Source of the DNA: Rhodoluna sp.
GTDB taxonomy: Bacteria > Actinomycetota > Actinomycetes > Actinomycetales > Microbacteriaceae
Direction of reading: 5' to 3'
Assembly (NCBI GenBank): GCA_024641095.1
Contig: JAHEDR010000002.1
Coordinates: 1-64,000 of the forward strand
DNA length: 64,000 bases
Position 1 is the stretch's first letter. The number at the start of each line of letters is the position of its first letter. Below, piece after piece: positions 1-64,000 of this stretch. A program made the translations under genes and the position numbers. The notes below the pieces were generated by a model. That model did not search any database. It was given only the letters and a program-made list of their open reading frames with translations, and was not told the origin of the DNA.

Positions 1-1
1 T

Positions 2-30
2 AAAAAAATGACGCGGTCGTGAGAACCGCG
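2..30 (-). terminator. Intrinsic terminator after tRNA-Arg
   Basis: Read on the minus strand, a 6-bp GC stem (CGCGGT/ACCGCG at 25-30 and 12-17) with a 7-nt loop is followed by a run of seven T (2-8). It lies just downstream of tRNA-Arg, so it probably ends that transcript. Confidence 0.75.
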
Positions 31-39
31 CCATTTCAG

Positions 40-112
40 TGCGCTTGGAGGGACTCGAACCCCCAACCTTCTGATCCGTAGTCAGATGCTCTATCCGTTG
101 AGCTACAAACGC
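40..112 (-). tRNA. tRNA-Arg (anticodon ACG)
   Basis: The cloverleaf folds fully on the minus strand: acceptor GCGTTTG/CAAGCGC, D stem GCTC/GAGC, and anticodon stem TCTGA/TCAGA with loop CTACGGA giving anticodon ACG, which reads CGN after A34-to-I editing. The T arm contains GGTTCGAGT-type sequence. The discriminator is A. The 3' CCA is not encoded, so it must be added by the CCA-adding enzyme (pcnA at 59891). Confidence 0.95.
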
Positions 113-272
113 GAGGAGGGATAGATGAGAGCTAGCTCTCGATCTCTCCCGACGAGCGATTTGCTGGAATCCGAAGGATTTCAGACAAACGCCGCGTTTT
201 GGGCTGGCACTTGTTGCCGAGGCAACTTCCCTATCTTATCCGCTTTGCTACCGGCGGTCTAGGGGTTGTTCG
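113..272. other. Intergenic spacer between two tRNA genes with short inverted repeats
   Basis: No ORF with coding character is seen in these 160 bp. They hold a perfect 14-nt palindrome (GAGAGCTAGCTCTC, about 126-139), a small AATCC/GGATT hairpin near 170-180 and a GTTGCC/GGCAAC hairpin near 214-227. This may be a processing spacer of a tRNA-Ser to tRNA-Arg transcript. No known small RNA was recognised. Confidence 0.4.
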
Positions 273-366
273 TGGCGGAGACGAGAGGATTTGAACCTCC
301 GAAGGGCTTTAACACCCTTACCTCATTAGCAGTGAGGCGCACTCGACCGGGCTATGCGACGTCTCC
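273..366 (-). tRNA. tRNA-Ser (anticodon GCT)
   Basis: A class II tRNA with a long variable arm. The acceptor stem is GGAGACG/CGTCTCC, and the anticodon stem CCTCA/TGAGG carries loop CTGCTAA, giving anticodon GCT (reads AGC/AGU). The discriminator is G and the 3' CCA is encoded (273-275 on the plus strand). Confidence 0.96.
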
Positions 367-422
367 ACGAACTTAGCCAGTTTAGCCGAAATTGGGGCTA
401 GGCAGAAACCCCGATATTTGCT

Positions 423-1616
423 TTAGTTAGAGCAAGTGGTGGTGCCGGCGTTGGAACCAACAATGGTTTCCGGCAGCGCAGATGCTGAACCCGATGGAGA
501 TGAACTGGCACTTGGCTTAGGGCTAGCAGTTGGTGCCGGCGATGCAACAACTGCACCCTGACCTCCGTTTGCCTTGGCCAAAATTATCGGTTCGTCTTTT
601 TGAAGTTTTTCAAAAATCAAGTTTGCGGTTTCGTAAATTGGTGCAACGCGGCCAGAGTATGGCGCTGGCAATCCACCGCGTGATGGCACCTGAAGGAACA
701 CCATCTTGTCTAGCTCTACATCTTTTAGTGCACCGGCCAAGGCAACCATTACGTTTACGTCAGTAAGAGTTGTGCTGAGCTTCATGTTGCGCGCTGCAGC
801 GGTGGCAAGTGAGTAAAGGTAAATAGGGTTACCAAGCACACCGGCACTTTTCACTTTGCGAACCAATGAAGTTAGGAACACCTGCTGGTTTGAAATACGT
901 GAAAGGTCTGAACCGTCGCCAACTCCGTGACGGGTGCGCAAGAACTGAAGCGCCTGCTTACCCATAAGGGTATGTGTGCCAGCTTCAAGATCGAGGAAAG
1001 TGTATTCGTCGTGAATTGCCTTGGTGGTACAAACCTCAACTCCACCAATGGCGTTAGACATTTCAATAACGCCCTTGAAGTCAATCATTGCAAGGTACGG
1101 AATCTTTAGGCCGGTAAGTTTTTCAACTGTTAGCAATGTGCAACCAGGGCCGCCGTTTGCAATAGTTGCATTGATCTGACCAAGTGACTGTGGCAAGTAG
1201 CCCGGACCCGGCGGAGTTGAAGTGCTTGGGCACGCTGGCCAAGGCACTAGCAAGTCACGAGGGAAACTCATTGCGGTTGCATATTTACGGTCTGCAGAAA
1301 CGTGAAGCAAAATAATTACGTCGGCAAGCTCAGAGGTGTCATTGCCGTAGCCCTTGCCCTGCCCCTTGCGAGTATCGCTACCAACCAAAAGCATATTGAT
1401 TGGCCCGGCAAGATCGGCCTCGGTGATTTTGGTTGAACCGGCAAGCACAATTCCGTTTGCCTTGATGCTGTTTGACAGTTCGGCAATTGCAATACCCGAT
1501 ACCGCAACGCTCACACCAAGAATTAGGCCAAGTGCCTTGAAAACGATTCCCCAGATAGCGCTGGCCTTGGTCTGCACCTTGATACGACCATGACGTGGGA
1601 AATTTTGGGTTTTCAT
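423..1616 (-). CDS. LytR-CpsA-Psr (LCP) family cell-wall glycopolymer ligase
   Basis: A membrane-anchored LCP protein of 397 aa. It has a basic cytoplasmic N-terminus, one transmembrane helix at about residues 22-45, then an extracellular LCP domain with LLVGSDTR near residue 78 and FPRDLLVP near 118. Those Asp and Arg residues bind the polyprenyl pyrophosphate group in this family. The tail is a Pro/Ser/Thr/Ala-rich linker ending near a Cys. LCP enzymes transfer polyprenyl-linked glycopolymers onto peptidoglycan; the actual polymer here is unknown. The start at 1616 has AGAGG upstream. A longer frame to 1712 exists, but it would run through the terminator and into tRNA-Ser. Confidence 0.9.
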   Translation of the reverse strand: MKTQNFPRHGRIKVQTKASAIWGIVFKALGLILGVSVAVSGIAIAELSNSIKANGIVLAGSTKITEADLAGPINMLLVGSDTRKGQGKGYGNDTSELADVIILLHVSADRKYATAMSFPRDLLVPWPACPSTSTPPGPGYLPQSLGQINATIANGGPGCTLLTVEKLTGLKIPYLAMIDFKGVIEMSNAIGGVEVCTTKAIHDEYTFLDLEAGTHTLMGKQALQFLRTRHGVGDGSDLSRISNQQVFLTSLVRKVKSAGVLGNPIYLYSLATAAARNMKLSTTLTDVNVMVALAGALKDVELDKMVFLQVPSRGGLPAPYSGRVAPIYETANLIFEKLQKDEPIILAKANGGQGAVVASPAPTASPKPSASSSPSGSASALPETIVGSNAGTTTCSN

Positions 1617-1636
1617 AAGAACCTCTAGTTTAAGCG

Positions 1637-1663
1637 AAAAACCCCAGCCTTGGCTGGGGGTTT
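1637..1663 (-). terminator. Intrinsic terminator of tRNA-Ser(TGA)
   Basis: Stem CCCCAGCC/GGCTGGGG with a two-base loop, flanked by A-rich and T-rich runs. On the minus strand it follows the tRNA-Ser gene and precedes the LCP gene, so it insulates the two. Confidence 0.8.
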
Positions 1664-1669
1664 CCTGTG

Positions 1670-1758
1670 TGGAGGAAGCGGTGGGATTTGAACCCACGGT
1701 TGCTATTAACAACGACAGTTTTCAAGACTGTTCCGTTCGGCCGCTCCGGCACGCTTCC
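1670..1758 (-). tRNA. tRNA-Ser (anticodon TGA)
   Basis: A class II tRNA with acceptor GGAAGCG/CGCTTCC, anticodon stem ACAGT/ACTGT with loop CTTGAAA (anticodon TGA), and a long variable arm (TTGTTAATAGCAA). CCA is encoded at 1670-1672. Position 1673 makes the discriminator base U, where bacterial tRNA-Ser usually has G. Confidence 0.95.
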
Positions 1759-1771
1759 GTACCTGACTACT

Positions 1772-2611
1772 TTAGCGGATAAACAGGATTCCCTCAAAGC
1801 CAGCTAATACCTCGGCTACGCCATCGTCTTCAACGGCGGCGGTCACAGCGGTGGCTGCTTCTTTTACTTCTTCTGGAGCCTGGCCCATTGCAAATGCATA
1901 GCCACCTAACTCGCGAGCCCACTCAAACATTTGAATATCGTTTCGGCCATCACCAATCGTGATCACCTGCGAAGGCTTAATGCCAAGCTCTGAACGCTGC
2001 TTCTCGAGTGCAGACGCTTTGCTGACTCCGCTTGGGGCAATATCTAGCCAAGCGGTGTAACCAATGGCGTAGGTCACCGAGTGCAGACCAAGGCGATCAA
2101 TCATGGTGCCAAACTCTTCGGCGTCGTGCTCAGGAGAAAGCACCACGATGCGGCTAACCGGGTGAGCGGTTAAATCCTGAAGCGGCGTCTCGTGGTTTCT
2201 GTCACCAAGCGCATAAGCCGGAAACTCGCGGTGGAATCGGTAGGTGCCATCAAGATCTTCAACTGCAAAGTGGGCGTTTGGTAGAGCCTCAATCAATTCG
2301 CCAAGCACCGGTGCTGGGTCAAATGAAATTACTTCGTGCGGCTTAAAGCCACGCTCGTGAGATTCGTGAAGCTCAATTGTCACCGCACCGTTTGAGCAAA
2401 CCGCGTAGCCGCGAGAAAGGCCAAGGTCTTTAATTACCGGATACGCATTTGCGGCACTCCGGCCAGTGGCAACAACAACCTCGTGACCTAGTGCGCGCAC
2501 GCGTGCAACTTCATTAATTGTGCGCTCGGCTAGAAAGCCGTCGTCGTGAACCAGAGTGCCATCAATGTCAATGGCAATTAGCCAGCGATCATCTCCGGTT
2601 GCAATCGTCAT
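1772..2611 (-). CDS. HAD superfamily Cof-type phosphatase
   Basis: A 279-aa haloacid dehalogenase-like hydrolase of the Cof/YidA type. Motif I is DIDGT (Asp15 nucleophile, Asp17 acid/base), motif II is VVVATGR near residue 50, and motif IV is IGDGRND near residue 220. A cap domain is inserted between them, which fits sugar-phosphate or flavin-phosphate phosphatases, but the substrate cannot be read from sequence. It begins 4 bp after the serS stop and is probably cotranscribed with serS. Confidence 0.85.
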   Translation of the reverse strand: MTIATGDDRWLIAIDIDGTLVHDDGFLAERTINEVARVRALGHEVVVATGRSAANAYPVIKDLGLSRGYAVCSNGAVTIELHESHERGFKPHEVISFDPAPVLGELIEALPNAHFAVEDLDGTYRFHREFPAYALGDRNHETPLQDLTAHPVSRIVVLSPEHDAEEFGTMIDRLGLHSVTYAIGYTAWLDIAPSGVSKASALEKQRSELGIKPSQVITIGDGRNDIQMFEWARELGGYAFAMGQAPEEVKEAATAVTAAVEDDGVAEVLAGFEGILFIR

Positions 2612-2615
2612 TTAA

Positions 2616-3890
2616 TTAAGCGCGTGCTTTAGGCGCAGTGATAAATTCTTGACCGCCAAGATATGGGCGAAGTGCTGCTGGAATCTTTACTGAGCCGTCA
2701 GCTTGCTGGTGGTTTTCAAGAATGGCAACTAACCATCGAGTGGTAGCAAGTGTTCCATTTAGTGTTGCCGCGGTCTGAGTCTTTCCTTCTGCATTTCGGA
2801 AACGTACGTTCAAGCGGCGTGCTTGGTAAGTGGTGCAGTTAGAAGTTGAGGTTAGTTCGCGGTAAGTCTCTTGAGTTGGCACCCAAGCTTCGGCGTCAAA
2901 CTTACGGGCTGCACTTGAACCAAGGTCACCTGCCGCAGTGTCAATCACGCGGTAAGGAAGTTCACATGCCTGAAGCATTGCTTCTTGGAATGCAAGCAAC
3001 TTTGCGTGCTCTGCTTCTGAATCTGCTGGGTCAATGTAAGAGAACATCTCAAGCTTGTTGAACTGGTGCACGCGCAAAATTCCGCGAGTATCGCGACCGG
3101 CAGAACCAGCTTCGCGACGGTAACAGGTTGACCAACCTGCGTAGCGCAGTGGGCCGTGTGAAAGATCAATAATTTCGTCGCGGTGATATCCGGCGAGCGC
3201 TACTTCTGATGTTCCAGTTAGGTAAAGCTCATCTGCAGGTAGGTAGTAAATTTCATCGGCGTGCTCACCCAAGAACCCGGTGCCGGCCATAACTTCTGGG
3301 CGAACCAAGGTTGGAGTAATCAGTGCGGTGAAATCGTTTTTGCTTGCGTAATCAAGCGCCATGTTCATCAGTGCAAGCTCAAGGCGTGCGCCCCAACCTT
3401 TTAAGAAGTAAAAGCGTGAGCCGGCAATCTTGGTTCCGCGTTCAATGTCAATGATGTCTAGTGACTCACCAAGCGCTACGTGATCCTGCGCTTCAAAATC
3501 AAAGTTTGGCTTTGTGCCTACCTCTTTAACTACGGTGAAGTTTTCTTCGCCCCCGGCAGGCACCCCATCAATAACAACGTTTTCAATCTTCCAGATGATT
3601 TCATCTAGGTGCTTCTGAGCTGCATCGGCGATCTCGTTGGCTGCCTTTACCTTCTCGGCCATAACCTGACCGGCAGCAATTAGCGCTGGGCGCTCCTCTT
3701 TACTAGCGGCACCAACCAGCTTGGCCGAAGCGTTCTGCTCGGCACGAAGCGACTCAAACTCCTGAATAGCCTTTCGCCACTTGGCATCGGCGGCTACAGC
3801 ATCATCAACTAGCGATTCGGCGTTCCCGCGGGCGCGCTGGCTGGCCTTGATGGCATCTGGGTTTTCACGAAGCAAATTTGGGTCAATCAC
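2616..3890 (-). CDS. serS: Seryl-tRNA synthetase
   Basis: Charges tRNA-Ser with serine in the cytoplasm. It is a class II synthetase of 424 aa, the usual length. The N-terminal helical arm (about residues 30-100) clamps the long variable arm of tRNA-Ser. The catalytic core has a GTSEVALAG strand, motif 2 around [13 protein letters not shown] and motif 3 with [10 protein letters not shown]. The start is GTG at 3890, giving the family N-terminus [10 protein letters not shown]. An upstream ATG at 3974 would overlap the divergent lipid kinase. TAGGCT 7 nt before the GTG suggests a leaderless mRNA. Confidence 0.96.
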
Positions 3891-3897
3891 AGGCTTA

Positions 3898-3903
3898 AGC
3901 CTA
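3898..3903 (-). promoter_or_regulatory. Predicted -10 element for leaderless serS
   Basis: TAGGCT on the minus strand, 7 nt from the GTG start, matches actinobacterial TANNNT -10 spacing for a transcript that begins at the start codon. Confidence 0.55.
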
Positions 3904-3938
3904 CCTTCTGCCCCCTTACATAGGGCCGGTTCGCCAGT

Positions 3939-3944
3939 TAGTCT
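3939..3944 (+). promoter_or_regulatory. Predicted -10 element for leaderless lipid kinase gene
   Basis: TAGTCT lies 6 nt before the ATG at 3951. A weak -35 match CTTACA sits at 3915-3920 with an 18-bp spacer. Confidence 0.55.
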
Positions 3945-3950
3945 GGCCTT

Positions 3951-4928
3951 ATGAGCACAAACGGGGGCAAACACAAGCGCGCCGCCATCATCTACTTTCC
4001 GGGCCGCATTGATCGCAAAAAGCTAGAAGCCGCCGTGAGTATGACGCTCTCCTCTTTATCTTGGGAACCATCTCTGTGGCTTCCTACCAACCCCGACGAA
4101 ACCGGCGGAATACAGGCCCTGCGCGCAGTAGCCCAGAAGGCAACACACATTCTTATTGCCGGTGGCGACGGTACCGTGCGTGAGGTACTTGATGCTCTGG
4201 CTCGTGAGGGCATCACCAATATGACCATTGGCATCATTCCAATTGGCACCGGCAACGCTCTTGCCCGAAACCTAAAGATTGACCTGACCAACTTGAACGC
4301 TGCCGTGAAGGGCGGGCTGCTTGGTAACCGTCACGAAATTGATTTGGGTTTGGCCAAGGTTATTTTTGAAAACGGTGAACGCGGCGAATACTTCTTTGCC
4401 GTGATGGGTGGCATGGGTCTTGATGCCAAGATCATGCAGAACACCAATAAGAAACTCAAGAAGGCAATTGGCTGGGTTGCCTACTTTGAAGGTGGCATTC
4501 GTGCTCTACCAACTCTGTTTGAAAAAATGTTGGTCTCAGTTGATGGTCGTGAACCTCGCAAACTAAAACTGGTTTCACTGCTGATTGGAAATGCTGGTTG
4601 GCTGCCAGGAAATCTTTCACTTATGCCAGATGCAAAACTCGACGACGGCTTGCTAGATCTGGCAGCAGTTGGACCAAGAAGATTTTGGAACTGGATTGAT
4701 TTTTGGGGCCGCGTTGCGTTTGCGAACGAAAATATTCGCCCAAACAAAATTGGTCGTCAACTTATGGATGCAACTGCAAACGTAAAGACGATAGAGAATC
4801 TTGCCGGTTCAAAAATTAGAGTCACACCGGAACGCGCTGTTCACCTGCAATTAGACGGTGACGTTATTGGAATGGTGCGCGAAGCCGAGTTTGTTGTTGC
4901 GCCGCGCGCAATTACTTTTAGGGTTTAG
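3951..4928 (+). CDS. Diacylglycerol/lipid kinase family protein (DagK/YegS-like)
   Basis: A 325-aa lipid kinase of the diacylglycerol kinase catalytic-domain family. It has the nucleotide-binding GGDGT at residues 71-75, [10 protein letters not shown] at about 96-105, and a C-terminal beta-sandwich with [10 protein letters not shown] and HLQLDGD near the end. It probably phosphorylates a membrane lipid such as diacylglycerol or a sphingoid-like substrate using ATP; the substrate is not identifiable. It is divergent from serS and convergent with pheA. Confidence 0.85.
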
Positions 4929-4937
4929 CCCTTCAGC

Positions 4938-4999
4938 TTTGCAGAGCCTAAATTCGCGAAACTAAAGTTTTGCAGAACCTACATTCGCGAAATTAAAGT
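4938..4999. repeat. Tandem 31-bp duplication at the 3' end of pheA
   Basis: Two adjacent copies (4938-4968 and 4969-4999) differ at three positions. The second copy includes the pheA stop codon and last codons. TCGCGAAA/TTTCGCGA in and next to the second copy forms a perfect 8-bp hairpin with a 6-nt loop across the stop codon (about 4985-5006). It has no T tract, so it may be a 3' stabilising stem and not a classic terminator. Confidence 0.7.
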
Positions 5000-5931
5000 T
5001 TCGCGATCCACTTTTCGGCCGCGGCAAATGCAGCGTTGGTGTTGTTGCCCTCGTGCACTGACTTCTTCTTATCGGCGCGAGCGTACGAGCCCAAGAAAAT
5101 AACCTTTGGAGAGAAACGGTGCAAACCCTTTAGCGCTTCAGAAACTGCTGCGTCATCAACGTGACCCTCGATGTCAATGTTGAAACGGTAGCGACCAAGT
5201 TGATCACCAATTGGTCGCGATTCAATTCTTGAAAGGTTCACGCCGCGTGCTGCAAACTGCTCAAGCATTTCAAGCAGTGCACCCGGTCGGTCATTAGGCA
5301 GCTCAACAATTACAGAAGTCTTGTCTTTACCGGTTGGCTTTGGAGTTGAGTTAGCCAAACCAATTTGCAAGAAACGAGTCTGTGCATTTTTGTTGTCGCC
5401 AATGTTCTTTGCCAAAACTTTTAGCTTGTAGTGCTTGGTGATTGTTGAAGCAGCAATCGCGGCATCGGCAGAATCAGATTCAAGCAATGCAGAAGCTGCT
5501 GCAGCAGTTGAAGTTGCCTGAAGGTAGGTGTGCTTCTTCAGGTTCTTTGAAAGCCAGGTGCGAGTCTGTGCGTAAGCAACTGGGTGGGTTGCCACGATCT
5601 TCACGGCGCTAAGCGCAGTACCCTGGCGAGCAACCAGATCAAAAGTTACCGGCACTAGGTATTCACCGTAGATGCGAATGTTTGGGTTTACGGCAAGGGC
5701 ATCTGAGGTTGCGCTTACGCCACCCTCAACAGAGTTCTCTACCGGAATGATTGCGCGGAAAGCGCGGCCGGCAATTACGTCATCAATGGCCTCTTGCACG
5801 TGGCTTACCGGGTGCCAGTTTGCACCCTTGGCCTCGGCCACCTGGGCCAGGGCAAGCTCGGTAAAGGTACCAATTGGGCCTAGATATGAGTAGGTCTTCT
5901 TTGCTGAACCGTTACTTGTTTTTGATGACAT
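4993..5931 (-). CDS. pheA: Prephenate dehydratase
   Basis: Converts prephenate to phenylpyruvate in phenylalanine synthesis. The 312-aa monofunctional enzyme has a two-lobed catalytic domain with YLGPIGTFTE near residues 16-25, the IPVENSVEG loop at 62-70 and the catalytic TRF motif at 185-187. A C-terminal ACT domain with GALL (217-220) and ESRP (237-240) predicts feedback inhibition by phenylalanine. It runs divergently from pgm, with only 28 bp between the start codons, and is preceded by TAACCT at leaderless spacing. Confidence 0.95.
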   Translation of the reverse strand: MSSKTSNGSAKKTYSYLGPIGTFTELALAQVAEAKGANWHPVSHVQEAIDDVIAGRAFRAIIPVENSVEGGVSATSDALAVNPNIRIYGEYLVPVTFDLVARQGTALSAVKIVATHPVAYAQTRTWLSKNLKKHTYLQATSTAAAASALLESDSADAAIAASTITKHYKLKVLAKNIGDNKNAQTRFLQIGLANSTPKPTGKDKTSVIVELPNDRPGALLEMLEQFAARGVNLSRIESRPIGDQLGRYRFNIDIEGHVDDAAVSEALKGLHRFSPKVIFLGSYARADKKKSVHEGNNTNAAFAAAEKWIAKL

Positions 5932-5937
5932 ACATAA

Positions 5938-5943
5938 AGGTTA
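5938..5943 (-). promoter_or_regulatory. Predicted -10 element for leaderless pheA
   Basis: TAACCT on the minus strand, 6 nt before the ATG. It lies inside the 28-bp pheA/pgm gap. On the plus strand CAAAAT (5948-5953) sits 6 nt before the pgm ATG. Confidence 0.5.
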
Positions 5944-5959
5944 CGAGCAAAATAGGTCT

Positions 5960-7579
5960 ATGAGCGAGCGTGCCGGCCAAAAGGCCCAACAAAAAGACCT
6001 AATCAACATTGAAAAGTTGATTGACGCGTACTTTGAGATTCACCCCGATGTGACCACGGCCGAACAGAAGGTGGCCTTTGGAACATCGGGGCACCGTGGC
6101 ACCAGCCTGAACGGTTCGTTCAACGAAGACCACATTGCCGCCATCACGCAAGCCATCGTGGAATACCGCCGCCAAGAAAACATTCACGGGCCTATATATG
6201 TGGGCAAGGACACCCACGCGCTTTCTGGCCCGGCCGAACAAACCGCGCTCGAGGTTTTGGCTGGAAACGACGTAATCACAATGGTCGATGCCGAGGGTAG
6301 ATATGTGCCTACACCGGCGGTATCGGTGGCCATTATTAATCACAACGAGGGCAAAAACTCGGGCGATCGCACACTTGCCGATGGCTTGGTTATTACTCCA
6401 AGTCACAACCCACCAACCGATGGCGGATTCAAATACAACCCGCCTCACGGTGGCCCTGCCGACAGCGATGCAACCAACTGGATTGCCGCACGTGCCAACG
6501 AAATTATTTTGGGTGGAATGCGTGAGGTGAAGCGCGCCAAGGCAACACCAACTAAGTTCCACTTCCGCGACAACTACATCTCACAGCTTGGTGATGTGCT
6601 CAATATGGATGCAATTCGCGACAATAATGTTTCGATTGGCGCCGACCCAATGGGTGGTGCATCGGTTGATTACTGGGGCGCAATTGGTGAGCAGTACAAC
6701 CTAAACCTCACCGTGGTAAATCCAAACGTTGATTTTCAATTTGGATTCATGACGCTTGACTGGGACGAAAAAATCCGCATGGACTGCTCGAGCCCGTTTG
6801 CTATGGCTTCACTGATTGAAGACAGAAATAAGTTTGATATTTCAACCGGTAACGATGCCGACGCCGACCGCCACGGAATCGTAACTCGCGATCACGGTTT
6901 GATGAACCCAAACCATTTTCTTGCGGTGTGCATTGATTACCTCTACCGCAACCGGCCTGACTGGAGCGAAAACGCAGCGGTTGGTAAGACCTTGGTTTCA
7001 TCTAGCATCATCAATCGCGTAGTTGAAAAACTTGGCCGCCGTTTGATTGAGGTTCCAGTTGGTTTCAAATGGTTTGTTCCAGGATTAATTGATGGCTCCG
7101 TTGGCTTTGGTGGTGAGGAGTCTGCAGGTGCATCTTTCTTGCGCCTTGACGGCAAGGCATGGAGCACCGATAAAGACGGTTTGATTCTTGCGCTGCTTGC
7201 ATCAGAAATCACTGCGGTCACCGGCAAGACTCCTTCGCAGCACTACTCATTACTGACTGAGGAGTTTGGTGCGCCGGCTTACGAGCGCATTGATGCACCG
7301 GCAACACTTGAGCAAAAATCAAAACTTGGAAAACTTTCGGCAGACGCAGTTAAGGCAAGTGAACTAGCCGGCGAAAAAATAACCGCAATTCTCACTCACG
7401 CGCCTGGTAACAACGCGGCGCTTGGTGGTTTGAAAGTTGAAACTGAGAACGCCTGGTTTGCAGCACGTCCATCGGGCACCGAGAACGTTTACAAGATTTA
7501 CGGTGAATCATTTAGGGGTTCCGAGCACCTAAAGTTGGTTCAAGCAGAAGCTAAAAAGTTGGTAGACGGAGTTCTATAA
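5960..7579 (+). CDS. pgm: Phosphoglucomutase (alpha-D-glucose phosphate-specific)
   Basis: Interconverts glucose 1-phosphate and glucose 6-phosphate, linking glycolysis to glycogen and cell-envelope sugar nucleotides. At 539 aa it has the family's usual size. It has FGTSGHRG near residues 40-47, the phosphoserine loop TPSHNPP with Ser148, a Mg-binding DADADRHG loop in the middle, the sugar-binding GEESAG and the phosphate-binding RPSGTEN near the C-terminus. All key motifs are intact. It ends 12 bp from the convergent carboxypeptidase gene. Confidence 0.96.
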   Translation: MSERAGQKAQQKDLINIEKLIDAYFEIHPDVTTAEQKVAFGTSGHRGTSLNGSFNEDHIAAITQAIVEYRRQENIHGPIYVGKDTHALSGPAEQTALEVLAGNDVITMVDAEGRYVPTPAVSVAIINHNEGKNSGDRTLADGLVITPSHNPPTDGGFKYNPPHGGPADSDATNWIAARANEIILGGMREVKRAKATPTKFHFRDNYISQLGDVLNMDAIRDNNVSIGADPMGGASVDYWGAIGEQYNLNLTVVNPNVDFQFGFMTLDWDEKIRMDCSSPFAMASLIEDRNKFDISTGNDADADRHGIVTRDHGLMNPNHFLAVCIDYLYRNRPDWSENAAVGKTLVSSSIINRVVEKLGRRLIEVPVGFKWFVPGLIDGSVGFGGEESAGASFLRLDGKAWSTDKDGLILALLASEITAVTGKTPSQHYSLLTEEFGAPAYERIDAPATLEQKSKLGKLSADAVKASELAGEKITAILTHAPGNNAALGGLKVETENAWFAARPSGTENVYKIYGESFRGSEHLKLVQAEAKKLVDGVL

Positions 7580-7591
7580 CTGGTATGGCCC

Positions 7592-8371
7592 TTAGTACTT
7601 TGGCGCGTTAGGCAGCGCAAAGTATTTTTCAAGTGTGAGTAAGTTCTTCGAGCGCATATCGGTGGCAATTTCTAAACCAACGAAACGCAGGTGCCAAGGC
7701 TCAAACTGGTAGCCCGTGATTTTGGTTTGGCCATACGGGTAGCGAATCACGAAGCCGTACTGCCAAGCGTTTTCGGCCAACCACTTGCCAGCCTTGGTGG
7801 CCGAGAAGCAGGTATAAATTGCACAGCCCTGTTTATAGGCGCTAACGTCTGCGGCCAAGCCGGTTTGGTGTTCTGAGTAACCCGGACGGGCAGCCAAAGC
7901 CTCACCGGCTTTTAGTCCAAGTTGGCTCACCTTCATGGCGTGGATTATTTTTTGCGATGCATAGCTGCGGTATCCGCTGTTTAGAACCAAGGTTCCGGCA
8001 CCTGCAGACTTCATAGCCGCAGCCATAGCCGCGAGAGCATCGCGTGCTGGTGCCGCCAACTTTGCGCTTGATCCCGGAAACTTCTTGAGGGCAGCCGGCA
8101 CGTATGTCTTTGGGTATAGCGGTCGCTGTTTATTGACCACAACTGTCGGTGAGCTGGCAGTATCAATGTCGTAAACGGTGGGGAAGCCTTCCAAATCGCT
8201 TGGGCTTGGTGAAGGACTTGGAGACTCAATTAACGATGCGCTTGGGCTTGGAGAAGGGCTCTCGCCCTCTGCGTAGGCCGAAATTGGGAATAACAGTGCG
8301 GCCAAAAACATTGGAGTACTTAGAAGTACTTTCCAATTAGCAGGTTTAGGCTTGCTGTTAGGCAGATGCAT
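7592..8371 (-). CDS. D-alanyl-D-alanine carboxypeptidase, VanY/M15 family
   Basis: An extracytoplasmic peptidoglycan carboxypeptidase of 259 aa that removes terminal D-Ala from stem peptides. Its N-terminal signal segment is about residues 14-34, followed by a Ser/Pro repeat linker (SPSPSPS). The M15B domain has SGYRSYASQ, the zinc ligands in HQTGLAADV and the EPWHLRFV motif near the C-terminus. Preceded by TAGGCT at leaderless spacing and divergent from the MFS gene. Confidence 0.9.
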   Translation of the reverse strand: MHLPNSKPKPANWKVLLSTPMFLAALLFPISAYAEGESPSPSPSASLIESPSPSPSPSDLEGFPTVYDIDTASSPTVVVNKQRPLYPKTYVPAALKKFPGSSAKLAAPARDALAAMAAAMKSAGAGTLVLNSGYRSYASQKIIHAMKVSQLGLKAGEALAARPGYSEHQTGLAADVSAYKQGCAIYTCFSATKAGKWLAENAWQYGFVIRYPYGQTKITGYQFEPWHLRFVGLEIATDMRSKNLLTLEKYFALPNAPKY

Positions 8372-8377
8372 GGCTCT

Positions 8378-8383
8378 AGCCTA
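8378..8383 (-). promoter_or_regulatory. Predicted -10 element for leaderless carboxypeptidase gene
   Basis: TAGGCT on the minus strand, 6 nt before the ATG at 8371. Confidence 0.55.
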
Positions 8384-8410
8384 ACTTTCCCCACCGAATT
8401 GAGGCACCTA

Positions 8411-10090
8411 ATGGCGCGCGCAGAACGTAAAGCAGCAGCAGCAGAATCAGCAAAAACCGGAGTTATGACTCATCGTCAGATTTTGTTGGTACTTGCCGGA
8501 CTTATGTCAGGTATGTTCCTATCAGCTCTGGACCAGTCAGTAGTAGGTGCAGCAATGCGCACAATTGCCGATGACCTAAAAGGTCTTGAACTTCAGGCTT
8601 GGGTTACCACCGCGTACCTAATCACCTCAACAATTTCAACACCGATATACGGAAAGCTTGGCGACATCTTTGGTCGCCGCCGACTGTTCATTGTGGCAAT
8701 CACAATCTTTATTGTTGGTTCACTTCTTTGCGGTACGGCAGTAGATATGTTCCAACTTGCTGCATGGCGTGCAGTTCAGGGTATTGGTGCCGGTGGTTTG
8801 TTCACTCTTGCTATTACCGTGCTTGCAGATATTTTGCCGCCGCGTGAACGCGCGCGTTACCAGGGTATGTTCCTTGCAGTGTTCGGTACTTCTTCTGTAC
8901 TCGGTCCAATCATCGGTGGTTTGTTTGCTGGTGTAGACCAGGTTCTTTGGGTTGACGGATGGCGTTGGGTGTTCCTAATTAACTTGCCAATTGGTCTTGC
9001 TGCACTTGCAATGGTGGTTGCCTTCTTGCACGTTCCTCACACACCAAAGAAGCACCGCATTGACTGGTGGGGTGCCGCAACAATCGTTATGGCTGTTGTG
9101 CCACTGCTTCTAGTTGCAGAGAACGGCCGCGACTGGGGTTGGGGCAGCGCACTGTCATTCGGTATGTACATCACCGGTGCAGTAGGTATCGTTGCGTTTA
9201 TCTTTGCCGAGCGCGCAGCAAAGCACGAAGCATTGCTTCCGCTTTCACTTTTCAAGTCACGCACATTCTCAATGGCTACCGTGCTTGGTGTGATCATTGG
9301 TATTGGAATGTTTGGTGGAATGATGACACTTCCGCTGTTGCTACAGATTGTTATGGGTGCAACACCAACAGAGGCGGGCTTCATGATGTTGCCAATGGTT
9401 GGTGGAATGATGACCGCAACAATTGTTTCTGGTCAAGTAACTTCACGCACGGGTAAGTACAAGCCGTTCATGGTGATTGGTCCAATCTTGCTTGCGCTTG
9501 GTTACCTATACCTAACCGGCTTCAATGCAGACACCGAATACTGGCAGGCATCTATCGGAATGATTCTGATTGGTCTTGGTTTAGGTCAGCTTATGCAGAC
9601 ACTTACTTTGGCGGCGCAGAACTCGGTGCCAGCATCTGAGGTTGGTGTTGCAACTTCTTCTGCAACATTCTTCCGCCAGATGGGTGGAACTTTGGGTGTG
9701 GCAGTATTCATTTCAATCTTGTTCAACCAGTTGGCAGACACAATTCCTGCGGCATTCAAGCGCACCGATGTTCAAGCTGGACTGAAAGATGCCTTGACTG
9801 ATCCTGCGGTAATTGCAGATCCAAACAACGCGGAGTTCCTGGCTTCAATCAAGTCAGGCAACATGACTGGCCTGGCCGACAAGCTAAACACCGACTCCTC
9901 GTTCTTGAACAACCTGGACCCACGTTTGGCTCGCCCGTTCTTGATTGGTTTTGCTGATGCCGGAGTTACCGTGTTTGCCTCGGCTGCTGTGGTTGTAGCG
10001 GTTGCGATTGTGATTGCAATCTTCACCAAGGCTCCTGCGCTGCGCAATAAGTCGGCAGTACAAGAAGCGGCAGAGGCTGCAGCCCACTAA
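8411..10090 (+). CDS. MFS transporter, DHA2 (EmrB/QacA-like) family
   Basis: A probable proton-driven drug or metabolite exporter of 559 aa with about 14 transmembrane helices. The N-terminal half has LDQSVVGAAMRTI (motif D1 region) and the loop 2-3 motif GKLGDIFGRRR near residue 85. Motif C-like glycines (GTSSVLGPIIGG) are in helix 5. The substrate is unknown. The start at 8411 is chosen because GAGG lies 7 nt upstream and an earlier ATG at 8366 overlaps the divergent gene. A strong terminator follows. Confidence 0.88.
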   Translation: MARAERKAAAAESAKTGVMTHRQILLVLAGLMSGMFLSALDQSVVGAAMRTIADDLKGLELQAWVTTAYLITSTISTPIYGKLGDIFGRRRLFIVAITIFIVGSLLCGTAVDMFQLAAWRAVQGIGAGGLFTLAITVLADILPPRERARYQGMFLAVFGTSSVLGPIIGGLFAGVDQVLWVDGWRWVFLINLPIGLAALAMVVAFLHVPHTPKKHRIDWWGAATIVMAVVPLLLVAENGRDWGWGSALSFGMYITGAVGIVAFIFAERAAKHEALLPLSLFKSRTFSMATVLGVIIGIGMFGGMMTLPLLLQIVMGATPTEAGFMMLPMVGGMMTATIVSGQVTSRTGKYKPFMVIGPILLALGYLYLTGFNADTEYWQASIGMILIGLGLGQLMQTLTLAAQNSVPASEVGVATSSATFFRQMGGTLGVAVFISILFNQLADTIPAAFKRTDVQAGLKDALTDPAVIADPNNAEFLASIKSGNMTGLADKLNTDSSFLNNLDPRLARPFLIGFADAGVTVFASAAVVVAVAIVIAIFTKAPALRNKSAVQEAAEAAAH

Positions 10091-10103
10091 TTGGCTCTTG
10101 TGA

Positions 10104-10135
10104 AGCCCCTCCCCACAAGGGAGGGGCTTTGCTTT
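10104..10135 (+). terminator. Intrinsic terminator after the MFS gene
   Basis: A perfect 10-bp stem AGCCCCTCCC/GGGAGGGGCT with loop CACAA, followed by TTGCTTT. It ends only about 15 bp before the TPP riboswitch. Confidence 0.9.
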
Positions 10136-10147
10136 ATCCTTTTAGTA

Positions 10148-10231
10148 CACACACGGGAGCCTTAGTGGGCTGAGAGTAAGACGAACGTCTTAGACCGTAG
10201 AACCTGTCTGGGTAATGCCAGCGAAGGAAGG
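10148..10231 (+). promoter_or_regulatory. TPP riboswitch (THI element)
   Basis: A leader with the conserved THI-box pieces in order: ACGGGAGC, GGGCTGAGAG, then ACCGTAGAACCTGT, GGGTAATGCCAGCGAAGG. It binds thiamine pyrophosphate. Because the 3' end (GAAGGAAGG) is also the Shine-Dalgarno sequence of thiB, the likely mechanism is translational repression by sequestering the ribosome site. TATCCT at 10135-10140 is a possible -10 just upstream. Confidence 0.95.
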
Positions 10232-10240
10232 ATGTTTCAA

Positions 10241-11239
10241 ATGTTTAACTTCAAGAAACTCGCAGCACTAACTGCCGTTGCTCTAACCACCACCTTGGGT
10301 CTTGCCGCCTGCACCTTTGGCGACGCCACACCAAACGAGGTGACCGTGGTCACCCACGATTCAGCAGTATTCACCGATGAGGTGATTGCCGAATTCAAGA
10401 AGCAAACCGGAATCACAATCAAGCAAATTAAGGCTGGCGATGTTGGAGCAATGACCAATAAGTTGGTGCTCACTCGCGACAACCCGATTGGTGATTTGGT
10501 TTACGGAATCGACAACACCTTTAGTCCAATTGCAATTGATAGCGAATTAATCGACGGTGCTCTTGAGCCGGTTGATTTTGGTGATGTCTGCCTGAACTAC
10601 GACAAGGCTTGGTTTGCAAACAACGAGCAAGTGCCACCAACATCTATTGCCGATCTAACCAAGCAACAATTCAAGGGTCTAACTGTTATTACCAACCCAA
10701 ACACTTCTTCACCGGGCATGGCTTTCTTGGCCGCAACTGTATCGATGTTTGGAAGCAACGGTTGGGAACAATACTGGCGCGCACTCAAAGCCAACGATGT
10801 AAAAATATCTGGCTCATGGGAAGACGCTTACTTCACCGACTTCTCCGGTTCAACCGGAAAGGGTGCTTACCCAATTGTGTTGAGCTATTCATCGTCTCCG
10901 GCTTTTGAAGTTCGTGACTCAGGTGACTTCGCGGGTGAATCACAAACCGCAAGTGTTTTGGATGGTTGCTTTAGACAAACCGAATACGTTGGTGTTTTGA
11001 ATCACGCAAAGAATCCTGATGCTGCCAAGACGCTTGCGTTGTTCTTGCTAAACGATCCATTCCAAAGCACAATCGCAGACACAATGTACATGTACCCAAT
11101 CTTGTCTAGCGTTGAACTTCCAAAGTCATGGCAAGAGTTTGCACCGATTGCAAAAAATACTTTTGGTGACCAGCTAGACATTTCTGCGAATCGCTCGGCC
11201 TGGCTTTCAAAGTGGTCAGAAATTATTGACGTCAATTAA
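10241..11239 (+). CDS. thiB: Thiamine ABC transporter substrate-binding lipoprotein
   Basis: Binds extracellular thiamine or a thiamine phosphate and delivers it to ThiP. The protein is 332 aa with a lipoprotein signal ending LGLAAC (lipid-modified Cys24). The mature domain has the periplasmic-binding-protein start VTVVTHDSA and the NTSSPGMAFL segment typical of ThiB. I chose the ATG at 10241 because the strong AAGGAAGG ribosome site directly abuts the earlier ATG at 10232 but sits 9 nt from this one. It lies directly under the TPP riboswitch. Confidence 0.92.
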   Translation: MFNFKKLAALTAVALTTTLGLAACTFGDATPNEVTVVTHDSAVFTDEVIAEFKKQTGITIKQIKAGDVGAMTNKLVLTRDNPIGDLVYGIDNTFSPIAIDSELIDGALEPVDFGDVCLNYDKAWFANNEQVPPTSIADLTKQQFKGLTVITNPNTSSPGMAFLAATVSMFGSNGWEQYWRALKANDVKISGSWEDAYFTDFSGSTGKGAYPIVLSYSSSPAFEVRDSGDFAGESQTASVLDGCFRQTEYVGVLNHAKNPDAAKTLALFLLNDPFQSTIADTMYMYPILSSVELPKSWQEFAPIAKNTFGDQLDISANRSAWLSKWSEIIDVN

Positions 11240-11241
11240 AA

Positions 11242-12882
11242 ATGCTTAAGCGTTTGGGGCTGTGGGCGGCACCAGTACTTTTTGTACTGGTGCTGTTCTA
11301 CTGGCCACTCACCAAGATTGTTGGTCTTGGGTTATCGGGCAACTGGTTTGAGATTTATCTTGCCGACAAAACAGCTTCTGCAATTTGGTTCACACTTTGG
11401 CAAGCTGCGGTCTCAATGATTATTTGTTTGCTAATTGGCATTCCAGGTGCGTACGTCTTCTATCGTAAGAAATTTGCCGGTCAGAAATTTCTGCGTGCGC
11501 TAATTACCGTTCCGCTAGTGCTGCCGACAATTGTTGTTGCAATCGTCTTTTCTTCGTTTAGGGCAGAGCACGAAATTTACCGCCAAATTGGTTTGGGGTT
11601 CTTCGCCGACAACTCCATTTACTGGATCGTTGCCGCTCACGTCTTTGTGAACTATTCCTTGATTGTGCGCACGCTTGGCGGAGTGTGGGCAACCATGGAC
11701 AACGACACCGAGGAAGCTGCAGAGCTTGCCGGTGCCGGAAGACTACGTACTTTCATCTCCATCACCCTTCCGCAACTCAAACCGGCCATCGTTTCGGCAT
11801 CTGCCTTGGTGTTCCTGTTTTGCTCAAGCAGCTACGGAATCATCTTGATTCTGGGTGGCGGTCAGGTGCGATCGGTAGAAACCGAGATTGCTTCAGCGGC
11901 CCTGCAATACCTAGACCTACCTAAGGCTTCTGCCCTGGCGTTGCTACAAACCGCCATCACGGTACTGGCCTTTGTGATCTCAGAGAACCTTGCCAAGCAC
12001 CCAATTGGCATTGAACAGGTAGCCGAATCTACCCACCGCCCAGGTCTTGATAAGCGAGACCGGCCGGTAGCCATTGTCACGGGAATCGTGGTGATTGGGC
12101 TGGTGACCATCCCCCTGATTCTTGTTGTATTCAAGGCCTTTAGCTTTGATGGCCAACTGAGCCTGAGTAACTTTGCCAACCTGGCTGGCCGAGGTGATCG
12201 AGACTTGCTCAACATCTCACTGGGTCAGGCAACTATGAACACCCTGCGCAATGTGGCTATTTCGGCTAGCATCTCGGTTGGCCTTGGTTCCTTGGTTTCG
12301 TACCTCTTATCTAGAACTCATAAGACTCGTAAGGCGCGCATTTCAAACCGCGCACTAGACATTTTGTTTCTGATGCCAATTGGAATTTCATCTGTCGTGC
12401 TTGGTTTTGGGTATCTGGTCACCTTTGGCGATGGTCCGCTGCCGATTCGCGCAAGCTGGTTAGTGGTGCCACTGGTGCAGTCGTTGATGGCACTACCGCT
12501 TGTAATTCGATTAATTTACCCGGCTCTTATTTCAATAGGTGCGGAGCATCGCGAGGCTGCGGCACTTGCCGGCGCAAACTCACGTCAGACCTGGTGGCAC
12601 ATTGAAGCGGGAATTATTCGCAACGTAATTTTTACCGCAATTGGTTTTGCGTTGATTGCTTCAATTGGTGAGTTTGGTGCCGCATCACTTTTGGCATTTG
12701 GTGATCAAGCAACTTTGCCAACTGTTTTATATGCGTTGATTTCTAGACCGGGCTCAACAAACTTTGGAATGTCTATGGCCGTGAGCGCAATCTTGATTGC
12801 ATTGACGTTTGTTTTGGTTCTTAGCGTTTCAGCTCAAAGACCACGCCATCGGCCGCGAGGCGCTTTGAAATTACCTCGATAG
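11242..12882 (+). CDS. thiP: Thiamine ABC transporter permease (fused two-domain)
   Basis: Membrane channel for the thiamine importer, 546 aa and about 12 transmembrane helices. It has two BinPDT-type permease domains, each with an EAA loop for the ATPase: EEAAELAGAGRLRTF (about 155-170) and HREAAALAGANSRQTW (about 435-450). It begins 2 bp after thiB and shares its riboswitch. No thiQ ATPase gene follows; its last 62 bp overlap the convergent methyltransferase gene. Confidence 0.9.
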   Translation: MLKRLGLWAAPVLFVLVLFYWPLTKIVGLGLSGNWFEIYLADKTASAIWFTLWQAAVSMIICLLIGIPGAYVFYRKKFAGQKFLRALITVPLVLPTIVVAIVFSSFRAEHEIYRQIGLGFFADNSIYWIVAAHVFVNYSLIVRTLGGVWATMDNDTEEAAELAGAGRLRTFISITLPQLKPAIVSASALVFLFCSSSYGIILILGGGQVRSVETEIASAALQYLDLPKASALALLQTAITVLAFVISENLAKHPIGIEQVAESTHRPGLDKRDRPVAIVTGIVVIGLVTIPLILVVFKAFSFDGQLSLSNFANLAGRGDRDLLNISLGQATMNTLRNVAISASISVGLGSLVSYLLSRTHKTRKARISNRALDILFLMPIGISSVVLGFGYLVTFGDGPLPIRASWLVVPLVQSLMALPLVIRLIYPALISIGAEHREAAALAGANSRQTWWHIEAGIIRNVIFTAIGFALIASIGEFGAASLLAFGDQATLPTVLYALISRPGSTNFGMSMAVSAILIALTFVLVLSVSAQRPRHRPRGALKLPR

Positions 12883-13660
12883 ATTCTGGATTCTGATCTA
12901 TCAAAATAAAGTTGCGCTTTAATTCCGCAGCTACAGCGCCGGTAGTTCCAGAGCCTGCAAAGAAATCTAAAATCAAATCGCCAGGCTGAGACGAGGCCTG
13001 AATGATTCTGCGCAAAATACCTTTTGGTTTTTGAGTTGGGTAGCCGGTTTTTTCTTTTCCGGTTGGCGAAACAATTGTGTGCCACCAAACATCGGTAGGT
13101 AATTTGCCAAGTTCAACTTTTTCCGGTGTTACAAGTCCTGGTGCCATGTAAGGCTCACGATCAACCTCGGTTGAGTTGAAGTAATACTTGCTTGGGTTTT
13201 TTACATAAACCAAAATTGTGTCGTGTTTTGAAGGCCACTTGTTCTTGCTCTTGCCGCCGTAATCGTAGGCCCAAATCAATTCGTTCAAAAAGCAATCGCG
13301 GCCAAAAAGTGCATCAAGCAAAACCTTTGCGTAGTGTGCTTCGCGGTAATCAAGGTGCAAGTACAGAGTGCCGGTTTCATTCAGCAAGCGCCAAGCTTCT
13401 TCAAGTCGCGGCTCAAGGAATGACCAAAAGTCCTCAAACTCATCGTCGTAGGACAAAACGGTTTCACGAACAATCTCGTAGCGCTTACCTTTGAACCCAA
13501 CACGGTTTCCTTCTTCGGTGCGCTTAGTCGTTGTTGAACCACGCGATTGAGTGCGGCCAGTATTGAACGGTGGGTCAATGTAGATAAGTTGAATTGACCC
13601 ATCAGGAATAGACTTCAAGATAGGTAAGTTGTCACCAAAGTGAATTTTGTTTTCCAGCAC
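12821..13660 (-). CDS. Solitary DNA methyltransferase, beta-class (DPPF)
   Basis: A 279-aa DNA-modifying enzyme transferring methyl from S-adenosylmethionine to an exocyclic amino group (N6-adenine or N4-cytosine). The catalytic motif IV DPPF at residues 29-32 precedes a variable target-recognition region. The SAM-binding motif I, ILDFFAGSGTTG, lies near the C-terminus (about 232-243). This order defines the beta group, as in CcrM. It starts with GTG at 13660, preceded by TAATCT at leaderless spacing. No restriction endonuclease lies nearby, which suggests an orphan regulatory or protective methylase. Confidence 0.88.
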   Translation of the reverse strand: MLENKIHFGDNLPILKSIPDGSIQLIYIDPPFNTGRTQSRGSTTTKRTEEGNRVGFKGKRYEIVRETVLSYDDEFEDFWSFLEPRLEEAWRLLNETGTLYLHLDYREAHYAKVLLDALFGRDCFLNELIWAYDYGGKSKNKWPSKHDTILVYVKNPSKYYFNSTEVDREPYMAPGLVTPEKVELGKLPTDVWWHTIVSPTGKEKTGYPTQKPKGILRRIIQASSQPGDLILDFFAGSGTTGAVAAELKRNFILIDQNPESIEVISKRLAADGVVFELKR

Positions 13661-13666
13661 AGGAAG

Positions 13667-13672
13667 AGATTA
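13667..13672 (-). promoter_or_regulatory. Predicted -10 element in a 17-bp divergent gap
   Basis: TAATCT on the minus strand, 6 nt before the methyltransferase GTG. The divergent GNAT ATG begins at 13678, so the promoters of both genes must overlap each other's coding sequence. Confidence 0.5.
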
Positions 13673-13677
13673 ACATC

Positions 13678-14040
13678 ATGAACGACCAGATACCTAATGT
13701 CATTCACAACACCGATGCCCACTCATACGAGATTTTCATCGGTGATGAAAAAGTTGGCAACCTGGACTACAGCTTGATGCTGAACGAGATCCACTTCACC
13801 CACACCGGAGTAGACCCAAACCACCAGGGCAAGAACCTTGCGGCTATTTTGACCAAGTGGGCGCTGAATGACGTGCGCGAGCAGGGAAAGTACAAGGTTG
13901 TGCCGGTTTGTTCATACACCGTTCGCTACATGGACAAGCACCCTGAAACTCAGGACCTACTGCTAAACCCAATCGAAGAAGCGGTAGCTATGTGTGCAAT
14001 CCCAAACGATCATCTAGCCAAGAAGTTAGGTCTGAAATAA
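13678..14040 (+). CDS. Small GNAT-like N-acetyltransferase (COG2388 type)
   Basis: A 120-aa single-domain GCN5-related acetyltransferase. The acetyl-CoA pyrophosphate-binding loop is GVDPNHQGKNLAAIL, followed by a helix and the VVPVCSYTVRYMDKHPE strand-helix typical of the short YidJ/human GTN-like subgroup. The acceptor is unknown. The last 53 bp overlap the convergent alpha/beta hydrolase gene. AGGAAG 11 nt before the ATG could be a distant ribosome site. Confidence 0.82.
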   Translation: MNDQIPNVIHNTDAHSYEIFIGDEKVGNLDYSLMLNEIHFTHTGVDPNHQGKNLAAILTKWALNDVREQGKYKVVPVCSYTVRYMDKHPETQDLLLNPIEEAVAMCAIPNDHLAKKLGLK

Positions 14041-14857
14041 CTTCGTCCTTGTTGATCTCGTTGAAAACCTCGTGACGGGCATCGTGGTAAACCACTAGCT
14101 CCACATCAATTGCGCCAGCCTTGCGGTAGGCATCAAGTAACTTCTTGTTACCCTTTTCGCCACCCAGCGGGTCTGCGGTTCCGGCCATGATCAAAATCGG
14201 AACGTGAGAATCAATCTGTTTGCTTGGGGTTCCCATTAGCTTCGCGGTGTTGGTGATTCCAAAAACCTGAATCGCGGTCTCTGGGAAGTTCTTTGGATCG
14301 GCCAAAAATTCGCGGCCCACCTCTTCATCGCGGCTCAACCACTCGTAACCAGAGGCATCGGGTTGCTTATTCCACTTCTTGTTGAAGCCAGAGCTCGGCA
14401 CCAGCCCGGGAATCAGAATTGATGAACCCGATAGCACCAGGCCGTCATATTCATCTGAGTACTTATTAAAGATGCGCTGGGCAATCATTGAACCCCAGCT
14501 GTGGCCAAGCAAAACCAATGGCTCTTCTGGGTTTTCGCCCACGATGATGTGGCTTAGCTGACGAACGCCTTCGAACACAGCTGACATTCCACCTTTACCC
14601 AGGTTGCCCTGCTTCTTGGTGGTGCCCTCGGCGGTCATGCGCAAACCGGTTGCTCCGTGGCCGCGGTGATCGTCGGCATAGACGCTGTAGCCGGCGCGAT
14701 TCAGGGCAGCCGCTAGGTGGTCATAGCGGCGAGCGTGCTCACCAAGGCCGTGCACCAATTGCACGCAACCCTTCGGCTGGGCCACAGGCCATTCATAAAA
14801 GGTGATGTCGATTCCCTCGGCATCGGTATAGGTACGCACAATTGGAAGAGCAGTCAT
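13988..14857 (-). CDS. Alpha/beta hydrolase, monoacylglycerol lipase-like
   Basis: A 289-aa serine hydrolase of the Hydrolase_4/monoglyceride lipase group. It has the oxyanion region VQLVHGLGEHARRY near residues 32-45, DDHRGHG near 63-69, the nucleophile elbow GHSWGSM near 118-124, and the acid/His segments AGTADPL and DARHEVFNE near the C-terminus. It likely hydrolyses an acylglycerol or a related ester in the cytoplasm, since no signal peptide is seen. Preceded by TAGTCT at leaderless spacing. Confidence 0.87.
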   Translation of the reverse strand: MTALPIVRTYTDAEGIDITFYEWPVAQPKGCVQLVHGLGEHARRYDHLAAALNRAGYSVYADDHRGHGATGLRMTAEGTTKKQGNLGKGGMSAVFEGVRQLSHIIVGENPEEPLVLLGHSWGSMIAQRIFNKYSDEYDGLVLSGSSILIPGLVPSSGFNKKWNKQPDASGYEWLSRDEEVGREFLADPKNFPETAIQVFGITNTAKLMGTPSKQIDSHVPILIMAGTADPLGGEKGNKKLLDAYRKAGAIDVELVVYHDARHEVFNEINKDEVISDLTSWLDDRLGLHT

Positions 14858-14863
14858 AGCAAA

Positions 14864-14869
14864 AGACTA
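14864..14869 (-). promoter_or_regulatory. Predicted -10 element for leaderless hydrolase gene
   Basis: TAGTCT on the minus strand, 6 nt before the ATG at 14857. Confidence 0.55.
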
Positions 14870-14893
14870 CTTGCCGATTATCGTCAACCAGAC

Positions 14894-15736
14894 CTAACCC
14901 TCTTTTGTTATCTCAACAGTTACAAAAAGTTCGCTATTAAATGGCCCTGCATAAACTCCGCGTAGTGGGGGCACATCGTCGTAGTCGCGACCTCTGCCAA
15001 CCACCACGTGTCGGTCCGTGACGTCCACGTCGTTTGTTGGGTCAAATGCAAACCATGAACCGGCCCACCACTCTACCCAGGCGTGAGATTCGCCAACCAC
15101 CTTCTCGCCAACCTTGGGCTCTTTGTTTGGGTGTAGGTAACCACTTACGTACCTGGCCGGAATACCTGCCGCACGTAGCGCGCCTAATGTTACGTGAGCA
15201 AAATCCTGGCAAACACCGATTTTTGTATTCCAAGCTTCTGTTGCTAAAGAATTCACACCGGTCACACCGTGCCTGTATTCAATTGATTCATATATTTTTT
15301 GACAGACAGCTAGGGCGGTTTCATGTGGTGTGAGTTTTTCTGCCAACTTTTTGGTGAATTTTGCCAAGTCCGCCGGAGGCTGAGTGCGCTTTGTTTGGGC
15401 AACAGAGTCTGTAAGTTCTAACGAACTTGAAATTTCAGACTCTAGGTCGCTCCAACCAAGTCCGGGTACAGCAGTGATGTGGGGGCGAAGTTCAACGGTA
15501 GATGTTGACGTTATGGTTAGCTCACTGTGCGGCTCAAGAACTTCAAACATAACTGCACGGGTACCAAAATAGTCAAAATACTCATGAAGAGAACCTTGCG
15601 GATGCACATCAAGCTTGGTTGAAAAAACAAATTGGGCGTCATCGCGAACAGGTAGCAATCTTGCCTCGTTATAAGACGCTGCAACTTCACCCTGATATTT
15701 AAATCCCGTGGTGTGCACAATTTTGTATCGGCTCAT
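14894..15736 (-). CDS. Transglutaminase-like cysteine protease family protein
   Basis: A 280-aa transglutaminase-like protein of the bacterial N-terminal (Bact_transglu_N) type. The catalytic Cys is in TKIGVCQDFAHV near residue 170, His in ESHAWVEWW near 218 and Asp in FDPTNDVDV near 235. It has no signal peptide. It is the last gene of a trio with the alpha-E and ATP-grasp proteins and starts in an ATGA overlap with the alpha-E stop. The trio is widely conserved but lacks an agreed function; peptide ligation and processing is the common inference. Confidence 0.88.
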   Translation of the reverse strand: MSRYKIVHTTGFKYQGEVAASYNEARLLPVRDDAQFVFSTKLDVHPQGSLHEYFDYFGTRAVMFEVLEPHSELTITSTSTVELRPHITAVPGLGWSDLESEISSSLELTDSVAQTKRTQPPADLAKFTKKLAEKLTPHETALAVCQKIYESIEYRHGVTGVNSLATEAWNTKIGVCQDFAHVTLGALRAAGIPARYVSGYLHPNKEPKVGEKVVGESHAWVEWWAGSWFAFDPTNDVDVTDRHVVVGRGRDYDDVPPLRGVYAGPFNSELFVTVEITKEG

Positions 15737-16662
15737 GAAACTTCGCCAATCCATTGAGGCAAAACATTCACTGGGAAATATCTTGATCTAATTGATTCAG
15801 AAATCTCGCTTATGCCTTCTTGCAGCTGCGTCATTTCTTGAGTCAAGTTTGCAAGAATGTCTGGCGCCGAACGGTATTCCAAATTCGTTCGTAGCTGCTT
15901 TAACTGCCGTAACCCCAAGTCACTAGTTCCAACTCGATCAGTGCTCGGCGCCAGATCACTCAAACAACGTTCAGCTCTTGATAGTGCAAAAGTAACTGAA
16001 CGCGGAAAAATGCGGTCGAGAAGTAAAAACTCGGCTGCATTTGTGGCGCTTGGCACGCCACGATATGTGCGAAGGTATGCCTCGTAGGCACCACAGCTTC
16101 GCAATATTGTTGTCCACGAAGGTCCACTTGCTTCAGTCAACTCTGAAGTAGCAAGCAATCGTGCAGTCATGTCAACCCGCTCTAACGAGCGCCCTAAAGT
16201 GAAGAAGGTCCACGCTTCATCGCGTGAGGTTGAACTCTCTACGATTCCAACGGCAAGCGCGGTTCGCTCTCGCACCCAACCAAAGAAGTCGTGTGCCCGT
16301 TCAATCGAAACTTTTCTTGGCATGCGTGAACGTGTGGTGTTCAAGCATTCCCAAAGTTCTGTGGAAACAATTTCTCGAACTCTTCGAGCATTCTCGCGAG
16401 CTGCATTAAGTGAACTTGCTATGGAACTTGGCTCGTTCCTGTCCACAGACAAAATGCTTAGCAAATCCTGCCTGGTTAGCTGGTGCGGGTAGGCCACATC
16501 TGCCCCAATAACTTCAAGTAGAGAACGGCAGGCCGTGTCCTCGTCGACCCATGGATCTTCAAGTAAAAGTTGCAGGTGAACGTCAAGAAGACGTGAAGTT
16601 CCATCGGCTCGCTCAACGTAGCGACCAATCCAGAACAGTGATTCAGCAATACGACTAAGCAT
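15733..16662 (-). CDS. Alpha-E domain protein (DUF403)
   Basis: A 309-aa all-alpha protein of the DUF403/COG2307 family, opening with MLSRIAESLFWIGRYVERAD, its hallmark N-terminus. The biochemical function is unknown. It is always found with circularly permuted ATP-grasp and transglutaminase genes. The start at 16662 has GGAGG 8 nt upstream and overlaps the ATP-grasp stop by 8 bp. A longer frame to 16776 has no matching family sequence. Confidence 0.9.
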   Translation of the reverse strand: MLSRIAESLFWIGRYVERADGTSRLLDVHLQLLLEDPWVDEDTACRSLLEVIGADVAYPHQLTRQDLLSILSVDRNEPSSIASSLNAARENARRVREIVSTELWECLNTTRSRMPRKVSIERAHDFFGWVRERTALAVGIVESSTSRDEAWTFFTLGRSLERVDMTARLLATSELTEASGPSWTTILRSCGAYEAYLRTYRGVPSATNAAEFLLLDRIFPRSVTFALSRAERCLSDLAPSTDRVGTSDLGLRQLKQLRTNLEYRSAPDILANLTQEMTQLQEGISEISESIRSRYFPVNVLPQWIGEVS

Positions 16663-18244
16663 TTTTCGCGCCTCCAGTTTGTATTGCTTGTTGTTGTTGT
16701 TCTTGCTGGCGCGTGTAACCAGAGTCAGCAGAGGTTTGACTAGCCACAACGGCAGAGACGTTTGAATTTCCTGCAAGTTTTGCCGGTGCTAAGGATCGTT
16801 CGGCACCAATCACCCAAGTGTCTTTAGAGCCGCCTCCCTGTGAGGAATTCACCACCAGCTCTCCTTCTGGAAGAGCAACACGGGTAAGACCACCGGGTAA
16901 CACCCACACATCTTTTCCGTCATTGACCGCAAATGGTCTTAAGTCTGCGTGACGCGGTCGAAGCCCTTCTTCTACGAGTGTTGGAATTGTTGAAAATTGA
17001 ATTACCGGCTGCGCAATCCAACCACGAGGATCTTTTACTAATCTTTTTTGCAGGTCGTCAAGTTCTTTTTTAGTTGCAGCCGGGCCTACAACAAGACCTT
17101 TTCCACCCGAACCATCAACTGGCTTGACCACCAATTCATCTAGCCGATCTAAAACTTCCTCGAGACTAGCTCTCTCTTCAAGTCTCCAGGTTTTTACGTT
17201 TTCTATTATCGGTTTCTCATTTAGGAAATATTTTGTGAGATCTGGCATGTAGGTGTATACCAACTTGTCATCAGCCACTCCGTTACCAACGGCATTTGCC
17301 AGAGTGACGTTTCCGAGTCTCGCCGAATTTAATAAACCGGGGGGACCAAGAACTGAATCAGCCCTAAACGCCAACGGGTCTAAGAATTCGTCGTCCACGC
17401 GACGGTAAATAACGTCAACTCTTCGCGGACCAGCTGTGGTTCGCATATAAACTTTTCCGCCCGTGCAGAATAGGTCGCGTCCTTCAACTAGTTCAAGACC
17501 CATGAGGCGGGCAAGAAGTGTGTGTTCAAAATACGCACTGTTATAAACACCCGGGGTAAGAACAACCACAACCGGATCTTCAATGCCGCTTGGCGCAGCC
17601 GCACGAAGTGCTGCAAGTAATTTGTTCGGATAATCTCCGACCGGCTGAATTCGCATCTGTTGAAAAAGCTCTGGGAGCGTTTGTGCCATCACACGGCGAT
17701 TGGAAATTACGTAGCTCACGCCAGATGGCACTCGCACGTTGTCTTCCAGTACACGCCAAGTTCCAGCTGCATCTCGAATCAAATCAATACCGCTCACCTG
17801 AATTCGAACCCCATTGGCTGGGTCAATTCCGTGCGCGGCACGGTGGAAGTGGGCAGATGAAGCAACTAAAGATGCCGGGATCACTCCGTCTCGAATGCAA
17901 TTCTGAGGGCCGTAGATGTCTGCCAAGAATGCTTCCAGCACTTTAACTCGCTGCTTAACTCCAGAATCTAAGACGTTCCATTCATTCTTTTCAATCACCC
18001 TGGGAACGGCATCAAGCGGGAAAGGTCGTTCCTCGCCGGCAAAGTCAAACGTCACACCTTGGGCCAAGTAAGAATCGGCAAGGGCATTGGTTCGCCCGCG
18101 CAGTTCCTCCTGGGTCATGCCAGCCAAGGTTTCGTGAATCTTCTTATATAGAGGGCGTACCTTGCCGGGTCCTGCAAACATCTCGTCGTAGGCGCCATTA
18201 GCGACCCCCGCTGTGGCAGGGTAGGTCTCAAATAGATCTCCCAT
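16655..18244 (-). CDS. Circularly permuted ATP-grasp type 2 protein (DUF404/DUF407)
   Basis: A 529-aa ATP-grasp-like ligase. It starts MGDLFETYPA and carries FAGPGKVRPLY at about residues 25-35, the IDLIRDAAG/ EDNVRVPSGVSY segment and the ATP-binding VKPVDGSGGKGLVVG loop. Ends with a Gln-rich, low-complexity tail (QQEQQQQ), unusual for the family. Family members are predicted to form peptide (C-N) bonds, substrates unknown. The start at 18244 follows TATTTT at leaderless spacing; a longer frame to 18364 would overlap the divergent promoter. Confidence 0.9.
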   Translation of the reverse strand: MGDLFETYPATAGVANGAYDEMFAGPGKVRPLYKKIHETLAGMTQEELRGRTNALADSYLAQGVTFDFAGEERPFPLDAVPRVIEKNEWNVLDSGVKQRVKVLEAFLADIYGPQNCIRDGVIPASLVASSAHFHRAAHGIDPANGVRIQVSGIDLIRDAAGTWRVLEDNVRVPSGVSYVISNRRVMAQTLPELFQQMRIQPVGDYPNKLLAALRAAAPSGIEDPVVVVLTPGVYNSAYFEHTLLARLMGLELVEGRDLFCTGGKVYMRTTAGPRRVDVIYRRVDDEFLDPLAFRADSVLGPPGLLNSARLGNVTLANAVGNGVADDKLVYTYMPDLTKYFLNEKPIIENVKTWRLEERASLEEVLDRLDELVVKPVDGSGGKGLVVGPAATKKELDDLQKRLVKDPRGWIAQPVIQFSTIPTLVEEGLRPRHADLRPFAVNDGKDVWVLPGGLTRVALPEGELVVNSSQGGGSKDTWVIGAERSLAPAKLAGNSNVSAVVASQTSADSGYTRQQEQQQQAIQTGGAKNA

Positions 18245-18250
18245 GGTTTG

Positions 18251-18256
18251 AAAATA
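18251..18256 (-). promoter_or_regulatory. Predicted -10 element for the ATP-grasp operon
   Basis: TATTTT on the minus strand, 6 nt before the ATG at 18244, consistent with a leaderless three-gene mRNA. Confidence 0.5.
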
Positions 18257-18393
18257 GCCTTGGGTTATTGCGTATGTGTTTCGTTGATGGGTCTGGGAGC
18301 GAACATATTCGGGAGAATCTCGGCATTTTGATTTACACTCGGTTCCCAGCCATAACCCAGACAACTCCCAGACTTCGGAACCAAACTGACCTT

Positions 18394-19812
18394 ATGAGCA
18401 ATTCAGTACAGAGCCAGCTTCGCCTGGTTGAGCCTAATAAACAGGTTCGAATCGGTGAGCGCAAGATTGTTCGCGTGAAGCGGGCCCAGGACATCATTGA
18501 GATCATTGCCTGGTCAATCGTGATGGCTGTGCTGGTGATGTTCCTGATAGACGGTGGCTTGAAAGGCATAACCGATGTGCCTACCGCCCTTGGTGCAATT
18601 AGCCGCGTTACCTCTTTACTTGGTACGGCTCTCCTTTTGATTCAAATGCTCTTGATTGCGCGAATTCCATGGATTGATAAGTTCTACGGTCACGATGGCG
18701 CAACAGTTACTCACAAAAAGCTTGGCAAGCCGGTTTTATATTTCATCAGCGCACACTTTTTGTCTTCACTCATTCAGTACGCAATCAACGACGGTAAAAA
18801 CATTGTTGAAACGCTATTTGGTTTCTTAAATATTCAAGACTTGCTACTTGCCACAATCAGTTTTGCTCTGATGCTGGTTGTTGTGGTTACCTCGCTCAAC
18901 TTTGCGCGCCGCGCCATGAGCTACGAATCTTGGTTCTTCGTGCACTTAACCGCATACGTATCAGTTGCAGTTGCAGTTCCACACATCATTACAACCGGAA
19001 GTGACGTTGCGGGCAAACCAGTTCAAACAACTATTTGGGTTGCACTCTACCTATTTGTTTTCTTGAACGTACTTTGGTTCCGCGTTTGGATTCCGGTTCG
19101 CAAGTCTTATCGCAAACGTTTGGTGCTTGCACAAACCGTGCGCGAATCATCGGACACTGTGTCGCTCTACCTAACCGGTAAGCACCTAGAAAAGATCGAA
19201 GCTGTTTCTGGTCAATTCTACTTCTTGCGCATCATGACTCCTACTCAGTGGTGGCGCCCTCACCCATTCTCAATTTCTGCGGCGCCAAATGGTTCATACC
19301 TAAGATTCACAATTGGAGACCGTGGTGACGACACCAAGCTCATGCAGAACTTGAAGCCTGGTACTCCGGTAGCGATTGAAGGACCATACGGTTTGTTCAC
19401 CGAGGAACGTCGCACACGTGAAAAAGTTGTGCTGATTGCATCGGGTATTGGTATTCCACCAATTCGCACGCTTGCCGAATCAATGGCTGCGCGCCCAGGT
19501 GACATCACTGTGATCTATCGTGTGCGCAACGCGCAAGACGCATCACTACTTGCTGAGATCCAAGAAGTTTGTCGCCGTCGCGGATTTGCCTTGCACGTCA
19601 TTGAAGGCCCTCGTGGTCCAAAGAATTCTTGGTTGAACGACGACGGCTCTGGCAATCCGGACGTTGCACGACTAACCATGTTGGCACCACACATTAGCGA
19701 GGCCGATGTTTACATCTGTGGTCCACAGGTGTGGACCGAGAGCGTCATTAAGTCAGTTCGCAAAGCTGGTACTCCGGTAGACAGCATTCACTCAGAGGAG
19801 TACGCCTGGTGA
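18394..19812 (+). CDS. Ferric-reductase-like transmembrane flavoprotein
   Basis: A 472-aa membrane oxidoreductase. About six transmembrane helices lie between residues 30 and 235. His residues in helix 3 (YFISAHFLSSL) and helix 5 (FFVHLTAYV, AVPHIITTG) are candidate heme ligands. The cytoplasmic half is ferredoxin-reductase-like, with FAD-binding RPHPFSIS and NAD(P)-binding ASGIGIPPIRTLAE. It probably passes electrons from NAD(P)H through FAD and heme to the extracytosolic flavoproteins encoded next. The start at 18394 is chosen because the longer frame lacks family sequence. First gene of a four-gene operon. Confidence 0.88.
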   Translation: MSNSVQSQLRLVEPNKQVRIGERKIVRVKRAQDIIEIIAWSIVMAVLVMFLIDGGLKGITDVPTALGAISRVTSLLGTALLLIQMLLIARIPWIDKFYGHDGATVTHKKLGKPVLYFISAHFLSSLIQYAINDGKNIVETLFGFLNIQDLLLATISFALMLVVVVTSLNFARRAMSYESWFFVHLTAYVSVAVAVPHIITTGSDVAGKPVQTTIWVALYLFVFLNVLWFRVWIPVRKSYRKRLVLAQTVRESSDTVSLYLTGKHLEKIEAVSGQFYFLRIMTPTQWWRPHPFSISAAPNGSYLRFTIGDRGDDTKLMQNLKPGTPVAIEGPYGLFTEERRTREKVVLIASGIGIPPIRTLAESMAARPGDITVIYRVRNAQDASLLAEIQEVCRRRGFALHVIEGPRGPKNSWLNDDGSGNPDVARLTMLAPHISEADVYICGPQVWTESVIKSVRKAGTPVDSIHSEEYAW

Positions 19813-20333
19813 GAAAAATCACTCAAAATATTGTTGGCGTAATAAGCCTTGGAGTTCTTGCAACCTCATGGTCAATTGGTCAAGCTACCGAAACCGGTTT
19901 GGTAATTTCAAACCCGGCAGCAACCGATGCCCCGACTACCGCACCAACCACGGACCCAACTGCAGAACCAACTGCGGAACCAAGCGCATCAGCCTCGGCC
20001 ACGCCAACCGCTTCGGCCAAGGCAACTCCTGCGCCTAGCAAAACCGCTTCAACGTCGGCAGCATCGGTCACTAAGAAGAGTGACGCCATTTCATACGTTG
20101 CACACCGCAGACAAGGTGACATGCAGATCTCGGTGACCAAACAGGGTTCGAAAATTACCGATGTGAGCATTATTAGCGGCGGCACTGAGGGCGGAGATTG
20201 GGCAAGCGTGCCTGGGCTTTTGGCCGATGCTGCCTTGAAGGCTCAGGGCTCCGGCTTCGGAAATATTGGTGGGGCAACTCACACCACAGACGCATTCAAG
20301 ACTGCATTGGAGAACGCTCTTGCAAAATTCTAA
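19809..20333 (+). CDS. Extracytosolic FMN-binding domain protein 1
   Basis: A 174-aa protein starting at GTG in a GTGA overlap with the reductase stop. It has an N-terminal signal or anchor (about residues 7-24), a roughly 50-residue Pro/Thr/Ala/Ser linker, then one FMN_bind domain (about 90-174). Near the C-terminus FGNIGGATHTT holds the candidate FMN-acceptor Thr157, where the family consensus is (S/T)GAT. It is expected to carry covalently bound FMN and to accept electrons outside the membrane. Confidence 0.87.
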   Translation: MRKITQNIVGVISLGVLATSWSIGQATETGLVISNPAATDAPTTAPTTDPTAEPTAEPSASASATPTASAKATPAPSKTASTSAASVTKKSDAISYVAHRRQGDMQISVTKQGSKITDVSIISGGTEGGDWASVPGLLADAALKAQGSGFGNIGGATHTTDAFKTALENALAKF

Positions 20334-20745
20334 GAAGCTGGTTGCCAACCAGTACACAAAAAAGCGTCCGTGGATTCTTTCAACCACTCTGATGGTTTTG
20401 GCCAGCATTGGTGGCGCGATTGGAATTAATAACCTTTGGCTTAACCCAGCGGCGAACAACAGTGGCAGCGCTGACGGCACCACCGGAACACAAACCGTTA
20501 AGGGTGACCCAATTCAATACCGATACGGTGTTGTGCAACTTGAGATCACGGCGACCAACGGAAAATTAGAAAAAATTAATGAGATTCAGGCTTCTACCTC
20601 ACGCGGTTGGGAGACTGCGGTGCCTTTGCTGCACGATGCGGCACTGCAGGCACAAAACGTAAACTTTGGAAACATCTCAGGCGCAACATTTATTACCGAG
20701 GCGTATAAGCAAGCGCTATCAAACGCTCTGTCTAAGTTGGGCTAA
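20320..20745 (+). CDS. Extracytosolic FMN-binding domain protein 2
   Basis: A 141-aa paralogue of the preceding protein. It has a short basic N-terminus (KKLVANQYTKKRP), one membrane anchor helix and a single FMN_bind domain. FGNISGATFIT carries the canonical SGAT flavinylation motif (Thr123). The start is probably TTG at 20320 with GGAG 7 nt upstream, overlapping the preceding gene by 14 bp. An ATG at 20266 lies far inside the upstream gene. The pair probably arose by tandem duplication. Confidence 0.84.
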   Translation: MQNSKKLVANQYTKKRPWILSTTLMVLASIGGAIGINNLWLNPAANNSGSADGTTGTQTVKGDPIQYRYGVVQLEITATNGKLEKINEIQASTSRGWETAVPLLHDAALQAQNVNFGNISGATFITEAYKQALSNALSKLG

Positions 20746-21539
20746 TGACTGAACTTCCGTTTGAACATGTTGAAGTTTGCATGGGAACAACTTTTAAGTT
20801 TTCAGGCAGAAGTGAACTAGCCGATTCGGAAACTCAAATTGTGCTTGCACAAGCTTGCGAGATTTTGCACGAGACGGATCGCACATTCAGTTTGTATAAA
20901 CCAGAATCACCACTTTCACGTCTTGCACGTGGTGAAACCAGCGTTCGCGAACTTCCGCCGGTGGTTGATGAAATTTGGAACGAATGTGATGCATGGCAAA
21001 ATGCAACCGATGGTTGGTTCAGTGCCATGACTCCACAAAATACTTTTGATCCATCGGGTGTTGTAAAAACTTGGGCTGCTAAACGCGCAGCCGAATATAT
21101 TTTGCAGGCGGGCATTAATGACTTCACCATGAATGCTGGTGGAGATGTTTGGTTGTCTGATGGTCTAACCAACGACATTGAATTGCGCATTGCAATATCA
21201 AAACCAATTTCAATTGCATCGCCAGATCACGGCATTCTTACCGTGATTGATTTGCAAAACACCAACTACCGAGCAATGGCAACAAGTGGTTCTGCGGAAC
21301 GAGGCGAACACATTTGGAACCCAAAGGCTGCAGACAAAACTGCACCGACCGAGTTACTTCAGGTGAGTGTTGTCTCAAGCGATTTAGTTGTTGCTGATGT
21401 TTGGGCAACCGCGGCATTTGCCGAAGGCGTGCGCGCGATTGATCACCTAAATAAAATTGATGACATTGAAGCGCTGTTTATTTTGGCAAATGGTGAGCTG
21501 GCGGCAACCGATGGATTCGCTGCACTGTTCGCCAAATAG
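20745..21539 (+). CDS. apbE: FAD:protein FMN transferase (ApbE family)
   Basis: A 264-aa Mg-dependent enzyme that attaches FMN from FAD to Thr of FMN-binding proteins. It has the N-terminal HVEVCMGTTFKF strand, FDPSGVVKTWAA near residue 105, NAGGDVW near 127, ATSGSAERGEHIW near 180 and the metal-binding DVWATAAFAEG near 220. No signal peptide or lipobox is visible, unlike exported ApbE lipoproteins. The ATG overlaps the previous stop by 1 bp; the two neighbouring FMN_bind proteins are its likely substrates. Confidence 0.9.
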   Translation: MTELPFEHVEVCMGTTFKFSGRSELADSETQIVLAQACEILHETDRTFSLYKPESPLSRLARGETSVRELPPVVDEIWNECDAWQNATDGWFSAMTPQNTFDPSGVVKTWAAKRAAEYILQAGINDFTMNAGGDVWLSDGLTNDIELRIAISKPISIASPDHGILTVIDLQNTNYRAMATSGSAERGEHIWNPKAADKTAPTELLQVSVVSSDLVVADVWATAAFAEGVRAIDHLNKIDDIEALFILANGELAATDGFAALFAK

Positions 21540-21550
21540 CAAACCACTAT

Positions 21551-22099
21551 TTACCAGATGCTGGGTGCTTCTTCCTTGCCCTTAGGCAATGCGGTGTCTG
21601 CCGCCCACTGGCGAACCCAATCAGGAAGCACCGGCAATTCACCGTGAATCTCGCCGGTAGCAGCAATCACCTGAGCCGGAGTCACAACTCCGTATGAGCG
21701 CTTCAAGAATCTGATACGCACAATCACCTTGGTGAAAATCTCGTTGGCAACCACAAAGCGCTGCTCAAAGTAAAAGGCCTGATCATCCCAGCCAATTACC
21801 TTGGATTCAATATCAAATGACTGCCAAGGGGTCAGTGACTTTCTAAATGTCACTGTCTCGGCAACAACCACCGGGTACCAGCCCAGCTTCTTCCACTTTT
21901 GCCAAGCGCCAGAGCGCAGGGCCAGGTCGTATCTGCTCACATCAAGCAGGGTCAAAAAGACTCCATTATTCATGTGCTTAAAGATGTCTAAATCAGTGGG
22001 CCAAACCCTAAAGGTGCGTCGGCCAACGCTAAACCAGGTTTCTTTGGTGCGCAGGCGCCAGGTTAGAAGCTCGTAGGCAAGACGAAACCAGAGGTTCAT
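21551..22099 (-). CDS. Hotdog-fold acyl-CoA thioesterase
   Basis: A 182-aa thioesterase-superfamily protein. The segment VWPTDLDIFKHMNNGVFLTLLD at about residues 32-53 is the 4-hydroxybenzoyl-CoA thioesterase-like active-site region, with Asp and the HMNNG turn. It probably hydrolyses acyl-CoA esters; the substrate is unknown. Its ATG overlaps the M13 peptidase stop by 1 bp, so the two are translationally coupled. Confidence 0.83.
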   Translation of the reverse strand: MNLWFRLAYELLTWRLRTKETWFSVGRRTFRVWPTDLDIFKHMNNGVFLTLLDVSRYDLALRSGAWQKWKKLGWYPVVVAETVTFRKSLTPWQSFDIESKVIGWDDQAFYFEQRFVVANEIFTKVIVRIRFLKRSYGVVTPAQVIAATGEIHGELPVLPDWVRQWAADTALPKGKEEAPSIW

Positions 22100-24072
22100 T
22101 ACCAGATCACCACGCGGTCAGCCGGGTCAAGCCAAAGCTTGTCGGTTGGCTGAACATCAAAGGCCTCATAGAAGGCACCAATGTTGCGAACAATCTGGTT
22201 GCAACGGAACTCAGGTGGTGAGTGTGGGTCTGTGGCCAGGCGCTGCAAGACCATTTCGTCACGGCCAATTGCGCGCCAAGACTGGCTCCAAGCAACGAAG
22301 AATCGCTGGGCCGCAGTACGGCCATCAATCACCGGAGCTTCGTCGCCATGCAATGAAAGAAGGTATGCCTTGTAAGCAATTTCCAGACCGCTTAGGTCAC
22401 CAATGTTTTCACCAATGGTTAGTTCACCGTTGACCTTGTGCTCGTCACCAAGTTGTTCCGGTGAAAGCTGGTTGTACTGCTCAATTAGTTTTCCGGTGCG
22501 CTGTTCAAATGCTGCACGGTCGGCATCGGTCCACCAAGACTGCAGTGCGCCGTCGCCGTCGTACTTTGAACCCTGGTCGTCAAAGCCGTGCCCAATCTCG
22601 TGGCCAATAACTGCGCCAATCGCACCAAAGTTAATTGCGTCATCGGTTTCAAGTGAGAAGAACGGCGGCTGCAAGATTGCTGCCGGAAAAACAATTTCGT
22701 TGAAGCCTGGGTTGTAATACGCGTTCACAGTTTGTGGAGTCATGAACCATTCGTCGCGATCAAGCGGTGCACCAATCTTTGCTGCTTCGCGCTCGTGCTC
22801 GAATGCATTTGCACGACGAACATTGCCAACCAAATCATCACGCCTAATTTCTAGTGATGAGTAGTCTTTCCACTTATCTGGAAAACCAATCTTTGGTGTG
22901 AACTTGTCTAGCTTTACCAAAGCCTTCTTTTTGGTTTCATCGGTCATCCAATCAAGTTTTTGAATGCTCTGGCGGTACGCCTCAATCAGGTACTGCACCA
23001 GTTCGTCCATGCGTGCTTTAGCTGCAGGTGGAAAGTGCTTCTCAACATAAATCTGACCGATAACTTCGCCGAGCGAACCTTCAACCAAAGACACCGCGCG
23101 CTTCCAACGTGCTCGGTTAACAGGAGCGCCAGTTAGCTTGGTTCCGTAAAATGCAAAACGTTCGTTTACAAATTCATCGCTAAGCAAAGATGCAGCAGAA
23201 CCAATTACTTTCCATGCCATCCAAAGTTTGATTGTCTCCAGATTTTCTTGCTTATAAATATGTGCAAGCCCCTTAAAGAAACTTGGCATCATCACAACGG
23301 TTTCTGCCAGAACCTTCTTATCTAGTTCCGCGCCTACCAACCAAGTTGACCAATCAAAAGTTGAAGTTAGTTTTTGCAATTCTTCAAAACTGGTTAGGTT
23401 GTAAGTTTTTTCGGCGTCGCGAGAATCAACATTGTTCCAGTGCACGGCCGCGAGCGCGGTTTCAAATTCCATAATGCGGTGAGCTGCCGAATCGGCATCG
23501 GTGTTTGACCAGCCAGCAAGGTGCAGCATTTGAGAAATGTGCGGCACGTAGGCATCGCGAATTTCTGCGTGCTTCTCTTCGCGATAGTAGGCCTCGTCGG
23601 GCAGTCCAATGCCGCCGTGATAAAGGTTCACGATGTAGCGCGAAGGATTGCCCGGATCGTTGTCTACGTATGAACCAAACAGGCCACCAATGCCGTGCTT
23701 TGAGAACTCACCCATTAGCTTGGTGGTTTCTTCAAGGTCGGTCAGGTGCTTAATAAAGTTGAGCTCGGCTGCAATAGGTGCGGCACCAAGTTCGTTGGCG
23801 CGGTCCTCATCCATAAATGAGGCATACAGGTCACCAATCTGCTGGGCAGGGCTGCCCTCAGTTGCGCCCTCGGTTGCAGCAGCTTCAAGAAGGATCTCTT
23901 TCACCGCAGCCTCGGCGTCGTCTGCCAACATGTGGAAGGAGCCGTACATGCTCTTGTCCTCAGGTATCTGGGTCTCGGCGAACCATTTGCCATTTACATG
24001 GCGGAATAAGTCGTCTTGGACTCGAACGTTGTGATCAATTGAGGTTTCTTCAATGCCTGGCTTCATGCTCAT
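22099..24072 (-). CDS. M13 family zinc metallopeptidase (neprilysin/PepO-like)
   Basis: A 657-aa endopeptidase with typical PepO length. The zinc site is VIGHEIGHGFDDQG near residue 495 (HExxH), with the third ligand and downstream Asp in GENIGDLSGLEIAY near 553. The substrate-binding NAYYNPGFNEIVFPA segment precedes it. No signal peptide is visible, so it may act in the cytoplasm on small peptides. Preceded by TAGGAT at leaderless spacing. Confidence 0.93.
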   Translation of the reverse strand: MSMKPGIEETSIDHNVRVQDDLFRHVNGKWFAETQIPEDKSMYGSFHMLADDAEAAVKEILLEAAATEGATEGSPAQQIGDLYASFMDEDRANELGAAPIAAELNFIKHLTDLEETTKLMGEFSKHGIGGLFGSYVDNDPGNPSRYIVNLYHGGIGLPDEAYYREEKHAEIRDAYVPHISQMLHLAGWSNTDADSAAHRIMEFETALAAVHWNNVDSRDAEKTYNLTSFEELQKLTSTFDWSTWLVGAELDKKVLAETVVMMPSFFKGLAHIYKQENLETIKLWMAWKVIGSAASLLSDEFVNERFAFYGTKLTGAPVNRARWKRAVSLVEGSLGEVIGQIYVEKHFPPAAKARMDELVQYLIEAYRQSIQKLDWMTDETKKKALVKLDKFTPKIGFPDKWKDYSSLEIRRDDLVGNVRRANAFEHEREAAKIGAPLDRDEWFMTPQTVNAYYNPGFNEIVFPAAILQPPFFSLETDDAINFGAIGAVIGHEIGHGFDDQGSKYDGDGALQSWWTDADRAAFEQRTGKLIEQYNQLSPEQLGDEHKVNGELTIGENIGDLSGLEIAYKAYLLSLHGDEAPVIDGRTAAQRFFVAWSQSWRAIGRDEMVLQRLATDPHSPPEFRCNQIVRNIGAFYEAFDVQPTDKLWLDPADRVVIW

Positions 24073-24078
24073 CCCTTT

Positions 24079-24084
24079 ATCCTA
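24079..24084 (-). promoter_or_regulatory. Predicted -10 element for leaderless M13 peptidase gene
   Basis: TAGGAT on the minus strand, 6 nt before the ATG. AAAGGG directly abuts the ATG and is too close to act as a ribosome site. Confidence 0.5.
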
Positions 24085-24134
24085 TGAGCACGTTGGCCTT
24101 TAGATGCGGGCTAGCCAGCGCAAAGGGCCGCGCG

Positions 24135-24140
24135 TAGAAT
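24135..24140 (+). promoter_or_regulatory. Predicted -10 element for leaderless trhO
   Basis: TAGAAT, a near-perfect -10, 7 nt before the ATG at 24148. No Shine-Dalgarno sequence is present. Confidence 0.6.
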
Positions 24141-24147
24141 TGGGCTT

Positions 24148-25059
24148 ATGGAGCTCCAGAAAATCATTTTGTACTACGGCTTTGCGCCGGTTGCTGACCC
24201 AATTGCTATGAAGCTTTGGCAGAAGACTCTTTGTGAGTCACTGAACCTAAAGGGACGCATCATTGTTTCAAAGCACGGCATCAACGGAACCTTGGGCGGC
24301 AACATGTCTGACCTAAAGAAGTACGTTCGCGCAACCAAAGAATTCCCTGGCTTCGGCAAAATTGATTTCAAGTGGTCTGATGGCACCGGCAATGACTTCC
24401 CTCGCCTATCGGTGAAAAACCGTAACGAGCTGGTTGCGTTCACTACACCCGATGAAATCACCGTGGAAAAATCAGGCATTACAAACGGTGGCAAGCACCT
24501 AAAGCCAGCTCAGGTTAATAAGTTGGTTGAAGAGCGCGGCGACGAAGTTGTTTTCTTTGACGGTCGCAACGCTTTTGAAGCACGCATCGGTAAATTCAAA
24601 AACGCAATCGTGCCTGATGTTCAAACATCACACGACTTTGTTGGCGAACTGGAGAGCGGAAAGTACGACCACCTAAAAGACAAGCCAATCGTCACCTACT
24701 GCACCGGCGGTATTCGCTGCGAAATTCTTTCGGCAGTAATGATTAACCGTGGCTTCAAAGAGGTTTACCAAATTGACGGTGGCATCGTTCGCTATGGCGA
24801 GAAGTTTAAAGATTCTGGCCTTTGGGAAGGTTCGCTTTACATCTTTGATGACCGCATGGTTCAAGACTTTTCTGATGAAGCAAAAGTTATTGGTGTTTGC
24901 GAGGGTTGTGGCGGTGCAACAAATGCATTCCGTAATTGCTCCCACGCAGGTTGTAAAGATCTGATCTTGCTTTGTGACAGCTGTTATGCAGACCCTAAGC
25001 ACTCAGAGCACAAGCCAACTCACACCCGTGGAAAGCGTCACGCTGAGCAAGTTGGCTAA
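24148..25059 (+). CDS. trhO: Rhodanese-like tRNA uridine hydroxylase (UPF0176)
   Basis: A 303-aa TrhO/YceA family protein that hydroxylates uridine-34 of certain tRNAs using O2. It has an N-terminal ferredoxin-like domain, then a rhodanese domain with the active loop YCTGGIRCE near residue 191. A Cys-rich C-terminus (CEGCGG, CSHAGC, CDSC) probably binds zinc. The length and motif order match the family. A terminator follows. Confidence 0.9.
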
Positions 25060-25071
25060 TAGAAGTTAAAA

Positions 25072-25110
25072 GAAAAACCCCCACCGACACATAGTGGGGG
25101 TTTTCTTGTT
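25072..25110 (+). terminator. Intrinsic terminator after trhO
   Basis: A stem of about 12 bp, GAAAACCCCCAC-type against GTGGGGGTTTTC with loop CGACACATA, followed by TTGTTT. It may also work for the opposite strand. Confidence 0.88.
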
Positions 25111-25180
25111 TATCTATTGGAGGGGTATGTTACTCAAGTTATTCGCGCAAGCGTCGCACAGGCCGTTGCGAGAAACTGCT

Positions 25181-25741
25181 TTAACGCAGTTTCTTGCCGC
25201 CCCGTCCTCGGTGCTCGCGATCACCCTTTACGCCTTTGCCTACACCAAGTGCCGGAGCAGTTGGTGCAACATAAGCTGCGGTGATTGCAGTTGCTGAAGT
25301 TGCGGTTGCAACGCCATCTGCATCGGTGGTTACAGTAACCAGGGTGCCAACACCTGCTTCGTTATAAACAGCAAATAGTGCAGTGCCTGCGGTTGCCGGT
25401 GCATCAAACTTCAATGAGTATGAAACAACGCTAGTTGCAGAAACATTTGCTTCAACCTTCACTGGCTTGCCGCCGGTGGTTGGCTGTGCTGCAGGAATTG
25501 CAGTTGCATCAGCAGCTAACTTGTACGCAACAAACTTTGCACCGCGAACAATCTGGCCAACGTTTGTAACTGTTGCTGGAATGTCAGTGATGTTCACAGC
25601 AACCGATGCGTGCAGGTGCTCAGCCTTGGTTTGAGTGCTGGTTGTAGTTTCGGTAGTTGCTGCAAAAGATGGGGTGACAAATGTCATTGAGAAAATCGTC
25701 GCTGCAGATGCCGCGATGATTGCTGAACGCTTCATGTTCAT
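25181..25741 (-). CDS. Secreted protein of unknown function
   Basis: A 186-aa protein not recognised as any family. It has a clear Sec signal (MKRSAIIAASAATIFSMTF, cleavage after SFA near residue 27), then a Thr-rich stretch, then an Ala/Val/Thr-rich beta-strand-like domain with two similar segments (VNITDIPATVTNVG; VVSYSLKFDAPATAGTALF). The short basic tail (GDREHRGRGGKK) is Gly/Lys/Arg-rich. It has no Cys and no anchor, so it is probably released or wall-associated. AAGG 8 nt before the ATG supports the start. Monocistronic. Confidence 0.75.
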   Translation of the reverse strand: MNMKRSAIIAASAATIFSMTFVTPSFAATTETTTSTQTKAEHLHASVAVNITDIPATVTNVGQIVRGAKFVAYKLAADATAIPAAQPTTGGKPVKVEANVSATSVVSYSLKFDAPATAGTALFAVYNEAGVGTLVTVTTDADGVATATSATAITAAYVAPTAPALGVGKGVKGDREHRGRGGKKLR

Positions 25742-25887
25742 AATTAGGACCTTTCATTAGTTCCGATCAGGGGAAATCGGATTAGTTCTAAGTTAGAAAA
25801 TTTCGCTCTGTAAAGTCGGAAAACTCAGCCACCTCCTACGGTCTATACAGAACACTCACAGGAACCCTATAAATAGGTAGCGAGCGA

Positions 25888-25893
25888 TAAACT
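25888..25893 (+). promoter_or_regulatory. Predicted -10 element for leaderless fhaA operon
   Basis: TAAACT 6 nt before the fhaA ATG at 25900. It would drive the seven-gene operon through pknB. Confidence 0.55.
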
Positions 25894-25899
25894 TGCCGA

Positions 25900-26589
25900 A
25901 TGGGCTTCTTGGATAACTTCGAAAAGGGATTGGAAAGAGTCGTAAACGGCGCTTTCACCAAGACCTTTAAGTCGGAGCTGCAGCCGGTTGAGATTTCTGG
26001 CCACATTCGCGCCGAAATGGACTCAAAAGCGTCAATTTTGAGCCGAGACCGCATTTTGGCCCCAAATACCTTCACAGTTAGCCTTTCGGTGCCTGATTTC
26101 AAGCGAATGCAGGTCTTGGGCGACTCTTTGATCACCGAATTGACCGAATTGGCCACAAAACACGCTAAAAAGCAGGGTTTTCAGTTTGGGGCGGCCCTGG
26201 CTATCAAGCTGGTCGAGGATTCAACCCTCAATCTGGGGCAGGTATCGGTTCGTTCAAATACCCAAAACCACGAGATTGAATGGATGCCGAGCCTAGATGT
26301 AGCCGATAAGCGCTTCATCTTGAAGGTGGGCCAAACCACCGTTGGGCGCGATGCCTCAGCAGACATCCAAATCACCGATAACGGCCTTAGCCGCCAGCAC
26401 TTTGCCATCATTTGGGACGGCAAGAATGCGGCAGTAAAAGACCTTGGTTCTACCAACGGAACCCGCGTCTCAGGACGCACAATTACAGAGGTGGCAATTG
26501 GTGCCGACACCCAGATTCAGGCCGGCAGCAACACCTTTATCTTCCGAGTTATTGCACGAACCGTTAACAACGACCAGGCAGTGAGTTAA
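25900..26589 (+). CDS. fhaA: FHA domain protein FhaA (DUF3662)
   Basis: A 229-aa scaffold protein binding phosphothreonine. The N-terminal DUF3662 domain (MGFLDNFEKGLERVVNGAF onwards, to about residue 125) is joined directly to a C-terminal FHA domain (about 140-215) with VGRDASADIQI, LSRQHF and LGSTNGTRV. The long central linker of mycobacterial FhaA is absent. It is the first gene of the kinase/elongasome operon and in relatives binds MurJ, coordinating lipid II export. Confidence 0.93.
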   Translation: MGFLDNFEKGLERVVNGAFTKTFKSELQPVEISGHIRAEMDSKASILSRDRILAPNTFTVSLSVPDFKRMQVLGDSLITELTELATKHAKKQGFQFGAALAIKLVEDSTLNLGQVSVRSNTQNHEIEWMPSLDVADKRFILKVGQTTVGRDASADIQITDNGLSRQHFAIIWDGKNAAVKDLGSTNGTRVSGRTITEVAIGADTQIQAGSNTFIFRVIARTVNNDQAVS

Positions 26590-27086
26590 TGAGCGAGTTA
26601 GCACTATTTATTGTTCGCACCGGCTTCTTGGCGGTGCTTTGGATTTTTATCTTCAGCATCATCTCTGTGATTCGCGCAGATTTGTTTGGACAAAAAGTTG
26701 TTAGCAAGGTTGCCTCGGCAAATGCACCTCAGGTTGTGTCTGCACCGGTTGCACCTAGTGCACCAGGCTCACTTGTGATGGAGCCAACCGGAAGCAACGC
26801 AACCAAGTTGAGCATCATCGAAGGCGACCGCACCGGCCACAACATTGCGCTTGATCGTCGTGAGTTAACCATTGGTCGTGCTGAAGATTCAGATTTGATT
26901 GTTGATGATGAGTTTGCGTCAACCCACCACGCAAAGCTAGTTCTGATTAATAACGACTGGCTGATTCAAGATCTAAATTCAACCAACGGAACATTCCTAG
27001 ATGGTGCTCGTGTTGGTACGCCTGCAGTTGTGAAACTTAACACTCCGGTGCGCGTTGGTAAAACTGTTTTTGAGTTGCGAGCTTAA
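26589..27086 (+). CDS. fhaB: FHA domain protein FhaB (FipA-like partner)
   Basis: A 165-aa protein. An N-terminal transmembrane helix (about residues 5-28) is followed by a short linker and an FHA domain with IGRAEDSDLIVDD, HHAKLV and LNSTNGTFLDG. It recognises Thr-phosphorylated partners of PknA/PknB at the membrane. Its ATG overlaps the fhaA stop by 1 bp. Confidence 0.92.
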   Translation: MSELALFIVRTGFLAVLWIFIFSIISVIRADLFGQKVVSKVASANAPQVVSAPVAPSAPGSLVMEPTGSNATKLSIIEGDRTGHNIALDRRELTIGRAEDSDLIVDDEFASTHHAKLVLINNDWLIQDLNSTNGTFLDGARVGTPAVVKLNTPVRVGKTVFELRA

Positions 27087-27097
27087 GGCCAAACCTC

Positions 27098-28351
27098 TTG
27101 TCAATTAAGACTGTTAGCTTTGCGGCATCCGACATTGGTCGGATTCGTTCTAGCAACCAGGATTCCGGTTACGCCGGTTACAACATGTTCTTCGTTGCCG
27201 ACGGCATGGGTGGTCACGCAGGTGGTGACATTGCATCTGCACTTTGCACTCAGCGCATTGCAACAATCGATACCGTTTATGAAACTGCGGAAGATGCAAG
27301 CAAAGCACTAATCGATATCGTTTGGGAAGCCAACGGTGTGCTTGGTGCAACTGCACAGGCTCACCCGGAACTTGCCGGTATGGGTACAACTTTTTCTGGA
27401 ATCATTTTCACCGGAACAAAAGTTACCGTTGGTCACATTGGTGACTCAAGAATTTATCTTGCACGTGATGGCGAAGTTTCACAGATTACTTCAGACCACA
27501 CATTCGTACAGCGCTTGGTTGACACCGGCCGCATCACTCCTGCAGAAGCCCTAGTTCACCCGCGCCGCTCAGTGTTGATGCGCGTTCTTGGTGACGTTGA
27601 AGAATTCCCAGATGTTGATACCTTCACAATGGATGCCAAGCCAGGTGACCGCTGGTTGCTTTGCTCCGACGGGCTTTCTGGCGTGGTACCACCAGAGATT
27701 GCCGAACGCATCTTGCTTAGCAAAATGGATTCACGCGAAGCAAGCGAACTACTTGTTGGTGAAGCATTGGAGTTTGGTGCACCAGACAACGTGACCGTTG
27801 TGGTTGTAGATGTAATTGCATCTGAGTTGCAAACAGATTTCGTTGCAAGCCCTCGCTTTGTTGGTTCGGCCGCAAACGAGGTTGTGATTGAAGAGCGCAA
27901 GGGAAGCCGCACTCTTAGAATTCTGAACCCGCTTAATCTTCTTGAACTTCTCAAAAAAGTTGATAGCCCAGAGAGCTACGTTCCGGAATCTGACGAGTAC
28001 CTAGAGAAAATTATTCGCGAGGCCAAGCGCCGCATTTGGTGGCGCAAGATTCGCCAACTGCTTACTGTGACCGCTCTGCTTGTTGCAGTTGTGTTTGGTG
28101 TGATTGCGGCTTACGACTACACGCAAACCCGCTACTACGTTGGCGTTCTCAATGACCGCGTGACTATTTATAAGGGCGTAAAAGAATCACTAGGCCCGTT
28201 GATGCTTTCTTCTCCTTATAAGCAGAGTGACCTAAGCATCTCTCAGTTGAACAGCTACCAAATCAATTTGCTAGAGCGCACCATCACCGCAACAGATCTT
28301 GAAGATGCTAAACGCATTTTGAAGCTGTTGGAATCGAGCGTGGCTAAATGA
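27098..28351 (+). CDS. pstP: PP2C-type Ser/Thr protein phosphatase
   Basis: A 417-aa phosphatase that reverses PknA/PknB phosphorylation. The catalytic PP2C domain (about residues 5-235) has SNQDSGYAG, VADGMGGHAGGDIAS, VGHIGDSR and GAPDNVTVV, which provide the metal-binding Asp residues. A cytoplasmic linker, one transmembrane helix at about 322-342 and a short (about 70-aa) extracellular tail follow. The start is TTG at 27098, with AAGG about 9 nt upstream. Translationally coupled to rodA. Confidence 0.94.
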   Translation: MSIKTVSFAASDIGRIRSSNQDSGYAGYNMFFVADGMGGHAGGDIASALCTQRIATIDTVYETAEDASKALIDIVWEANGVLGATAQAHPELAGMGTTFSGIIFTGTKVTVGHIGDSRIYLARDGEVSQITSDHTFVQRLVDTGRITPAEALVHPRRSVLMRVLGDVEEFPDVDTFTMDAKPGDRWLLCSDGLSGVVPPEIAERILLSKMDSREASELLVGEALEFGAPDNVTVVVVDVIASELQTDFVASPRFVGSAANEVVIEERKGSRTLRILNPLNLLELLKKVDSPESYVPESDEYLEKIIREAKRRIWWRKIRQLLTVTALLVAVVFGVIAAYDYTQTRYYVGVLNDRVTIYKGVKESLGPLMLSSPYKQSDLSISQLNSYQINLLERTITATDLEDAKRILKLLESSVAK

Positions 28352-29724
28352 GTAACTTACTTACCGGCGCGATTCCAAAGATTGTGCGCGTGGTTCCACG
28401 CAACAGAAACATTGAAGCGCTTTTGCTTTTGTTCGCGGTTGGTTTGAATGCATTTGAACTGGCGCAGATTCAGCTTTCACTGCTTGAGGTGTTGAACGCA
28501 GATTTTTTCTTGTACTGGTTGCCGCCTGCAGTATTGGCTTTTGTAATTCACGTCATTCTGCGAAACCGCGCCAGCGAGGCAGACCCAATGATTCTGCCGA
28601 TTGCTCTCGTGCTAAATGGCCTAGGGCTTTCCATGATCTACCGCCTTGACCTTGGTTCAATAGCCAACGGTGGCACCGAGCTATTTGGCATGAAGCAGGT
28701 TATTTGGACCGTGATTGCCATGGCCTTTGCTGCCGCGGTAATCATTTACGTGCCAAGCCACCTGTTCTTGCGCCGCTACGTTTACGTCTCAATGTTCATT
28801 GGTATTGCCCTGCTTTTGGCCCCAAGCCTGCCTCTGATAGGCCGAAGCATCAACGGTGCCCGCCTGTGGATTGGCATTGGCCCGTTTACCTTCCAACCTG
28901 GTGAGTTAGCCAAGATTGCCCTGACCGTATTCTTTGCCGGCTATCTGGTTACCCGCCGCGAGTCCCTGGCCCTAACCGGCCGCAAGGTGCTTGGGCTACG
29001 CATTCCTCGTGCCCGCGAACTTGGCCCAATCTTGGTTATCTGGGCCGCCAGCCTCTTGGTTTTGGTGCTCCAACGCGACCTTGGTACCTCGCTGCTCTAC
29101 TTTGGCCTATTTATTGTGCTGGTCTACGTGGCAACCGGCCGCTCAATCTACGTGATCGTGGGAATGACCATGTTCATCACCGGCGCCCTAGTGGCCAGCC
29201 GCATCATGGATTACGTATCGGGTCGTTTTGATTCTTGGCTAAACCCGTTTGATTCAAAAAACTACGATGCGGTGGGTGGCAGTTACCAGCTTGCGCAGGG
29301 CATTTTTGGTTTGGCGCACGGAAATCTTTTGGGCACCGGTTTGGGTGGCGGAATTCCGCACCTGGTGCCACTTGCCGAGAGCGACTTCATTATTGCCTCG
29401 CTTGGTGAAGAGCTTGGCCTGGTTGGCATGTTCGCGATTCTTGGTCTTTACCTTTTGTTTGTGGCGCGCGGATTGCGCATTGGTTTTATTCACCCCGACG
29501 ATTTCTCTAAGTTGTTGGCAACCGGTTTGTCATTTGTAATTGCACTTCAGTGCTTCATTGTTATTGGTGGAGTTACCCGCGTTGTGCCACTGACCGGTTT
29601 GACTACTCCGCTGCTTGCCGCCGGTGGTTCATCATTACTTGCAAACTGGATCATCGTTGGCGTTCTGCTTAGAGTTTCCGACAGCATTGGTGCCGGCGAA
29701 AAAGTTATTGGCGGTGGTCGCTAA
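28348..29724 (+). CDS. rodA: SEDS peptidoglycan glycosyltransferase, RodA/FtsW family
   Basis: A 458-aa, 10-helix SEDS polymerase that polymerises lipid II during elongation. It has FQPGELAKI and the conserved extracytoplasmic loop with ESDFIIASLGEELGLVG. Its place between pstP and pbpA matches actinobacterial rodA. The ATGA overlap with pstP and the 1-bp overlap with pbpA fit equimolar production with its partner transpeptidase. Confidence 0.93.
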   Translation: MSNLLTGAIPKIVRVVPRNRNIEALLLLFAVGLNAFELAQIQLSLLEVLNADFFLYWLPPAVLAFVIHVILRNRASEADPMILPIALVLNGLGLSMIYRLDLGSIANGGTELFGMKQVIWTVIAMAFAAAVIIYVPSHLFLRRYVYVSMFIGIALLLAPSLPLIGRSINGARLWIGIGPFTFQPGELAKIALTVFFAGYLVTRRESLALTGRKVLGLRIPRARELGPILVIWAASLLVLVLQRDLGTSLLYFGLFIVLVYVATGRSIYVIVGMTMFITGALVASRIMDYVSGRFDSWLNPFDSKNYDAVGGSYQLAQGIFGLAHGNLLGTGLGGGIPHLVPLAESDFIIASLGEELGLVGMFAILGLYLLFVARGLRIGFIHPDDFSKLLATGLSFVIALQCFIVIGGVTRVVPLTGLTTPLLAAGGSSLLANWIIVGVLLRVSDSIGAGEKVIGGGR

Positions 29725-31172
29725 TGAATCGTGAACTCAAGCGTGTAAGTTTTGTAATTTTTGCAATGTTCCTAAGTTTGTTTGTTGCAACCACAGGCAT
29801 TCAAATTATTGGTGCCGACGCATACTCACAAGATCAGCACAACGTTCGCTCGGCATACGACAGCTACAAAACTCAGCGCGGTGCAATCTTGGTAGATGGC
29901 CAACCAATTGTTGAATCAGTGAAGACCGATGACATCTACCGCTACCAGCGCGTCTACAAAGACGAAATGTATTCTGCGGTTACTGGTTTCTTTAGTTTGT
30001 ACCAAGGTTCAACCGGGCTCGAATCGGCAATGGGTTCATACCTAACTGGTAAAAATTCATCCCAGTTCTTTGAACAAATCAGTGCACTACTTTCTGGTAA
30101 TCCAGTTCAAGGTGCATCGGTTGAATTAACAATTGACCCGGTTGTGCAGAAAGCAGCCTGGGATGCACTCGGAAGCAAAAAGGGTGCGGTAGTTGCAATT
30201 GACCCTAAGACCGGAAACATTCTTGCAATGGTTTCTAAGCCGGGCTTTGATGCAAATCTTCTTGCCGTGCACTTGGGCGAAGAATCAAACGCAAACTACA
30301 AAGCGTTGCTTGAAGACAAAGATGGACCGCTACTAAACCGCGCAGCAAACGAACTTTACGCACCGGGTTCTGTATTCAAGGTCATCATGGCGACTGCTGC
30401 AGTTGAATCTGGTCAGTACACCAAAGATTCAACCTTCCCCAACCCAACCAAGTTCCAATTGCCTGGCACAAATGTTTACGTGCAAAACTCGGGTGAAGGT
30501 AAGTGTGGTGGCAAGGGCACGGTTTCAATCGCAGATGCAGTTCGTCTATCGTGCAACGTGCCAATGGCTCAGCTAGGTATTGCTCTTGGTCAAGACCGCA
30601 TTCGCGCTCAGGCCGAACTTTTTGGTTTTGGCAAAAAGGTTAAGTACCCAATGACCTCAACTGCCAGTATTTACCCGTCAAACATGGACGACGCCCAGAC
30701 TGGCCTTTCAGCCTTTGGTCAGTACGACGACCGCACCAACCCGCTACAGATGGCAATGGTTTCGGCGGCTATCGCAAACCAGGGTGTGCTCATGAAACCA
30801 AACTTGGTTGAGAATGTTTTGTCCTCGAACCTATCGGTGTTGGCACAACCGCAACCAGAAATTTTCTCTCAGCCAATGTCACAGGCAACTGCGCAATCAG
30901 TTAAAGAAATGATGATTGGTGCGGTGTCGCGCGGTGTATCTGGCAACGCAAGAATTCAAGACGTGTTGGTTGCCGGTAAAACCGGAACCGCGCAAAACGG
31001 TAAGGGCCAACCGTACACACTTTGGTTCACAGGTTTTGCACCAGCAGACAACCCACAGGTTGCAGTAGCTGTTGTGATTGCAGATGGTGGCGGGCAAGGT
31101 CAGGGTGGCGTTGGTAACTCACTCGCTGCGCCGGTTGCTAGAAAAGTTATGGAGGCGGTGTTGCGCAAGTGA
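29724..31172 (+). CDS. pbpA: Penicillin-binding protein 2 type transpeptidase
   Basis: A 482-aa class B PBP that cross-links peptidoglycan as partner of RodA. It has one N-terminal transmembrane helix (about residues 8-28), a short dimerisation region and a transpeptidase domain with the SxxK motif APGSVFKV near residue 213, SxN as LSCN near 273 and KTG as VAGKTGTAQ near 418. All three catalytic motifs are intact. It ends in a GTGA overlap with pknA. Confidence 0.94.
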
Positions 31173-32527
31173 AGCCAGAAGCAGGGCAACTCTACGGTGG
31201 CCGATACAAACTAATTTCTAGAATCGCAATTGGCGGTATGGGTGAAGTTTGGCACGCGCAAGACGACGTGATTCTTCGCGACGTTGCAATCAAAATTCTG
31301 AAGCAGGAATACATGGGTGATCCTGGGTTCCTTGAGCGCTTCCGCACCGAGGCACGTCACGCTGCAATGGTTAACCACGAAGGCATCGCAAATGTTTATG
31401 ACTACGGTGAAGACGGTGGCTCTGCTTATCTAGTTATGGAACTCGTTCCGGGCGATTCACTTGCACGAATTCTTGAAGTTGAAAAATCTCTTTCTGGTGA
31501 GCGCGTGCTGGATATCATTGCGCAAACATCTCGCGCACTTTATGAGGCGCACCAAGCCGGTCTAGTTCACCGCGATGTGAAACCTGGAAACCTTTTAATC
31601 ACTCCAGACGGTCACGTAAAAATTACTGACTTTGGTATCGCCCGCGTTGCTGACCAAGTTGGTTTAACTGCAACCGGTCAGGTAATGGGAACCGTGCAGT
31701 ACCTTGCACCGGAACAAGCAACCGGTAAGCCTGCAACACCATCAACCGATATTTATTCACTTGGAATTGTTGCTTACGAAGCTCTTGCCGGTAAGCGTCC
31801 ATTCACCGGTGAATCGCAAATGGAAATCGCAATGGCGCAAATCAACAAGACTCCGCCTGCACTGCCAGAAACCGTTGATCCAAGAATTGCAAACCTAGTG
31901 ATGTCATGTTTGGCCAAGAAGCCAAACCAGCGCCCAGAAAGCGCGTTGGCCCTGGCCAAGCGCGCCGAGTCTCTAATGAGTACTGCACCGCGTCAATCTG
32001 CGGCAACAACTTTGATTCAACAGGCGCCTCAGGTTACCGATCGAACTGCGGTGATTGAACTTGCACCAGATACCAACCCAACTCAAAAGCCGCCTGTGGT
32101 TTGGCCCTGGTTTGTGCTGATTGGCGCGCTTGGTGCCACCGCAATTTCTGTTGTCGTTGCCATCATCGTGACTTCAATGCAGCCAACCCTGCCAACCTGG
32201 TCGCAGCAGCCTTACCCATCTAGCACCGGAGGCACAGCCAGCCCGGGTGCCTCTGGTGCCCCGGTCGTAGTGCTACTGGCCGATGTTGAAGGCCTAAATG
32301 TCGCCGAGGTCTCGGCCGAGCTAAGTGCCAAAGGTCTGCTGGTAACGGCTGTGCCAGGTGAGGTAGTCGCCGCTGGTGATGAGCGCGTAATGACCGTTTA
32401 CGACGCCTCGCCGCTTGGCACTTTGGCCGCGGGTAGTGAGATTGTGATCACCTATTACGTTGCCGATACCGGAGTGACCGAGGAGCCAACTCCTAGCGCT
32501 TCTCCTTCTCCTTCGGCCACGCAGTAG
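31169..32527 (+). CDS. pknA: Ser/Thr protein kinase PknA with a PASTA-like extracellular domain
   Basis: A 452-aa receptor-type Hanks kinase. The kinase domain (about residues 12-270) has the Gly loop IGGMGEVW, catalytic Lys in [13 protein letters not shown] and DFGIARV. One transmembrane helix is at about 311-335. The extracellular part (about 365-435) reads as a single PASTA-like unit ([20 protein letters not shown] onwards), unlike mycobacterial PknA, which lacks one. Starts at GTG. Confidence 0.92.
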
Positions 32528-32547
32528 ATTCCCAGAGAACGTCCAGA

Positions 32548-32587
32548 AACCCCCGATTAGACTGGGGGTTCGAGCGCTTTTTGCGCT
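32548..32587 (+). other. Paired hairpins between pknA and pknB
   Basis: Stem 1 is AACCCCC/GGGGGTT with loop GATTAGACT (32548-32570). Stem 2 is AGCGC/GCGCT with a T5 loop (32573-32587). No T tract follows, so they are unlikely to be a full terminator. They may set pknA/pknB stoichiometry or protect a 3' end. The pknB ribosome site AGAGGAG follows. Confidence 0.5.
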
Positions 32588-32604
32588 AAAAGAGGAGCAA
32601 GTAA

Positions 32605-34485
32605 TTGACTGAAAACCAGCGGGTAATCGCCGGTCGCTACGAACTAGGCAACCTAATCGGACGCGGCGGCATGGCCGACGTTTACGAAGGTGTTGACACT
32701 CGCCTAGGCCGCACAGTTGCGGTTAAGTTGCTCAAGTCAGATCTTGCAAACGACCCAGCCTTTGAAGCCCGATTCCGTCAAGAGGCTCAGGCCTCGGCAC
32801 GCATGGGTCACCCAACCATCGTTCGTGTTTACGATGCCGGCGAAGAAGTAACCACAGATGTGCACGGCAACCAGCACAAGTTTCCGTTCATTGTTATGGA
32901 GTACGTAAAAGGTCAGCTGCTGCGCGACCTGCTGCACGAACGTCGTTTGACTCGTCAAGAAGCTTTGGATTACACCATCGGTGTTCTAACCGCCTTGGAA
33001 TTTTCACACCGTGCAGGCGTCGTGCACCGCGACATTAAGTCTGCGAACATCATGATCAACGAAGCCAACCAGGTTAAGGTCATGGACTTTGGAATTGCTC
33101 GCGCGGTTTCAGATTCTTCGGCAACCATGGCGCACACCTCGGGCATTGTTGGCACTGCACAGTACTTCTCACCAGAGCAGGCAAAGGGCGAAAGCGTTGA
33201 TGCTCGCACCGATCTTTACTCAACCGGTGTACTGCTTTATGAAATGCTTTGCGGTCGTCCGCCATTTAAGGGCGAGAGCGCGGTATCGGTTGCGTACCAA
33301 CACGTTTCAGAACCAGTTGTTCCACCGTCACAGTTTGACGAAACAATTTCTGCAGAACTAGACGCAGTTGTGTTGCGCGCACTGGCTAAAGATCGCGAAG
33401 AGCGTTTTCAGAGTGCCGAGGAATTCCGTGAGCACCTAATTGCTGCGGTAAACGGTTCGCCAGAAACAATTGCAACACCGGTTGTTTCACCAAACGCAAC
33501 TACTGCGTGGTCACTTGATACCGAGGAAGAAGTTGCCTCACCGGTAGAAGTTGCCGAGGACGATTTTGAAGCACTGCTTGGAGACTTGGGCGGCAACCGC
33601 ACCACAGTTATTCCATCAGTTGCAGAACCAATTAAGAATGTTGCATCAACTCCTGCGTGGGACGATCTACGCACGCCAGCAACAAACCCGTTTTCTACTT
33701 TGGGCGTTGAGCTGCCAACCCAGACCGGTTCAACTCCTGCACCGTTACTGGCCAACATTAATAAGCCTTCTAAGGGTTTGATGTGGACCGTTGGCTCTGC
33801 AGTTTCTGTAGTTCTAGTTGGTTTGATTGTTTGGTTGTTTGCGTTTGGTAACTTCAACCTAAATGTTGTACCTGGTGGCGGTATTGCAGTTGCCAACGTT
33901 GTTGGTTCAACTTACGACGATGGTTACAACGTTCTTACAGCACAGGGTTTGTTGGTTTCAAAAGTTTCAGAACCAAATGACACAATTCCTGCCGACACAA
34001 TTATTCGAACCGATCCAATTGCGGGAACCGCTGTTGGTGATCGTCAAGTAATTACCGTTTATGTTTCATCGGGTGCTAACCAAGTTAAGGTTCCAAGTTT
34101 GGTTGGACTCACCGAGTCTGAGGCTGCAGGAGTGTTGGCAACATTTAAGTTGACGCTCGGCACAATCACTCAAGGTAACTCTGGTTCAGTTGAGGCCGGC
34201 AAGGTTATTGAAACCATTCCTGGTTTGAACATGCAGGTCGCGGAAGGCACAGCAATTAACCTTGTTATTTCAAACGGCAAGGTTATGGTTCCTGATGTTC
34301 GCAATCTTTCAATCAGCGATGCACGCAATGCTTTGAGTGCTCCTGATGTTGCGCTTCCGGTTTCAATCACAACGCGCGACACCTGTACCGGTGCTGCGGG
34401 AACAATTGTGGTTGATCAGTCAATCGCTCCAGGACTTGCCAAGCAAGGCAGCGCGATTATTTTGTATGTTGGATGTGCTGGCTAA
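32605..34485 (+). CDS. pknB: Ser/Thr protein kinase PknB with three PASTA domains
   Basis: A 626-aa receptor kinase sensing muropeptides or lipid II and controlling envelope growth. The kinase domain (about residues 11-275) has IGRGGMADVYEG, catalytic Lys in AVKLLK, HRDIKSAN and DFGIARA. An acidic, phosphorylatable juxtamembrane linker leads to one transmembrane helix at about 392-415. Three PASTA repeats follow (about 425-490, 491-555, 556-625), where mycobacterial PknB has four. The start is TTG with AGGAG 8 nt upstream. Confidence 0.95.
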   Translation: MTENQRVIAGRYELGNLIGRGGMADVYEGVDTRLGRTVAVKLLKSDLANDPAFEARFRQEAQASARMGHPTIVRVYDAGEEVTTDVHGNQHKFPFIVMEYVKGQLLRDLLHERRLTRQEALDYTIGVLTALEFSHRAGVVHRDIKSANIMINEANQVKVMDFGIARAVSDSSATMAHTSGIVGTAQYFSPEQAKGESVDARTDLYSTGVLLYEMLCGRPPFKGESAVSVAYQHVSEPVVPPSQFDETISAELDAVVLRALAKDREERFQSAEEFREHLIAAVNGSPETIATPVVSPNATTAWSLDTEEEVASPVEVAEDDFEALLGDLGGNRTTVIPSVAEPIKNVASTPAWDDLRTPATNPFSTLGVELPTQTGSTPAPLLANINKPSKGLMWTVGSAVSVVLVGLIVWLFAFGNFNLNVVPGGGIAVANVVGSTYDDGYNVLTAQGLLVSKVSEPNDTIPADTIIRTDPIAGTAVGDRQVITVYVSSGANQVKVPSLVGLTESEAAGVLATFKLTLGTITQGNSGSVEAGKVIETIPGLNMQVAEGTAINLVISNGKVMVPDVRNLSISDARNALSAPDVALPVSITTRDTCTGAAGTIVVDQSIAPGLAKQGSAIILYVGCAG

Positions 34486-34486
34486 A

Positions 34487-35143
34487 TTAAGCCAAGTTAA
34501 CTAATGGGCTTAGCTGCGCGCCTTTGGCAGCAGCGCCTACAACACCGATTGATTCCAACCAGTTGCCCAGCATCTGGTAACCAGATTCGGTAAGCACGCT
34601 CTCTGGGTGGAACTGCACTCCGTAAATTGGCAAACTCTTGTGCTGCAGACCCATGATCACACCGCCCTGCGAGGTCTCGCTCTTGCCGGTGCGCGCGGTC
34701 ACAATCAGGTCATCCGGCACAGTGCCGTCTACAACTGCAAGCGAGTGGTATCGGGTTGCATTGAAGTTTTGTTTGATGCCCTTGAAGATTAGCGAGTCAT
34801 CGTGAGTCACGATTGAGGTTTTGCCGTGCATCAGTTCTGGTGCGCTGGTGACGGTGGCGCCCATAGCCTCGGCAATTGACTGGTGGCCAAGGCAAACGCC
34901 AAATACTGGCTGGCCGCTCTTTAGGGCAAGCTTTACGGTTGGAATGCTCAGGCCGGCTTCGGCGGGGGTGCCAGGGCCCGGGCTAATCAGCACCGCGTCG
35001 TACTTGCTTAAGAGTTCTGGCAAATCGGCTTCGGCAACACAGTCATTGCGCAACACCTCGGTCTGCGCGCCAAGCTGCTGCAGATAGCCGTTGAGTGTGT
35101 AGACAAAGCTGTCGTAGTTGTCTAGAACCAGGATTTTTACCAT
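34487..35143 (-). CDS. pabA: Glutamine amidotransferase subunit of anthranilate/aminodeoxychorismate synthase
   Basis: A 218-aa class I glutamine amidotransferase supplying ammonia for anthranilate (tryptophan) or aminodeoxychorismate (folate) synthesis. Motifs are ISPGPGTP near residue 52, the catalytic Cys in FGVCLGHQS near 81, and His/Glu in VQFHPESVLTE near 175. The pabA/trpG choice cannot be made from sequence. Its location between pknB and crgA matches other actinobacteria. It stops 1 bp from the convergent pknB stop. Confidence 0.92.
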   Translation of the reverse strand: MVKILVLDNYDSFVYTLNGYLQQLGAQTEVLRNDCVAEADLPELLSKYDAVLISPGPGTPAEAGLSIPTVKLALKSGQPVFGVCLGHQSIAEAMGATVTSAPELMHGKTSIVTHDDSLIFKGIKQNFNATRYHSLAVVDGTVPDDLIVTARTGKSETSQGGVIMGLQHKSLPIYGVQFHPESVLTESGYQMLGNWLESIGVVGAAAKGAQLSPLVNLA

Positions 35144-35163
35144 TTGCCTAAATCCTACTTTGT

Positions 35164-35169
35164 TAGACT
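35164..35169 (+). promoter_or_regulatory. Predicted -10 element for leaderless crgA
   Basis: TAGACT 7 nt before the crgA ATG, with no ribosome site. It lies in the 33-bp gap to the divergent pabA start. Confidence 0.6.
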
Positions 35170-35176
35170 ATTCAGC

Positions 35177-35428
35177 ATGAGCGAGAAGAAGCCAAAGGCC
35201 CCTAAAGCGGTTCCAACTACCAGCGAAGATTCACCAAACCCAGCTTGGTTCAAGCCAGTGATGTTTGGTTTCATGTTGCTTGGTCTTGCTTGGATCATCA
35301 CGTACTACGTGACCAGTGCACAGTTCCCACTAGGAGCAGGTACTCCTTGGAACCTAGAAAACTGGAACATCCTGATTGGCTTCGGCATTGCAATGGTTGG
35401 CTTCATGATGTCAACCCGCTGGAAGTAA
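35177..35428 (+). CDS. crgA: Cell division protein CrgA
   Basis: An 83-aa membrane protein that links FtsZ and septal peptidoglycan enzymes in actinobacteria. A charged N-terminus (MSEKKPKAPK) precedes NPAWFKPVMFG, two transmembrane helices (about residues 26-44 and 60-78) and the terminal TRWK motif. The start at 35177 gives the family N-terminus and fits TAGACT leaderless spacing; the frame extends to 35144 but without a ribosome site. Confidence 0.92.
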   Translation: MSEKKPKAPKAVPTTSEDSPNPAWFKPVMFGFMLLGLAWIITYYVTSAQFPLGAGTPWNLENWNILIGFGIAMVGFMMSTRWK

Positions 35429-35429
35429 T

Positions 35430-36074
35430 TTAGCCCAGCAACATGGTCTGCATGCGATACGCAGTAAGACCCACAAAGACTAGAAACACAAGAATTGCGC
35501 CCACAAGTTGGGCGCTTTTTTTGTTTCTTGTTTGCGCATAGACAGCAGTCATTGCACCACCGGCAAGTAGACCGCCAAGGTGCGCCTGCCAACTTACGCC
35601 AGGCATCAAGAAACCAAAAACAAGGTTGATTGCAATCAGGCCCATCATGCTCTGCGAGTTTTGACCAATCGCACGAAGCACAACAAAGTACGCGGCCATC
35701 AATCCAAATACACCCGACGACGCACCCAGCACCCAGGCATCAACTGAGTTGAGGTACATCACGGCGACTGAACCGCCAAAAATTGAAATTAGCCAAACCG
35801 CAAGAAAACGCAAACGGCCAAGCATTGGCTCAAGCAGTGAACCTAAAACATAGAGCGAGTACATGTTTAGCAAAACGTGTAACGGGTTTGATGGGTCGTG
35901 TGCAAAGCCAGCGGTGATCATGCGCCATGGTTCGGTAAACACCGAAAGCGGAACGAATGCAAGCTGACTGGTGAGGTTTGAACCTGGAATTATTTGTAGC
36001 ACCCAAATAAGCAAGTTAAGCGAAACCAGCCCGAGGGTTACTCGGGCCGGGCTCTGCTTAAAGATATTGCGCAA
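35430..36074 (-). CDS. Rhomboid family intramembrane serine protease
   Basis: A 214-aa, six-helix protease cleaving transmembrane segments. The catalytic Ser is in GASSGVFG near residue 121 and His in SWQAHLGGLLAG near 168; HVLLNMYSLY provides the helix 2 Asn for the oxyanion hole. The start is TTG at 36074, 6 bp after the cyclophilin stop, so the two genes form an operon. Its 3' coding region also contains, on the opposite strand, an intrinsic terminator for crgA. Confidence 0.88.
   Translation of the reverse strand: MRNIFKQSPARVTLGLVSLNLLIWVLQIIPGSNLTSQLAFVPLSVFTEPWRMITAGFAHDPSNPLHVLLNMYSLYVLGSLLEPMLGRLRFLAVWLISIFGGSVAVMYLNSVDAWVLGASSGVFGLMAAYFVVLRAIGQNSQSMMGLIAINLVFGFLMPGVSWQAHLGGLLAGGAMTAVYAQTRNKKSAQLVGAILVFLVFVGLTAYRMQTMLLG
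35497..35522 (+). terminator. crgA terminator embedded in the rhomboid gene
   Basis: A perfect 7-bp stem GCGCCCA/TGGGCGC with loop CAAGT, then seven T (35516-35522). It is 68 bp downstream of the crgA stop and correctly oriented for plus-strand transcripts. It lies wholly inside the rhomboid coding sequence, where it encodes part of the cytoplasmic KKSAQLVGA segment. Confidence 0.8.
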
Positions 36075-36080
36075 GAAGGA

Positions 36081-36611
36081 CTAAACCTTCTCGATGGTGA
36101 TTGATTCGATTACAACGTCGTCGAATGGCTTGTCGCGACCATCGGTGTCAACGCCTTCAATCTTGTCAACAACCTTCTTTGAAACCTCGTCAGCAACTTC
36201 ACCAAAGATGGTGTGCTTGCCGAACAACCAACCGGTTGCAGCGGTTGTGATGAAGAACTGTGAACCGTTGGTGCCAGGACCAGCGTTGGCCATTGCAAGC
36301 TTGTAAGGGTCGTTGAAGTTAAGTTCTGGGTGAATCTCGTCGCCGAACTGGTAGCCAGGGCCGCCCATTCCGGTGCCGGTTGGGTCGCCACCCTGAATCA
36401 TGAACTGCTGAATGATGCGGTGGAAGATCACGCCGTTGTACAGCGGCTTGCCGGTCTGAGTTGCGCCGGTACGAGGGTCTTTCCACTCGATTGAACCAGT
36501 TGCTAGACCTTCGAAGTTTTCTACAGTCTTAGGGGCGTGGTTGCCGAAAAGGTTGATTTTGATTGCGCCGTGGTTTGTGTGCAGGGTCGCTACTGAAGTG
36601 TGCTGAGTCAT
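36081..36611 (-). CDS. ppiA: Cyclophilin-type peptidyl-prolyl cis-trans isomerase
   Basis: A 176-aa cytoplasmic single-domain cyclophilin. It has the active-site FHRIIQQFMIQGGDPTGTG near residues 68-86, NAGPGTNGSQFFIT near 115 and GKHTIFGEV near 137. The start at 36611 gives MTQHTSVATL. The longer frame to 36653 would overlap the divergent gene. Only 15 bp separate its ATG from that of the divergent methyltransferase, with GACAAT 7 nt upstream as a -10 candidate. Confidence 0.93.
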   Translation of the reverse strand: MTQHTSVATLHTNHGAIKINLFGNHAPKTVENFEGLATGSIEWKDPRTGATQTGKPLYNGVIFHRIIQQFMIQGGDPTGTGMGGPGYQFGDEIHPELNFNDPYKLAMANAGPGTNGSQFFITTAATGWLFGKHTIFGEVADEVSKKVVDKIEGVDTDGRDKPFDDVVIESITIEKV

Positions 36612-36614
36612 GGT

Positions 36615-36620
36615 TACTAT
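36615..36620 (+). promoter_or_regulatory. Predicted -10 element in a 15-bp divergent gap
   Basis: TACTAT 6 nt before the plus-strand ATG at 36627. GACAAT (36619-36624, minus strand) is 7 nt before the cyclophilin ATG at 36611. The two -10 elements overlap by two bases. Confidence 0.6.
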
Positions 36621-36626
36621 TGTCGC

Positions 36627-37691
36627 ATGAGTGAATTGCCAGCACAGGGCCAAATGCCCGGCCGAATTGTCGGCCAGATGCTCGTCTCGGCTGACCGCGA
36701 ACGATTTATTGAAATAGACACCGATAAGGTCTCCCGCGGCTCCTTCTACACAACCGATGAAGCCTGGCTAAACGCCCCAATCAGGGGCTTTATGAATCAC
36801 GCGCTGCTGAGTAGTTCATCGGTGTTGGACCCCTTTGCCGGCGACGGCCACTTGTTGGAGCTTGTGCGTAGGGAGTTTGGCGCCGCCATCTTTGGCCTAG
36901 ACATTGCCGGGGCCAAGTGGGCTCGCAACGATTCGCTGGTGAACATTCCCAACCCGGGTCGTGCGGTGATTGTGACCAACCCGCCTTACCTGGCCAATCA
37001 CTCAGCCAGACGCAAGGGAGTAGCTGCGCTGGTTGACACCTACTTTGATGGCAGCGATTACGACAACCTTTATAAGATCGCTCTGGATCGTTGCCTGGCC
37101 GTGGCCGACTTTGTCGTGGCAGTAATTCCAGAGACGTTTTTGCTTTCAAGTTTTGATAAGTCACGTTTGCAAGTGGTCTCGGTAATTGAAGGTGATTTAT
37201 TTAGCGACACCGAGGCACCGGCCGTGGTTGCCTGTTTTGGTCCCGCTAGTGAAAGAACCGATGCGCGAGTTTTTGTTGGCGATAAACCAATCGGCGCACT
37301 GAGCGATATTCTTGAACTGCGCCGTGGCAGATCACGCGCTGGAATTCAAATTGTCTTTAATGATCCAAATGGTCGCATTGGTTTGCGAGCGGTTGATGCG
37401 CAAGATGTACGTCGCCGAATTGAATTCATTGTTGGTGACTTTGAGTACAAACGTTCCAAGGTAAAAGAGTCGTCAAGGCTCATGACCTATTTAGATATTC
37501 CGGAACTTACCCAAGATGAATTACAAAATGTTGTGGCTCATGCAAATAAGTTGCTTGCAGAGCTAAGAGAGAAATCTTGTGATTTAGTTTTGGCTCCGTT
37601 TAAAGGAAACGACAAGAGCGGTAACCGCAGGCGCCGACTGGACTACGCACTTGCGCGGCAAATAATTAACGACGCTTGTTTGGCCAGATAG
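36627..37691 (+). CDS. Solitary N6-adenine DNA methyltransferase-like protein (NPPY)
   Basis: A 354-aa SAM-dependent methyltransferase. Motif I is VLDPFAGDGHLLE near residues 64-76, and motif IV is VTNPPYLAN near 112-120, which in this family binds a flipped adenine. An N-terminal SFYTTDEAW segment resembles type IIS/IIG modification subunits. The C-terminal half is basic (KGNDKSGNRRRRLDYALA) and may recognise DNA. No restriction partner is nearby. It could instead be an RNA or protein methylase. Start as for a leaderless mRNA. Confidence 0.75.
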   Translation: MSELPAQGQMPGRIVGQMLVSADRERFIEIDTDKVSRGSFYTTDEAWLNAPIRGFMNHALLSSSSVLDPFAGDGHLLELVRREFGAAIFGLDIAGAKWARNDSLVNIPNPGRAVIVTNPPYLANHSARRKGVAALVDTYFDGSDYDNLYKIALDRCLAVADFVVAVIPETFLLSSFDKSRLQVVSVIEGDLFSDTEAPAVVACFGPASERTDARVFVGDKPIGALSDILELRRGRSRAGIQIVFNDPNGRIGLRAVDAQDVRRRIEFIVGDFEYKRSKVKESSRLMTYLDIPELTQDELQNVVAHANKLLAELREKSCDLVLAPFKGNDKSGNRRRRLDYALARQIINDACLAR

Positions 37692-37914
37692 AAAGCACAA
37701 AGGCAACAACACCTAGGGCTGTTGGCACAAGACCCTGCGGGGTAAGCACAACCCACATGAACGCTCCAAGAAAAATTGTTGCGGCCGATGTGATGATTGC
37801 AAAACTTCTGTTGCCCTTGCCAACCAAGGTAACCAGGCTCAACACGATTGAACCCAAACCAAGCACAGAAAAACTCAGAACACTAAACGTGATCATCAAT
37901 TGTTGTTCGTCCAT
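37666..37914 (-). CDS. Small three-helix membrane protein, unknown function
   Basis: An 82-aa hydrophobic protein with three predicted helices (about residues 7-30, 37-55, 60-76) and a charged WPNKRR tail. No family was recognised. Its stop overlaps the convergent methyltransferase by 26 bp. It lies 18 bp downstream of the LysE-type gene, in the same direction, so it may be cotranscribed with it. Confidence 0.65.
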   Translation of the reverse strand: MDEQQLMITFSVLSFSVLGLGSIVLSLVTLVGKGNRSFAIITSAATIFLGAFMWVVLTPQGLVPTALGVVAFVLSIWPNKRR

Positions 37915-37932
37915 GTTTTTACCTATCGGTTT

Positions 37933-38535
37933 TTAGAATTCAAATAGCGCAAGCATTAGCGCAATTGCAAACATGATTACTGCAATCACTATGTCTAGAA
38001 CTTTCCAGAAAATTGGCTTAGACATAAATCTTGATGCGGCCTTTGCGCCAAACCCAATTGATAAGAACCAGATCATGCTGCCAAGCGCGGCGCCTGCTGC
38101 GAAAAACCATTTTGCATCGGCAAAAGTATTTCCGATTGAACCAAGCAAGATAACGGTGTCAAGGTAAACGTGCGGGTTCAAGAACGTGAAACCAAGAAGT
38201 GAAATCACAACCTGTTTTAGCGATTTAGTTTCTGCGGTTGCTGCCTGCAGCGAGTCACCTTTGAAAGCTGAACGAAGTGAGTTGATACCAAACCAAGTTA
38301 GGTAAACCACTCCAAACCAACGCAGGATTTCAAACAACCAAGGCAGTCCCTGAATAACTGCACCCAAGCCAGCTATGCCGGCAAAAATCAAAAGGGTGTC
38401 TGATGCGGCGCAGATTAGAACCATCACAAGAACGTGCTTGCGGGTTAGCGCCTGACGAATTACAAAAGCGTTCTGTGCGCCAATCGCCATGATCAGAGAC
38501 ATTGAGGTGAGAACACCCGGCAGAAAAGCAAACAT
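37933..38535 (-). CDS. LysE/ArgO family amino-acid exporter
   Basis: A 200-aa inner-membrane exporter with six helices. It has the LysE-type N-terminus with IMAIGAQNAFVIRQAL near residues 16-31, then the FGINSLRSA and FLNPHVYLDTVILLGS segments of the ArgO/LysE group. It probably exports basic amino acids. The start at 38535 is preceded by TAGACT at leaderless spacing; the frame extends into tRNA-Ala, which is not real coding sequence. Confidence 0.9.
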   Translation of the reverse strand: MFAFLPGVLTSMSLIMAIGAQNAFVIRQALTRKHVLVMVLICAASDTLLIFAGIAGLGAVIQGLPWLFEILRWFGVVYLTWFGINSLRSAFKGDSLQAATAETKSLKQVVISLLGFTFLNPHVYLDTVILLGSIGNTFADAKWFFAAGAALGSMIWFLSIGFGAKAASRFMSKPIFWKVLDIVIAVIMFAIALMLALFEF

Positions 38536-38542
38536 GGGCTTG

Positions 38543-38548
38543 AGTCTA
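38543..38548 (-). promoter_or_regulatory. Predicted -10 element for leaderless LysE-type exporter gene
   Basis: TAGACT on the minus strand, 7 nt before the ATG at 38535. Confidence 0.55.
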
Positions 38549-38562
38549 AAAGAGAGGTCGTT

Positions 38563-38589
38563 AAACAAAAAACCGCCTTTCGGCGGTTT
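38563..38589 (-). terminator. Intrinsic terminator after tRNA-Ala
   Basis: Stem AAACCGCC/GGCGGTTT with a GAAA loop on the minus strand, followed by TTTTGTTT. It ends the tRNA-Ile/tRNA-Ala transcript. Confidence 0.85.
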
Positions 38590-38597
38590 CTTGATTC

Positions 38598-38673
38598 TGG
38601 TGGAGATTAGGGGGGTCGAACCCCTGACCCCCTGCTTGCAAAGCAGGTGCTCTACCAACTGAGCTAAATCCCC
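38598..38673 (-). tRNA. tRNA-Ala (anticodon TGC)
   Basis: Acceptor GGGGATT/AATCTCC (one G-U), D stem GCTC/GAGC, and anticodon stem CCTGC/GCAGG with loop TTTGCAA giving anticodon TGC. Discriminator A and encoded CCA. Confidence 0.96.
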
Positions 38674-38750
38674 GGGTCTTGTTGCTGGTGGTGCATTGGT
38701 ACATCTTGTTTCTACGTTTGGAACCCAAATCTCAAGTGAGAAAGGCTTCC

Positions 38751-38827
38751 TGGTGGGCCTAGGAGGACTTGAACCTCCGACCTCTTCATTATCAGTGAAG
38801 CGCTCTAACCACCTGAGCTATAGGCCC
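38751..38827 (-). tRNA. tRNA-Ile (anticodon GAT)
   Basis: Acceptor GGGCCTA/TAGGCCC, and anticodon stem CTTCA/TGAAG with loop CTGATAA giving anticodon GAT. Discriminator A and encoded CCA. The tRNA-Ile then tRNA-Ala order after gyrA is typical of actinobacteria. Confidence 0.97.
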
Positions 38828-38876
38828 GTAGAACCTTTCCGACTTTACACGAAAAAGTTCAGTGAATCAAATGGGT

Positions 38877-39280
38877 TTAGTTATTGGTGAACCCGATAGA
38901 GATTCCACCGGTCAGGCGGCCAATCACGTTGAAGATCAATGCTGAGATGCCAACCAGTGCGGTACCAAGAACAATGTTGAACAGTGCCACGGTGAAGGCA
39001 AATGACATCACGCGAGGCAAGCTCAGGGTCTGAGCCACATCTACGCCGTCGCCACTTGTTCCGCCACCAACCACGCTGTTCACAAGCGTTGAAAGGCTTC
39101 CGAACAAACCGGTCTGGCTAACCAGCAACCAAACCAAGAAGAAACCAACGATTGTTGCAATGCCGGTTGCCAGGGTAACAAGCAGGCCAGCCTTTACTGC
39201 TGACCAGAAGTCAATATGAACCAGCTTTAGCTTTACTTGCTTGACTGGCGGAATGTTGCGCTTTGCTTTAGCTAGAAAGC

Positions 39281-39284
<4 letters not shown>
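38877..39284 (-). CDS. DUF3566 transmembrane protein
   Basis: A 135-aa membrane protein with a conserved location directly after gyrA in actinobacteria. A basic N-terminus with [17 protein letters not shown] leads into two transmembrane helices (about residues 30-55 and 93-118) separated by a Gly-rich extracytoplasmic loop. Function unknown. The ATG overlaps the gyrA stop by 4 bp, so translation is coupled. Confidence 0.88.
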
Positions 39285-43775
<4,491 letters not shown>

Positions 43776-43913
43776 CTATTTCTCGGTAGTTAGGCCCTAT
43801 GGAAATGCACTCGTGCGAGTGACTGATTTTCGGGGTGATTAACTACCCTTAGCCTACCCTAAAACCCAGATAAATACTGGGATATAGGCCTTAACAGGGT
43901 TGTGGATAACTGC

Positions 43914-44402
43914 CTATCCGTAGGTGTCGCGAGGGCCTCTGCCGGGCACCGATCGAGGGCCTTTTTTCCAGCTTGGGGCGTCTGGGCCAAGCATCTTTAG
44001 GGCCTTAATTTCCACCTCTGGGTAGGCCTGATTGATCTTTTCCAGAATCTGGGCCTGCATGAGGCGCAATTGGGTGGCCCAGGCGGTGGATTTGCAGCGA
44101 ATAGTGAGGGTTCCGTTGGTCAGGGTCTCTGGCTGGCTGCTGGCGGCGTTGGTATCGCCAACGATTTCAGCCCACTTATTGAATAGGTCGGCCTCGGCTA
44201 GCTGGCCCTCCCAGCGGAAGGCCTTCATTAGGCCGTCAATCACGTCGCCGCCCTTTACAAAGTCACGGCCCTTTTCGAACGGCAAAGAGGTTGCCTGCTT
44301 CTCTTTCTCGGCAATGCGCTTGGCATCACGGGAAAGGCGGCCGGTCACTGCCTCGCGCATACGCCAGTAGAACTCTTGAGCAAAGTCACGTTTTTCAGGC
44401 AT
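43914..44402 (-). CDS. dciA: DciA/DUF721 family replication protein
   Basis: A 162-aa DUF721 protein. In bacteria without DnaC or DnaI, DciA loads the DnaB helicase at oriC. A basic N-terminal extension (RLSRDAKRIAEKEKQ) precedes the KH-like domain with FNKWAEIVGD and TWATQLRLMQAQILEKI. GAGG 6 nt before the ATG at 44402 sets the start, which overlaps the recF stop by 8 bp. The neighbouring replication genes support the role. Confidence 0.88.
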   Translation of the reverse strand: MPEKRDFAQEFYWRMREAVTGRLSRDAKRIAEKEKQATSLPFEKGRDFVKGGDVIDGLMKAFRWEGQLAEADLFNKWAEIVGDTNAASSQPETLTNGTLTIRCKSTAWATQLRLMQAQILEKINQAYPEVEIKALKMLGPDAPSWKKGPRSVPGRGPRDTYG

Positions 44403-45579
44403 TGGTAACCTCACCCGCCTTCACGTGAAACACCGTTGCAACTAGTTGGCTAGGAATGTCTTCGGCAACGGCAGCGGTAATCAAAACCTGTTCGTTGTGT
44501 TTAACCATTTGCGCCAAACGCTCGCGTCTGCCGGCATCAAGCTCGGCAAACACATCGTCCAAAATCAAAATCGGGTCGCCGCTTCTAGTTTCGTTGCGTA
44601 GCAACTCGTTAGATGCCAAACGAAGAGCCAAAGCGTATGACCATGATTCGCCATGCGATGCGTAGCCCTTGGCCGGCAAAGTCCCAAGCAGCAGAACCAG
44701 GTCGTCACGGTGCGGGCCAACCAGAGTGATTCCGCGTTCCAATTCTTTTGGTCTAACACTTTGTAATTTCAAGCGGAACAGTTCTTCAATTTCAGTTCTG
44801 TCGCCGGTCTTTAAAAATTCTGCTTCAACGGTGTCATTACCGTCTTCAATCTCATCAAGGTAATGTGCCACGTTGGCGCTGAGTAGAGATGACTTGATCA
44901 AAATCTTTGGTTCGTTATTTGCAATCGCAATTGATTGGTACGCCGCAAACAGGTGTGGTCTTAGGCGTTCAATTAAATCCACACGCGCGGCAATAATTTC
45001 TGAGCCGTAGGAGATAAGTGATTGATCCCAAGCGTCCAGGGTGGAAAGTGAGGAGCCTTTCGCGCCAGTTTGGCGCGCCGATTTTAAAAGTGTGTTTCGT
45101 TGCTTAAGCACTCGTTCGTAGTCGGCATAAACTCCAGCAAATCTTGGCCACACCTGAACTACAAGTTCGTCAATAAATGCACGGCGATTAGATGGGTCAC
45201 GCTTAATGATGTCTAGGTCTTCTGGGGCAAAGGTAACCGAATTTACGTAGCCCAAAATGTCGCGCACTTTTTGAGTTGGCGATTTATTAATGCGTGCCTT
45301 GTTTGGATTCTCGCGATTTAATTCCAACTCAAGCAACACATCGCGATCATCGTGTGAAGCTAGTGCGCGAACTACCGCCTGGGCCTCATCCTGCTTGATC
45401 ATTGGTATGTAGCCGGCTACGCGGTGCGACTGCAAGGTAGATAAATATCTAACTGCTTCAACAAGATTTGTTTTGCCTTGGCCATTAGGGCCAACCAAAA
45501 GATTTACGCCAGGTGCTAGAGAAACATCTGCTCTTAAATAATTCCGGAAATTATTCAGCTCAAGATGTTTTATAAACAT
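44395..45579 (-). CDS. recF: DNA replication and repair protein RecF
   Basis: A 394-aa SMC-like ATPase that helps load RecA at gaps. Walker A is GPNGQGKTNLVEAV near residues 32-45, the signature region GITLVGPHRDD near 285, and Walker B ILILDDVFAELD near 345-356. It starts 7 bp after the dnaN stop; GATAAT overlaps that stop 6 nt upstream of the ATG and may be an internal promoter. A degenerate parS-like palindrome lies in its 3' end (44417-44432). Confidence 0.95.
   Translation of the reverse strand: MFIKHLELNNFRNYLRADVSLAPGVNLLVGPNGQGKTNLVEAVRYLSTLQSHRVAGYIPMIKQDEAQAVVRALASHDDRDVLLELELNRENPNKARINKSPTQKVRDILGYVNSVTFAPEDLDIIKRDPSNRRAFIDELVVQVWPRFAGVYADYERVLKQRNTLLKSARQTGAKGSSLSTLDAWDQSLISYGSEIIAARVDLIERLRPHLFAAYQSIAIANNEPKILIKSSLLSANVAHYLDEIEDGNDTVEAEFLKTGDRTEIEELFRLKLQSVRPKELERGITLVGPHRDDLVLLLGTLPAKGYASHGESWSYALALRLASNELLRNETRSGDPILILDDVFAELDAGRRERLAQMVKHNEQVLITAAVAEDIPSQLVATVFHVKAGEVTNA
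44417..44432. other. Degenerate parS-like palindrome within recF
   Basis: CTTCACGTGAAACA within the 16 bp matches 13 of 16 positions of the parS consensus TGTTTCACGTGAAACA. It may be a weak ParB site or chance. Confidence 0.35.
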
Positions 45580-45586
45580 CTTGTAA

Positions 45587-46729
45587 TTATCTAACTAGAA
45601 GATTTGGCTGTAGCAAGTAGCGGTAGCTGTCTGCTTCAGTCTTCTCTTTTGATCCGTGTGAAGAAATCAGAACCGGGCCAGGCTTGTTTGGGTTGTCATT
45701 GTTAGTGAACGCAATCTTTACGAATTCACTGTGCACGCCAGCAAGACCATCAATCAAGAACTGTGGCTTTAGCGAAACAACAATTTCTTTGCCTTCAAGT
45801 TCTGCGCTGATGCTTTCAGAAGCCTGAGCGGTTTCGTTGCCAGTTGCCTCTAGTGAAACCTTGCTCTCTTCGAAGTTAAAACGAAGTGGCGCTTCACGCT
45901 CAAGAACTAGTGACACACGACGTGTTGAATCAATTAGATCCTGAGTGGTAACCACTGCGTAGTTGTCGATGTCTGCAGGGAACAAAGATTTAACCGGCGG
46001 AAAATTACCCTTTAGCAAGAGTGAAGTAACTGAGCGATTGTTTGCTTTGAAAGCAATCATTTCGCGGTCATCGGTCTTGGCGATAGAAATTTGGATGTCG
46101 CCCTGGTTGCCGAAAGTTTTTGCCACTTCCTGAAGTGTGCGTGCAGGTACCAAAGCAATTGCGCCTTCCGCAGCCTTGGTTCCGTTCCAAGCTGCTTCAC
46201 GAAGAGCAACGCGGTAACGGTCGGTTGCAACGAATGACAATGATTTTTCGCTTGCTTCAATTTGCACACCGGTTAGAACTGGGGTGACGTCGTCCTTTGA
46301 AGCAGCCACGGCAATCTGGCCCACTGCGTTAGCGAATGCTTCGCCGGTGATGGTACCTGAGACAGCCGGAATTTCTGGAAGGGTTGGGTATTCCTCAACC
46401 GGCATGGTCAAGAGTGAGAACTTGGTTGAACCACAGCTAACGGTTACCTTGGTGCCATCGGTGGCAAATTCAACCGGGGCGTTTGGAAGCTTGCTTGCGA
46501 TTTCTGAAAGTAGGCGACCCGATACCAAAACGCGGCCGGAAGTCTCTACCTTGGCAACGATCTCGGCTTGCGCTGAAACCTCATAGTCAAATACTGAAAG
46601 GCGCAGCGCGTTTGCATCGGCTTCAATCAGGATTCCACCAAGGATTGGCAAGGTGGTGCGCTGAGGCAAAAGGCGAACAGCAAAAGATACGGCTTCACTG
46701 AGCACGTCTTTGTTGACTTGAAACTTCAA
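45587..46729 (-). CDS. dnaN: DNA polymerase III sliding clamp (beta subunit)
   Basis: A 380-aa clamp with three similar domains that tethers polymerase to DNA. The family N-terminus KFQVNKDVLSEAVSFAVRLL begins right after TTG at 46729, which has GGGGAG 4 nt upstream; another TTG at 46741 would add four residues. The C-terminus ends in YRYLLQPNLLVR, slightly longer than the common MPVRL ending. First gene of dnaN-recF-dciA-gyrB-gyrA. Confidence 0.95.
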   Translation of the reverse strand: MKFQVNKDVLSEAVSFAVRLLPQRTTLPILGGILIEADANALRLSVFDYEVSAQAEIVAKVETSGRVLVSGRLLSEIASKLPNAPVEFATDGTKVTVSCGSTKFSLLTMPVEEYPTLPEIPAVSGTITGEAFANAVGQIAVAASKDDVTPVLTGVQIEASEKSLSFVATDRYRVALREAAWNGTKAAEGAIALVPARTLQEVAKTFGNQGDIQISIAKTDDREMIAFKANNRSVTSLLLKGNFPPVKSLFPADIDNYAVVTTQDLIDSTRRVSLVLEREAPLRFNFEESKVSLEATGNETAQASESISAELEGKEIVVSLKPQFLIDGLAGVHSEFVKIAFTNNDNPNKPGPVLISSHGSKEKTEADSYRYLLQPNLLVR

Positions 46730-46741
46730 GGATCTCCCCAA

Positions 46742-47080
46742 ATTCTGTTAGAGGTTCATTGTGGCATAAATTGTTTTGCTCAAAATTTCTTGTAATTCAA
46801 CTAAAAGCGTTATGAGTTAGCTAAATATTTAAATATTTAAAACAACATTATTAACCACTGTGGAAAATGTGGATAACCAGCTACTCATCAATGTTTCTCA
46901 CGGAACTACAACGGTGAAAGTTGTTTACACAGTTGTGGATGAATCTGTGGATAACTAAGGCGCCTGTGAATTGAGAATTACAACATCACAGGCAAAAGTC
47001 ATTAATTACACGGAATTTAGCTGTTTATCCACAGTTATCCACAGGGTTGTACCCAGTGTGAATATTTATTAATAATTTGG
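46742..47080. other. oriC: Chromosomal replication origin, dnaA-dnaN part
   Basis: No coding sequence in 339 bp. Perfect DnaA boxes (TTATCCACA or complement) are at 46868-46876, 46946-46954, 47025-47033 and 47035-47043, with 8/9 boxes at 46859-46867 and 46934-46942. AT-rich stretches at about 46820-46856 and 47056-47083 are candidate unwinding elements. The location between dnaA and dnaN is the standard actinobacterial oriC site. Confidence 0.93.
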
Positions 47081-48505
47081 TTAGTTTTTACCCTGGGCCT
47101 TGATGCGGCCAATGATTTCAGTCACCTGGTTATAAACGTAGCGACGCTCATTCATGTATTCGGTGATCTTCTTTTGGGCATACATCACAGTGGTGTGGTC
47201 GCGACCACCAAATAGCTGGCCAATCTTAGGTAGAGAGAGATTGGTCTGCTCGCGGCAAATGTACATGGCAATCTGACGAGCCAGGGCAATTGCTGCAATT
47301 CGGCTCTGGCCATAAAGGTCATCTGGGGTGATCTTGTAATACGCAGCTACCGCGTTGATGATCTCAATTGGGGCAACAACAGAGTCCTCACCCAGTGGAA
47401 CTACATCTTTTAGAACGGTTTGAACAAGCTGCATGTCAACAACCTGGCGGTTTAGTGCCGCAAAAGCGTTCACACGAAGCAAAGTACCTTCAAGCTCACG
47501 AATATTTGAAGAAACACGCGCCGCCATGTACTCAAGTACTTCGTCAGGCACACGAAGCTTGTCGTTTTCGGCCTTTTTGCGCAAAATCGCAATACGAGTC
47601 TCAAGCTCCGGAGCCTGAATATCGGTCAAAAGACCCCACTCAAAGCGGCTCAGCATGCGGTCCTCAAAACCGGTCAATTGCTTCGGAGGCAAATCGGAGG
47701 TAATTACAACCTGCTTATTGTGATCGTGCAGGGTGTTGAAAGTGTGGAAAAACGCCTCTTGGGTCTGGTCTTTACCCTGTAGGAACTGAATATCGTCAAT
47801 CAAAAGAACGTCAATATCGCGGTAAGTTGCCTGGAAATCAACGGTTCGGTTGTTTTGAATGGCGTTAATGAAGTCGTTTGTGAACTCTTCAGAAGATACG
47901 TAGCGAACCTTGATACGTGGGTAAAGGTTTAGGGCGTAGTGACCAATCGCGTGCAAAAGGTGAGTCTTGCCCAGCCCCGAGTTGCCGTAGATAAATAGCG
48001 GGTTGTAGGCTTTTGCCGGAGCTTCGGCTACCGCAAAAGCAGCTGCGTGGGCGAATCGGTTAGATCCACCGGTCACGAACGAGTCAAATGTGTACTTTGG
48101 GTTCAAACGGGTATCAAAGGTGTTTGCGGCCGATGGCCCACCAGATTTGACCTCGCTATAAGAAATTGGAGTACCGATAGGGGTTACGGTGGCGATGGTT
48201 TCTTCAACCTCGGCGGCCGGGGTAAAGGCAGCTTCGATATCGGGGTTCACCACAACGGCAAAGTTTGTTGGCCCGCCGATTTCAGAATCTTCGGCAAGGG
48301 CTTCCTGAATGTAGGTGCGCATGCGCTGCTGAATCATTTCGCGGGTAAGTTCGTTTGGAACTTCAAGATAAAGGGTTTCGCCCAAAATACCTTTTGGCTC
48401 AACCAGGCTAATGAAGCCTTGAAGCTGAGGGGTTAGGCGATCGTCACTGTTGAGCTTGGCGACGAGCTGTTGCCATAGAGCGGCAACTACATCCTCTTCA
48501 GCCAT
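47081..48505 (-). CDS. dnaA: Chromosomal replication initiator protein DnaA
   Basis: A 474-aa AAA+ initiator. Domain I starts AALWQQLVAKLN. The AAA+ core has Walker A GNSGLGKTHLLHAIG near residue 165, Walker B VLLIDDIQFL near 230 and the SRFEWGLL region. The domain IV helix-turn-helix has the DnaA signature LFGGRDHTTVMYA near residue 445. I chose the ATG at 48505 because domain I begins there; the frame is open upstream to 48583. DnaA boxes on both sides imply autoregulation. Confidence 0.95.
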   Translation of the reverse strand: MAEEDVVAALWQQLVAKLNSDDRLTPQLQGFISLVEPKGILGETLYLEVPNELTREMIQQRMRTYIQEALAEDSEIGGPTNFAVVVNPDIEAAFTPAAEVEETIATVTPIGTPISYSEVKSGGPSAANTFDTRLNPKYTFDSFVTGGSNRFAHAAAFAVAEAPAKAYNPLFIYGNSGLGKTHLLHAIGHYALNLYPRIKVRYVSSEEFTNDFINAIQNNRTVDFQATYRDIDVLLIDDIQFLQGKDQTQEAFFHTFNTLHDHNKQVVITSDLPPKQLTGFEDRMLSRFEWGLLTDIQAPELETRIAILRKKAENDKLRVPDEVLEYMAARVSSNIRELEGTLLRVNAFAALNRQVVDMQLVQTVLKDVVPLGEDSVVAPIEIINAVAAYYKITPDDLYGQSRIAAIALARQIAMYICREQTNLSLPKIGQLFGGRDHTTVMYAQKKITEYMNERRYVYNQVTEIIGRIKAQGKN

Positions 48506-48559
48506 GATATCCCCAACGTTGTCCACAGGCGCGATTCGCCTGTATTCACTTACTTTATC

Positions 48560-48660
48560 CATGTTTTCCACAGCGTTTTCCACCCTGTGGAGAATCTGTG
48601 GATAAATCTATCCACAGCCCCAGTTGATTTTTATCAACAGTTGATTGTTGTGGATATCTG
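48560..48660. other. DnaA-box cluster upstream of dnaA
   Basis: One perfect box (48597-48605) and five 8/9 boxes (48564-48572, 48586-48594, 48608-48616, 48631-48639, 48649-48657) lie in about 95 bp. They are probably part of a bipartite oriC and an autoregulatory operator of the dnaA promoter. The rest of the gap to rpmH (48661-48815) is AT-rich, with no further boxes seen. Confidence 0.85.
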
Positions 48661-48815
48661 GACCTTAATGCAAATTAAAAATCCTGCAATTATTAACAGA
48701 ATTATTAACACCTGTTGGTAATTAAAAACTTGCGCTCACCCTATGGTTACGGCTAGGTTTAACAGGTTGCTCTGCACTTGTTGACGCAGTAGCCCCAAAA
48801 TTTACGGAGATAATC

Positions 48816-48953
48816 ATGTCGAAGCGTACCTTCCAGCCAAACAACCGTCGTCGTGCCAAGACACACGGTTTCCGTTTGCGCATGTCGACCCGTGCCGGTC
48901 GCGCAATTCTTTCAGCGCGTCGCCGCAAGGGCCGCTCAGAGCTTTCAGCTTAA
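48816..48953 (+). CDS. rpmH: 50S ribosomal protein L34
   Basis: A 45-aa, highly basic protein of the large subunit. It begins [20 protein letters not shown] and ends GRSELSA, as in actinobacterial L34. GGAG lies 8 nt before the ATG. First gene of the rpmH-rnpA-yidD-yidC-khpB-rsmG-parA-parB block. Confidence 0.97.
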
Positions 48954-48977
48954 ATTAGTCTCAATCGCCGGTAGTTC

Positions 48978-49325
48978 GTGTTAGCTCGCGAAAACCGCCT
49001 GATCAAGGCTGATGACTTTCGCTCGACCATGAAGTCTGCGAAGAAGATCGGCTCGGATCACCTAGTCACCTACCTAAAGCGGGATGAGACCCAGTCTCAT
49101 ACCCGCTTTGGTTTTGTGGTGGCAAAGACTGTAGGTGGTGCAGTCAAAAGAAATCTCGTGAAACGCAGAATGCGTGAAATCGCCAGAGAACTCATCAAAG
49201 AAAATCCATCGGGTTTCACAGTTGTAGTTAGAGCACTTCCAGGTGCAGCCGAAATTGACTGGACCAACCTACGAAACGAACTTAGATCCTCAGTAGCAGC
49301 TGGGGTGAAGAAGACAGCCGGATAA
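48978..49325 (+). CDS. rnpA: Ribonuclease P protein component
   Basis: A 115-aa basic protein that binds the RNase P RNA to process tRNA 5' ends. It has the N-terminal RLIKADDFRS segment and the signature RNLVKRRMREIAREL near residues 58-72. The start is GTG at 48978, 24 bp after rpmH. Followed immediately by yidD. Confidence 0.95.
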   Translation: MLARENRLIKADDFRSTMKSAKKIGSDHLVTYLKRDETQSHTRFGFVVAKTVGGAVKRNLVKRRMREIARELIKENPSGFTVVVRALPGAAEIDWTNLRNELRSSVAAGVKKTAG

Positions 49326-49625
49326 GTGAATTTACTTTACATAATCTGGCTGGCACCAAGAAATTTAGTTATCGGATTTCTGAAACTGTACCGAAAGCTA
49401 ATCTCCCCGCTTTATGGAGATGTCTGCAGGTACTACCCAAGTTGCAGCGCTTATGGCTTGGGGCAAATCCAACAACGCGGCGTAATTGCCGGCTCGGTTT
49501 TGACCGTGGCCCGCATCTTGCGTTGCAACCCGTGGTCGCAAGGTGGCGTCGACGAGGTAAAGCCAGGTTTTGGCTTTTTTCGGGTAACCGATAAAGGCTT
49601 TGTAGTTCCAAAGAAGGGTAATTAA
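49326..49625 (+). CDS. yidD: Membrane protein insertion efficiency factor YidD
   Basis: A 99-aa member of the UPF0161/YidD family, which assists YidC. The hallmark YRKLISPLYGDVCRYYPSCSAYG (about residues 22-44) and RILRCNPWSQGG near 64 are intact. The start is GTG immediately after the rnpA stop. Confidence 0.95.
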   Translation: MNLLYIIWLAPRNLVIGFLKLYRKLISPLYGDVCRYYPSCSAYGLGQIQQRGVIAGSVLTVARILRCNPWSQGGVDEVKPGFGFFRVTDKGFVVPKKGN

Positions 49626-50564
49626 ATGCCAGATCTTTTATGGCCAATCAAGTGGGTTATTGAACTTATCTTGGTTGCATTCCACACACTTTTCAGTGCC
49701 ATTGGTATGGATCCAGCTCAGGGTATTACCTGGGTGCTTTCAATCGTTGGTCTGACCGTTATCGTTCGTGCCGCTCTGATTCCTGTTTTCGTAAAGCAGA
49801 TCAAGAGCCAGCGCAACATGATGGCCGCCCAGCCGGAGATTGCCAAGCTTCAGAAGAAGTACAAGGGCAAGACCGATCGCGAATCGCGCGAGAAGTTTGC
49901 CAAAGAGCAGATGGAACTCTACAAGCGCACCGGCTCAAACCCGTTGAGCTCATGCTTGCCACTGCTTATCCAGATGCCTATCTTCTCTGGTCTATTTTTC
50001 GTATTGAACGATGCTCAGCACTCAATCACATCGGGTAAGGCTGGCGTTGGCTTGCTAAACCTAGACCTAGCTCAGATGTTTGCTGTGTCAGACCTCTTTG
50101 GCGCCCCGCTAAAGGACACCTTCCTTTCAAGTGCCAACATCGAGGTAAAGATTCTTGCCGCGGTAATGATCTTGGTAATGACCGCTTCTCAGTTCATCAC
50201 TCAGAAGCAGATCATGGCTAAGAACCAGAACCCAGACTCAATGAACAGCCAGTACATGCAGACCCAGAAAATCATGCTGGTTCTGTTCCCGGTTATCTTC
50301 GCGATCTCGGGTATCTCATTCCCTATCGGTGTGATGTTCTACTGGCTAGCTTCTAACTTCTGGACCATGGGCCAGCAGTTTATTGTGATTCGAAGCATGC
50401 CTACCCCAGGTTCACGCGCCCACCACGAGCGCGAGGCACGTTTGGCCAAGAAGGGCAAACTACCTAAGAACACCGATGAGGCGCAGGCAATTGAGGAATC
50501 TGAGACTCCTCGCCAGCGTACCCAGCCAACCGGAAAGACCCGCGCCAAGAAGGGCAAGAAGTAA
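49626..50564 (+). CDS. yidC: Membrane protein insertase YidC
   Basis: A 312-aa Oxa1/YidC-type insertase with five helices that integrates membrane proteins. The first hydrophobic segment is at the N-terminus. The helical cytoplasmic hairpin (KSQRNMMAAQPEIAKLQKKY) is at about 59-78, with SSCLPLLIQMPIFSGLFFVL at about 114-133 and FPIGVMFYWLASNFWTMGQQ near 236. The basic C-terminal tail ends KTRAKKGKK. It starts directly after yidD. Confidence 0.96.
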   Translation: MPDLLWPIKWVIELILVAFHTLFSAIGMDPAQGITWVLSIVGLTVIVRAALIPVFVKQIKSQRNMMAAQPEIAKLQKKYKGKTDRESREKFAKEQMELYKRTGSNPLSSCLPLLIQMPIFSGLFFVLNDAQHSITSGKAGVGLLNLDLAQMFAVSDLFGAPLKDTFLSSANIEVKILAAVMILVMTASQFITQKQIMAKNQNPDSMNSQYMQTQKIMLVLFPVIFAISGISFPIGVMFYWLASNFWTMGQQFIVIRSMPTPGSRAHHEREARLAKKGKLPKNTDEAQAIEESETPRQRTQPTGKTRAKKGKK

Positions 50565-51068
50565 ATGACTGAAGAATTGAAAGAAACCGCTGTAGAAGAA
50601 ACCAGCGCAAAGGCTCTTGAAGAGGAAGGCGACATTGCCGCTGACTACCTTGAAGAACTACTAGACATCTTTGACCTAGATGGCGATATCGACATCGACG
50701 TTCGTCAGGGCCGCGCTTACCTTGAGGTAACTGCCAACGGCGACAGCAACCTTGGCCTGATTTCAGACCCAGAGACCGTGGAGGCTCTTCAGGAGCTAAC
50801 CCGTCTGGCTGTTCAGGTAAAGACCACTAACTTCAGCCGCCTGATTCTTGATGTTGGCGGCTCACGCCAGGCTCGCGTTGACGAGCTAACCCGCATCGTA
50901 AACAAGCTAATTGCCAAAGTAAAAGACACTGGCGAGGCTGTGCCAATGAAGCCAATGTCTTCATACGAACGCAAGATCGTGCACGACGTAATCTCTTCAG
51001 CCGGACTCGTTTCTGAGTCTGAGGGTGAAGGCCGCGATCGTCACATCGTGATCAAGCCAACCCAGTAA
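50565..51068 (+). CDS. khpB: RNA-binding protein KhpB (Jag/SpoIIIJ-associated family)
   Basis: A 167-aa protein with an acidic N-terminus, a KH-like domain (DIDIDVRQGRAYLEVTANGD onwards) and a C-terminal R3H domain with YERKIVHDVISS and the RDRHIVIKP end. It binds RNA and is linked to cell-division control in Gram-positive relatives. It starts directly after the yidC stop. Confidence 0.93.
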   Translation: MTEELKETAVEETSAKALEEEGDIAADYLEELLDIFDLDGDIDIDVRQGRAYLEVTANGDSNLGLISDPETVEALQELTRLAVQVKTTNFSRLILDVGGSRQARVDELTRIVNKLIAKVKDTGEAVPMKPMSSYERKIVHDVISSAGLVSESEGEGRDRHIVIKPTQ

Positions 51069-51076
51069 ATAAGCAA

Positions 51077-51092
51077 TGTTTCACGTGAAACT
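51077..51092. other. parS centromere site 1
   Basis: TGTTTCACGTGAAACT matches 15 of 16 bases of the ParB-binding consensus. It ends exactly one base before the rsmG ATG at 51093, filling the place where a ribosome site would be. Confidence 0.93.
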
Positions 51093-51728
51093 ATGAGCGA
51101 TCTAGAGTTTGAACCAGAGTCCGAGCCAGCATCTGCGGCTCGGATTTTTGGCCTAAACATCGACAAGGCACGCGCCTATACCGCTGCCCTGATTGCCGAT
51201 GGTGAAACTCTGGGACTGCTTGGCCCTCGCGAATACCCAAGAATCTGGAGCCGCCACGTGTTGAATTCGGCCGTGGTTGCCGAGTTGGTTCCAGCCGGCG
51301 TGACCGTTGCAGATGTTGGCTCTGGTGCCGGATTGCCTGGAATCCCAATGGCAATTGCCCAGCCCGAAGCCCATTTCACCCTGATCGAGCCAATGGAGCG
51401 CAGATCGGATTGGCTCAAGGAGCAGGTTCAGAAGCTTGGCCTTACAAACGTCACCGTTCTTCGTGCCCGTGCCGAGGAGGTTGGCGAGGCCTTTGATATC
51501 GTGACCGCCCGAGCGGTTAAGGCCCTACCCCAGCTTTTGCAGATGTGCGTTCCCATGACCAAGCACGGCGGGGAAATCATTGCCCTAAAAGGCGAGAAGG
51601 CTCAGCTGGAAATCGATGACTCTAAACGCCTAATCAAGAAACTAGGCATCGAAAGTTTTGATATTGTTTTCACAGGCGAACAGTTTCTGGACGAACCGAC
51701 TAGGGTCGTCCGAACTAAGTTAGTCTGA
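51093..51728 (+). CDS. rsmG: 16S rRNA (guanine527-N7)-methyltransferase
   Basis: A 211-aa SAM-dependent methyltransferase (GidB) acting on G527 of 16S rRNA. It has the N-terminal ARIFGLNIDKARAYTAALI, WSRHVLNSAVVAE, the SAM loop ADVGSGAGLPGIPMA near residues 71-85 and VTARAVKALPQLL near 132. A parS site abuts the ATG with no Shine-Dalgarno sequence. Followed by parA. Confidence 0.95.
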   Translation: MSDLEFEPESEPASAARIFGLNIDKARAYTAALIADGETLGLLGPREYPRIWSRHVLNSAVVAELVPAGVTVADVGSGAGLPGIPMAIAQPEAHFTLIEPMERRSDWLKEQVQKLGLTNVTVLRARAEEVGEAFDIVTARAVKALPQLLQMCVPMTKHGGEIIALKGEKAQLEIDDSKRLIKKLGIESFDIVFTGEQFLDEPTRVVRTKLV

Positions 51729-51742
51729 GTTTCTACCAAACG

Positions 51743-51758
51743 TGTTTCACGTGAAACA
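51743..51758. other. parS centromere site 2
   Basis: TGTTTCACGTGAAACA is a perfect 16-bp parS palindrome in the rsmG-parA gap, probably also letting ParB influence parAB transcription. Confidence 0.97.
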
Positions 51759-51785
51759 TTCAGTCTCTACAAGGGGGTATTCAGC

Positions 51786-52676
51786 ATGAGCATGACCGGC
51801 TCTCCCCTTGGCGACGAACTAATTCAGTCTTCTTCCCGACTTAAAACCATCAATGCCACTACCCTGCCAAAGCCGGCCAGAACCCGAATCATCTCGGTTT
51901 CGAACCAAAAAGGTGGCGTGGGTAAGACCACCTCAACCGTAAACCTTGCCGCCTCGCTTGCCGCCAAAGGACTAAAGGTTTTGGTAATTGACCTGGACCC
52001 TCAGGGAAACGCATCTACTGCCCTTGGAATTGATCACCAGGAAGGCACCCTTGGTGTTTACGAGGTTTTGATTGAGGGCGCGGCCATCAAGGACGCCGTT
52101 CAGGTAAGCCCTGAGACCCCAAACCTCACCTGCTTGCCAGCCACAATTGACCTGGCTGGTGCCGAAATTGAAATTGTGACCGCTTTTGAGCGCGAAAACT
52201 GGCACGCACTTCTAAAAACTGCGATTGATGCCTACCTAGCTGAAAACCCTGGCTTGGACTACATATTCATTGACTGCCCACCTAGCCTGGGCCTTTTGAC
52301 AGTGAATGCCTTTGTGGCTGCCACCGAGGTTCTGCTTCCGATTCAGTGCGAGTACTACGCGCTAGAGGGCCTAAGCCAGTTGCTTCGCAACATTGAGCGC
52401 ATTCAGCAGGCCCTAAACCCACAGCTAGTGCTTTCAACCATTCTTTTGACCATGTATGACAGTCGCACCAAGTTGGCCTCGGCCGTGGTTGACGATGTGC
52501 GCACCCACTTCCCGGCTCAAACCCTCAACGCGGTTATCCCAAGAAACGTTCGAGTATCGGAAGCTCCAAGTTTTGGTCGTACAGTGATCACACACGATAA
52601 ATCTTCAGTCGGTAGCCTTGCCTACCTAGAGGCAGCAATCGAAATCGCACAAAAGGGAGCACAAAATGGCAGATAA
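51786..52676 (+). CDS. parA: Chromosome partitioning ATPase ParA
   Basis: A 296-aa Walker-type ATPase that moves ParB-parS complexes. An N-terminal extension of about 35 residues precedes the deviant Walker A NQKGGVGKTTSTVNLA near residue 40, then VIDLDPQGNAST near 63 and FIDCPPSLGLLT near 160. It overlaps parB by 11 bp, and AAGGGGGT upstream of the ATG is a ribosome-site candidate. Confidence 0.96.
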   Translation: MSMTGSPLGDELIQSSSRLKTINATTLPKPARTRIISVSNQKGGVGKTTSTVNLAASLAAKGLKVLVIDLDPQGNASTALGIDHQEGTLGVYEVLIEGAAIKDAVQVSPETPNLTCLPATIDLAGAEIEIVTAFERENWHALLKTAIDAYLAENPGLDYIFIDCPPSLGLLTVNAFVAATEVLLPIQCEYYALEGLSQLLRNIERIQQALNPQLVLSTILLTMYDSRTKLASAVVDDVRTHFPAQTLNAVIPRNVRVSEAPSFGRTVITHDKSSVGSLAYLEAAIEIAQKGAQNGR

Positions 52677-53619
52677 GAAGAAAGTCGGCCTTGGCCGAGG
52701 AATTGGCGCCTTAATCCCAACTTCAGCGGTTCCTAGCGAGCGCCCAATCGACGTATTTTTCGGAAATCAGGCCGAAAATGGCAAAAACACCGATTCTGCA
52801 CAAAATCTTGTACAAATTGAGGGTGCGCGCTTCGGTGAGTTGGATGTCAATGCAATCCAGCCAAACGCCAACCAGCCTCGTAAAGTTTTTGAAGCCGAGC
52901 CATTCAACGAACTAGTTCACTCGATTAAAGAGTTTGGTGTGCTTCAGGCAATCGTGGTTCGCGAACTTTCACCCGGAAAATACGAACTCATCATGGGTGA
53001 GCGTCGTCTGCGCGCATCAAAGCAAGCTGGACTAAAGCGCATTCCGGCAATCATTCGTGAAACTGCCGACGAGAACATGTTGCGCGATGCCCTTTTGGAA
53101 AACATTCACCGCGCAAACCTAAACCCACTTGAAGAAGCATCTGCATACCAGCAGCTTTTGAGTGACTTTGGTGTGACTCAGGATCAACTGGCCACCAAGT
53201 TAGGTCGTTCTCGTCCGCAAATCACCAACACCATTCGTTTGTTGAAGCTACCTATGTCTGTTCAGCAAAAAGTTGCCGCCGGTGTTTTGTCTGCGGGTCA
53301 CGCTCGTGCAATTCTTTCGGCAGCCGACGAATCACGCATGGAATATTTCGCAAACAAGGTAATCAACGAGGGTCTATCGGTTCGTTCACTTGAAGAACTT
53401 GTTGGCATGGATGGCCCGGCAAAGCCAGGCAAGGCAAAGATTATTGCCGGTGGTCGTCAGGATTCACTGAAGGTTATTGCCGAACAACTTGGTGACAAGC
53501 TGAACACCAAGGTATCAATTAACCTGGGCAAGAAAAAGGGTCAGCTGGTAATTGATTTTGCAACCATTGCAGATCTAAACCGAATCCTGAAAGAACTTGG
53601 TCACGAATCAAAGTATTAG
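52666..53619 (+). CDS. parB: Chromosome partitioning protein ParB
   Basis: A 317-aa CTP-dependent DNA clamp. The N-terminal KKVGLGRGIGALIP contacts ParA. The domain with NQPRKVF (about residue 70) and the CTP-binding box IMGERRLRASK near 110 follow, then ENIHRANLNPLEEA, a helix-turn-helix with LGRSRPQITNTIRLL that reads parS, and a C-terminal dimerisation domain. A terminator follows. Confidence 0.96.
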   Translation: MADKKKVGLGRGIGALIPTSAVPSERPIDVFFGNQAENGKNTDSAQNLVQIEGARFGELDVNAIQPNANQPRKVFEAEPFNELVHSIKEFGVLQAIVVRELSPGKYELIMGERRLRASKQAGLKRIPAIIRETADENMLRDALLENIHRANLNPLEEASAYQQLLSDFGVTQDQLATKLGRSRPQITNTIRLLKLPMSVQQKVAAGVLSAGHARAILSAADESRMEYFANKVINEGLSVRSLEELVGMDGPAKPGKAKIIAGGRQDSLKVIAEQLGDKLNTKVSINLGKKKGQLVIDFATIADLNRILKELGHESKY

Positions 53620-53631
53620 AAAAACGTGAAA

Positions 53632-53669
53632 CAAAAAATCCCCCGCAAAAACTGCGGGGGATTTTGTTT
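53632..53669. terminator. Bidirectional terminator between parB and ddl
   Basis: Stem ATCCCCCGCA/TGCGGGGGAT (53638-53647/53653-53662) with an AAAAC loop, a T-rich run on the right for parB and an A-rich run on the left serving ddl on the other strand. Confidence 0.9.
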
Positions 53670-53671
53670 AA

Positions 53672-54640
53672 CTAAACGTTTCGTTTGGCGGCTTCCGCGA
53701 GTGAGTAATAAACCTCGCCCAAAGAATTTCCAGATGCTGCAATTGCTTGAGGCAAAAGCGAAGTCTCGGTAAGGCCCGGAGCAACGTTTGCTTCTAGGAA
53801 CCAGCACACACCCTTTTTGTCAACGATCACGTCAACGCGTGAAAGGTGACGAAGGTTCAAAATTCCGTGCACCTGAATTGCAAGCTTTGCTGCATCTTCA
53901 TTAACCGCTGGCTTCACGCGAGCTGGAATATAAAAATTAGTTTCGCCGGCAATGTAGCGTTCGTCGTAACCGTACTTGCCATCGCGCGGTTCAATCTCAA
54001 CCGGTGGCAATGCAATTGGACCTGCGCCAAGATCAACAACCGATATCGCAAGCTCGGTGCCCTCGATGTATTTCTCGATGATTGCAACATCGCAATAAAC
54101 GTAAGCGTCAATCATTGCTCGGTTGAGTGCGCTGATTGTTTTAACAATCGTGACGCCCTGTGCCGAACCAGAACGAGCTGGCTTCACTACAACCGGAAGC
54201 GAAATTGCCGAGGCAACATTCTTCAAAACCTCTTCGGCATCAAGCTCACGGAAAGTGTCTTTAGGCAGCGTGATTGATTGTGGGGTAGAAATGCCTTCAC
54301 GTGAAACTAAGATCTTGGCAATTGCCTTGTCCCAAGCCAAACGAGAACCTGATGCACTTGCTCCAACAAATGGAACTCCGCTCACTGCAAGAATGTCGCG
54401 CAGTGCACCGTCTTCACCAGATGCTCCATGCAGGCAAGGAAAAATTACATCGGGCTTGTCTTTTTTAATGTTGGCCAACAGGTTGTGATCCGGTTCGCGA
54501 ATTACAACTTCGGCGCCAAAGTCAGTAAGGGCATCGGCCACACGGCGCCCAGACTTTAGAGAGATGTCACGTTCGTGGCTAATGCCACCGGCCAAAACTT
54601 GGATCTTAAGTTTCTTGCCTTGCTTACCTTTAGGAATCAT
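53672..54640 (-). CDS. ddl: D-alanine--D-alanine ligase
   Basis: A 322-aa ATP-grasp enzyme making D-Ala-D-Ala for peptidoglycan precursors. It has LAGGISHERDISLKSG near residue 17, LHGASGEDGALRDIL near 73, VVKPARSGSAQGV near 150-162, and C-terminal FLEANVAPGLTETSLLPQA near 283. Here EANVAPGLT replaces the usual EVNTLPGMT, a small but visible change in a metal and substrate region. The start has AAGGA about 7 nt upstream. A degenerate parS-like palindrome lies inside the gene (54293-54308). Confidence 0.92.
   Translation of the reverse strand: MIPKGKQGKKLKIQVLAGGISHERDISLKSGRRVADALTDFGAEVVIREPDHNLLANIKKDKPDVIFPCLHGASGEDGALRDILAVSGVPFVGASASGSRLAWDKAIAKILVSREGISTPQSITLPKDTFRELDAEEVLKNVASAISLPVVVKPARSGSAQGVTIVKTISALNRAMIDAYVYCDVAIIEKYIEGTELAISVVDLGAGPIALPPVEIEPRDGKYGYDERYIAGETNFYIPARVKPAVNEDAAKLAIQVHGILNLRHLSRVDVIVDKKGVCWFLEANVAPGLTETSLLPQAIAASGNSLGEVYYSLAEAAKRNV
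54293..54308. other. Degenerate parS-like palindrome within ddl
   Basis: The central TTCACGTGAAAC is kept, giving 12 of 16 matches to the parS consensus. It may be a weak ParB site near the parAB cluster. Confidence 0.3.
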
Positions 54641-54648
54641 GATGATCC

Positions 54649-55896
54649 TTACTTGAAGGTTTCGAGAAGATCAGTTTGTAGGTTGATGACGTTAGCCAAA
54701 CGCTTTACGCCAATCTTGATGTTCTCTGGGGTTGGGAATGAGTAGCAAATTCGTAGGTTGCGCTGACCGGTGCCGTCGCCAAAGAACGCGGTACCAGGGG
54801 TGTAAGCAACCAACTCTTTAACCGCCAGCGGAAGCATTGCCTTTGAGTCAATTCCCTCAGGCAAAGTTAGCCACAGGTAGAAACCACCGTCGGGGGTAGT
54901 GGTTTGAACATTCGGCAAGTATTCGCGTACCGCCGAAAGTGCTGCGTCCTTGCGCTCACGGTAAACGCCGCGGAAGGTGTCAATCTGCTTCTTCCAGTCG
55001 GCGTGAGCCAAGTATTCGCTAATCATGAACTGCGTGAAAGAGCTTGGGCAAAGTAGCGCAGACTCCTGAGCCAGAACCAACTTGTCGCGAATTGCTGGAG
55101 GCGCAAGTACATAACCCACGCGGAAACCAGGTGCCAAAATCTTTGAGAATGAACCCAGGTAAATTACGCCCTCTTCTTCAACACTGCGCAGCGCATCTGG
55201 CACTGGCTTGTCGAAATACAAAAGACCGTAAGGGTTGTCTTCAAGAATAAGAATGTGCTCGCGCTTACAGATTTCAAGAATCATTGGGCGTCGATCAGCC
55301 GAAAGAGTTACACCCGATGGGTTTGCGAAGTTTGGCACCAAATAAAGGAACTTGATCTTCTTACCCTGGCGCTTCATCTCGCGGATTGATTCCTCAAGAG
55401 CTTCCGGGCTCATGCCGTCGTTATCGGTGTACACATGTTCAATGTGTGCTTCGTAGTGACGGAAGATTCCGATTGCGCCAACGTAGCTAGGGCCCTCGGC
55501 CAAAACCACATCGCCCTCGTCAAGGAACAAACCGGCAAGCATATCTAGACCGTGCTGTGAACCAGTGGTGATCACGATATCTTCAACCGATGAAGAGATG
55601 CCCTCGAGCGCCATTAGTTCGCGAATTTGATCGCGAAGTTTTAGGTCACCCTGGCCACCCGCGTACTGAATCGCCAGATCGCCGCGGGTTTTCATCATGC
55701 TTTCATAAGCATTGCTGAGGAGGTCTTTTGGAAGTGCGGCCACGTAAGGCATTCCGCCGGCAAGAGATACAACCTCTGGGCGGGAAACTACAGAGAAAAG
55801 GGCTCGTACTTCTGAAACGGTAAGAGTTTCCGCTCGCGCAGCATAAGCATCCAACCAGTGGTCGAGATTATTGCCTGTGCTTGCGGTATTTGTCAT
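54649..55896 (-). CDS. PLP-dependent aminotransferase (class I/II, 2-aminoadipate-type)
   Basis: A 415-aa fold type I aminotransferase. The cofactor Lys is in YLGSFSKILAPGFRVGYV near residue 235, with VPNFANPSGVT and EDNPYGLLYF contacting the cofactor. The N-terminus (SVVSRPEVVSLAGGMP) matches the LysN/aromatic aminotransferase group related to MocR catalytic domains; no DNA-binding domain is present. The substrate is unknown. Its promoter-like TAAACT overlaps the trxA stop codon. Confidence 0.87.
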   Translation of the reverse strand: MTNTASTGNNLDHWLDAYAARAETLTVSEVRALFSVVSRPEVVSLAGGMPYVAALPKDLLSNAYESMMKTRGDLAIQYAGGQGDLKLRDQIRELMALEGISSSVEDIVITTGSQHGLDMLAGLFLDEGDVVLAEGPSYVGAIGIFRHYEAHIEHVYTDNDGMSPEALEESIREMKRQGKKIKFLYLVPNFANPSGVTLSADRRPMILEICKREHILILEDNPYGLLYFDKPVPDALRSVEEEGVIYLGSFSKILAPGFRVGYVLAPPAIRDKLVLAQESALLCPSSFTQFMISEYLAHADWKKQIDTFRGVYRERKDAALSAVREYLPNVQTTTPDGGFYLWLTLPEGIDSKAMLPLAVKELVAYTPGTAFFGDGTGQRNLRICYSFPTPENIKIGVKRLANVINLQTDLLETFK

Positions 55897-55902
55897 TTAG
55901 AC

Positions 55903-55908
55903 AGTTTA
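55903..55908 (-). promoter_or_regulatory. Predicted -10 element for leaderless aminotransferase gene
   Basis: TAAACT on the minus strand, 6 nt before the ATG at 55896. The last three bases of the trxA frame (its stop) are part of it, implying an internal promoter. Confidence 0.5.
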
Positions 55909-56226
55909 GCCAAGGAACTCTTCGAGGTCCTTCACTAGAACGGCCTTTGGCTTTGCGCCAACCATTGACTTAACAACTTTTCCGTTTTGGAAAACCTGCA
56001 GCGCAGGAATTCCGGTGATGCCGTACTGCTGAGCCAAGCCAGGCTCGTCGTCTACGTTCACCTTTACGATTTCAATCTTGTCGCCGTATTCGTTGGCAAT
56101 CTCATCAAGAATCGGAGAAACCATGCGGCACGGGCCACACCACTCAGCCCAAAAATCCACAAGCACTGGCTTTGCGCTGGCTAGAACGTCATCCTGGAAG
56201 CTAGCGGTGGTTACATTTTTAGACAT
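55906..56226 (-). CDS. trxA: Thioredoxin
   Basis: A 106-aa cytoplasmic disulfide reductant. The active site is WAEWCGPCRMVSP near residues 28-40, and the cis-Pro in TGIPALQVF near 73. AAGGAG 7 nt before the ATG fixes the start. It sits 60 bp downstream of trxB, forming a complete NADPH-TrxB-TrxA reducing pair. Confidence 0.96.
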   Translation of the reverse strand: MSKNVTTASFQDDVLASAKPVLVDFWAEWCGPCRMVSPILDEIANEYGDKIEIVKVNVDDEPGLAQQYGITGIPALQVFQNGKVVKSMVGAKPKAVLVKDLEEFLG

Positions 56227-56286
56227 TTGATGCTCCTTTTATCGGGTAAATCTGTACAAATTCGCTGCCCAAGGGCAGCGGATCCA

Positions 56287-57207
56287 CTAGTGGCTGGCCA
56301 GATAGTGCTCTGCGTCTAGCGCAGCCACACAACCAGAGCCAGCGGCGGTAATTGCCTGCCGGTAAGTTGGGTCAATCACGTCTCCGGCGGCAAAAACACC
56401 AGGCAAATTGGTCTTTGAGCTGCGGCCCTCAACCTGAATGAACTTTTCCGGGGTGAGTGTGACCTGGTTTTCAACCAACCAAACGCGTGGATCATTTCCA
56501 ACCGCAATAAATAAGCCATCTAGAGCCAAATCCTTGGTTGAACCGTCAACGGTGTTCTTTAGAGTCACGGCCTCAAGGTTTGTCTCGCCCTTAAGCTCGG
56601 CAACCTCAGAGTTCCAAATAACCTCAATCTTTTCGTGAGCGAAAGCGCGCTCCTGCATGATCTTTGAGGCCTTAAAGCTGTCGCGGCGGTGAATGAGGTA
56701 AACCTTGGTGGCAAAGCGGGTTAGGAACAATGCCTCTTCCATAGCTGAGTCGCCACCGCCAACTACGGCAATGGTCTTCTCTCTAAAGAAGAAGCCGTCG
56801 CAAGTTGCACACCATGAAACTCCGCGACCCGATAGATCCTTTTCGCGAGGCAAGCCAAGCTCACGGTAAGCAGCACCGGTGGCCAAAATTACTGTCTTGG
56901 CCTCAAAGGTCTCGCCCGCGCCAGTCTTAACAATCTTTACGTCACCCTTTAGGTCAACCTCAACCACGTCATCCATAAGGATCTCGGTGCCGAAGCGCTC
57001 AGCCTGAGCCTGGAAGTGACCCATTAGCTCTGGACCCATTAGACCCTCAGGAAAACCAGGGAAGTTCTCAACCTCGGTGGTCTTCATTAGCTCGCCACCG
57101 GCTTCAACCGATGAAGCAATTAGTAGCGGCTTAAGACCTGCGCGTGCAGTGTAGATACCAGCGGTGTAACCGGCCGGGCCTGAACCAATAATGATGACGT
57201 CGCGCAT
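56287..57207 (-). CDS. trxB: Thioredoxin-disulfide reductase
   Basis: A 306-aa FAD enzyme reducing thioredoxin with NADPH. The FAD-binding GSGPAGYTAGIYTARAG begins near residue 8, the redox pair is in WCATCDGFFF near 134, the NADPH-binding VVGGGDSAMEE near 152, and GVFAAGDVIDPTYRQ near the C-terminus. The ATG at 57207 has AGGAG 7 nt upstream. It lies 28 bp after murJ; the sigM gene found here in mycobacteria is absent. Confidence 0.96.
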   Translation of the reverse strand: MRDVIIIGSGPAGYTAGIYTARAGLKPLLIASSVEAGGELMKTTEVENFPGFPEGLMGPELMGHFQAQAERFGTEILMDDVVEVDLKGDVKIVKTGAGETFEAKTVILATGAAYRELGLPREKDLSGRGVSWCATCDGFFFREKTIAVVGGGDSAMEEALFLTRFATKVYLIHRRDSFKASKIMQERAFAHEKIEVIWNSEVAELKGETNLEAVTLKNTVDGSTKDLALDGLFIAVGNDPRVWLVENQVTLTPEKFIQVEGRSSKTNLPGVFAAGDVIDPTYRQAITAAGSGCVAALDAEHYLASH

Positions 57208-57235
57208 TTTTTCTCCTTGGGGTGTACAGCCAATT

Positions 57236-58861
57236 TTATCGGCGCAAAATTCCCTTGAGACCGGCAAGGGCCGTGTCTATCTCGGAAACTTTAAGTAAAC
57301 GCAACGCAATTGCGTAAACCGCAAACATTACAAAACCAATCAGTGCGATTGTGAGTGATGAACTCAGCACAGAAGCAACTGCAAATGCATTTGGCTTAAT
57401 GCCACCCATAATTTTAATTCCGGCATAACCAATGGCACCTGCGATGATCCCCGACAAAACAAACTGCGCCAAGGCGGTTGAGATTTTGTGATCGCCGAGC
57501 GAACCAACTCGTTTGATCAAAAGTGTGTAAGCAATGATTGCCTGAATAGTGACGCTGGTTGAAGTAAGCAGTGAGAGTGCAACCACAAGCCACTCTGCAG
57601 GAACCGTTTGCGCGACCGCAACTGCACCGATGATGTAAATCACAATTTGAATTGTGGTGAACACAAATGGTGTGCGGGTGTCTTCTAGCGCGTAGAACGC
57701 ACGCTGCATCATGTAAACAAAACTAAATGGCACCAAGCCAACCATTAGCGCAATCAAAACATTGCCCAAAGAAATGGTTGCGTCAAACTCACCAATAAAA
57801 ACTCGTGACATTGGATATGCCAAAACCATCATGGCCACTGAGAAGAAAACTGCGAACACGCTGATGGCACGTAGCCCAGCCGAGAAATCTTTGCGGAACA
57901 GATCCATACGATTTTCGTGTGCGTGCTGAGCCATCTTGGTGAAGTAAGCCGTTGCAACTGAAACCGTAACCACTGAATGTGGCACCATGAAAATTAACCA
58001 GGCCACTCCGGCAACGGCAACCGATGCAACTGCAGCGTTTGTGCCACGCGCGCTGATTGCACCGGAGGCAACAATGGTTTGCACCACTCCACCAATTTGG
58101 GTAACCACAACCATGCCAAGTGACCAGGTTGCTGCCTTCAACGCCGGGCGCAATCCAAAACCGCGCCACTTAAAGTTGAGGCTGAATTTAATATCGGCTT
58201 TCTTCCAAGCAAACAAAAGAATCAAAGCTTGAGCGGCAACACCAAGAGTTGCACCGCCAGACAAAAGTGCAATCTGATCTGGGGACCAGTTTTCAATTGA
58301 GCGCGAACCGGTTGGGTCTAGACCAAACAAAACGATGAACGCAACCAGACCAACAGTGGCAACAATGTTGTTGAGCACCGGTGCCCACATGTACGGGCCA
58401 AATACGCTGCGTGAATTTAGAACCTCACCAAACAGCGAGTACAAACCGTAGAAGAAAAGCTGCGGCAAACACCAGTAAGCAAAGGCGGTTGCCAGGGCAA
58501 GCTGCTGTTGGTTCCAGACGCTGGTGTAGAGAGAGACCAGAGCAGGTGCAGCAATGGTCACCGCAAGAGTTACTACAAAGAAAACGGTGAGAATCAAAGT
58601 TAATAGGCGGTCAACGTAACCCTTGCCGCCATCTTTATTTGAACGTGCTTTAACCAGCTGGGGAATTAAAACCGCATTTAGCAAACCGGTAACGATGATT
58701 GCGTAAACGTTGTTTGGTAATTGGTTCGCAACACCAAATGCATCGGCGGCATCGGTGGTTACACCAATCGCGGCGGCCAACAAAATTGTTCGCGCGAAAC
58801 CAAGCACACGAGAAATGATTGTTCCCGATGCCATCAGCATTGATGAACGCGCTACGCTCAT
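57236..58861 (-). CDS. murJ: Lipid II flippase MurJ
   Basis: A 541-aa MOP-superfamily flippase with about 14 helices that exports lipid II. The N-terminus ARSSMLMASGTIISRVLGFART is the MviN signature, with conserved Arg residues in the first helices. It has no cytoplasmic kinase-like C-terminal extension as in mycobacterial MurJ. The ATGA overlap with the upstream gene indicates coupling. FhaA, encoded at 25900, is a known partner of MurJ in relatives. Confidence 0.94.
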   Translation of the reverse strand: MSVARSSMLMASGTIISRVLGFARTILLAAAIGVTTDAADAFGVANQLPNNVYAIIVTGLLNAVLIPQLVKARSNKDGGKGYVDRLLTLILTVFFVVTLAVTIAAPALVSLYTSVWNQQQLALATAFAYWCLPQLFFYGLYSLFGEVLNSRSVFGPYMWAPVLNNIVATVGLVAFIVLFGLDPTGSRSIENWSPDQIALLSGGATLGVAAQALILLFAWKKADIKFSLNFKWRGFGLRPALKAATWSLGMVVVTQIGGVVQTIVASGAISARGTNAAVASVAVAGVAWLIFMVPHSVVTVSVATAYFTKMAQHAHENRMDLFRKDFSAGLRAISVFAVFFSVAMMVLAYPMSRVFIGEFDATISLGNVLIALMVGLVPFSFVYMMQRAFYALEDTRTPFVFTTIQIVIYIIGAVAVAQTVPAEWLVVALSLLTSTSVTIQAIIAYTLLIKRVGSLGDHKISTALAQFVLSGIIAGAIGYAGIKIMGGIKPNAFAVASVLSSSLTIALIGFVMFAVYAIALRLLKVSEIDTALAGLKGILRR

Positions 58862-59343
58862 GCGGCACGACGCTTTCTGATGGTTCTAAAAATTCCGAAA
58901 CCTAGAAGCAAAATCACAGAACCGCCAAAGCCAATCAACATTGCAAATTCAATATCGGCATTCACGTTCATCCTTAAGAATGTTGCGCGGCCAAGTTGGT
59001 GACCAGAAAAAGTGGTTAGCCAAACCTTAAGAATTACTCCACCGTTGGCAACTGCTTCAACCGGAACTTTTGCGGTGACCGAGGTGTAACCCGGAACGGT
59101 TACCGACACCGCTGCTGGCACAACCACGCGCGGGTTGGTTGGACGAACGTGCACGTGCACGATTACTTCTGAGCCAAAAGTGTTTTTAATTTGCACCGGA
59201 ATATTCGAGGTGCGGGCAACGAGGTTAATTTCTGAACCGGGAACGATATAAACGCCCTGACCATTTTGAGTATCCAACGCTTGCGCCGGGGCACTGACAA
59301 AAACCGTGGCCAGGGTCAGCAGAATTACAAGAAGCTTTTTCAA
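58858..59343 (-). CDS. Secreted membrane-anchored protein, DUF6049-like remnant
   Basis: A 161-aa envelope protein. An N-terminal signal (KKLLVILLTLATVFVSAPAQA) precedes one beta-sandwich-like domain (about 25-120) with IPVQIKNTFGSEVIVHV. A single C-terminal transmembrane helix (about 135-155) ends in RTIRKRRAA. Position between a NUDIX gene and murJ matches the much larger DUF6049 protein of other actinobacteria, and this looks like only its C-terminal part. The TTG at 59343 overlaps the NUDIX stop (TTGA). Function unknown. Confidence 0.75.
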   Translation of the reverse strand: MKKLLVILLTLATVFVSAPAQALDTQNGQGVYIVPGSEINLVARTSNIPVQIKNTFGSEVIVHVHVRPTNPRVVVPAAVSVTVPGYTSVTAKVPVEAVANGGVILKVWLTTFSGHQLGRATFLRMNVNADIEFAMLIGFGGSVILLLGFGIFRTIRKRRAA

Positions 59344-59819
59344 ATGTTTCTCGCAATCCACTCTTGAACACCTCGTGCAATGCGGCGTTCGTTTTCGTGT
59401 GCGAGGGTCACGTGCAAGTTATCAATCTCAAACCACTGAACGTCCACGGCCTCTTGCTGCGGATCGTTCTCAACTGTCAGGAACCCACCGGTCTGACGCA
59501 TCAAGAAGTGGTGCACGGTTTTGGAAATCAGTTTGTTTCCGGCCGAGAACTCGTATTTGATGTCGCCAAGGGCCTCAACGATTTCAACCTCTAGACCGGT
59601 CTCTTCAAAGAGCTCGCGAATGGCGGCCTGCTCTAGGTTTTCTTCGCCTTCTGGGTGACCCTTTGGTACGCACCAATCAATGCGTCCGGTGCGGGTTTGC
59701 CTGCCAATAAGTGCCACGCGCAGGGTGCCATCTTGGGCCAAAACGAACCCGCCGGCCGAGGTTTCTTCAACGCGGGTCAGGCGACGCCCGTGGTTTTTGC
59801 TGCCGCCCTGCGAATTCAT
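59340..59819 (-). CDS. NUDIX hydrolase (MutT4-like)
   Basis: A 159-aa pyrophosphohydrolase. The NUDIX box GHPEGEENLEQAAIRELFEETGL (about residues 55-77) has all the conserved Glu/Arg metal-binding positions. N-terminal EETSAGGFVL matches the MutT4 branch located beside pcnA in actinobacteria. Its nucleotide substrate is not known. Preceded by TAGAGT at leaderless spacing. Confidence 0.88.
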   Translation of the reverse strand: MNSQGGSKNHGRRLTRVEETSAGGFVLAQDGTLRVALIGRQTRTGRIDWCVPKGHPEGEENLEQAAIRELFEETGLEVEIVEALGDIKYEFSAGNKLISKTVHHFLMRQTGGFLTVENDPQQEAVDVQWFEIDNLHVTLAHENERRIARGVQEWIARNI

Positions 59820-59825
59820 AACCCA

Positions 59826-59831
59826 ACTCTA
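59826..59831 (-). promoter_or_regulatory. Predicted -10 element for the NUDIX-murJ operon
   Basis: TAGAGT on the minus strand, 6 nt before the ATG at 59819. Confidence 0.55.
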
Positions 59832-59890
59832 AACCAGCCAACCGGCCTGAAGTCTGGGAGAACAACCCCTGCCTGTGGCACGATTGGAGA

Positions 59891-61309
59891 ATGCTCGACG
59901 TGAAAGAGGCGCTAGCCAACCTGGAGCGGACTACCGATAGTCCGCTCTTTGTTACGCTTGGACGCATTTTTAAAGAGGCCGGCCACGAGCTTTCTTTGGT
60001 TGGCGGCCCGGTTCGCGACGCTTTTTTGGGGCGCAAGGCGCCAGACCTAGATTTCACCACTTCGGCCAACCCCGATGAAACCCTGGCCATATTGAAACCA
60101 CACGTTGATGCCCACTGGGACATCGGCCGCGCCTTTGGCACTATCGGTGCCCGAATCGGCGATGACACCATTGAAATCACCACTTACAGGGCCGATAAAT
60201 ATGACCACGAATCGCGAAATCCAGAGGTTACCTTTGGAAAATCCCTTGAAGATGACCTATTTAGGCGCGATTTCACCGTAAATTCCATGGCGCTGCGCTT
60301 GCCAGAGAAGACCTTTGTTGACCCATATAAAGGACTGCAAGATCTGCTTGATGGGGTGCTTCGTACTCCGGGCAAGCCAGAAGACAGCTTCTCGGACGAC
60401 CCACTTCGTATGCTCAGGGCTGCAAGATTCGCCAGCCAGCTGGGTTTTGAGATTGAACCGGGTACTTTTGAGGCCATGCAGGCCATGGCTGGGCGCATTG
60501 AGATCATTTCGGCCGAGCGAATCCAGGTGGAGTTAACCAAGTTAATGCTGGGCAAAAACCCACGCGCCGGGCTGGAAACCCTTGTAGATAGCGGCCTAGC
60601 GGCCTTTATTCTGCCGGAATTGCCTGCCCTGAAGCTGGAAACAGACGAGCACCACCACCATAAAGATGTCTACGAGCACACCCTCACCGTTGTGGAACAG
60701 GCCATTGACTATGAAAAGGACTACAACCTAGAGGGTGACTTTGTGCTGCGCTTTGCCGCACTTATGCACGACACCGGCAAGCCGGCCACCCGCAAACTGG
60801 AGCCGGGCGGCGGGGTGAGCTTCTATCACCACGATATGGTGGGCTCAAAGTTGACCATTAAGCGCATGAAGGCCCTGAAGTTTGACAACGACACCATCAA
60901 GGCCGTGGCCCGATTGGTTGAACTGCACCTTAGATTCTTTGGCTATTCAGATCAGGCCTGGACCGATAGCGCGATTCGCCGCTACGTTCGAGACGCCGAC
61001 GACCAGCTACTTCGCCTGCACGCACTGACCCGTGCCGATGTCACCACCAGAAATCAGCGCAAGGCCGACCGCCTGTCTCACGCTTATGACGATCTAGAGC
61101 AGCGAATCGGTGTCATTATGGAGCAAGAAGAGCTCAATGCCCTGCGCCCAGATTTGAGCGGCGAAGACATCATGCGAATTTTGGATCTCAAGCCTTCGAA
61201 GCAAGTGGGCGAGGCCTACAACTTTTTGATGGAACTGCGCCTTGAAGAAGGACCGATAGGTGCCGAGGCCGCAGAAAAGCGCTTGCTTGCCTGGTGGGCT
61301 AGCAGGTAG
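59891..61309 (+). CDS. pcnA: CCA-adding tRNA nucleotidyltransferase
   Basis: A 472-aa class II nucleotidyltransferase that adds or repairs tRNA 3' CCA. It has LVGGPVRDAFLGRKAPDLDFTT near residues 36-57 with the catalytic Asp pair, RRDFTVNSMAL near 127, the head-domain RMLRAARFASQLGF and a C-terminal HD domain with RFAALMHDTGKP near 292 (phosphohydrolase-like). One tRNA in this window (Arg-ACG) lacks encoded CCA. GGAG lies 5 nt before the ATG, rather close. Confidence 0.93.
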   Translation: MLDVKEALANLERTTDSPLFVTLGRIFKEAGHELSLVGGPVRDAFLGRKAPDLDFTTSANPDETLAILKPHVDAHWDIGRAFGTIGARIGDDTIEITTYRADKYDHESRNPEVTFGKSLEDDLFRRDFTVNSMALRLPEKTFVDPYKGLQDLLDGVLRTPGKPEDSFSDDPLRMLRAARFASQLGFEIEPGTFEAMQAMAGRIEIISAERIQVELTKLMLGKNPRAGLETLVDSGLAAFILPELPALKLETDEHHHHKDVYEHTLTVVEQAIDYEKDYNLEGDFVLRFAALMHDTGKPATRKLEPGGGVSFYHHDMVGSKLTIKRMKALKFDNDTIKAVARLVELHLRFFGYSDQAWTDSAIRRYVRDADDQLLRLHALTRADVTTRNQRKADRLSHAYDDLEQRIGVIMEQEELNALRPDLSGEDIMRILDLKPSKQVGEAYNFLMELRLEEGPIGAEAAEKRLLAWWASR

Positions 61310-61424
61310 ACTACCTAGGTTGCCCGAAAGCTAAGTCTTTCATCGGTGGCAATAGCAATATGCAATTTACCCTCCTGTCATGGAAATCCCATGGCCGTTC
61401 TAGTCCAAAGGAGGTGGGTTAGTT
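61310..61424 (+). promoter_or_regulatory. rpsF leader region
   Basis: A 115-bp leader to the rpsF operon. It ends in a perfect ribosome site AAAGGAGGT (61407-61415), 9 nt before the ATG. A CCCTCC stretch at 61371-61376 could pair with it, and CCATGG-type inverted repeats lie between. A ribosomal-protein-bound leader of the S6 type is possible but was not identified by motif. Confidence 0.45.
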
Positions 61425-61811
61425 ATGCATAAGTATGAGCTCATGGTAATTCTCGATCCAACCATCGAAGAAAAAACCGTCTCACCATCACTCGACAAGT
61501 TCCTAAACGTAATCCGTAATGCCAAGGGCACTATTGACAACGTTGACATGTGGGGCCGTCGCCGTCTTGCTTACGAAATCAAGAAGCACAAGGAAGGCAT
61601 CTACGCAGTTGTAAACATGACTGCAACTTCAGAAGCCGTTCTTGAGTTGGATCGTCAGCTAAAGATTTCTGAAGCTGTGCTTCGCACCAAGGTGCTTCGC
61701 GCAGAAGAGGCAATCGTAAAGATCGTTCCTGTTGATGTTCCTGACTTCTCAAAGTCTGAAGACTCACCTCGCAAGGGCCCACGTAAGTCTGCTCCTCGAA
61801 AGAGCGAGTAA
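61425..61811 (+). CDS. rpsF: 30S ribosomal protein S6
   Basis: A 128-aa small-subunit protein that pairs with S18. It opens with [16 protein letters not shown] and has [18 protein letters not shown] near residues 43-60. A basic/Ser-rich tail of about 30 residues ([13 protein letters not shown]) extends beyond the usual about 96 aa. First gene of rpsF-ssb-rpsR-rplI. Confidence 0.96.
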
Positions 61812-61817
61812 TTACAA

Positions 61818-62327
61818 ATGGCTGGCGAAGTTAACGTCACAATCGTTGGCAATCTTGCCGACGATCCAGAACTGCGTTACACCCAGGGTGGCATTGCTGT
61901 TGTAAGCGTTCGTGTTGGTTCAACACCTCGCACTTTCAACCGCACTACTAACGCATGGGAAGACGGCGAAACCGTTTGGGTTCGTTGCACTGCTTGGCGC
62001 GAAGTTGCTGAGAATGTTGCTCAGTCTCTGACCAAGGGTTCACGCGTAGTTGTAACCGGTCGCCTAAAGGCACCATCTGCTTACCAGTCAGCACAAGGCG
62101 AAGCTCGCGCTTCACTTGAGTTGGACATCGATGAGATTGGCCCATCATTGCGTTATGCAACTGCTGCGGTTACTCGTCGTGCTCGCGAAGCTGGTTCAAA
62201 CGCAGGTGCTGGTGCAGTTGCTGGCGATCCATGGGGCGATGCACCGAAGGCAGCTTCTTCGAAGCCTGCTGACGACGCATGGGCAAACCCAGGCGCCACT
62301 CCAATCGGCGACGACACCCCTTTCTAA
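61818..62327 (+). CDS. ssb: Single-stranded DNA-binding protein
   Basis: A 169-aa OB-fold protein protecting single-stranded DNA. It has VTIVGNLADDPELRYTQGG at the start, WVRCTAWREVAENVA near residue 54 and a disordered Ala/Ser/Pro linker. The acidic tip ends DDTPF, the docking tail for replication and repair partners. It lies 6 bp after rpsF. Confidence 0.95.
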   Translation: MAGEVNVTIVGNLADDPELRYTQGGIAVVSVRVGSTPRTFNRTTNAWEDGETVWVRCTAWREVAENVAQSLTKGSRVVVTGRLKAPSAYQSAQGEARASLELDIDEIGPSLRYATAAVTRRAREAGSNAGAGAVAGDPWGDAPKAASSKPADDAWANPGATPIGDDTPF

Positions 62328-62364
62328 ATCTTCAAACTTTTAATTTTCTTTAGGAGAAAAACAA

Positions 62365-62640
62365 ATGGCTCTATCAAAGAGTGATCCACGTAACGCAGCA
62401 AAGCGTGCTGCGCCAAAGCGTGCATCTAAGTTCCAGAAGGACGCACCTGCGAAATTCCAGAAGGTCGGAATCATCGACTACAAGGACATCGCAACCCTTC
62501 GCAAGTTCGTTTCAGATCGCGGCAAGATCCGTGCTCGTCGCATCACCGGTGTTTCTGTTCAGGAGCAGCGCCTAATTTCACGTGCTATCAAGAACGCTCG
62601 CGAGATGGCTCTTATGCCATACGCAGGCGCTGGCCGTTAA
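62365..62640 (+). CDS. rpsR: 30S ribosomal protein S18
   Basis: A 91-aa basic small-subunit protein, partner of S6. A Lys/Arg/Ala-rich N-terminus precedes [19 protein letters not shown] and [20 protein letters not shown], the family core. AGGAG lies 9 nt before the ATG. No zinc-binding Cys residues are present. Confidence 0.96.
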
Positions 62641-62651
62641 GGAGAAACCCC

Positions 62652-63104
62652 ATGTCAAAGATCATTCTTACTAACGAGGTTTCAGGCCTCGGTTCAGCTG
62701 GCGATGTAGTTGAGGTTAAGAACGGGTTCGCTCGTAACTACCTACTACCTCGTGGTTTTGCAGTGCTATGGACCAAGGGTGGTGAGAAGCAGGTTGATTC
62801 AATCAAGGCTGCTCGCGCTACTCGTGCTCTTGCAACTGTTGAAGAAGCAAACTCTCTTAAGGCAGCTCTTGAAGGCAAGTCAGTTCGTTTGACTGCTAAG
62901 GCTGGCGTTGGCGGTCGTTTGTTTGGTTCAGTGAAGACCGCAGATGTTGCAGCAGCAGTTGCAGCAGCTGGTCTTGGTGAAATCGACAAGCGCAAGATTG
63001 CTTTCGTATCTCCGATCCGCAACACCGGTGAGCACCTAGCAACCGTTCGTCTACACGGCGACACCGTTGCTACCATCACCCTTCAGGTGTCTGGTCGCAA
63101 GTAA
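62652..63104 (+). CDS. rplI: 50S ribosomal protein L9
   Basis: A 150-aa large-subunit protein. The N-terminal 23S-binding domain has [21 protein letters not shown] near residues 13-33; the central helix and C-terminal domain ([15 protein letters not shown] onwards) follow. AAGGAGA 8 nt before the ATG fixes the start. A terminator follows. Confidence 0.96.
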
Positions 63105-63223
63105 GGACCGAGCGCGGCGCTAGACGCGGTGTTCGCAACTTGTGCGAATAACTTGAGAACGGGTCCCCAGTGGGGACCCGTTTTTGCATGCCGGCCTATT
63201 GTGCCCTGATTGGGGACAACTCT
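63105..63223. other. Intergenic region between rplI and the DnaA-box cluster
   Basis: Apart from the rplI terminator nothing recognisable is seen here. Together with 63224-63525 it forms the 421-bp non-coding gap before dnaB. Confidence 0.6.
63159..63186 (+). terminator. Intrinsic terminator of the rpsF operon
   Basis: A perfect 10-bp stem ACGGGTCCCC/GGGGACCCGT with loop AGT, then five T. Strong. Confidence 0.95.
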
Positions 63224-63435
63224 TGTGGATAACTCGCCGAGCACCTGTGGATAAGTGCTCTTTTGGGCGAGTTATGCACAACCTTGAGGGTTAGGTTTAG
63301 GGTTTATAAAAAACCTTATCCCCAGTCCGACTGCCCAGTAAACACAAGGGATTCAGGGGAGATTCCACATATTGCTCACAGGGTTATCCACAACTTATGC
63401 ACACCTATAACGGCGTGTCCGCACAGTTATCCCCA
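63224..63435. promoter_or_regulatory. DnaA-box cluster upstream of dnaB
   Basis: Perfect DnaA boxes lie at 63224-63232, 63246-63254 and 63384-63392. Boxes matching 8/9 lie at 63272-63280, 63316-63324, 63395-63403 and 63427-63435. The density is similar to oriC. No coding sequence is seen. It may let DnaA control dnaB, or titrate DnaA. Confidence 0.8.
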
Positions 63436-63525
63436 GTTTTGTTCACAAGGCGTTTTCTCGATTGCGTGTCATTAGTGGATGCTAGACAAGTATCGGTCTG
63501 AAATAGACCTAAAGATTGGGTAAAA

Positions 63526-64000
63526 ATGTCATTGCTAGCTGTTCCTCCGGTTGATCCAAGCCGCGGAAACGAGCGCATGCTGCCAAACGATATGTTGGCC
63601 GAGCAAAGCGCGCTGGGTGGCATGTTGCTATCGGCTGAGGCCGTAGCCGAGGTTCAAGAGGCCGTTCGCGGAGCCGACTTTTACGCCCCAAAGCACGAGA
63701 CCATTTTTGACGCAATTCTCACGCTTTTTGCAAAGGGTGAGCCAACAGATGTCATCACCGTCACAGACGAACTAACCAAGCAGGGAAACCTGGTCAAGGC
63801 TGGCGGTGTTGATTACTTACACACCCTTACTTCTATCGTGCCAACTGCAGCCAACGCTGCGTTCTACGCGCAGATCGTTGCCGAGAAGGCAACGCTTCGC
63901 CGCCTGGTAGAAGTTGGTACCAAGATTGCTCAGCTTGGTTATGCCAACGAGGGTGAAGTTGAAGACCTGGTTAACCAGGCACAGAACGATGTTTACGGTG
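63526..64000 (+). CDS. dnaB: Replicative DNA helicase DnaB (5' part; runs off the window)
   Basis: The first 158 residues of the replicative helicase that unwinds DNA at the fork. The N-terminal domain is recognisable from LPNDMLAEQSALGGMLLSAEAV, FYAPKHETIFDAI and PTAANAAFYAQIV. The ATPase domain lies beyond the window edge. The ATG at 63526 gives the usual short N-terminal extension; no strong ribosome site is visible. DciA (43914) is its expected loader. Confidence 0.95.
   Translation, partial: MSLLAVPPVDPSRGNERMLPNDMLAEQSALGGMLLSAEAVAEVQEAVRGADFYAPKHETIFDAILTLFAKGEPTDVITVTDELTKQGNLVKAGGVDYLHTLTSIVPTAANAAFYAQIVAEKATLRRLVEVGTKIAQLGYANEGEVEDLVNQAQNDVYG

Follow-up and report, generated by a model that had tools for sequence, protein, structure and literature searches.

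How can two divergent genes be expressed when only 15 bp separate their start codons? In the 64-kb stretch of Rhodoluna sp. DNA analyzed here (the window; the host genome comprises 1.2 Mb in 11 contigs), a gene encoding a cyclophilin-type peptidyl-prolyl isomerase (36081..36611, minus strand; PF00160, E 3.9e-42) and a gene encoding a DNA N6-adenine methyltransferase-like protein (36627..37691, plus strand) face away from each other across such a spacer. The methyltransferase gene contains DPFAGDG and NPPY motifs, identified by eye, and matches phrog_18657 "DNA methyltransferase" with E 2.1e-24. It has no Pfam match at E 0.001; the match to Eco57I (E 0.009) is weaker than the Pfam cut-off.

Signals in the Spacer

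The ATG of the cyclophilin gene occupies positions 36611-36609 and that of the methyltransferase gene positions 36627-36629. The spacer between them, read directly, is GGTTACTATTGTCGC (36612..36626). The hexamer TACTAT (36615..36620, plus strand) is located 6 nt before the methyltransferase ATG, and GACAAT (36619..36624, read on the minus strand from 36624 to 36619) is located 7 nt before the cyclophilin ATG. The two hexamers have positions 36619-36620 in common (AT, its own complement). A preliminary description of this site had given the same start codons, hexamers, distances, and two-base overlap, and proved to be correct base for base. It had also noted the absence of a ribosome site, and indeed, inspection by eye finds none of GGAG, GAGG, and AGGA in the 15 bp on either strand.

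What had been missed is an additional element of the cyclophilin promoter. GACAAT is preceded by TGC (36625..36627, minus strand), that is, by the TGn of an extended -10. The TG covers the last base of the spacer and the first of the methyltransferase ATG, so that the T of TGn pairs with the A of this start codon. Such an overlap is consistent with a spacer of 15 bp (G, n, the hexamer, and 7 nt) and with the CATG found where the spacer meets the methyltransferase gene. On the methyltransferase side there is no extended -10, as the TG at 36611-36612 is two bases, not one, away from TACTAT.

The arrangement is unlikely to have arisen by chance. The pattern CAT-N15-ATG occurs at four places in the window, and -10-like hexamers (TANNNT or NANAAT, 6-7 nt before both ATGs) are present at one of them, the studied site. 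In 200 dinucleotide shuffles, the mean number of CAT-N15-ATG places was 15, with 0.03 carrying both hexamers, and at least one double-hexamer place was seen in 6/200 shuffles. This evidence against chance is modest when taken alone, and the conservation described below is stronger.

Leaderless Genes in the Same Genome

To see the spacer in the context of its genome, we considered 264 kb of the same contig (G000 contig C1), comprised of the window and ten 20-kb stretches, in which a simple gene caller relying on codon usage alone, and hence blind to promoters, identified 244 genes. The gap between the end of TANNNT and the called start is 6 nt in 48 genes and 7 nt in 11, together 59, and every other gap from 0 to 33 is represented by 0-7 genes. 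This peak indicates that leaderless genes are ordinary in this genome. As an SD-like word is present 4-20 nt before the start of 70/244 called genes, leadered genes probably exist here, too.

In actinobacterial leaderless genes, the first T of TANNNT has been reported ∼12 bp upstream of the start codon (PMC3160421, PMC3898074), and leaderless genes constitute on average 19% of genes in the surveyed actinobacteria (PMC3160421). The first T of the methyltransferase TANNNT, at 36615, is 12 bp before the ATG at 36627. The cyclophilin hexamer starts 13 bp before its ATG and has the sequence GACAAT, which is not TANNNT. This hexamer, and the sharing of one site by two genes, distinguish the studied pair from the typical actinobacterial leaderless genes as presented in the available parts of these papers. 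The 59 leaderless-type promoters favor TAGNCT, unlike TATAAT, with C in 76% and A in 10% at position 5 of the hexamer, and both TACTAT and GACAAT deviate from this consensus.

The preliminary description had placed a -35 element inside each opposite gene, a claim that we could not uphold. The best TTGACA-like matches at a spacing of 16-19 bp agree in 3/6 bases on the methyltransferase side and in 2/6 on the cyclophilin side. Moreover, base frequencies upstream of the 59 leaderless-type promoters reveal no -35 signal; the best TTGACA match among them is 1, 2, 3, 4, and 6 of 6 in 4, 23, 19, 12, and 1 cases, respectively. For leaderless genes of Mycobacterium tuberculosis, the available text of PMC3160421 and PMC3898074 reports that no -35 motif was found.

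Divergent pairs with signals on both sides are not restricted to the studied site. Given the called starts, the 264 kb contain 41 divergent pairs, in which TANNNT at gap 6-7 is present on 33/82 sides and on both sides in 8/41 pairs, compared with 2-3/82 sides and 0/41 pairs for four control gap pairs. When other in-frame starts were allowed, TANNNT was found on both sides in 12/41 pairs, and in 16/41 if NANAAT was counted, while seven control gap pairs yielded 0-1. With windows of four gaps and other starts allowed, the counts were 14 and, with NANAAT, 18 pairs versus 0-2 in the controls. Since these counts exceed those at control gaps, double-leaderless divergent pairs appear to be common in these 264 kb. 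The studied pair is among the 16 and absent from both the 8 and the 12, for two reasons: the caller starts the methyltransferase gene at Met18, and GACAAT does not conform to TANNNT. Its 15-bp spacer is the smallest in these divergent pairs, followed by 17, 22, and 23 bp; the latter three pairs likewise need a start other than the called one.

Conservation of the Cyclophilin Signal

In the genus, 58 cyclophilin places in 57 genomes yielded 56 loci, the second place of G031 and of G451 being omitted because it lies at a contig end and has no start. For G023, contig C101 (L007) was used, as its piece in C30 lacks the start. TGn-NANAAT is located 6-7 nt before the cyclophilin ATG in all 56 loci (gap 6 in 41, gap 7 in 15), and the position of the start directly behind the promoter is conserved in relatives. 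Outside the genus, the best 27 loci of 113 matching genomes were considered for the other genera of the family; 25 of them have the strict pattern, and the remaining two have near versions. From the order beyond the family (23 genomes), 5 loci were considered, and 3/5 carry the signal. Hence, the cyclophilin gene seems to have a conserved leaderless promoter of the extended -10 type. Extended -10 promoters with TGN before the -10 are described in the available part of PMC3898074, and the cyclophilin side matches them by its invariable TGn; unlike them, it has a hexamer of the form NANAAT and a TG that extends into the opposite start codon.

The Interleaved Arrangement in Relatives

By contrast to the cyclophilin signal, the methyltransferase side is, judging by its distribution, lineage-specific. 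The methyltransferase was matched in 14/67 genomes of the genus, one match being weak and partial, and in a sample of the family it was found in 6/398, only within this genus.

In 10/56 loci of the genus, an open divergent frame begins with an ATG at a distance of exactly 15 bp from that of the cyclophilin gene. Seven of these contain the methyltransferase (genomes G000, G030, G010, and G006; G003, G024, and G343), and three contain a different protein of 92-104 aa beginning with MAKK (G007, G028, and G452). TACTAT is found 6 nt before the divergent ATG in 10/10 interleaved loci and in 0/46 others; for any TANNNT at that place, the numbers are 10/10 versus 2/46 (Fisher p 1.9e-9 with kinship ignored, which overstates the evidence, as the ten loci form three kin groups). 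The overlapping -10 elements are kept in every locus with the 15-bp arrangement.

The 15-bp spacer itself is identical in four loci, 13/15 alike in three more, and 11/15 alike in L017, which belongs to the third kin group. Between the group of the window and G003, G024, and G343, where the spacer agrees in 13/15 positions, the cyclophilin genes agree in 20, 26, and 26 of 55 four-fold third positions. For L017, 39/62 four-fold sites agree, so that the 11/15 seen in the spacer is no clear excess.

We also considered the gain of one base in the cyclophilin discriminator as a part of interleaving. Gap 7 occurs in 10/10 interleaved loci and in 5/46 others; yet it is also common outside the genus (14/25 family loci with the strict pattern), and such a gain is not demonstrated by these counts.

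A Probable Bidirectional Leaderless Promoter and Its Alternatives

Taken together, these observations lead us to think, with a probability of about 0.85, that the 15 bp act as a bidirectional promoter, yielding two leaderless mRNAs and serving one polymerase at a time. The polymerase with, presumably, the main sigma factor would recognize either TACTAT, directed to the right, or the extended -10 TGC-GACAAT, directed to the left. Each -10 would set the first transcribed base at the A of its own ATG or one base before it: the predicted start is 36627 (plus strand) for the methyltransferase mRNA, and 36611 or the preceding base, 36612 (minus strand), for the cyclophilin mRNA. Each mRNA would then be translated from its 5′ end with no ribosome-binding site. 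As the -10 elements share two bases, a single polymerase is expected at the site. The preliminary description had likewise proposed that a minimal bidirectional promoter gives rise to both mRNAs as leaderless ones; the genome-wide -10 spacing and the conservation of both signals support this proposal, in which the 5′ ends are predicted ones. Weighing against it are the start called at Met18, the non-consensus sequences of TACTAT and GACAAT, the lack of a -35, the reduction of the interleaved loci to three kin groups, and the lack of a clear excess of spacer conservation in L017.

Some of the same facts could be explained if only the cyclophilin promoter were real, and the methyltransferase were translated from Met18 (36678) of an mRNA begun elsewhere, with TACTAT as a by-product. 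The codon-usage caller indeed chose 36678 rather than 36627, the methionine of the motif MLVS is retained at the place of Met18 in 12/12 of the compared genes from relatives and the window, and TACTAT is atypical of the -10 hexamers in this genome. However, TACTAT is seen in none of the 46 loci where no ATG frame is open 15 bp away, and we rejected it as a by-product of the cyclophilin promoter. Besides, in all 12 loci with the methyltransferase as the first divergent gene, the frame R..G.MLVS runs back beyond the methionine to a start with a leaderless-type signal (TACTAT in seven loci and TGGCASACT in five, including the GTG start of G023, read by eye). We consider this explanation improbable. 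Even less credible is a scheme in which both genes start inside one another, with ordinary leaders and overlapping antisense RNAs. The SD-like words of the 70 called genes make leaders conceivable in this genome, but no such word precedes either ATG, and both signals hold their distance to the ATGs across the loci that have them.

The proposed bidirectional promoter resembles those described, in the accessible parts of PMC12825309 and PMC10268837, as having shared -10 elements: the -10s overlap on opposite strands, the polymerase binds in two ways, and some of these promoters are located between divergent genes, as here. They have been defined by divergent starts 7-25 bp apart (PMC10268837), with a preferred start-to-start distance of 18 bp, and also 10 and 23 bp (PMC12825309). 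The predicted distance of 15-16 bp falls within this range and off the preferred values. We rejected the published 18-bp register as a fit for this site given this distance; in that register, which is a preference and not a requirement, -7 and -11 coincide, while here the last two bases of the hexamers pair instead. Unlike the bidirectional promoters in these accounts, the studied one is predicted to produce both RNAs without leaders.

In E. coli bidirectional promoters, opposing polymerases cannot occupy the site together (PMC12825309, available part), in agreement with the earlier suggestion that polymerase would bind here only one way at a time. It does not follow that one gene represses the other: the five E. 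coli bidirectional promoters tested in that study had basal activity too low for real competition, and for this reason we regard regulation by exclusion at the studied site as only possible.

A divergent leaderless pair is known from M. tuberculosis, where both mRNAs of prpD (Rv1130) and Rv1129c have been mapped to the start codons, and closely juxtaposed divergent promoters have been called common (PMC3898074, available part). The present pair would be of the same kind, the RNAs having been mapped there and being predicted from sequence here. Thus bidirectional promoters, leaderless genes, and a divergent double-leaderless pair are all known already, and nothing known is overturned by our finding. 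What is new is the tight, conserved register and a comparative series in which the promoters of relatives are separate, abutting, or interleaved; among the listed titles and abstract openings of open-licence literature, we found no description of an interleaved double-leaderless promoter. The locus is an unusually tight example, kept by several relatives, and illustrates how compact a bacterial promoter can be, with two predicted leaderless mRNAs from 15 bp and with promoter, discriminator, and start codon sharing bases.

Other Arrangements and the Origin of Interleaving

In five further loci, the methyltransferase is the first divergent gene at a larger distance, with spacers of 43, 43, 45, and 48 bp, and of 30 bp from a GTG. 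All five have TGGCAGACT or TGGCACACT exactly 6 nt before the start. The same TGGCASACT-type signal precedes the MAKK gene in L016 (42 bp) and, in L053 (40 bp), an open frame, 305 codons or longer, which by eye resembles a membrane transporter. At the 30-bp spacing, the extended -10 elements of the two genes are directly adjacent, and their TGs are merged in one CATG. Due to these loci, separate, abutting, and interleaved promoters can be recognized in one neighborhood with different divergent genes. As the three versions involve otherwise similar genes, the cost or gain of the overlap in expression and noise would be measurable. The slot beside the cyclophilin gene seems, from these comparisons, to exchange genes and to keep the promoter.

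In total, TGGCASACT-N6-start was observed upstream of the cyclophilin gene in L014, L016, L049, L050, L053, L054, and L007, and the genes behind it vary (methyltransferase, MAKK small protein, or a frame that is transporter-like by eye). In L016 (G009), the methyltransferase gene directly follows the MAKK small gene, as if in one operon; judged by eye, it apparently starts there at the methionine of MLVS, which is preceded by an SD-like AGGCGAG.

To trace the interleaved state, a cyclophilin tree was constructed with 46 rows, of which 41 represent those of the 56 loci with at least 150 residues and 5 come from other genera. On this tree, the interleaved state needs four changes, well-supported branches force at least two, and 0% of 200 bootstrap trees give a single change. 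The methyltransferase tree (13 rows) requires two changes, and the AU test does not reject a single clade of the interleaved genes (p 0.275). A repeated origin of the interleaved state is plausible from these trees, but only plausible, as support for several branches is weak and genes may have been exchanged.

Two accounts of the origin may be considered. Interleaving might be an accident that happened once, was retained by descent in a few lineages, and has no role other than compactness; this would concern its origin and use and is compatible with the bidirectional promoter mechanism. The single clade allowed by the methyltransferase tree and the three kin groups of interleaved loci agree with this account, while the four changes on the cyclophilin tree, and the occurrence of the 15-bp version with two different genes, speak against it, and we hold it at slightly less than even odds. 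A more tentative account, which we are inclined to doubt somewhat, is that the fusion of two originally separate leaderless promoters has repeatedly produced a 15-bp unit beside the cyclophilin gene, with the old cyclophilin extended -10 staying in place and the divergent gene swapping TGGCASACT for TACTAT. The TGGCASACT promoter, separate at 40-48 bp and abutting at 30 bp, would then have been given up, and TACTAT would have been cut into the cyclophilin discriminator. If such mergers occurred, the start codon of one gene doubles as a part of the extended -10 of the other, and the expression of both genes is tied, whatever gene fills the slot.

A second tight divergent pair was observed in G000 contig C1 at 171089/171107 (in the joined coordinates of the window and L109-L118). 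Its spacer is 17 bp, and its starts are GTG, which is not the called start, and ATG. The hexamers TAGACT and TAGTCT overlap by five bases, and the predicted starts are 18 bp apart, as in the register favored by the published bidirectional promoters.
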